DNA of 26,019 nucleotides from a virus: positions 1 through 26,019 of IMG/VR virus record IMGVR_UViG_3300034190_002207; one strand, 5' to 3'. Both the position numbers and the translations under genes were made by a program. Of this stretch, positions 1-26,019 are shown piece after piece. Each line of letters begins with the position of its first letter. Position 1 is the stretch's first letter. The notes beneath the pieces were generated by a model that made no database searches, was not told the DNA's origin, and saw only the letters and a program-made list of their open reading frames with translations.

Positions 1-77
1 ACTACCACAGCAAGACTTTTGCCAAGTGGGAGAAGGGAACACCTGCCCCCGACTGGTGGATGGGGGTGACAGCATGA
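1..77 (+). CDS. 3' end of an unrecognised gene (partial)
   Basis: The frame beginning at base 3 is open from the left edge to TGA at 75-77 and encodes a tail ending DWWMGVTA. The stop overlaps the ATG of the next gene (ATGA at 74-77), the same coupling used throughout this operon, which supports it being the real frame. Too little is present to assign a function. Confidence 0.6.
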   Translation, partial: YHSKTFAKWEKGTPAPDWWMGVTA

Positions 78-355
78 ACGAGATAAGATTGTCAAAAGAA
101 ATGAAGTTTATGTTATTACAACTAATGGCCTACGGTGATACACCTAAGAGAATGGCAAAGATACTATTCGATGAGTTTGTTTATTACAATAATTTCGATG
201 GTACGGTTAACCCTAAACTTTTGAAAGAAACCATACGACTCTTGAAACATTGTGATTACTATTGGGATGGAGGTTATGCTGAAGAGTTCATGGTGGAATT
301 GAAAAACACTTACAGGGATGCAGGTATTTCACTAGATTTGGAGGTGACAGTATGA
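74..355 (+). CDS. Hypothetical protein, 93 aa
   Basis: I place the start at ATG 74 rather than the upstream GTG at 26. ATG 74 is preceded by a GGGGGTGA ribosome binding site and overlaps the previous stop by four bases. The protein starts MNEIRLSKEMKF and has a helical N-terminal half followed by a Tyr/Asp-rich segment. No family is recognised. It overlaps the next gene by four bases, so it belongs to the same transcription unit. Confidence 0.75.
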   Translation: MNEIRLSKEMKFMLLQLMAYGDTPKRMAKILFDEFVYYNNFDGTVNPKLLKETIRLLKHCDYYWDGGYAEEFMVELKNTYRDAGISLDLEVTV

Positions 356-663
356 GATATAAATGGACTATAAAAGAAATAAGAGAGATGGTAAACACAA
401 TAAATGAATTGAGTATGAAACACGGAACGGGTAGAGTAGAACTACAAGAGGGTTCACGATTGTACGGAAGGTCTTGGAGATTATACAGTTTAGAAGTAGG
501 TAGCCATGGGTTGTTTGACCATCCATACTTTAGTAATTACTTAGGCAACACAAAGGAAGAAGCGGGCGACAGACTAGATTGTATTTGTCACTACCGTGTG
601 TGGAAAACACACAAAACTGACAAGAAGATTTGTCCTACATGTGGACAGAAGGTGAAAGTATGA
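352..663 (+). CDS. Small protein with C-terminal CxC/CxxC zinc-knuckle pattern, 103 aa
   Basis: A perfect GGAGGTGA site precedes ATG 352. The N-terminal 70 residues are a mixed alpha/beta region of a type common in phage accessory proteins. The last third holds Cys-x-Cys-His followed about 18 residues later by CPTCGQ, which suggests one bound zinc ion. The function is unknown. It is coupled on both sides by ATGA overlaps. The zinc assignment rests on the Cys pattern only. Confidence 0.75.
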   Translation: MRYKWTIKEIREMVNTINELSMKHGTGRVELQEGSRLYGRSWRLYSLEVGSHGLFDHPYFSNYLGNTKEEAGDRLDCICHYRVWKTHKTDKKICPTCGQKVKV

Positions 664-1181
664 CATTATTAAAACAAATACAAAAAACATTGGATGAACT
701 TAATGAGAAGATAGGTAAACAATTGTTGATACCACCTGTGGTAGCAGACCATGTTGAGGCTAGGCGAAGACTGTTCACCAAAGTAGTATCAAAAGTAGAA
801 GATACTGGCGTTGCACATACTGGATGGTTAGAAATTCATTCAGCCTTATCTATTGAAGATGGTATGACTCGGTTGTTGTTGTGTGAAGAACTAGCAGAAG
901 CGTGGGATGTACCGTTATCTTTCATGACTGCTTTTGATTTCTCAATGTATACAGAACCTGCTAGAATGTATATCATCAACAGAGGGGTTATACCTTTGTT
1001 AAGAATTAATAAATCTACACCTCACTTGTTACGTATAGCATACGATGGTGCATTACTAGGGTTATGGGATATGGAAGATGTGTTAACGTTACCACCTGCG
1101 TATGAAAGTTTACCTGCGAGCGTTATGGAAAACTTAGATTTCGGTAAACACAATACAGGCTATGGAGCGTGGTTCGCATGA
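660..1181 (+). CDS. Hypothetical protein, 173 aa
   Basis: The start is ATG 660 (MTLLKQIQK), downstream of AAGGTGAAAG and overlapping the previous TGA. The upstream in-frame ATG at 630 lies deep inside the preceding gene and lacks coupling. The N-terminus is a short amphipathic helix (about residues 3-22). The remainder is globular, with a Leu/Glu-rich helix around residues 85-100. No motif or family is recognised. Confidence 0.75.
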   Translation: MTLLKQIQKTLDELNEKIGKQLLIPPVVADHVEARRRLFTKVVSKVEDTGVAHTGWLEIHSALSIEDGMTRLLLCEELAEAWDVPLSFMTAFDFSMYTEPARMYIINRGVIPLLRINKSTPHLLRIAYDGALLGLWDMEDVLTLPPAYESLPASVMENLDFGKHNTGYGAWFA

Positions 1182-1318
1182 GGCGAAGACAAACACATCA
1201 GTGGAAACATAAGGTAACGGGTGAGAAGAAACTATGGATTCCCCTAGAAAATATAAATGATTACGATAAAGTAGAAGTTGTACACGAAGATGATAGTCGT
1301 CTGAGGGATAATATATGA
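1178..1318 (+). CDS. Basic small protein, 46 aa
   Basis: This short frame begins MRRRQTHQWKHK and ends DSRLRDNI. It joins the flanking genes by four-base ATGA overlaps at both ends (1178-1181 and 1315-1318), with GGAGCG upstream. It fills what would otherwise be the only gap in the operon. The N-terminus is strongly basic and the C-terminus acidic, so nucleic-acid binding is possible but unproven. Confidence 0.6.
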   Translation: MRRRQTHQWKHKVTGEKKLWIPLENINDYDKVEVVHEDDSRLRDNI

Positions 1319-1587
1319 GTAAGAAAATATGTGCTAGGGCTGAAGAAGCAATCATAAAGTATGCTGAAAATCACACACCGTGTACAGTATTAGAAATCTT
1401 TGAAGGAGCGACATTGAAGAGTGGGAAGTTGTTAAGACTTAGTAATCATTCAATTAATAAATTTAAAATTAGTCACATATTAAAAAGAAATAGTGGGTTC
1501 AGAGTAGATGATACAATAAAATTACATAGTTCAAGATATGGTGTTAACAGGAAGGCTAATGTCGATGTGTGGGTGAAAGTGAAATGA
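1315..1587 (+). CDS. Possible winged-helix protein, 90 aa
   Basis: Residues about 7-19 and 23-32 look like the first two helices of a winged helix-turn-helix. The stretch around NKFKISHILKRNSGF resembles a recognition helix, and the C-terminal HSSRYGV...VDVWVKVK resembles a beta wing. This is inferred from the pattern only. If correct, it would be a viral DNA-binding regulator. It is coupled to both neighbours by ATGA overlaps. It could equally be a small structural protein of unrelated fold. Confidence 0.55.
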   Translation: MSKKICARAEEAIIKYAENHTPCTVLEIFEGATLKSGKLLRLSNHSINKFKISHILKRNSGFRVDDTIKLHSSRYGVNRKANVDVWVKVK

Positions 1588-1922
1588 AAGAGGAAGGTAA
1601 AAATCATATGAGTGTAGATGATATAATGGTAGATGCAGGTCATGCAAAGTATAGTTCAGATGAAACCATTGACATTGTGTATAGTACATTCAGGGGCAAC
1701 TTTAGAGGTGAGATGGAACTAATTGAAGTTTACATGATGACTGAAGATAATTCTAAATGTCCTAGTTGTGGTGAAGAAAATACAAAAAGTGCATCAATGA
1801 TTACTAATTTAGGTAAAATATTTGCATGTAAAAGTTGTAAGTTGTTTACTTTGGATAGATTAGAAGAAGAACAGTATATAAAAGAACAGAATAAAAAATT
1901 AATTAAGATGGAGGAGGAATAA
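1584..1922 (+). CDS. Zinc-ribbon protein, 112 aa
   Basis: The start is ATG 1584 (MKEEGKNHM), overlapping the previous TGA and preceded by GGGTGAAAGTGA. The GTG at 1569 would give a longer but uncoupled product. A classic zinc ribbon lies in the C-terminal half: CPSCGEE, about 20 residues, then CKSCKLF. The last codons GAG GAG GAA (MEEE) double as the ribosome binding site of the next gene. The coding sequence also contains a TATA-like promoter (see 1870-1888), which encodes EQYIKEQ here. The role is unknown, and binding to nucleic acid or RNA polymerase is possible. Confidence 0.7.
   Translation: MKEEGKNHMSVDDIMVDAGHAKYSSDETIDIVYSTFRGNFRGEMELIEVYMMTEDNSKCPSCGEENTKSASMITNLGKIFACKSCKLFTLDRLEEEQYIKEQNKKLIKMEEE
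1870..1888 (+). promoter_or_regulatory. TATA-box promoter candidate inside the zinc-ribbon gene
   Basis: AACAGTATATAAAAGAACA is identical over 19 bases to the element at 7541-7559 before the clamp-loader gene. TATATAAAA is a good archaeal TATA box, and the purines before it fit a BRE. Transcription would begin near 1905, giving a leader of about 20 bases with the GGAGGA site ahead of ATG 1926. Its position inside a coding region makes chance possible, but the 19-base match argues for function. Confidence 0.55.
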
Positions 1923-1925
1923 AAT

Positions 1926-2195
1926 ATGACTGAAATTTGGAGAGATGTATCATTTGAAGGTAAATGGAAAAACGGTAAAGGGCATGTTGTCCTGAGTCAA
2001 ATTGAATATTACAATAGACAATGGATAGACTTGAGAATCATGAATGTCCAAAGACCCGTGGGTGAATCCCAACATACAAGACATGGTGTAAGGCTTACAC
2101 TAGAACAAGCGGAGATGCTTCTTCCGCAACTACAAGAAGCGATAATAAAAGGAAAAGAAGAGAGTGAGAAAAATGAAAGAAGAAATAATGAATGA
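1926..2195 (+). CDS. PC4/p15-like ssDNA-binding transcription cofactor, 89 aa
   Basis: The pattern WIDLRIM, then TRHGVRLTLEQAEMLLPQLQEAI matches the core of the PC4/p15 family: a curved beta-sheet ending in G-x-x-L-x-x-E-Q and an amphipathic helix. The length suits a single PC4 domain with a charged tail (KGKEESEKNERRNNE). PC4 proteins bind single-stranded DNA and act in transcription or replication. A strong GGAGGAGGAA site precedes the ATG, and a TATA-like promoter lies about 50 bases upstream. The next gene overlaps its 3' end. The call is by motif only. Confidence 0.6.
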   Translation: MTEIWRDVSFEGKWKNGKGHVVLSQIEYYNRQWIDLRIMNVQRPVGESQHTRHGVRLTLEQAEMLLPQLQEAIIKGKEESEKNERRNNE

Positions 2196-3003
2196 TGATG
2201 ACGGTAGTACGGAAGAGATAGACATAATGTTCATGCTGATAAGCAGAACCAAAGAAGAGGTAGCAGATGATTGGGATGATGGCACTCATCTTGTTGAAAG
2301 AGAAAAAACCTATGTGTACACAGACATGGATGCAGCAGTACATGCTTTGATTGAAGTGCTGAATGCAGAAGCAAATCATTACTCTAAGATGCCGGAGTAT
2401 TTTCAGCACCCTGATAAGGATGAGTGTAATTCTGTGTTCGAGTCGGAGGCTCAGTATCAAGACGTAGAACGATTGGAAGCGGCATTGTTCAGGCAATACC
2501 TGCTTGGTCCTAGATTTGGTGAGCCTGACATCAAGGTGTTGTGGGAAAAGCATAAAGAGAACGATGATTGGAACGAAGAAGGCTATGTTGCACACCGTGA
2601 GTTCTTGACTATACTGAAGAATTATGATGCTAGTATTACACCTGAAGAACTACAAGAGAATGCGAGAGGTTTGTTGAACAAGATAATATCCGATACTGAC
2701 TGGACAGTTACACTGAGTAGAGAGGACAAAGTTCGCACAGTGAGAGAACCACATCAACGGCATTTCTATAAGGCCACGGTTCAATTGAAGGTAGCGAGAA
2801 GTATTACTAAGACGATGCTCAATTGGGATGGGTATACAGAAATGATAAATGGTTGGAGATATAATCAAACTAAGGAAGGTAAGAAGAAGATTGCAGAAGC
2901 GGAAGAGAGACACAATGACTTGATGACCTACATGGGAGAGAGTGGGCTGACATCATACACAGTGGATGACGATGGTACTTACTCCATGTGGAGAGGTGAA
3001 TAA
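2173..3003 (+). CDS. Hypothetical acidic protein, about 276 aa
   Basis: ATG 2173 (MKEEIM) is chosen over GTG 2164. ATG 2188 is also possible, since it would overlap the previous gene by only eight bases. The protein is Glu/Asp-rich, with WDDGTHLVEREKTYVY followed by a helix DMDAAVHALIEVLNAEA and a C-terminal half rich in charged helices. No known motif is visible. The first bases are a 23-base repeat of the start of the gene at 3211. A large antisense open frame (2095-2595) is judged a shadow. Confidence 0.75.
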   Translation: MKEEIMNDDDGSTEEIDIMFMLISRTKEEVADDWDDGTHLVEREKTYVYTDMDAAVHALIEVLNAEANHYSKMPEYFQHPDKDECNSVFESEAQYQDVERLEAALFRQYLLGPRFGEPDIKVLWEKHKENDDWNEEGYVAHREFLTILKNYDASITPEELQENARGLLNKIISDTDWTVTLSREDKVRTVREPHQRHFYKATVQLKVARSITKTMLNWDGYTEMINGWRYNQTKEGKKKIAEAEERHNDLMTYMGESGLTSYTVDDDGTYSMWRGE

Positions 3004-3022
3004 AGGAGGATGAGGTGAAAGA

Positions 3023-3214
3023 ATGAGTGAATTAAAAACAATAAAATGCGTAATTTGTAAAAGAGATATAGAACATAAAGTACACGAAGGAAGAGTATAC
3101 TGGACACAAGGAAATAATGCACAACCTGTTGCAGATGGAAGATGTTGTGATAGATGTGATATGGGTGTAGTTATTCCTACGAGATTAAAAAATATGATGG
3201 AGATGAGAAAATGA
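3023..3214 (+). CDS. Phage-type Cys-rich protein with VVIPTRL tail, 63 aa
   Basis: The arrangement CVICKRDIE, then NNAQPVADGRCCDRC, then VVIPTRL is a small zinc-binding protein seen in many tailed-phage genomes, where it is usually left as hypothetical. CxxC and CCxxC pairs probably bind one zinc. A near-ideal AAAGGAGGATGAGG site lies ahead of the ATG. Its last codons overlap the next gene (ATGA). The family is recognised by pattern, and its function is unknown. Confidence 0.8.
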   Translation: MSELKTIKCVICKRDIEHKVHEGRVYWTQGNNAQPVADGRCCDRCDMGVVIPTRLKNMMEMRK

Positions 3215-3783
3215 AAGAAGAAATAATGAAACAAGAATGGAATGATGGAATAGCGAAGGTGTTGAAAACCATTGCTGGACCGATTGCGAAGCAAGAGAAA
3301 GAACGACATAATGCAGATGAGGATTACTATGCTGACCCTCAATTGTATATACAGGATTTGGTGACAGGTGCATCTTTAATGATACAGCCTGATGTACTTA
3401 AAACGACAGGAAAAACAAATGGTCATGGTTACAGAAGTTGTAGTGCAGTTACACAAAGAATGACTTCTAAACTACCTACTAAGAAAATAGTGGGTAGATT
3501 GGTTAGTATGATGGTACGAAACTTTGTACCTAAAGATGCTAGTCCTGAAGTATACAGTACAATGGTTGCTAAGTTTATTGAAGATACTGCTAAGGAAATC
3601 ACTAACGAAAGTAAGTGGTCGCCTGACGATGCAAAATATGCTGATGCAGTTAACAAAGCGATTAGTGATTTGTTAGAACATACTGTATCTACTAGGGCTG
3701 GTGATACACTGTTGAATGTTAAAGCAGTGCCGATGAATGCGATGGTTGAATTAACATCGCCAATAAAAGAGGTGATTGAATGA
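3211..3783 (+). CDS. Hypothetical protein, 190 aa
   Basis: The start at ATG 3211 overlaps the previous stop. The frame opens MKEEIMKQEW, sharing 23 identical bases with the start region at 2170. ATG 3226 is an alternative start. The protein is mainly helical, with a central KKIVGRLVSMMVRNF segment and a long helix around EVYSTMVAKFIEDTAKEI. No motif was recognised. The 3' end carries GAGGTGA, which serves the next start at 3780. Confidence 0.75.
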   Translation: MKEEIMKQEWNDGIAKVLKTIAGPIAKQEKERHNADEDYYADPQLYIQDLVTGASLMIQPDVLKTTGKTNGHGYRSCSAVTQRMTSKLPTKKIVGRLVSMMVRNFVPKDASPEVYSTMVAKFIEDTAKEITNESKWSPDDAKYADAVNKAISDLLEHTVSTRAGDTLLNVKAVPMNAMVELTSPIKEVIE

Positions 3784-3893
3784 ATAACGGAAAATACACA
3801 AAACATGAAAGTGCAATTGAAAGAAAATTGGATAAGATAATCGAGTTGCTTGAGAAACAAAACAAGTTATTGGAGGCGAGGAAGAATGATTGA
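3780..3893 (+). CDS. Micro coiled-coil protein, 37 aa
   Basis: This short frame encodes MNNGKYTKHESAIERK then LDKIIELLEKQNKLLEARKND. The heptad spacing of Leu/Ile suggests one coiled-coil helix. It overlaps the previous gene by four bases and the next by eight, and has GAGGTGA upstream. It is too small for a family assignment. Coupling at both ends supports it being translated. Confidence 0.6.
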   Translation: MNNGKYTKHESAIERKLDKIIELLEKQNKLLEARKND

Positions 3894-4308
3894 CATAGAC
3901 AAGTATCAAGGACATACAGAAGGCAAATGGGAATATGTTGATGCTACCATCCATGCCACCGCTAGAGGTGGTAATGAAGTCATAGCAGAATATCCTTATT
4001 GGAATTACAACAAAGACCGACTGATAACCAAAGAGGAAGAGGCTAACCTGCTACTCATGACAGACGCACCAAAACTTCTAGCGGAAGTTAAGCGGATGTA
4101 TGAATTCCGTGATAGGGTGCTTGCTGCCTTTGTTAAGATGTCTAGAAACAGTAGAAGCCTTACCGAACTACTCAATTGGTTGGGCTACTGCGATTACTAC
4201 TCGTATGAAGATTATCTGATGGGTTTGCACCCTCATTCACTTGGCCTCTATGAGTTGAAGGATGAGTGGATGGAGAAGGCACAACAATACTTGGAGAGTG
4301 AAGAATAA
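3886..4308 (+). CDS. Phage accessory protein with DAPxLLAEVxR motif, 140 aa
   Basis: ATG 3886 is preceded by GGAGGCGAGGAAGA and opens MIDIDKYQGHTEGKW. The in-frame ATG at 3850 has no such site. The N-terminal domain ends ANLLLMTDAPKLLAEVKRM, a motif widespread in phage proteins of the Ead/Ea22-like type, which have no settled function. The remaining 70 residues are specific to this copy. It is followed by a paralogue (4308-4610) with the same IDKYxGHT opening and the DAPxxLxEVxR motif. Its last codons (SEE) supply the next ribosome binding site. Confidence 0.7.
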   Translation: MIDIDKYQGHTEGKWEYVDATIHATARGGNEVIAEYPYWNYNKDRLITKEEEANLLLMTDAPKLLAEVKRMYEFRDRVLAAFVKMSRNSRSLTELLNWLGYCDYYSYEDYLMGLHPHSLGLYELKDEWMEKAQQYLESEE

Positions 4309-4610
4309 TGTTTGACATAGACAAGTACAAAGGACATACACCTATATGGTATTTATGGGGTGAAACAGGTGCATGGTGGGTTCAGTCTGACTTCACTACA
4401 CATGATGATTTCGTAGTAGCGGAAGTGCAGTCACAAAACGAAGTTGATGCACGACTCATAGCAGACGCACCACTTATCCTTGAGGAAGTCCAGCGGTTGC
4501 GTAAGCAATTGAGCGAGGCAGAGGATGTTATCCAATACGCTCTTGACATGACAAGTGATGATGATGCCAAGAATGTGTTTGAGGATTTCTTGGGGGTGAA
4601 AGAAGAATGA
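4308..4610 (+). CDS. Paralogous phage accessory protein, 100 aa
   Basis: It opens MFDIDKYKGHTPIW and contains VDARLIADAPLILEEVQRLRKQL, the same motif as the preceding gene, which points to tandem duplication. After the motif a predicted coiled-coil helix runs into an acidic end (GVKEE) whose codons form the GGGGGTGAAAGAAG site of the next gene. The start codon shares one base with the previous stop (TAATG). This is the common Ead/Ea22-like arrangement, with unknown function. Confidence 0.7.
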   Translation: MFDIDKYKGHTPIWYLWGETGAWWVQSDFTTHDDFVVAEVQSQNEVDARLIADAPLILEEVQRLRKQLSEAEDVIQYALDMTSDDDAKNVFEDFLGVKEE

Positions 4611-5044
4611 GTGAAGGATATAATGTTGGGAATACCACTTCATGCTACTGCCCAAACTGCCCGCCGGAATCAGAACCATACAAAATTTATTACATGGATA
4701 AAATAGAGATGAGGGATGCCGAAGGAAAGTGGCACACATTCCCTGTTTGGTGTAGTGGTATGACTATTGACCCATTTCCCCTACCCACAACCATTGCGAA
4801 TACAGCACAATACTTGGTATCGGGTGGAAACATCACCATTGATGATGTGGGCTACTGTTTGTCTTGCGACCCATCAAGACCACTTGACCCATATTTTATT
4901 TATCCTAGTGATGACGGTGTGGCTCATGGTTCGACCATGCCTGAATGGAAGAAGAAGCGTATTAACGAGACTCATCATCAAAAGCAAATGAGAAAATATC
5001 AGAATATGAGTAGTCATTGTCTTTGTTGTAATGGAGTTGATTAA
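4607..5044 (+). CDS. Cys-rich hypothetical protein, 145 aa
   Basis: Three Cys clusters are visible: CYCPNCPP near the N-terminus, CLSC in the middle and CLCC at the extreme C-terminus, with HHQKQ and His residues nearby. Binding of one or two zinc ions is likely. The central part (IANTAQYLVSGGNITIDDV) looks globular. No family is recognised. The start overlaps the preceding stop by four bases. An open frame at 4767-4991 inside it is a shadow. Confidence 0.7.
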   Translation: MSEGYNVGNTTSCYCPNCPPESEPYKIYYMDKIEMRDAEGKWHTFPVWCSGMTIDPFPLPTTIANTAQYLVSGGNITIDDVGYCLSCDPSRPLDPYFIYPSDDGVAHGSTMPEWKKKRINETHHQKQMRKYQNMSSHCLCCNGVD

Positions 5045-5164
5045 ATGATAAATTATGTAGAACCTAATGGGGAGATAATTTGCTCCTTCAAAGACTTAGA
5101 TGATTTAATAGAAAACTTCCTTGATAATCAAGGTGGTCATTTTGTGCTGGAGTTGATTGAATGA
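5045..5164 (+). CDS. Small acidic protein, 39 aa
   Basis: The frame encodes MINYVEPNGEIICSF and a helical DLDDLIENFLDNQGG segment. The ribosome binding site GGAGTTGATTAA precedes the ATG, and the next gene has almost the same GGAGTTGATTGA site. It abuts the previous stop and overlaps the next gene by four bases. Function is unknown. Confidence 0.6.
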   Translation: MINYVEPNGEIICSFKDLDDLIENFLDNQGGHFVLELIE

Positions 5165-5421
5165 CTTGGAATGGAACTAAAGCAACAGAATATTCGGTGT
5201 TAGTGTGGGATGTGAAGCCTGAAGATTTCCCCCTACTCGGTGAAATTGATAGGGGGTTCGATACAGACTCTCTTATTGAGGCGATGAAAATCTATGAAGG
5301 TTTGACGGATGTGTTTGCTAAGGAACTACATCACTACTACGAAGTAAAGACACATGAATGGGAGTCTAGTTCTAACTGTCTGATGTCATGGGATGCTGAG
5401 TCTGAGAAGGTGGAAGAATGA
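5161..5421 (+). CDS. Hypothetical protein, 86 aa
   Basis: It opens MTWNGTKATEYSVLVWDVK and has an acidic C-terminus (KVEE) whose codons carry the AAGGTGGAAGA site for the next start. No motif is recognised. It is coupled on both sides by ATGA overlaps. Confidence 0.65.
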   Translation: MTWNGTKATEYSVLVWDVKPEDFPLLGEIDRGFDTDSLIEAMKIYEGLTDVFAKELHHYYEVKTHEWESSSNCLMSWDAESEKVEE

Positions 5422-5516
5422 GGAATAATCTACTATGCAGATGGTGTAAGGCTGATGTCCATTGGGGTCACGATAGAAAAAGAAAGTGCCCTAACTGTAA
5501 GGGGGCTAACCAATGA
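5418..5516 (+). CDS. Minimal zinc ribbon, 32 aa
   Basis: Almost the whole protein is a zinc ribbon: CRWCKAD, a short basic loop (HDRKRK), then CPNCKGA. It overlaps both neighbours by four bases (5418-5421 and 5513-5516). It is basic and may bind nucleic acid or a host protein. It is the smallest of the CxxC proteins in this window and is too short for most gene callers. Confidence 0.6.
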   Translation: MRNNLLCRWCKADVHWGHDRKRKCPNCKGANQ

Positions 5517-5920
5517 ACGAAGAAATTGCAGTTGGTATGTTTCTAAGAGAAGTTAGATTTCATACTTGGATGGAAAAGAGAGTTGATAGTAAACTCGGTT
5601 TCAGAATAAGACAAAGAATAACAGTGCCGGAGGATATATTGTTTGTATTGAATGAGTCAAACTTTATGGACATGAAATGGAAGAAGAGTTTTAACAGAAA
5701 TATAGATTTAAAAAAGATATGTTATTACTTACAAAATTACATAGATAAAAGAGTTTTAGAAAATGGTTTGAAAGATGCCAAAAATTTTGTTCCATTTGTT
5801 AGAGTTCTTGTTAATCCATTCAACATGAAGAAAGCAAAAACAACAAACCCAAACGATGCTTTAATTGCTTGGGAAGATGCAACATATGGTTTTTTACCAC
5901 AGGTGATTAAGCGTGAATGA
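5513..5920 (+). CDS. Hypothetical basic protein, 135 aa
   Basis: It opens MNEEIAVGMFLREVRF after a GGGGGCTAACCA leader and overlaps the previous gene by four bases. It is rich in Lys and Arg, with a predicted helix around LKKICYYLQNYIDKRVL. No motif is recognised. Together with the next two genes it forms a distinctly more AT-rich stretch than the block before it. Confidence 0.7.
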   Translation: MNEEIAVGMFLREVRFHTWMEKRVDSKLGFRIRQRITVPEDILFVLNESNFMDMKWKKSFNRNIDLKKICYYLQNYIDKRVLENGLKDAKNFVPFVRVLVNPFNMKKAKTTNPNDALIAWEDATYGFLPQVIKRE

Positions 5921-6188
5921 AAGAAAAGCATATCATTTAGGTTTATTAATAGATTTAACACCTAATCAAGTTCATGAAGCACTAGATATGTTCTATAAAG
6001 TTTCAAGAGATAAAAATTGGGATACCATAAGAAACAATCAATGTCTCTTAATAGATTGTATATACATTATAGGGAAAAAATACAAAGTTGGTATTACCTT
6101 AGACACGATGATTGACCTTACTAAAGAATTATATGGAGTCTCTACCCAACCCAAACCACACGTTTGGAGGGAAAGATATGGTTATTGA
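5913..6188 (+). CDS. Possible TFB-like single cyclin fold protein, 91 aa
   Basis: The start is GTG 5913, behind an AGGTGA site and overlapping the preceding stop. The only ATG nearby (5917) is out of frame. The order of features, LTPNQVHEALDMFYKV, then CLLIDCIYIIGKKYKVGITLDTMIDL, follows one cyclin repeat of archaeal TFB (helix, xxAxxxY, then aaxxIYxxxxxxGVxxTLDEI). It lacks the zinc ribbon and the second repeat. If real it might compete with or replace host TFB. The similarity is weak and read by eye, so the fold is uncertain. Confidence 0.6.
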   Translation: MNERKAYHLGLLIDLTPNQVHEALDMFYKVSRDKNWDTIRNNQCLLIDCIYIIGKKYKVGITLDTMIDLTKELYGVSTQPKPHVWRERYGY

Positions 6189-7533
6189 TAATAAATTATT
6201 AGACTTAGCAACTAGATTAAAACAATACAAAGGGACTTTTGATACATCTTTTATTGAAACCTATGTACAGGCTAAATGGGTGTACTACGTATTGTTTCCT
6301 GAAGTACCATATAAAGCAACAGTTATGCTTTCAGATATAGCAGATGAGATGAATGTTTTTGAACCAGTCTTAGAAGAAGTATTGAAATCATTTGGTAATG
6401 ACTCTATACCTTTATGGAAGAAACTAAGTTTAGCATTAACTTCAGAAAGTGAATTAAGAAATCATGAATCATATTACGATGCTTGGACTGATGTTACTGC
6501 TAGAACTATTTTAGAAAGAAAAGCAAATGGGATAAAACCTAAATTTATTAGGTTAGCGAGAAATTTAACTAAACTAGAAAACGAATTAACATGGGCTTGT
6601 TTTCTCGGCTATCCACCTATTACAAAAAATAAATTTCTAACTTTTCTGATAAAACAAAGACTAGAAATAGAATATAAAGAAGCATCCGACTTGTTAAATA
6701 ATTTATTGAGTGATAATAAAAGTCATTTTGAAATATTAACAATGGCCATGACTGACAAAAACTTCTATACATATTCAAAGAAGAAATGGTTTGAAATGGA
6801 TATAGAATTGAAAAGAAGAACATATGAAAGATGGACAGGTAACGATATAATCGATATGAGAATTGATTATCAAATACTCCCAAAAGACGGTATAACAAAA
6901 ATGAAGTGTTTAAATTATGAAGAAAAAATATGGGTGGAAATTGATAGTGAGATGAAAATTCTCGATGTAATATATTTCAAACACCCTGAATTAACACTAA
7001 AGTCTAGGTTAAAAAAGTTGAGTGAAGAACAAGACCACTTAGTAATTAATAAGTTAAGAAAACTGAAAGATGTAAAAACAATTTCAGATTTGTTAAAGTA
7101 TGACCCTGAACACAAAGAAGGAGTCATTAGAATTCCTCACAACAAGAAATACAATCCAAATCATTACGGTGGTTATATTCTAGTTAAAAGTTCTCATCTT
7201 TATGATGTAAGGTTGAATAGAGTTAGAAAAGAAAATGGTAATATAATAATAGAAGTTGAAGCCTTAGACGGTGTTGATTTCTTTACAATAGGAGAAATTA
7301 CAACCGATAGACTGACTGATAAGACTGTGATTTGGGATGCAATTAAGAGACAAATGATTATAGAAAATCAAGATGATTGTATCATACCTGATGAAATTTG
7401 CATAGTTCTTTCTGTTTCAGTGCTTAGTTTCACTAAAGACGTTTTACCTCAGATGATAGATGGTTATTTTATGAGCATTCAATATGACAAAGGAATACAA
7501 GACGTAGTTCAAATGGTAGATATAATGGTCTAA
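6178..7533 (+). CDS. Large hypothetical protein with a faint ATP-dependent DNA ligase pattern, 451 aa
   Basis: ATG 6178 follows TTTGGAGGGAAAGAT and overlaps the preceding gene by 11 bases. The upstream in-frame ATG at 6112 lacks a binding site. The N-terminal 210 residues are helical, as in the ligase DNA-binding domain. After them come a possible remnant of motif I (K236-D-G), D256-x-E258 (motif III-like), LDVIYF at 262-267 (IIIa-like), EGV at 314-316 followed by YNPNHYGG (IV-like), and ILVK ending at K337 (V-like). FFTIGEI with TDRLTD then resembles the OB domain start. The motif I to IV spacing is much shorter than in active ligases, so it may be degenerate or unrelated. It is the last gene before the replisome promoter. 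Confidence 0.7.
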   Translation: MVIDNKLLDLATRLKQYKGTFDTSFIETYVQAKWVYYVLFPEVPYKATVMLSDIADEMNVFEPVLEEVLKSFGNDSIPLWKKLSLALTSESELRNHESYYDAWTDVTARTILERKANGIKPKFIRLARNLTKLENELTWACFLGYPPITKNKFLTFLIKQRLEIEYKEASDLLNNLLSDNKSHFEILTMAMTDKNFYTYSKKKWFEMDIELKRRTYERWTGNDIIDMRIDYQILPKDGITKMKCLNYEEKIWVEIDSEMKILDVIYFKHPELTLKSRLKKLSEEQDHLVINKLRKLKDVKTISDLLKYDPEHKEGVIRIPHNKKYNPNHYGGYILVKSSHLYDVRLNRVRKENGNIIIEVEALDGVDFFTIGEITTDRLTDKTVIWDAIKRQMIIENQDDCIIPDEICIVLSVSVLSFTKDVLPQMIDGYFMSIQYDKGIQDVVQMVDIMV

Positions 7534-7540
7534 AAAAATC

Positions 7541-7559
7541 AACAGTATATAAAAGAACA
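7541..7559 (+). promoter_or_regulatory. TATA-box promoter for the replisome operon
   Basis: AACAGTATATAAAAGAACA lies in the only gap between genes for several kilobases (7534-7574). The TATA centre, near 7549, is about 26 bases before ATG 7575, the normal archaeal TATA-to-start distance. Transcription should therefore begin at or next to the A of the start codon. The same 19 bases occur at 1870. Confidence 0.75.
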
Positions 7560-7574
7560 CATCGTAAGTAAATT

Positions 7575-8507
7575 ATGAGTTGGGTGGAAACTACAAGACC
7601 GATACGAATTACAGATTTAGTCGGTCAATCCACACTAACTAACGATATGCAAACTTGGAAAAATAACAGAAGATGGCCTACTGCTTTACTATTTGTTGGA
7701 CCTTCAGGTACGGGAAAAACGAGTGCTGCTAGAATTATCGGTAGAAATGTCTTAGATGATTTCTTCGATGACATGAATTACATAGAGACAAATGGTTCTG
7801 ATGATAGAGGAATTGATTTCGTAAGAGTTGATTTAAAAAATGCTTTACGAACTAAACCTGTTGGTGCTAAAAGAAAAGTAATTCTTATTGATGAAGCAGA
7901 TGGCTTAACAAAAGCAGCACAAGACAGTATGAGACAATTGATAGAATCTTACAGTAGAAATGCTTTGGTGATTTTAACTGCTAACGATGAATCTAAAATT
8001 ACACCTGCTATCAAGAGTAGGTGTAGTGTCTATCAATTCAAACCTATTTCAAATGAGGAGGGTGCTGCGAGACTTTGGGATATTTTAGCAGCAATGCAAA
8101 TTCCTACAACTACAACTTGGGGTCAAGATTTACCTTTGTTAGTGGAAACTATGCATGGGGATTTGAGAGCATCTATTAATTTATTAGAGACATTACCACC
8201 AAAACCTGATGCACTAAAATCAAGATTGTTGAAATTACAAAAATTACAAGAAGAAAACATAATGGAATATGTAGAGAATAATGAATGGGACAAAATTCGT
8301 AACAACCTTCATGAAGGATTGAATGACGGAGTTCCCCTACGAAACCTGTTACAAGGTCTCTACAACCAAATAAGAAAGAAATTCAGATATGACATAATGA
8401 AAGCGTATGGCGATGTGATGTTACACATCTATGCATGGCCGGCTGGAGATTATGCATTCTGTGATTATTTGGTAGCAAAAATGAAGGAAGGAAAGAAATA
8501 TGAGTAA
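7575..8507 (+). CDS. rfcS: Clamp loader small subunit (RFC-S), 310 aa
   Basis: This is an AAA+ ATPase of the archaeal replication factor C small-subunit type, which loads the PCNA clamp on primed DNA. Visible features are the N-terminal TRPIRITDLVGQ box, Walker A GPSGTGKT at residues 42-49, Walker B LIDEAD with D106 and E107, and the SRC arginine-finger motif at 148-150 (KSRCSVYQF). A lid region (MHGDLRASINLLE) and a helical collar follow. At 310 residues it is near normal length. No Shine-Dalgarno site precedes the ATG, and the promoter spacing predicts a leaderless message. No large RFC subunit was found in the window. The likely partner is the PCNA-like protein at 14261. Confidence 0.95.
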   Translation: MSWVETTRPIRITDLVGQSTLTNDMQTWKNNRRWPTALLFVGPSGTGKTSAARIIGRNVLDDFFDDMNYIETNGSDDRGIDFVRVDLKNALRTKPVGAKRKVILIDEADGLTKAAQDSMRQLIESYSRNALVILTANDESKITPAIKSRCSVYQFKPISNEEGAARLWDILAAMQIPTTTTWGQDLPLLVETMHGDLRASINLLETLPPKPDALKSRLLKLQKLQEENIMEYVENNEWDKIRNNLHEGLNDGVPLRNLLQGLYNQIRKKFRYDIMKAYGDVMLHIYAWPAGDYAFCDYLVAKMKEGKKYE

Positions 8508-8637
8508 TATAAGAGCAATAGACATTGAAGAATTAGGAATAACATTGCGTAGTGCAATAATGGAGAACAGATTAGAAATCATGAATTTACATGATACTGT
8601 TAAAAAAATCTTGAAGGAGATGAAAAAAAATGAATGA
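8500..8637 (+). CDS. Small helical protein, 45 aa
   Basis: The frame opens MSNIRAIDIEELGITLRSAI and ends in a basic helix VKKILKEMKKNE. GGAAGGAAAG precedes the ATG. It overlaps the clamp loader by eight bases and the next gene by eight. No family is recognised. Its place between clamp loader and ssDNA-binding protein suggests a replication accessory role, which is inference. Confidence 0.6.
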   Translation: MSNIRAIDIEELGITLRSAIMENRLEIMNLHDTVKKILKEMKKNE

Positions 8638-9958
8638 AGAAAACCCGTTTAAAAAAATGAAAGAAGAAAATATGACGAAAGAGTTACCTCAAGGGGTAAT
8701 GGAGAGATTGGAGAAACACTCTGAAAGAACTGGGGAAACATTACCTGTTGTTAAGCAAGGTTTCTTTGATTATATCAAAACCAATTACAGTTGTGATAAC
8801 TGGCACGAAGAAGATGAAGATTTAGTTCTTGATTGGGCTGAACAATTTGCTACTATGCTAAGAAGCAGCACAGTGAGTGGTGGTGTTGGTACACAAACAT
8901 ACGTTGGTCATTTCTTAGGTGTTGCCAATAAAGCAGGAGACCGTAGAAAAGGACTGGCTAACTGGATGGTCAGGCAATACAAAGAAGACCCAAATGCATT
9001 TGTATCAGATGGAAAAGGTGGAGTCTATGAAAAACAAGATGGTCATTGGGTCATCAATACTGCTGGTGGAATTATTGAAACATCTGAAATGATAACAGAA
9101 ACACCAAGTATGGGTATTCCTGCTGGTAACAATCAATACATTTGTTTCGTATCAAAGAAAGGTTATCCATATCCTCATGTTCAAATGGGTAGGTATGCAT
9201 TTTTCTTAGGTAATGAACAAAAGGAATTTGTTGATAATGGGAATATAAGATTGTGGCGTGTAGACATCACAGGAGATGATATGGAACGCTCTCTAAACAT
9301 AGGACAACCATGCGTTATCAAAGCAAAGCCACCTTCTGATAATGCGAGAGCAGGTTTTGAAGATGTATTAGATACAAACAGTGGCTTTGTTGATAGTATA
9401 AACTATACTAATGAATTTGTACCACTTGAAATGAGACCTTTACTAGAGCCATTCAAATTTTGGACTACTGATGATTTCACTGACATGTTCACTAGAATAG
9501 AAGAACTTAGTGATGCATATGAAAGTGGACTAAGAACGTTTCAAACCGCAGATGGACAAGGTAAAGTTGGTCCACTGGTAATCACAAAGGGAACAGTTAA
9601 CAGACTCAGCACTGAAGGAAGAGAAACCGAATACGATGAATCCGGTATATCATACAGTTTGAGCCTTACATCATCAGAACTACAAAGCACCTATGGTGGT
9701 GGAGATGGTGCTGAAGTGTTGTGTAATGTTTCAAGTGCATGTTATGATTTAACTCACCCATTCTCTTTTGTAGATAATGAAGGTGAAAGATTTGAGTATG
9801 CTGAGAAATCTACTGTGTTAATATTCGGTAGAATAGGTATGCAACAAAGAGATAATAGTAAAATTCCAAAGTTAACCGTTATGGGTATATACACAAACCA
9901 ACGAAGGGCTAGACCAAGAGTTAGTGGCGGAGATACAGACTTAGGACAATTTAATTGA
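8630..9958 (+). CDS. Putative OB-fold ssDNA-binding protein (RPA-like), up to 442 aa
   Basis: Position (between clamp loader, RecA-like ATPase and polymerase), acidity and length suggest the single-stranded DNA-binding protein of the replisome. Two beta-rich stretches look like OB-fold strands: NGNIRLWRVDITGDD with GQPCVIKAKPP near residues 205-240, and KSTVLIFGRIGMQQRD near 400-415. No RPA zinc motif is visible, so this is mainly a context call. ATG 8630 follows AAGGAGATG. ATG 8657 or 8672 (MTKELPQG) may be the real start, because bases 8654-8675 resemble the gene-start cassette seen at 2170 and 3208. Confidence 0.9.
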   Translation: MNEENPFKKMKEENMTKELPQGVMERLEKHSERTGETLPVVKQGFFDYIKTNYSCDNWHEEDEDLVLDWAEQFATMLRSSTVSGGVGTQTYVGHFLGVANKAGDRRKGLANWMVRQYKEDPNAFVSDGKGGVYEKQDGHWVINTAGGIIETSEMITETPSMGIPAGNNQYICFVSKKGYPYPHVQMGRYAFFLGNEQKEFVDNGNIRLWRVDITGDDMERSLNIGQPCVIKAKPPSDNARAGFEDVLDTNSGFVDSINYTNEFVPLEMRPLLEPFKFWTTDDFTDMFTRIEELSDAYESGLRTFQTADGQGKVGPLVITKGTVNRLSTEGRETEYDESGISYSLSLTSSELQSTYGGGDGAEVLCNVSSACYDLTHPFSFVDNEGERFEYAEKSTVLIFGRIGMQQRDNSKIPKLTVMGIYTNQRRARPRVSGGDTDLGQFN

Positions 9959-9968
9959 GGTGAAATAA

Positions 9969-10196
9969 ATGACTGAAAATAATGATAAACAAGAAATAAA
10001 TGTAGAACAAGAGAATATAATGTTGAAAGCGGAACTTGATAGGGTGCGTAACCTTGCTGGTAATAGACTTCTAATCATGAGAAGATTAGAGCAATTTGCC
10101 AACGATGTAAACACACTCATGAATGCTCTTAGAGCAGACTTTGCAGAGGTTCAAGCACCCGTTGATGAATCCGAGCAAGGTGAATCAAATGAGTAA
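9969..10196 (+). CDS. Coiled-coil protein, 75 aa
   Basis: GAGGTGAAATAA precedes the ATG. The protein is a single predicted helix: acidic start, then ENIMLKAELDRVRNLAGNRLL with heptad hydrophobics and RLEQFANDVNTLMNALRADF, ending in an acidic tail. Oligomerisation or bridging of replication proteins is plausible but unsupported. It overlaps the next gene by eight bases. Confidence 0.7.
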   Translation: MTENNDKQEINVEQENIMLKAELDRVRNLAGNRLLIMRRLEQFANDVNTLMNALRADFAEVQAPVDESEQGESNE

Positions 10197-10893
10197 TTGG
10201 ACAGACCCTAGAGTTGTTGATTGGGCAAAAGAACATTTTGCACATTCCCCTTTAGGTGGTGTGTGGAGTCCTGACGGAACAGGATTAATTTTCTTGAAAA
10301 CAGATACTAAAGAGTGGAGTTTACAGAAAGCAATACAACATCCTGCTTGCATTGAAACATTACATGGAATACGAACTGTTATGTTTGATTTAGGATATTC
10401 TCTTGATGAAAAGAATGCAGAATGGAAAGAGCCGCCAGCGACTTTAGAAGAAGCACAACGTATGGAAGTTGAAGAAAAGAAACAGATTGCTGAGAATTGG
10501 GCTGATAAAGATGGTACAAAATTGATTGATATGAATCCCTACAATACATTCCCTGAATTTATAAAAATGGAAGATGTTTTGTTAGAAGGTGGAGATACAC
10601 AAGAGATAGAGATATGGGCTTACAGGTTACTGAATCCAAACACTGGTGAACATGTAGAGATTGACCCTGATGATTATCATTTACTTACTGATGACAAAGC
10701 GTTCATGAGATACATGAATAGGGAAGGCGATATAATTCAAGCACTTACACGTAGGGAAATGATGGAAATGGCTGATGCAGGTGAACAAGGTTTGCTAATA
10801 GGTAGTGTTGACCCCGTTACTAAGGAGAAGATTCCTCTTTGGTTATACGGTACTTATTGTAAAGTCATAGACCCAAACGAGGAGGAAGAGTAA
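10189..10893 (+). CDS. Hypothetical acidic protein, 234 aa
   Basis: ATG 10189 (MSNWTDPRVVDW) is behind AAGGTGAATC and overlaps the previous gene. The ORF can extend to 10123, but only through the body of its neighbour. The protein has three parts: WAKEHFAHSPLGGVWSP, a charged helix (EAQRMEVEEKKQIAE), and a C-terminal alpha/beta region (EIWAYRLLNPNTGEHVEI). No motif is recognised. It ends NEEEE, whose codons form the GAGGAGGAAG ribosome site of the next gene. Its place in the replisome operon suggests a role in DNA replication. Confidence 0.8.
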   Translation: MSNWTDPRVVDWAKEHFAHSPLGGVWSPDGTGLIFLKTDTKEWSLQKAIQHPACIETLHGIRTVMFDLGYSLDEKNAEWKEPPATLEEAQRMEVEEKKQIAENWADKDGTKLIDMNPYNTFPEFIKMEDVLLEGGDTQEIEIWAYRLLNPNTGEHVEIDPDDYHLLTDDKAFMRYMNREGDIIQALTRREMMEMADAGEQGLLIGSVDPVTKEKIPLWLYGTYCKVIDPNEEEE

Positions 10894-11174
10894 TGGCTGG
10901 CTTTGGAAAAACTAAGAAGGCACAAGAAGCCTTAGCGGAAACCTTAGCAGACGGAGAACTACCTGCCCATGAAAGAGCAGACCCTTTTGCTGCTTTACAG
11001 GCTGAACTAGATGCAGAACAACCTACGTTGAACACACATACCTTTGCTGGTATAATCGGTCACGAAAACACTTGTAAAACTGCTATCGTGACTGCTGCTT
11101 ACAACAAGTATTGGGAAGAATTTAATGATAAGAAATTTGTCTTAGATTTAGATGGAGTGAGAAAGAATGAATGA
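10893..11174 (+). CDS. N-terminal half of a split RecA/Sak4-like ATPase, 93 aa
   Basis: Residues 50-66 (TFAGIIGHENTCKTAIV) carry a Walker A motif: G56, then C61-K62-T63. The consensus Gly before the Lys is Cys here. The protein then stops after a beta-strand-like KKFVLDLDG, just where a RecA fold would continue. The next gene supplies the rest, including a Walker B. RecA/Sak4-like viral ATPases act in strand annealing and recombination. The split is by an eight-base overlap (ATGAATGA) with a GGAGTGAGAAAG ribosome site, not by an insertion. Activity of the altered P-loop is uncertain. Confidence 0.8.
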   Translation: MAGFGKTKKAQEALAETLADGELPAHERADPFAALQAELDAEQPTLNTHTFAGIIGHENTCKTAIVTAAYNKYWEEFNDKKFVLDLDGVRKNE

Positions 11175-11901
11175 AGAACCTAAACAACTATGGATAGTAG
11201 ATTTTGACGGTGGTGGGTTCGCTAACAAAAGTGCATTCTATCCTGAAAATACTGGTATCAAATCTTTCGAGCCTTATGTCTATATGACAGGAAATAGGAC
11301 TGCTATTGACTATGATGCAACTCATAATCGAGTGATGCAAATAATGCAATTCGCTATAAAAAATAGTGGTAATATATGGGGGGTACTCATCACTGGCGTA
11401 GACCAATTTGATGCAGTATGTGTAAATAATATGAGGATAAACGATTTAGGTTTAGCGAGCGATGCGATTAGTGCGGCAGATGTACGTGGTGCTGGAGATG
11501 GACAAAGAGTACAGAATCAGTGGGATTGGGCAATAAGAAAAACTAGATTCCAACAGTTAGTATCTCTATGTAGAGCATTAGTAAAGAGAGGAACTAAAGT
11601 GTTCATGGAAACACATTTGTCTCTAACTAATTATGCACTTGGTGCAAATGAGGCAAATGCTAGTTGGAAGCCCGCTTGGGAAAAGAGTACCAACAATTTC
11701 TTATTCCAAATCATTAGAATGGAAAGAGAAGATACGCTTGATGAAGAAGGTAATGTCCTGATACAAAGGTTCACGGCTTCATTTGAAAAGAGTAAAACGG
11801 ATGCAGGTTTACAAGGACAAAAGAGAACTGTTCTAGTGACAGAAGTGGGTAAAGCACCTATCTTCTATGGACTACCTGAATTAAACGATGGCACATTGTA
11901 G
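11167..11901 (+). CDS. C-terminal half of a split RecA/Sak4-like ATPase, 244 aa
   Basis: The protein opens with KQLWIVDFDGGG, a core beta strand of a RecA-like fold, then a Walker B-like strand NIWGVLITGVDQFD (D79) and a later strand RGTKVFMETHLSLTN resembling the strand that follows it in such ATPases. It has no Walker A of its own; that is in the previous gene. The first strand repeats the last strand of the upstream half (FVLDLDG versus WIVDFDG), as if the seam had been duplicated. The two halves probably assemble. It ends at TAG directly abutting the polymerase start. Confidence 0.85.
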   Translation: MNEEPKQLWIVDFDGGGFANKSAFYPENTGIKSFEPYVYMTGNRTAIDYDATHNRVMQIMQFAIKNSGNIWGVLITGVDQFDAVCVNNMRINDLGLASDAISAADVRGAGDGQRVQNQWDWAIRKTRFQQLVSLCRALVKRGTKVFMETHLSLTNYALGANEANASWKPAWEKSTNNFLFQIIRMEREDTLDEEGNVLIQRFTASFEKSKTDAGLQGQKRTVLVTEVGKAPIFYGLPELNDGTL

Positions 11902-14259
11902 GTGTTTAGTTTGATTATAGACTACTACTATCCAAATGGGTTTGATGAAATATCATTTCCTCATTTGTATGAGCGTACAAGAGATGCCAATGGTAACTTG
12001 TACGTGAACATGATAAGTCCTGACGATGACAAGTATGTGAAACCACATTGTTGGATTCCTGTTGATACTAATCCTCGAAGACTAGGTAGAGTGATGTCTA
12101 GGTATCAAGGTGTATATGTAGATGTAGAACAAAGAGCCGAAGGGTTAGATGGTAAACAATTGAAGAAAATGATTGTACCTAACCCTCGTGCTTTTTGGGA
12201 TATCAAGAAAGAGATTGATACATATGAAGCCGATAAGCCATATGAAGACCAATATTTATTGCAGACCTATCCTGAAAAGATACCTGAGTTTGTACCACGA
12301 ATTTGGTATTTTGATTTAGAATGGGATGTAAACGATGGCTTCCTAACAGTCATGGCCGTTGATGATAGTCATGCTGAACACCCTGTGGTTTTTGCATGGA
12401 GAGAGAATCAAGAACACATTGTTGATTGGATTGATAGAGAAGGCGGTTACATGCTATATCTTTATGATAATGAAACTGACATGTGTAATGCATTCATGGA
12501 CCATTTAGAAGAATGTGACCCTGATATTTTATGTGCTCATGCGATTATGTGGGCTGATTTGCCCGTTTTAATGAAAAGATTACCTGACCCTCGAAGATTG
12601 TCGCCAATAGGTGAAATTGTAAAGCCTCACGCTAAGTATGGCTACAAGGAAACACAACAACCAATCAAAGGTAGATTATGCTTTGACAGTGCCGCTAAAG
12701 GTATGACTGGTTCAGGATTTGAAACTCTATGGATTAAGTCAGGTAGAGGGCAATTACCGAGTAGAAAATTAGATACTATAGCCAAAGCATTAGGTTTAGG
12801 TGGAAAGATTGATGAAGATGAGGATGGGAACAAGTTAGATGTTCGCACATGGTGGTACACTCACTTTGATTTATTTGTAGATTATTGTTTGAGAGATACT
12901 ACACTATTACGTCAATGCGATGAGAAACTAAATGCTATACCTTTCCTAGTTGCAATGCAACAATTCTGTGGAGTAAGGTTTCAATCTGTTCATAGAGTTA
13001 CTAATTATGTTCGAGGTTTGTTCGGTAGGTATTCTGATTTGAAAGCACCATCTATGTACAATAGACAAAGAGATTCTTTAACTGCTGCACATGTATTAGA
13101 AACTAAAGCAGGTAGACATCAGAATGTCGCACTTGTTGATTTCGCATCTCTATATCCAATACTGATAGTATGTCTAAATTTATGTCCTACAACTAAGAGA
13201 AGTAAGTTTGATACTGAAGGTAACATCAGACAGTTACCTGACGGTAGTAGATGGGAACAAGATGAAAAAGGCATATTACCCAGTATAGTAGAGGATATGT
13301 TGTTATTACGTAAAGAATACAAAAAGTTAGCCAAAGAAGCCACTAATGAAGATGATAAATTCAAAAATGATATGATGCAATTAGCGGTTAAAGTCACCAC
13401 TAATGCAATCTATGGCTATATTTCGCAAGCAGCGATAGGCGGTATGTGGACTGACCCTGATGTTGGGGCGGCTATTACAAGCATGGGTAGAGAGAGTATT
13501 ACACTACTAATGACAGAAGCAGAAAGACAAGGCTATACTGTACTAGCAGGTCATACAGATTCGTGCTACATACAAGCACCGTTTGAAGAAGTTCCGCCAT
13601 TAGTAGAACATCTCAATAAGACTATTAGAACTGAATTAAAACTGCCATTAATGGATGTAGAGTTTGAAGCATTTTTTGACTATTGGACTACTGCTAGTAG
13701 CAAGAATAGAAACTTTGGTATCATAACTTGGCCGGAGTCTAAGAAAGGTGATTTGAAAGTTACAGGCTATGGTCTGAAAGCAGCGAACTCAAGCCCTTTA
13801 ACAAGAGACATTCAACGTACTATGTTCCGCATGATAAGTGAAGGTGCAGAAGAAAACGATGTAAGTAAAGAAATTAGACCGATATCTATAGCCTTGAGGA
13901 AAGGTGAAAAAAGCATTGAGGATTTAGCACCCTATGGTAGATTAGGTAAAGCATCTTATGATAGAGTACCACCGAATGGTGCTAAAGGTGCTTTGTATTA
14001 CAATGAACACATGGCTACTAATGACCCATTTAGAGTGGGTGATTCAGGTCAATGGGTATATGTTAACGGTGTACCCGAAGGCTTCCCTACGACTAATGTA
14101 GTGTCATTCCGTGACGCAGAAGAAATCAAAGATTTTTCATTAGATTACGATTTGATGGTAGAGAAGTTTATTCGTAAGAAACTAGAGCCTATTTACGAAG
14201 TATTAGATTGGGATTTAGGTTTTGCTTGTGGTGACAAAAAACCAAAGGAGTATTGGTAA
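11902..14259 (+). CDS. polB: Family B DNA polymerase with 3'-5' exonuclease domain, 785 aa
   Basis: This is the replicative polymerase. Exonuclease motifs: Exo I FDLEWD (D138, E140), Exo II region with D219 (AHAIMWADLPVL, lacking the usual Asn), and Exo III YCLRD (Y328, D332). Polymerase motifs: A VDFASLYP (D413), B KVTTNAIYG (K497 to G505), and C GHTDS (H551, D553). The first Asp of the usual DTD is His, while the catalytic second Asp is kept. KNRNFG at 601-606 replaces the usual KKRYFG. The start is GTG 11902, abutting the previous TAG, and no earlier in-frame ATG exists. The common intein sites at motifs A and C are uninterrupted. It probably works with the clamp at 14261. Confidence 0.97.
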   Translation: MFSLIIDYYYPNGFDEISFPHLYERTRDANGNLYVNMISPDDDKYVKPHCWIPVDTNPRRLGRVMSRYQGVYVDVEQRAEGLDGKQLKKMIVPNPRAFWDIKKEIDTYEADKPYEDQYLLQTYPEKIPEFVPRIWYFDLEWDVNDGFLTVMAVDDSHAEHPVVFAWRENQEHIVDWIDREGGYMLYLYDNETDMCNAFMDHLEECDPDILCAHAIMWADLPVLMKRLPDPRRLSPIGEIVKPHAKYGYKETQQPIKGRLCFDSAAKGMTGSGFETLWIKSGRGQLPSRKLDTIAKALGLGGKIDEDEDGNKLDVRTWWYTHFDLFVDYCLRDTTLLRQCDEKLNAIPFLVAMQQFCGVRFQSVHRVTNYVRGLFGRYSDLKAPSMYNRQRDSLTAAHVLETKAGRHQNVALVDFASLYPILIVCLNLCPTTKRSKFDTEGNIRQLPDGSRWEQDEKGILPSIVEDMLLLRKEYKKLAKEATNEDDKFKNDMMQLAVKVTTNAIYGYISQAAIGGMWTDPDVGAAITSMGRESITLLMTEAERQGYTVLAGHTDSCYIQAPFEEVPPLVEHLNKTIRTELKLPLMDVEFEAFFDYWTTASSKNRNFGIITWPESKKGDLKVTGYGLKAANSSPLTRDIQRTMFRMISEGAEENDVSKEIRPISIALRKGEKSIEDLAPYGRLGKASYDRVPPNGAKGALYYNEHMATNDPFRVGDSGQWVYVNGVPEGFPTTNVVSFRDAEEIKDFSLDYDLMVEKFIRKKLEPIYEVLDWDLGFACGDKKPKEYW

Positions 14260-14260
14260 T

Positions 14261-15019
14261 ATGGTTGAATTAACACTACCACCAAAACAGTGGCTTAGAT
14301 ACTTAACAATGTTAGGTGAAAATGTAACAGATGTAATATTACATGTTAATGAAAGTGACATATCGTTCAAGATTGCTTACATGACACATTACCTCTCTTT
14401 TAAAGAGACATTGCCAGTAACTCCGACATCAACAGGGCAATTAGTTGTATCAGATTTATCTAAGACAAGTGCTTTCTTGAAGAAATGTAAAAACGATGTT
14501 ACAATAAAACAAGGAAGAGGTAACAGGCTATCATTGCAATGTGGTAGCATGAAAATGACATTACCATGTTTTGATAATATCAGTTCACAAAGAGTACCAA
14601 CTTTTGATAGACTAGTAAAAGCATCAAGAGAAAATCAATGGCAGAACTTTGGTCGTGGAGCATTAGATGTACATGGTACAGTAAATTTCGATGAGATAGT
14701 AAAAATATCATCGTTGGGTAAATTAATATCCAGTGATTCAAATTTTCAAATTAAAGCGAATGCAGATGAGAATGAATTTGTTCTGAATGCTTTCAAAAGA
14801 AACGGTGCATCTATATTCGCATCGGCAACTCTTGAAAATGCAGAAGGTCCAAACCACACAGCAGTGTCTAATTTCGGTGCTTGGTTACTACCTTGCATTT
14901 GTATGATAGATACAAATATACCAGCACAGATACACTTTGGTGATTCTACTGTATTGATAATAGAACAAACAACAGAGACAACAGAGAAGACAGTTGTTAT
15001 AATAGACCATGAGGAATAA
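14261..15019 (+). CDS. Putative sliding clamp (PCNA-like), 252 aa
   Basis: Length, position directly after the polymerase and an all-beta two-domain pattern fit PCNA. The opening MVELTLPPKQWLRYLTML followed by ILHVNESDISFKI matches the first strand, helix and strands of PCNA. DLSKTSAFLKKCKNDVTIKQ matches the second helix region, and ends with PAQIHFGDSTVLIIEQ near the C-terminus match the last strands. Sequence identity to host PCNA is clearly low. ATG 14261 follows AAAGGAG and is chosen over the in-frame ATG at 14222, which is inside the polymerase gene. The clamp loader at 7575 would load it. Confidence 0.85.
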   Translation: MVELTLPPKQWLRYLTMLGENVTDVILHVNESDISFKIAYMTHYLSFKETLPVTPTSTGQLVVSDLSKTSAFLKKCKNDVTIKQGRGNRLSLQCGSMKMTLPCFDNISSQRVPTFDRLVKASRENQWQNFGRGALDVHGTVNFDEIVKISSLGKLISSDSNFQIKANADENEFVLNAFKRNGASIFASATLENAEGPNHTAVSNFGAWLLPCICMIDTNIPAQIHFGDSTVLIIEQTTETTEKTVVIIDHEE

Positions 15020-15021
15020 TT

Positions 15022-15207
15022 ATGAGTGAGATTGAAGATATAGTAATAAAGAAAATAGAAGCAAGAGCGAAGTTGGGTGAAAATAAATATAATACCACAA
15101 TGGAAAGAACTGATTTATCTCGTAAAGAATGGTTAATTCATGCTCAAGAGGAAGCGATGGATTTATGCATCTACTTACAAAAATGTATAATGTTGGAGGA
15201 AGAATAA
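15022..15207 (+). CDS. Small MazG-like helical protein, 61 aa
   Basis: KIEARAKLGENKYNTTMERTDLS followed by EWLIHAQEEAMDLCIYLQK matches a short phage family that resembles one half of a MazG nucleotide pyrophosphohydrolase, with the EExxD metal-binding pattern. Full MazG proteins are longer, so this may dimerise to form an active site. The final LEEE is encoded by GGAGGAAGAA, the ribosome site for the next gene. The enzymatic role is inferred from family resemblance. Confidence 0.75.
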   Translation: MSEIEDIVIKKIEARAKLGENKYNTTMERTDLSRKEWLIHAQEEAMDLCIYLQKCIMLEEE

Positions 15208-15362
15208 TGAGTTTAGAAAATCACATGGTCGTTGGTTTCGATGAATTTGATATAGACGTTAGTGATATAGAAGAATGTGAATCATGTCAACGTTACATAG
15301 GTAATGAATCAAAAATAGAAGAATGGGAATTAGATAAATGTACATGCGTGGAGGAAGAATAG
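15207..15362 (+). CDS. Small acidic CxxC protein, 51 aa
   Basis: ATG 15207 shares its A with the preceding TAA and follows GGAGGAAGAA. The protein is very acidic, with CESCQRYIG and a terminal CTC, which could bind one zinc. It ends VEEE, again encoding the next ribosome site. The longer in-frame start at 15129 lies inside the previous gene. Function is unknown. Confidence 0.65.
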   Translation: MSLENHMVVGFDEFDIDVSDIEECESCQRYIGNESKIEEWELDKCTCVEEE

Positions 15363-15533
15363 ATGCAGTGTGGTTGTTGTTCAAGTTTGTATAATACTAC
15401 AATTGCAATGCAAACCGTCGGTAGTCAAGGTATGATTTGTCATAATTGTATAGAAGAGGCAGTAGAGATGTATATAAAAATCAAAAATGGAGATATTAGA
15501 ATAACTCCTAGTAAAATGGACATGGGGTATTAA
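15363..15533 (+). CDS. Small zinc-ribbon protein, 56 aa
   Basis: CGCC at residues 3-6 and CHNC at 26-29 form a short zinc ribbon, followed by a helix EEAVEMYIKI and a strand. The ATG directly follows the previous TAG, behind GGAGGAAGA. The 3' part of its coding sequence contains a TATA-like element. Function is unknown. Confidence 0.6.
   Translation: MQCGCCSSLYNTTIAMQTVGSQGMICHNCIEEAVEMYIKIKNGDIRITPSKMDMGY
15471..15480 (+). promoter_or_regulatory. TATA-like element before the Cas4-like nuclease
   Basis: TATATAAAAA lies inside the preceding small gene. Transcription would start near 15501, about 34 bases before ATG 15535. It resembles the elements at 1870, 7541 and 18751 but shares less flanking sequence (no AACAG before and no GAACA after), so it is the weakest of the four. 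Confidence 0.35.
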
Positions 15534-15534
15534 T

Positions 15535-16503
15535 ATGAAGTTTAATCCAAACGGTGAATCTTTTACGAAAAGTTCTGATTACGCTAATGCTGAAATGATG
15601 AAGTCATATGAAGAAAGCAGTTATGCTTGGAAACCTAATGACGATGGTATCCTTAGAATAACTAAGTCAAGTCTTGGTGATTTTAACTGGTGTCCATATC
15701 AATACTATCTTACTAAAATACTAGGTCATAGAGGGCAAGAAACTGAACATATGATAAAAGGGACAAATGTGCATGATGTTTGTGAATACTTTTGGAAAAA
15801 TGTAGATAACGTCTTACCTGAAGTGTTAAACTTAATAGAGGAAGAAAAACATCTTCTTGGTTATGAGAAACTAAAAACAGTGATACCGAAACCACCATCA
15901 CCTTACATGTATGGTGAAAATGCAATTATTGATACTTGGTTGAGATGGCAATGGGATAGATTACTGGTCACTAAAGGTAAAGATTGGAAGCCTGTTGGTA
16001 ATGAAGTAGAGGGTCATGCTAGAATTGAAGTTGAAGTCAATGGTAAAACATACCCAGTACATCTGAAAGGTTTCATTGATAGAATCTTTTCAGATAGTGA
16101 GGGCGGCTTCGTACTTATGGAATTAAAAACTGGTAAATGGAATCCAAAGAAAGCAACAAGTATGCGTACAGAAATGCAGTTTTATAAAATGTTATTAGAA
16201 GAAGGTCACATGGAAGAGTTTCTACCCGTCACGCATTGGGCATGGGAATTTCCTGATGGTGATGTAAGAAACGGTACAAAGAAAGAATGGGAGATAGAAG
16301 AAATAGGTACAAGGAAGACAAAGTATGCACCAAGAACAGTTAACAATAGAATAAAAAAACTTGTTGAAGCACATGTTAAAAATGAATTTCCACCAATACA
16401 CAAGGACACATGTAAGTCATATTGTAGGCACGAGAATTTATGTTCTTGGTGTGACTTTATGGATTTGTGTCCATCTTGGAACGGGGGTATAAAGTATGAA
16501 TGA
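15535..16503 (+). CDS. Cas4/RecB-like PD-(D/E)XK nuclease with Fe-S cysteines, 322 aa
   Basis: The catalytic core is clear: G76-xxx-H80, D182 (KGFIDRI), E196-L-K198 (MELKTGKW) and Q215-xY (QFYKML). C53 near the N-terminus and C303, C306 and C312 at the C-terminus have the spacing of the Cas4/AddB 4Fe-4S clamp, with C293 and C297 as extra candidates. Such enzymes cut or resect DNA ends. There are no CRISPR genes or array nearby, so it is more likely a viral replication or recombination nuclease than an adaptation protein. The length is greater than a minimal Cas4, nearer to virus-encoded RecB-like nucleases. Confidence 0.92.
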   Translation: MKFNPNGESFTKSSDYANAEMMKSYEESSYAWKPNDDGILRITKSSLGDFNWCPYQYYLTKILGHRGQETEHMIKGTNVHDVCEYFWKNVDNVLPEVLNLIEEEKHLLGYEKLKTVIPKPPSPYMYGENAIIDTWLRWQWDRLLVTKGKDWKPVGNEVEGHARIEVEVNGKTYPVHLKGFIDRIFSDSEGGFVLMELKTGKWNPKKATSMRTEMQFYKMLLEEGHMEEFLPVTHWAWEFPDGDVRNGTKKEWEIEEIGTRKTKYAPRTVNNRIKKLVEAHVKNEFPPIHKDTCKSYCRHENLCSWCDFMDLCPSWNGGIKYE

Positions 16504-16816
16504 AATGAAAATAAAAAATGATTTGATGATGATAATGATGAGCGATATGGAAAAAGATGAATATTTTACAAAAAATGAAAAACCTGTAATAAATATATCT
16601 TTTACACAAAAGGGTAGCGATAGAAGACCTTTGATAAGAGTTTTTAATGGTAAACAAATTACATTAGATTCTTTTACTGAAGACGATGTCAATGGCGGGT
16701 TTCAAGCATTAGATGTTGTGATTAATCCGGCAGTGTTTGATTTACATGGACACAGTGAAGGTATAGATTATTGCTCAAAGAATGCTTTATTAAAATACAA
16801 AAAAATGCAAAAGTGA
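16496..16816 (+). CDS. Hypothetical protein, 106 aa
   Basis: GGGGGTATAAAGT precedes the ATG, and the frame overlaps the nuclease by eight bases. The N-terminus is Met/Lys-rich and helical (MNEMKIKNDLMMIMM). The rest looks like a small beta domain (VINISFTQKGSDRRPLIRVF) followed by ALDVVINPAVF. No family is recognised. Its position between nuclease and primase suggests DNA metabolism. Confidence 0.75.
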   Translation: MNEMKIKNDLMMIMMSDMEKDEYFTKNEKPVINISFTQKGSDRRPLIRVFNGKQITLDSFTEDDVNGGFQALDVVINPAVFDLHGHSEGIDYCSKNALLKYKKMQK

Positions 16817-16820
16817 TTAG

Positions 16821-17915
16821 ATGGGTTTCATAGAGTTTGATTATCCTAGAGAAGTATTAGACATTGATTCTAATGGTGATAAAGGATTTAGAAGATTAGT
16901 AAATAATTCTAAACAGTTGTCAAACTACTGGAAAGGTAAAAACGGAAGCGGTAACGTATACATGACAGCCTATGGTTATAGAGCAACACAAGCACCACGT
17001 CATCATAGAGTAGATTATAATACACCAATCATAAGACATTTTGTCTTAGATTTCGATTGTAAAGATTTCAGAAATAAAGGACGTGAAGTTGAATTTGCAT
17101 TTGTACAAGAACAAGTCAAAAGATTACATCAGCATTTTTTATTAAATGATTATGAACACTATATTTGGTTGTCAGGGGGTGGATTTCATATTTGGATTCC
17201 ACTGAATAAAACTTTGACACCAAGCACTGGATTAGAAGTCAGTAGAATAAAAAATGCAGGTAAAAAGTATTTAGTTAAATTACATAAAGAATTAGATTTA
17301 CCTTCTAATGACCCTACAGTTGCATTCGATACTGCTGGTATGATTAGAATACCCAATTCATACAACACGAAAAGAGGTTGTTGGAGTATACCATTGGAAC
17401 ATGATGAAATAATGAATTTATCACACGATGATTTGATAGAATTAGCACAAGAACCTAGAAGTGGTGCAATTAAACACGGTAGTGTTAAATTTGATTTGAT
17501 AATACCTGAGAAACAAAAAGTGACTTTCACGAAAACTAAAAGAAATATAGATTTACCCGATGTATCTCTTGATAAAATCTTAGTGCTACCTTGTATTGCT
17601 CAAGCAGCATTAGGTGAAGGTAATCCAACTCATAGAGCACGTTTCCATTTAGCAAATTACTTAGCGGCTAGGTTAAGATATTGGTTTCCTCCAGAATACG
17701 CAACGGAACAAGATAAACACGAACATTCTAATAAAATTGTAAATATATGTGAGGCACAAGGTTGGGTTGATTTTGATAGAAATATTACAACAACTCAAGT
17801 TAAAAGTATAGTTTTTGGCAATTATAATTATTCTAATTGTAAAACTTTAATGATGGAAGGTTTGTGTACAGGTGTTTGTAATTACTATGATGGTACTGCC
17901 GAGGATATAATATGA
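16821..17915 (+). CDS. priS: Archaeo-eukaryotic primase: PriS-like core fused to a PriL-type Fe-S domain, 364 aa
   Basis: The N-terminal part is an AEP catalytic domain: LDFDC with D77 and D79 (metal ligands), SGGGFHIW with H123, and FDTAGMIRIPNSYNTKRG with D170 and R176. Residues about 253-360 match the C-terminal Fe-S domain of the large primase subunit: LPCIAQAALGEGNPTHRARFH opens it (C258), followed by C340, C349 and C353 (SNCKTLMMEGLCTGVC). One polypeptide therefore combines what hosts split into PriS and PriL. No large-subunit gene was seen. It would make primers for the PolB replisome. AAGTGATT precedes the ATG. Confidence 0.93.
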   Translation: MGFIEFDYPREVLDIDSNGDKGFRRLVNNSKQLSNYWKGKNGSGNVYMTAYGYRATQAPRHHRVDYNTPIIRHFVLDFDCKDFRNKGREVEFAFVQEQVKRLHQHFLLNDYEHYIWLSGGGFHIWIPLNKTLTPSTGLEVSRIKNAGKKYLVKLHKELDLPSNDPTVAFDTAGMIRIPNSYNTKRGCWSIPLEHDEIMNLSHDDLIELAQEPRSGAIKHGSVKFDLIIPEKQKVTFTKTKRNIDLPDVSLDKILVLPCIAQAALGEGNPTHRARFHLANYLAARLRYWFPPEYATEQDKHEHSNKIVNICEAQGWVDFDRNITTTQVKSIVFGNYNYSNCKTLMMEGLCTGVCNYYDGTAEDII

Positions 17916-18061
17916 TACACTATTGTGAAGATTGTCATGTTGAACTTAATAGTTACAACACTAAAGGTTTATGGAGAGCAAGAAAACCTAAAACGTTGAG
18001 ATGTGGTTCATGTTATTTAGAGTGGAAAAGAAAACTAAGGAGGGTAGGAAGTGAAACATAA
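17912..18061 (+). CDS. Basic zinc-ribbon protein, 49 aa
   Basis: CEDC at residues 5-8 and CGSC at 31-34 define a zinc ribbon with a basic linker (RARKPKTLR) and a strongly basic tail (EWKRKLRRVG). DNA or RNA binding is plausible. It overlaps the primase by four bases and the XPF gene by 11. Its tail codons AAGGAGGGTAGG are the ribosome site of the next gene. Confidence 0.65.
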   Translation: MIHYCEDCHVELNSYNTKGLWRARKPKTLRCGSCYLEWKRKLRRVGSET

Positions 18062-18752
18062 ACCGGACTTATTTGTTGATAGTAATGAGAGAGGCGGTTT
18101 GTGTGAGTCCGTTATTAGGAGAGCACAGAAAGAAGGATTAACAGTAGTTCGTAAGACATTGATAGTAGGAGATTATCTATTAGGTGAGGCTTGCATAGAG
18201 GCTAAATCGATATCGGATTTATTTATGTCTAGCCATAGTGGACATTTATGGAGACAACTAGAAAACTTAGATGCCAATTACAGTAGGTTCTTTCTTTTGA
18301 TACACGGCTCAATAGCAAAACATGTTGCTATGTCTAAAAGTAATGGTTACAAAGTGACGTATAGTAAAGTGCAAAACGAATTACTAGGCACTATTGCGAG
18401 AATCATGAGCGACTTTGAATGTCAAGTTTTCTTTACAGAAAATCAATCAGAAGCGGCTATGTTTATTGTAAAATTACATGATAAATTACATAAACCTGCA
18501 TCTAGCCACGGTGCGAAAGCAATAAGAAGAGTTAGTACAAACGATGTAAGGTTAGACATGTTAATGGCTATACCCGGTATTGGGAGAGAAACAGGGGAAA
18601 AGATGTTAGAACAATGCGGAAGCATTGAAGAAATGTGTTTTGAAGAATCATTAAAACATGTAAAAGGTTTAGGACCAGCACTAAGGCAGAAAATAATGAA
18701 TGTTCTAACAAGCGAAGAACCAGTTCATATTGAAAGAACAAAAAGACGGTAG
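18051..18752 (+). CDS. xpf: XPF/ERCC4-family nuclease with C-terminal HhH2, 233 aa
   Basis: The start is GTG 18051 behind a strong GGAGGG site. The ERCC4 domain shows VDSNERGG (D10, E13), V-G-D41 and the signature GDxnExKxxxD as GD...IEAKSISD (E50, K52, D56). The usual ERK is EAK, so the catalytic Glu and Lys remain but the Arg is Ala. A tandem helix-hairpin-helix follows (MLMAIPGIGRETGEKML and HVKGLGPALRQKI). Archaeal XPF/Hef nucleases cut branched and flap structures, usually with PCNA. At 233 residues it is a short form without the helicase domain of Hef. It is the last gene of its transcription unit. Confidence 0.93.
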   Translation: MKHKPDLFVDSNERGGLCESVIRRAQKEGLTVVRKTLIVGDYLLGEACIEAKSISDLFMSSHSGHLWRQLENLDANYSRFFLLIHGSIAKHVAMSKSNGYKVTYSKVQNELLGTIARIMSDFECQVFFTENQSEAAMFIVKLHDKLHKPASSHGAKAIRRVSTNDVRLDMLMAIPGIGRETGEKMLEQCGSIEEMCFEESLKHVKGLGPALRQKIMNVLTSEEPVHIERTKRR

Positions 18753-18762
18753 TATATAAAAC
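18751..18762 (+). promoter_or_regulatory. TATA-box promoter for the helicase-thermosome unit
   Basis: AGTATATAAAAC followed by AACAT matches the core of the elements at 1870 and 7541. It begins at the stop codon of the XPF gene, in an 86-base intergenic gap. Transcription is expected near 18783, giving a leader of about 55 bases with GAGGTCA ahead of ATG 18839. Confidence 0.65.
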
Positions 18763-18765
18763 AAC

Positions 18766-18811
18766 ATTATGTATCTAATTATTCTATTTTTCTTTCTATA
18801 CATAATAATTA
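18766..18811. repeat. AT-rich inverted repeats in the helicase leader
   Basis: ATTATGTAT (18766-18774) pairs perfectly with ATACATAAT (18798-18806). TAATTATT (18776-18783) pairs with AATAATTA (18804-18811). The right arms overlap, so the two stems exclude each other. A T-rich run (18787-18795) lies in the loop and could also end transcription from the upstream operon. It could be an operator, an attenuator or a replication origin dyad, and chance pairing in AT-rich DNA is possible. Confidence 0.4.
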
Positions 18812-18838
18812 TAAGGTTGCTATTTGTGAGGTCAAATT

Positions 18839-20239
18839 ATGAGAGCAGCGAAAAACTATCAAGCGGTTAAAAAATTTCCAATATTTGCAGGTTACATTGA
18901 CCATTTTAACCAAACATCGATTGATAATGATATACCCGGCATGTTATCTTTCTTTTTTATTCAAGGTCAAGTGTCTGTACCTTACATCAGAATACCATGG
19001 GGTTCAAGTCATTTAGACCCTAGAGTTCATACTTTTTGGATACAATCTAGTAGAACTGGTAAATCAATAGCATGGGAGTTTATTGGTGATGTATTGGGCG
19101 ACATTGGTGTACCCTCTGACTTATTTACTACTGGAACTGATGCTGGTCTCATAGGTGGTTTTGATGTTATACAACATGAAGACGGTACTAAAGAAGATGT
19201 ATTGAAAGAAGGTATGCTTGGGGGTAGAAAGGCATTGAATTTTGATGAAGGGTCTATCATACTTAACCCTAACAAACACAGCCAAGAGACCGTATTGTAT
19301 CTTCAGTCAGCCTGCAACCCTGTTGGTAGTAATAACAATAAATTGGTAAAGCATACTAAAGTAGGTCGTATAGAAACTGAATCGTTAGTGTCCTTATGGA
19401 TAACAACGTATCCACCTAGTGGGGTTAAAGAATATGTATTAACGAAAGGAATATTTCAAAGAGTGTTATTATATTGGTCTCATTGGAATTTAGATAGAAG
19501 AAAAGCAGTAAGCCACACAAGAAGCGAATCAGCATTTAAAATACAACCTAAAATGAAAATTAGTTATGATGATATAACAAGTTATTTCAAAAGTTTAGAA
19601 GTGAAACTAAGAAATAGAGTATTGGAAGAAACACAAACAACATTTGTAGAATGGAATGATATGGATAGAGATAGCCAAGAAGATTTAGTTCAGTCATGTA
19701 TGAGTAATATGTTTTCAGCAGAAGATAATACGTTTTACCCTGCATTATACGATGCGATTGAAGATTACTACGATTTGCTCACAGGTTTAAATCCAGCAAT
19801 TACAGAAGTAGTTGCTTCTTTCGTACCTGCTATGGAGAATAATACAGTAATCTTTGCTACACACATGGCTATGTTGGATGATTCTTGGATAGTTACAGGC
19901 GACCATGTTGACATGGCTAAAGATATATTATATGATTTATTTAAAGCATTGATATTGTGGTTAGAAGACGAAGTTGAAATAGGACCAAAAGTAGCACAAA
20001 AAGCACAACAAAGAGGAAAGTGGGCTATTGCAGCACAACAAGTGGAAAAAATAGAACTAGGCAACAAAGGTGAAGGTTGGCAAATGAAGAGTAAAGTAAT
20101 CAAAGTTTATGAAACGCAAAACGATTGTTCAAGAGGAAGTGCGTATAACAATTTTGATAAATGGGGTGAATCTTTGTTTGATGTAGCGAAGGATGGGCGT
20201 ACAGTGTTCATTAGGCTCAAAGAAGGGATTGACAAATGA
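18839..20239 (+). CDS. P-loop ATPase, probable replicative helicase, 466 aa
   Basis: Walker A is QSSRTGKS at residues 69-76, with Gln in place of the first Gly. Walker B is ALNFDEG with D136 and E137. A sensor-like region (LVSLWITTYPPSG) and an Arg-containing GIFQRVLLYW follow, the general order of MCM or DUF3987-type helicase ATPases. The C-terminal 60 residues (KVIKVYETQNDCSRGSAYNNFDKW...TVFIRLKEG) look like a winged helix. With primase, polymerase, clamp and loader all present, a helicase is the missing part and this is the only good candidate. The exact family is not certain. GAGGTCA precedes the ATG, and the gene overlaps the exonuclease by four bases. Confidence 0.88.
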   Translation: MRAAKNYQAVKKFPIFAGYIDHFNQTSIDNDIPGMLSFFFIQGQVSVPYIRIPWGSSHLDPRVHTFWIQSSRTGKSIAWEFIGDVLGDIGVPSDLFTTGTDAGLIGGFDVIQHEDGTKEDVLKEGMLGGRKALNFDEGSIILNPNKHSQETVLYLQSACNPVGSNNNKLVKHTKVGRIETESLVSLWITTYPPSGVKEYVLTKGIFQRVLLYWSHWNLDRRKAVSHTRSESAFKIQPKMKISYDDITSYFKSLEVKLRNRVLEETQTTFVEWNDMDRDSQEDLVQSCMSNMFSAEDNTFYPALYDAIEDYYDLLTGLNPAITEVVASFVPAMENNTVIFATHMAMLDDSWIVTGDHVDMAKDILYDLFKALILWLEDEVEIGPKVAQKAQQRGKWAIAAQQVEKIELGNKGEGWQMKSKVIKVYETQNDCSRGSAYNNFDKWGESLFDVAKDGRTVFIRLKEGIDK

Positions 20240-20841
20240 ATAAAGTGATGGCATTAGATATAGAGACAACAAATTTTTCTTGGGAAATTGGTGGGTGGAA
20301 TAATAAAAATATGTTTGATACCTCAGTAGTTGCAACATGGGATGGTAGTGATGCACATATATTTTGTAAAGAAGATATTACTGTAGAAAGTGCGATTATA
20401 CACCCCTTACACCCACAAATTTTAGGAGACCATATTACAAAACACATACAAGAAGGAGGACAGATTTTAGGACATAATATCATGGGCTTTGATTTTCCCG
20501 TACTCAAAGAGTCATTAGATTGTTGGGCTATAGGCGATGTTATGAGTAAATCAGAAAACATTATTGATACTAAAAATTTAGTTGCTAAAGCAGCAATTGG
20601 TAATAAAATAGAAACGAGTTTACAATCTCTTTCAACATATACATTAGGTATGCAAAAAAGTATGGCTAGTGTTGATGCACCGACCGCTTGGAGAAATGGT
20701 GAATATAATGAAGTAGCAGAATACTGTCTTAAAGATAGTAAATTAACATTCGATTTGTACATGTATGGAAAAGACAATGGTATTATAAAATCTAGGTCTT
20801 TGGATACAGGTGCGATAATCGACATAACCGTAGAATGGTGA
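20236..20841 (+). CDS. Stand-alone DEDDy 3'-5' exonuclease, 201 aa
   Basis: This is a DnaQ/RNase H-like exonuclease with all three motifs: Exo I MALDIETT (D8, E10), Exo II GHNIMGFDFPVL (N81, D86) and Exo III YCLKD (Y163, D167). The Exo II motif is more canonical than that of the polymerase at 11902. It may proofread in trans, process primers or degrade host DNA. AGAAGGGATTGA lies before the ATG. Confidence 0.9.
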   Translation: MNKVMALDIETTNFSWEIGGWNNKNMFDTSVVATWDGSDAHIFCKEDITVESAIIHPLHPQILGDHITKHIQEGGQILGHNIMGFDFPVLKESLDCWAIGDVMSKSENIIDTKNLVAKAAIGNKIETSLQSLSTYTLGMQKSMASVDAPTAWRNGEYNEVAEYCLKDSKLTFDLYMYGKDNGIIKSRSLDTGAIIDITVEW

Positions 20842-20845
20842 TATA

Positions 20846-22339
20846 ATGAAAGATGAAAGAATAAACCCCTTACAAAATAATATAAGAGCAGCAAGAACGA
20901 TTGTAGATACTGTCAAAAGTACACTTGGCCCAATGGGTCGAGATAAGATGATGGTTGATGCTGGTGGTGACACGATAATCACTAACGATGGAGCAACAAT
21001 ATTGAGAGAGTTAGATGTCTCACATCCGGGTGCGAAGATGATGGTAGATATAGCAAAAACACAAGAAGCGTTATGTTATGATGGTACAACTTCTACAGTT
21101 ATATTAGCAGGGCAACTGTTGGCAGACTCAGAACATTTGTTCATTAAAGGTTTACATCCTAATCTTGTTTGTAAAGGATATAATCAAGCGGCTAACATGG
21201 CTATAGATTATTTAGATAATCAATTATCCTTCAAAGCAGGTGAAAAAGAAATTTTACAAATAGCAAAAACATCAGTTACTGGTAAATCATTAGAAGCAGC
21301 AATTGACCAAGTTTCTCAATTATGTGTTGAAGCAGTTAATGTTGCAGGTAGTGCAGATAAAGTAAAAGTTGTTGGATTGGCTGGAGGTGCTTTGTCTGAT
21401 TCTTATTTCTTCAATGGTGTTGTAGTCAACAAAGATTTTGTTTATGAAGTAGAAGAAGAAAATCTTTCTAACATTATACTACTTAATACAGGTTTAGAGC
21501 CTATGAAAAGAGAAGAAAATGTAACAGTACAAGTAGATATGAAAGGATATAATGCATTCAAAAAAAGCGACACAGATGATTTACTATTACAAGCAAAAAG
21601 AATTGGTAACATGTTGCCAAATGGAGGTGTAGTTTTCGTTAGAGATGGTGTCACTGATAATGTGGCTGCTTACTTAGCAAAACAAAATATAGCAATTCTT
21701 AGAAGAATTCCTGAATCTTCAATGAAATCATTAGGATTAGCGTTAGGTACTCGTATAGCACAAACACCCGATGATATAGAAAATATCGTTTCAGGTTTTA
21801 TAGAAAGAAAAACATTCAATGAAATAAATTATCTCTTCGTTAAAGGTAAAGTAAAATCTAATCAATCAACACTGGTATTAAGAGGGGCAACAAGTTCAAC
21901 TCTTGATGAAGTTGCTCGTGGTTTTGATGATGCACTAGGTGTAGTTTCTCTAGTATTAAATGGAGGAAAGATTGTTACAGGCGGAGGGTCTACATATGCT
22001 TCTTTGGCTAATTATTTGAGAATGAAGGCTAATACTGTCGAAGGTAGAGCACAGATGGCTATTAACGCATTTGCAGATTCTTTAGAGATATTGCCAGCAA
22101 CTATAGCAGAAAATGCTGGTCATGACCCACTAGATGTAATTCTTGATATGAGACATGCTATATCGGATGGCGAATATCATATGGGTGTTAATGTAGAAGA
22201 CGGTGGTATTATAGATATGTTAGAAAATGGCATTGTTGAACCCTGCGATTTGGTAAGACAAGCAATTCTTAGTGCAACTGAGGTTACAACTGCAATATTA
22301 AAAATTGACGACATTATTGCAAAAAGAGGCATGGAGTGA
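20846..22339 (+). CDS. Group II chaperonin (thermosome subunit), 497 aa
   Basis: NNIRAARTIVDTVKSTLGP, GRDKMMVDAGGDTIITNDGATIL and HPGAKMMVDIAKTQ are thermosome equatorial-domain signatures. The ATP-site GDGTT is YDGTT here (Y78, D79). Near the C-terminus are GGGSTYASLANYLR (the group II GGGAxE Glu is missing), AFADSLEILPATIAENAGHDPLDV and a terminal LKIDDIIAKRGM. It lacks the first 20 or so residues of host thermosomes and is about 50 residues shorter overall. It probably folds viral proteins, alone or mixed with host subunits. GGTGATA precedes the ATG. A thermosome in a viral operon is a hallmark reported for magroviruses. Confidence 0.97.
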   Translation: MKDERINPLQNNIRAARTIVDTVKSTLGPMGRDKMMVDAGGDTIITNDGATILRELDVSHPGAKMMVDIAKTQEALCYDGTTSTVILAGQLLADSEHLFIKGLHPNLVCKGYNQAANMAIDYLDNQLSFKAGEKEILQIAKTSVTGKSLEAAIDQVSQLCVEAVNVAGSADKVKVVGLAGGALSDSYFFNGVVVNKDFVYEVEEENLSNIILLNTGLEPMKREENVTVQVDMKGYNAFKKSDTDDLLLQAKRIGNMLPNGGVVFVRDGVTDNVAAYLAKQNIAILRRIPESSMKSLGLALGTRIAQTPDDIENIVSGFIERKTFNEINYLFVKGKVKSNQSTLVLRGATSSTLDEVARGFDDALGVVSLVLNGGKIVTGGGSTYASLANYLRMKANTVEGRAQMAINAFADSLEILPATIAENAGHDPLDVILDMRHAISDGEYHMGVNVEDGGIIDMLENGIVEPCDLVRQAILSATEVTTAILKIDDIIAKRGME

Positions 22340-22515
22340 TGAAGAAACTTTCTGAGCGATTAAAAGTATCTTGTAGAAAATGTAATCATAGACACATACC
22401 TATCAGGATTTCTGGAAGATTTCACGATGAAAAAAGAACAAGAGTATACATTTGGAAATGTAGAGAATGCGGTCATCTTTGGGAAGACTCAGTATTCGCA
22501 AAGGCTATAAAATAA
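22339..22515 (+). CDS. TFS/TFIIS-like zinc ribbon, 58 aa
   Basis: CRKC at residues 12-15 and CREC at 41-44 are separated by a beta-hairpin segment with an acidic pair D30-E31, and end CGHLWED. This resembles the C-terminal ribbon of archaeal TFS and eukaryotic TFIIS (CxxC, then DE in the hairpin tip, then FYxCxxCGHxW), in which the acidic pair enters the RNA polymerase active site to trigger transcript cleavage. The N-terminal ribbon of TFS is absent. It could stimulate or jam RNA polymerase, and other zinc ribbons can look similar. It overlaps the thermosome stop by one base, behind GGAGTG. Confidence 0.7.
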   Translation: MKKLSERLKVSCRKCNHRHIPIRISGRFHDEKRTRVYIWKCRECGHLWEDSVFAKAIK

Positions 22516-22549
22516 AACCCTTAGCGTTTGTCGGGGGTTTCTACATTTT
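22514..22549 (+). terminator. Probable terminator after the thermosome unit
   Basis: AAACCC (22515-22520) pairs with GGGTTT (22535-22540) around a 14-base loop and is followed by TTTT at 22546-22549. It directly follows the zinc-ribbon stop. It is a modest hairpin, and archaeal termination depends mainly on T-runs, so confidence is moderate. Confidence 0.4.
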
Positions 22550-22700
22550 AAAAACAGATGGCAACATATTTTCTTTTATATTATCGTACATTACCCGAAG
22601 TAGAACGAGGTACTTCTTTCACCTCTAATCTGTTCCCCCTCCCTTTCTTATGATGCAAGAAAGGGAAATATAGAAGAACCGTTGGTGTAATTTTTACACC
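22516..22700. other. Gene-free structured interval, possible ncRNA or regulatory leader
   Basis: The interval holds a series of inverted repeats and no convincing gene. GAAGTA (22597-22602) pairs with TACTTC (22611-22616). CCCTTTCTT (22641-22649) pairs with AAGAAAGGG (22657-22665), nine perfect pairs with a seven-base loop. TGGTGTAA (22683-22690) pairs with TTACACCA (22694-22701). A 31-codon frame from ATG 22558 has no ribosome site and crosses the hairpins, so I do not call it. Confidence 0.45.
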
Positions 22701-22784
22701 ATGCCAAAAGGTTGGATAACTCATAAACCCATGAGAAAAGCATTTCTAAATTGGTTTGGCAAAACAGAAGAGGATTTTAAATGA
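22701..22784 (+). CDS. Micro-ORF 1, 27 aa
   Basis: It encodes MPKGWITHKPMRKAFLNWF and an acidic end. The ATG begins in the last base of the 22683-22701 hairpin, and the only purine-rich site (GGTG 22684-22687) is inside that stem. It overlaps micro-ORF 2 by four bases. It is basic and aromatic, of unknown function. Support comes from being the first of a coupled series. Confidence 0.4.
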   Translation: MPKGWITHKPMRKAFLNWFGKTEEDFK

Positions 22785-22864
22785 AAAATAGAAAACATCA
22801 CAATGGGTCATGTAAATGGATAAAAGAATTTATGGAAGAAGCGTTTGGAGAATGGGATGAATGA
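22781..22864 (+). CDS. Micro-ORF 2, 27 aa
   Basis: It encodes MKNRKHHNGSCKWIKEFMEE with an acidic end. AGAGGA lies about 8 bases before the ATG, and both ends are ATGA overlaps with neighbours. No family is recognised. Confidence 0.4.
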   Translation: MKNRKHHNGSCKWIKEFMEEAFGEWDE

Positions 22865-23013
22865 AATTGAATGTTGACTATACTATGAAATTTTTAGAAA
22901 GTGATATTCCAGTAAGTTTAGATTCTCCGGTTTTTTCATTAATATTCTTTGTAGCCACAATGAGCATGATTGTCGGAAATATAATCTATAGGTGGAATAT
23001 TAATCGTGAATGA
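22861..23013 (+). CDS. Micro-ORF 3, 50 aa single-span membrane protein
   Basis: After a polar 22-residue start, FSLIFFVATMSMIVGNII forms a convincing transmembrane helix followed by basic YRWNINR. By the positive-inside rule the C-terminus should face the cytoplasm. GGAGAATGGGATGA precedes the ATG. A small viral membrane protein such as a holin-like or envelope-modifying factor is possible but not shown. Confidence 0.5.
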   Translation: MKLNVDYTMKFLESDIPVSLDSPVFSLIFFVATMSMIVGNIIYRWNINRE

Positions 23014-23074
23014 TATTAATTGGGATTATTGGGAAGTAATATTGGAGGGTACGATTAATGAACAAAATAGATAA
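23006..23074 (+). CDS. Micro-ORF 4, 22 aa (GTG start)
   Basis: It encodes MNDINWDYWEVILEGTINEQ with a GTG start behind AGGTGGA. It overlaps micro-ORF 3 by eight bases and micro-ORF 5 by 17. Its GAG GGT codons contribute the ribosome site for the next frame, so it might serve only as a coupling leader. Confidence 0.3.
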   Translation: MNDINWDYWEVILEGTINEQNR

Positions 23075-23135
23075 AGCGTTTTGGACTTTATCAAATAAGT
23101 TCTTTGTTTGGTTGGCTCTTAGAAAAAAGAATTAA
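23058..23135 (+). CDS. Micro-ORF 5, 25 aa
   Basis: It encodes MNKIDKAFWTLSNKFFVWLA and a basic end LRKKN. A strong GGAGGGT site sits nine bases before the ATG. The pattern is an amphipathic or short membrane helix with a basic tail. Its stop overlaps the stop of the convergent minus-strand gene. Confidence 0.4.
   Translation: MNKIDKAFWTLSNKFFVWLALRKKN
23123..23128 (-). terminator. Oligo-T terminator of the tail operon
   Basis: On the minus strand, TTTTTT follows the stop of the tail-chaperone-like gene by three bases, a typical archaeal intrinsic terminator. It lies inside the 3' end of plus-strand micro-ORF 5. Confidence 0.5.
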
Positions 23136-23350
23136 ATCCAAGAAGGTTTTGTTGGAAAATTAGCATAACAATCTTCGGGATTATTATATGCCGCAGGTAA
23201 ATCTAACAAAGCAGTTCTATATGTTGCTAGTTCTGCTTTCTGTGTATCTGTTAATCCTGCATATACTAATGTCAGTTGATATTTATCAATTACTCTTAAT
23301 GCACTATTTCTATCTTGCCTCAAATAATCCCATTCTGCTTCAGTAACCAT
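23132..23350 (-). CDS. Phage tail assembly chaperone-like protein, 72 aa
   Basis: The pattern of an N-terminal helix WDYLRQDRNSALRVIDKY, then LTDTQKAELATYRTALLDLP and a final FPTKPSWI matches the small tail-assembly chaperone domain that phages place after tail fibre genes. Start ATG 23350 (MVTEAEWDYL) is preferred to the upstream TTG at 23356, since GGAG lies 10-14 bases before it. It begins three bases after the fibre stop. It probably helps fold or trimerise that fibre. Confidence 0.8.
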   Translation of the reverse strand: MVTEAEWDYLRQDRNSALRVIDKYQLTLVYAGLTDTQKAELATYRTALLDLPAAYNNPEDCYANFPTKPSWI

Positions 23351-23352
23351 AA

Positions 23353-26019
23353 TCAATCAAACTCCACGTATATAACACCCGTAGTATCTCCCATATCAAC
23401 AGGAGTAGACCCTGCATTTGTTCTTTGTATTCTAATTTCATCTAAAGCATCAAAGGTATGGTTTACAACCACTGCCCCTCTCCATATTGTACTTGAATGA
23501 GGAGATTGTGTTAATTCCATTGTAGCATTTCCACTGACTCCTGTATTATCTTGAGTTGCACCTCTTGCTACTGCAATTTGGAAAAATTCTCCTGAAGTGC
23601 TCATATCATTATTATTATTTATTTTCCAAGTTTGTTCACTTGTACCTGTTACTGTATGATTTCTAGTGTTTAATGTTAAATATTTTACTGTTCCCGATTT
23701 AGGCATAATGAATCCCCAATGATTTTGTGATGAAGCATAATCATGTGATACTGCCTTTAGATTTACTGCACCAGTATCCATATCACTTCTGTTAAACACA
23801 AATGAAACACAACTGTTGATGTTACCTAACGAAGTTTTGATTTCACCTGCAACCTCTAATTTTGCAGAAGGTGCGGTAACACCTATTCCTACATTTCCTG
23901 TGTCCGACTTTATTGTTATTCTATTTTCTGTACCATCTTGAGTTGCCAACACTAAATCTTCAGAAGCGTAAGAAGAAATTTGGTAAGCACTACCCGATGT
24001 ATTTCCACCATCTATAACTAAAGGTTTATTGAAATAGAATTTTGCATTTTCTCCCTGTATATGATTCCAACTTGTGCTTGTAGCACCTAATCGAAGATAG
24101 CCACTAGCAGTATTTATTTCCAAAGCACCACCATGTTCTCCGAGTGAAACATAACCACTTGTAGGGGTTATATCTGATGTGTCATTTTTAATCGTCATAC
24201 CTGTTGTTATTTTTCCACCTAGAAGAGTGCTTATCTGTGGAGCACCACTTATTTCTTCAAAACGTGGGTCAAAAGCGTGTTGAATTTGTTCAGGATTATC
24301 ATCACTGTAAAACATATACACTCTATTTCTAACGTATGTAGATTGTGACCACCATTGGAAATTACCAGCACCTGCTACCCTGTTACCTGTCTCACCATCA
24401 TATACTGCACCCCTATCTGTATAATCTGTATCTCCCATTCCTTGAACATAACCTACAACTAGATACCACTTATCTACTTCCGGTAAATCGCCACTGCTAA
24501 AATAAGCGTTAGTTTCTAACTGCATTATTTTAGCATTATCAGCATGTGCTTGACTTATAGCATACTCTCCGGTTAATGGAATACCTGTCAAAACATTGTT
24601 ATCTATATCAGTATAAGATATTCTATCTACGTTATTTATCACTGCATATCTTGTCGTACTACCATTACCATCAAGTAAAGAATGACCGGAATCCAACGTA
24701 ATACTTGTTTTACCGTAATTAACACCTCTACCTGTACCTGTGGCTGTAGCATTAGCACTCATGGTGATTTGAGAAGATGAATCTATTGATTGAATAGTAG
24801 TGTTGTCGGGTATTCCATCAAATGTACCATCTGCTACATCAAACAAAGACATTCCTGTTACTAATAAATTAGTATTTATGCTAATATTTGTAAGAGTGGC
24901 ACTACCACTAGAGAAATTAGCAGTAAAAGTACCTGTGGTAGTTATTGCACCATCACATGTTCCCCTTCTGCTTACATCTTGCACACCTACGTTACTTCCA
25001 GTAGGGCCATCATGACCATAGAAACCCATATAGTAAGCACCTTCTGTAAGATGACTTCTTTTTACCCATACAGACATTCTATAACTTTTATTAATATCAA
25101 TTTTGGGATACGGTGTGGCAGTTAAGAATCCACCACTTGCACTACTATTACCACTATCTTGAAAACGCCATAGTAATCCTCTAGCATAATAAAAATCATC
25201 TGAGCCTAACGGGGTTTGACCATAGACTATACTATTTTCATCTGTTCCACCATTAATTGTAAATCCGGCAGGTGGGTTAGTTAAATCAGACATTGGCGAC
25301 CATGAATAACTGTTGAAAATATTACCATCAAGATAGCCCGCAGTTTCAGTAAATACTCTACCATAACCTGCTATATGTACTAAATCGCAAGGGTCATTAG
25401 TACCTATCCCAATCTTGCCTTCTGAATCAATACGCATTCTCTCAAGAGCGTCAGTATCATCATCTTGGTCAATAGGCGAAGTGAAGAATACTAAGTCTCC
25501 ACCTTTATCTCCTGTACCGTGGTCTTCTGCGGCATAAGCGGCAATACCCGCAGATGCTTCTGTCACTTTACTAGGGATATTGCCGTCACTCGAATCAAAA
25601 CCAATCGCCCCAAGAAGATTAGTGTCGACAGTAGAAGAATCATTTCTCGTTATCAGTATACCTTGCTTGCCATCAGCCATATTTCCGTGAACATGTAGTA
25701 GAGAAGAAGGAGTTGTAGTGCCTATTCCTACATTACCAGTAGGAAAACTTACATAATTATTACTACTATTATTTCTTATTTCCATTAATATAGTAGAATC
25801 ATCTTCACCTCTAATTCTAAGATAATCACCATCTTTTCTAATGTAATGGGATTCATCATTATCATTTGAAAACTTAATATCTACTCTTGAAGCATCATGA
25901 AGATGTAACTTATGGGTAGGACTCGTAGTGCCTATTCCAACATTACCATCACTCTTGATTTGCATTCTCGTTGTTCCAGTAGTAGTAGCATCATTGGCTC
26001 CCGTATTGAACAGAATGTC
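23353..26019 (-). CDS. Tail fibre / receptor-binding protein (5' end beyond window)
   Basis: The frame is open through the right edge, so the true start is outside. Four GNVGIGTTxP-type repeats typical of marine phage fibres are visible (near 25918-25948, 25711-25741, 25393-25421 and 23870-23904), each followed by a short LxVxG strand. The centre (YRMSVWVKRSH...DKWYLVVGYV...RVYMFYSDDN) resembles a carbohydrate-binding module found in phage fibres. It is interrupted near 24716-24950 by a Thr/Ser-rich beta module (FSSGSATLTN...LLVTGMSLFD...SQITMSANATATGTG). The last 150 residues look like a C-terminal beta domain. It probably binds host surface sugars. It lies on the strand opposite the replication genes, as expected for late genes. 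Confidence 0.92.
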   Translation of the reverse strand, partial: DILFNTGANDATTTGTTRMQIKSDGNVGIGTTSPTHKLHLHDASRVDIKFSNDNDESHYIRKDGDYLRIRGEDDSTILMEIRNNSSNNYVSFPTGNVGIGTTTPSSLLHVHGNMADGKQGILITRNDSSTVDTNLLGAIGFDSSDGNIPSKVTEASAGIAAYAAEDHGTGDKGGDLVFFTSPIDQDDDTDALERMRIDSEGKIGIGTNDPCDLVHIAGYGRVFTETAGYLDGNIFNSYSWSPMSDLTNPPAGFTINGGTDENSIVYGQTPLGSDDFYYARGLLWRFQDSGNSSASGGFLTATPYPKIDINKSYRMSVWVKRSHLTEGAYYMGFYGHDGPTGSNVGVQDVSRRGTCDGAITTTGTFTANFSSGSATLTNISINTNLLVTGMSLFDVADGTFDGIPDNTTIQSIDSSSQITMSANATATGTGRGVNYGKTSITLDSGHSLLDGNGSTTRYAVINNVDRISYTDIDNNVLTGIPLTGEYAISQAHADNAKIMQLETNAYFSSGDLPEVDKWYLVVGYVQGMGDTDYTDRGAVYDGETGNRVAGAGNFQWWSQSTYVRNRVYMFYSDDNPEQIQHAFDPRFEEISGAPQISTLLGGKITTGMTIKNDTSDITPTSGYVSLGEHGGALEINTASGYLRLGATSTSWNHIQGENAKFYFNKPLVIDGGNTSGSAYQISSYASEDLVLATQDGTENRITIKSDTGNVGIGVTAPSAKLEVAGEIKTSLGNINSCVSFVFNRSDMDTGAVNLKAVSHDYASSQNHWGFIMPKSGTVKYLTLNTRNHTVTGTSEQTWKINNNNDMSTSGEFFQIAVARGATQDNTGVSGNATMELTQSPHSSTIWRGAVVVNHTFDALDEIRIQRTNAGSTPVDMGDTTGVIYVEFD

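Follow-up and report, generated by a model that had tools for sequence, protein, structure and literature searches.

How an ATPase can carry its Walker A motif in one protein and its Walker B motif in the next is the question raised by the window studied here, which is the whole of IMG/VR virus record IMGVR_UViG_3300034190_002207 (positions 1 to 26,019; 26,019 nucleotides). A sequence-only reading had taken this arrangement for a RecA-like ATPase divided into two genes by the short duplication of one strand. The two-gene layout itself was borne out, with ORFs at 10893-11174 and 11167-11901, Walker A in the first and Walker B in the second; both peptide motifs on which the idea of a duplication was built are also there, FVLDLDG towards the 3' end of the first ORF and WIVDFDG shortly after the second one begins. 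The locus contains:

10893..11174, plus strand: gene of 93 aa for the N-terminal half of the RecA-like ATPase; includes the P-loop and its following helix (ORF; tblastn to all relatives)

11058..11081, plus strand: Walker A (P-loop) GHENTCKT, Cys replacing the usual Gly before Lys (translation)

11120..11168, plus strand: 49-nt segment that is not in fused kin (global alignment to L002)

11136..11156, plus strand: FVLDLDG within the new tail of the first protein (translation, joined-halves model, DNA comparison)

11154..11157, plus strand: Shine-Dalgarno-like GGAG, 9 nt ahead of the second gene's start (sequence; duplex energy -8.1)

11167..11174, plus strand: 8-nt start/stop overlap ATGAATGA of the two half genes (sequence)

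11167..11901, plus strand: gene for the C-terminal half, 244 aa, from the second strand onward, with Walker B and the remaining RecA core (ORF)

11191..11211, plus strand: WIVDFDG, second core strand (hhhDFDxG), a strand in the model (alignment, model)

11377..11403, plus strand: Walker B strand WGVLITGVD with its invariant Asp (alignments)

In four close IMG/VR records (L001, L002, L003 and L007), whose DNA is 89-95% identical to that of the window, both proteins are one ORF of 315-319 aa, which reads ...NKYWEDNEEPKQLWLLDFDGGG... at the seam in L001-L003 and DNETPKQL in L007. Residues 1-75 of the N-terminal half are colinear with L001-L003, and the C-terminal half is 98% identical to the corresponding portion of L001. 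L002 and L003 align with the window at 95.4% identity over 9.1 kb with 3 gap openings; because kin this close join both sequences in one ORF, a split gene is a better description than a chance pairing. The 49-nt segment codes for most of the first protein's tail and supplies the Shine-Dalgarno-like site as well as the new ATG/stop arrangement: the first ORF ends with AAG AAT GAA TGA and the second begins with ATG AAT GAA GAA CCT, the two frames overlapping by 8 nt with a +1 offset. An IMG/VR scan with the second ORF gave 20 loci and a profile scan 80. Both halves were present in 79 rows (78 loci and the window), 67 fused and 12 split, and two further split loci, L175 and L198, were added after this count. 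With 67 of the 79 rows fused and one origin of the split state rejected (see below), the claim that one ancestral protein was split in two is strongly supported; the homologues collected are in their majority single proteins and not two proteins throughout. A profile search of genome contigs gave no cellular homologue, and tblastn of the C-terminal half against 50,697 phage records gave no phage relative. A 256-aa gene lies directly upstream of the split ATPase (window 10123-10893). The L001 alignment skips window positions 10184-10885, so that this gene seems to be absent there and to be another presence/absence change adjoining the split ATPase.

Among the window genes, matches were obtained for PolB, a clamp-loader-like AAA protein, an ERCC4 nuclease, an exonuclease and a chaperonin, while the clamp, primase and MCM were named from context only. 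The clamp-loader-like gene is upstream of the split ATPase and PolB downstream. Magroviruses were reportedly first described in a paper of 2017. As criterion for the Magrovirales we used the replication genes that Poseidoniales viruses carry themselves (PolB, clamp, clamp loader, primase, MCM, nuclease), together with the chaperonin. By its gene content and the match to the descriptions in PMC10768690, the window is probably part of the genome of a tailed virus of marine archaea, most likely a magrovirus of Poseidoniales. The ICTV genome map of the Aoguangviridae (Magrovirales) bears the labels PolB-NTD/PolB-CTD (PMC10768690), which would likewise be a replication enzyme in N- and C-terminal parts, in probably related viruses; going by these map labels the protein is a different one, and PolB in the window is one 785-aa ORF. 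A PDB search with the upstream 442-aa protein, considered as an SSB, returned nothing better than E 0.93. On the minus strand, a long ORF with repeated GNVGIGTTxP motifs (23353-26019), open at the window end, looks like a tail-fibre or appendage protein.

The RecA-like fold assumed in the earlier reading is supported by modelling. The AlphaFold2 model of the fused kin L023 (pLDDT 84, pTM 0.81) had RecA as its best Foldseek match in the PDB (E 5e-10, probability 1.00); nearly all of the top 50 matches were RecA (E 5e-10 to 3e-7, TM about 0.45), and Foldseek also paired the fused protein with phage RecA-like and 'AAA domain' proteins. When the window halves were joined through the stop, TGAA being read as one residue, the same fold was obtained (pLDDT 82) in a model that is guided by the fused-kin alignment and is not an independent test. 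By model comparison, the ATPase thus appears to share the RecA core fold with RecA, UvsX, Sak4 (a remote homologue of RecA with annealing activity, PMC5928155) and the phage 'AAA domain' proteins. As in RecA and the phage RecA-core ATPases, Walker A is followed by an Asp-containing strand after the first helix and by Walker B, and the Asp of WGVLITGVD is invariant in the alignment of 53 fused members. Unlike RecA, UvsX and Sak4, the protein gave no useful match in sequence searches of Pfam-A, PHROGs and PDB, and its family has members that are split between the P-loop and Walker B. The Pfam model of Sak4/AAA_24 (PF13479) matched neither the window halves nor any of the 53 fused members. From its fold and its place in the replication gene cluster, a recombination or annealing role is likely.

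The P-loop GHENTCKT departs from the strict Walker A consensus GxxxxGK[ST]. The Cys for Gly reported by the sequence-only reading is indeed present, but it has no link to the split, as all four fused kin carry Cys; L023-L025 and L036, all of them fused kin, have the identical GHENTCKT. In 60 of the 79 rows the last P-loop Gly is kept; it is C, S, A or T in the other 19, and its site has undergone nine changes on the tree, with non-Gly residues in fused members as well. The family (P-loops of L023-L102) thus repeatedly loses a glycine that is normally near-invariant. T4 UvsX, annotated as a DNA-dependent ATPase, also lacks it: its P-loop reads GPSKSFKS, with Phe in place of Gly, and Phe65 within this P-loop is discussed in PMC10144138. 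As the UvsX case makes plain, a RecA fold can do without this Gly, and the RecA-fold assignment stands.

A new ribosome site and start codon had been noted between the halves, and both were confirmed (GGAG and ATG 11167). The duplex of this site with the anti-Shine-Dalgarno sequence reaches -8.1 kcal/mol, whereas among 718 other ATGs of the window 4.9% attain that value. A Shine-Dalgarno-like site (-7.2 to -11.7 kcal/mol) precedes each of the 11 split starts that were scored, the window included; for background ATGs the median is -2.4 kcal/mol, with 17% at -5 or better. In most split cases the start and the stop overlap (ATGA, or ATGAATGA in the window), and it is by such a co-location of stop and start that PMC3711429 recognises coupled translation. 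The coupled pairs of that study that mimic frameshift genes are alike in their co-located stop and start and in having homologues that run across the pair as one frame-shifted reading. The PMC3711429 survey covers cellular prokaryote genomes, whereas the present fissions and the apparent re-fusion are mapped onto a tree.

This tree, built by maximum likelihood without the seam columns, requires four changes of the split state, and the starred branches alone force four. The window is nested in the clade of its four fused kin; the split L037 is beside the fused L033/L034; a large split clade comprises L039, L040, L043, L045, L048, L050, L058, L060, L072 and L094; and the fused L052/L063 are nested inside that large split clade. 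When L175 and L198 were added there were still four changes, the split groups being the window, L037/L198 and an eleven-locus clade. Placing all split rows in one clade was rejected (p-AU 1.87e-44), and with it a common origin for the window seam and the seams of the large split clade; the likeness of the window insert to the tails of that clade is marginal (for L050, 22 of 300 shuffles scored equally high). The L037/L198 split is present in two separate metagenomes and the large split clade is represented in many contigs. The simplest reading of the four changes would be three fissions and one re-fusion (L052/L063), gain and loss not being separable by the tree alone. Re-fusion is supported by the linker of L052/L063, NNDGMEPKKFW, which keeps what looks like a relic Met at the place where the split relatives start (MSDKPKQFW, MSKPKQLW); a Met at that place is missing from nearly all other fused members. 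Within the large clade, L072 has a TAA at codon 7 of its C-terminal half (about 4019-4021) that the near-identical L060 does not have, which is either a sequencing error or a dead copy.

In three members of the large split clade, a gene of 107-108 aa belonging to DUF3846 (Pfam 2e-6 to 6.5e-11) sits between the halves:

L039, 3672-3995: DUF3846 gene in the gap

L040, 3684-4007: DUF3846 gene in the gap

L094, 3681-4001: DUF3846 gene in the gap

A related DUF3846 gene is directly upstream of the fused ATPase of L079 (3359-3748) and not in the near-identical L080; DUF3846 is a cassette that comes and goes in the ATPase operon. L094 and L058 are near-identical, and in L094 the DUF3846 gene is bounded by the repeat ATGAGCGAT, with one copy at the DUF3846 gene start and the other at the start of the C-terminal half. 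Because this repeat flanks DUF3846 in L094, L058 looks like the product of a deletion that joined two short repeats. L175 no longer has the DUF3846 gene, and its first protein has a tail whose last bases match the end of the L094 DUF3846 gene. L037 owes its GGAGG plus ATGA to small changes in a Gly/Glu-rich linker.

Could the two frames nevertheless be read as one protein, or the window gene be truly fused? Frames that overlap, with a conserved protein on either side, have the look of a frameshift gene. However, the shift needed would be +1 in the window and -1 in L037, L043, L050 and L058, no slippery site is common to the split loci, a whole 107-108 aa gene separates the halves in L039, L040 and L094, and every C-terminal half scored has its own Shine-Dalgarno-like site and ATG. 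The differing direction and the intervening gene led us to reject programmed ribosomal frameshifting, to which we give hardly any credence. An assembly or sequencing artefact in a truly fused gene is improbable, if less so than frameshifting. As an artefact would predict, a single record carries this exact seam and the four close kin are fused. On the other side, an error is unlikely to supply, within 49 nt, an overlapping stop and ATG together with a Shine-Dalgarno-like site, and this just at the position of the natural split in two other lineages; the flanking strand itself is two codons off that of the kin (WIV for WLL). A degenerate search of IMG/VR for FVLDLDGV, which may omit very near records, found 61 stretches, none beside this ATPase.

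The source of these 49 nt is a separate matter. As had been stated from the outset, no intein, intron or homing endonuclease gene is seen at the window seam, and DUF3846 is the only gene found there in relatives. The proposed strand duplication did not survive comparison: the codons of the two motifs share no more than 13 of 21 bases, and the match of the insert to the flanking DNA of fused kin is at the level of shuffles (p 0.57), so that a copied strand is not supported as its origin. Nor does the joined model bear out a break between two copies of one strand: in it WIVDFDG forms strand 98-103 and FVLDLDG is a low-confidence stretch without a strand. Two other origins would each be compatible with the fission. 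The seam may be the scar of a lost DUF3846-like gene whose last codons now form the first protein's tail, as apparently in L175; we consider this unlikely. DUF3846 genes occupy exactly this site in three relatives, the end of the L175 tail, GGAGGCAGAACAATG, has 14 of 15 bases in common with the 3' end of the L094 DUF3846 gene (shuffle p 0.002), and the window tail NDKKFV is similar to VDEKFI of the L039 DUF3846 protein. Yet for the window insert itself the similarity to DUF3846 3' ends is weak (p 0.05-0.5), the L175 match consists partly of a Shine-Dalgarno sequence that is constrained in its own right, and the gene is not seen in the window's own branch. Slightly less likely still is a templated insertion for which the genome's own primase-like gene served as the source. 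Within the window the insert matches best at 17022-17052, over 27 of 31 aligned columns, with a score of 22 when the best of 100 shuffles reached 21, and in the L002 and L003 genomes its best match is a 31-nt place at 84% (E 0.001-0.003). This match was found after the fact, and from a recent copy one would expect more than 84-87% identity and a gap when the genome is 95% identical to its kin. The 17022-17052 segment encodes HFVLDFD, which resembles the insert. Taken as sequence matches, the primase one appears weak and the one to DUF3846 ends weaker.

Whatever their routes, all breaks fall in one variable loop, which connects the P-loop helix to the strand after it. The L023 model places this loop at residues 77-81, between helix 62-76 and strand 82-87. 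Linkers of fused members from the P-loop helix to the second strand are 6 to 21 residues long, meaning that the break site was already a variable loop. Save for the early stop codon in the C-terminal half of L072, no break was seen elsewhere in family members. Three random breaks in about 320 codons would all fall within 20 codons about 1% of the time; at this chance level, the shared place is suggestive of a loop that tolerates breaks and is not proof of a hot spot. It is doubtful that the loop is a selected fission hot spot, two chains being favoured because the P-loop half acquires a function through its new C-terminal tail, possibly binding of the clamp (PIP). The motif [RK]QTxLx[ED]F, which resembles a PCNA-binding (PIP) box, is carried by the tail of the N-terminal half in nine large-clade loci (L039, L043, L045, L048, L050, L058, L060, L072 and L094; five distinct tails). 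The PIP reading of these tails stays a lead because PIP-like termini are rare among the other ORFs of these loci. If it is true, the P-loop half could sit on the viral sliding clamp, with Walker B coming from the other chain. The tail of the window protein, DKKFVLDLDGVRKNE, does not fit QxxLxxF and was rejected as a PIP box.

Both halves are under purifying selection in the large split clade. For the C-terminal half, dN and dS are 0.08 and 1.5 between L050 and L058, and 0.007 and 0.19 between L043 and L048; for the N-terminal half, the values are 0.15 and 1.7, and 0.014 and 0.096, respectively. With dN far below dS in both, the two halves have been kept as proteins after the split in this clade. 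The same test applied to the window mixes the time before and after its split.

A joint explanation, which we hold to be probable, would account for these results by a 49-nt fission of a single RecA-fold ATPase with coupled translation, reassembly of the chains and recurrent breaks in kin. A RecA-fold ATPase, one protein in most relatives, would have been broken in the window lineage by an insertion into the loop that leads from the P-loop helix to the second core strand; what it leaves inside the loop is a Shine-Dalgarno-like site and a stop overlapped by an ATG. Both chains are probably made by coupled translation across the overlapping stop and start, and probably reassemble into one active ATPase, a natural case of protein-fragment complementation; we infer this reassembly and the ATPase activity of the two chains. 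The data themselves show the fused relatives, the positions of the breaks, their independent origins, the purifying selection on both halves in the split clade and the Shine-Dalgarno-like sites at the new starts. In relatives, the same loop would have been opened independently at least two more times and most likely re-closed once; in one of these breaks a DUF3846 gene probably came to sit in the gap and afterwards disappeared from several lines. In the metazoan mitochondrial cox2 described in PMC5374615, an insertional fission likewise breaks a gene into two complementary genes; as described there it concerns an organelle gene, in contrast to the loop of a viral P-loop ATPase here.

Splitting one catalytic core between Walker A and Walker B is unusual, and within one virus family the same core appears to have undergone three openings at a single loop and, probably, one closure. 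Fused and split versions that are 95% alike in DNA provide natural matched pairs. These could be used to test how fission begins, whether the enzyme is kept alive by coupled translation and fragment complementation, and whether the DUF3846 gene in the gap is a cause or a passenger.
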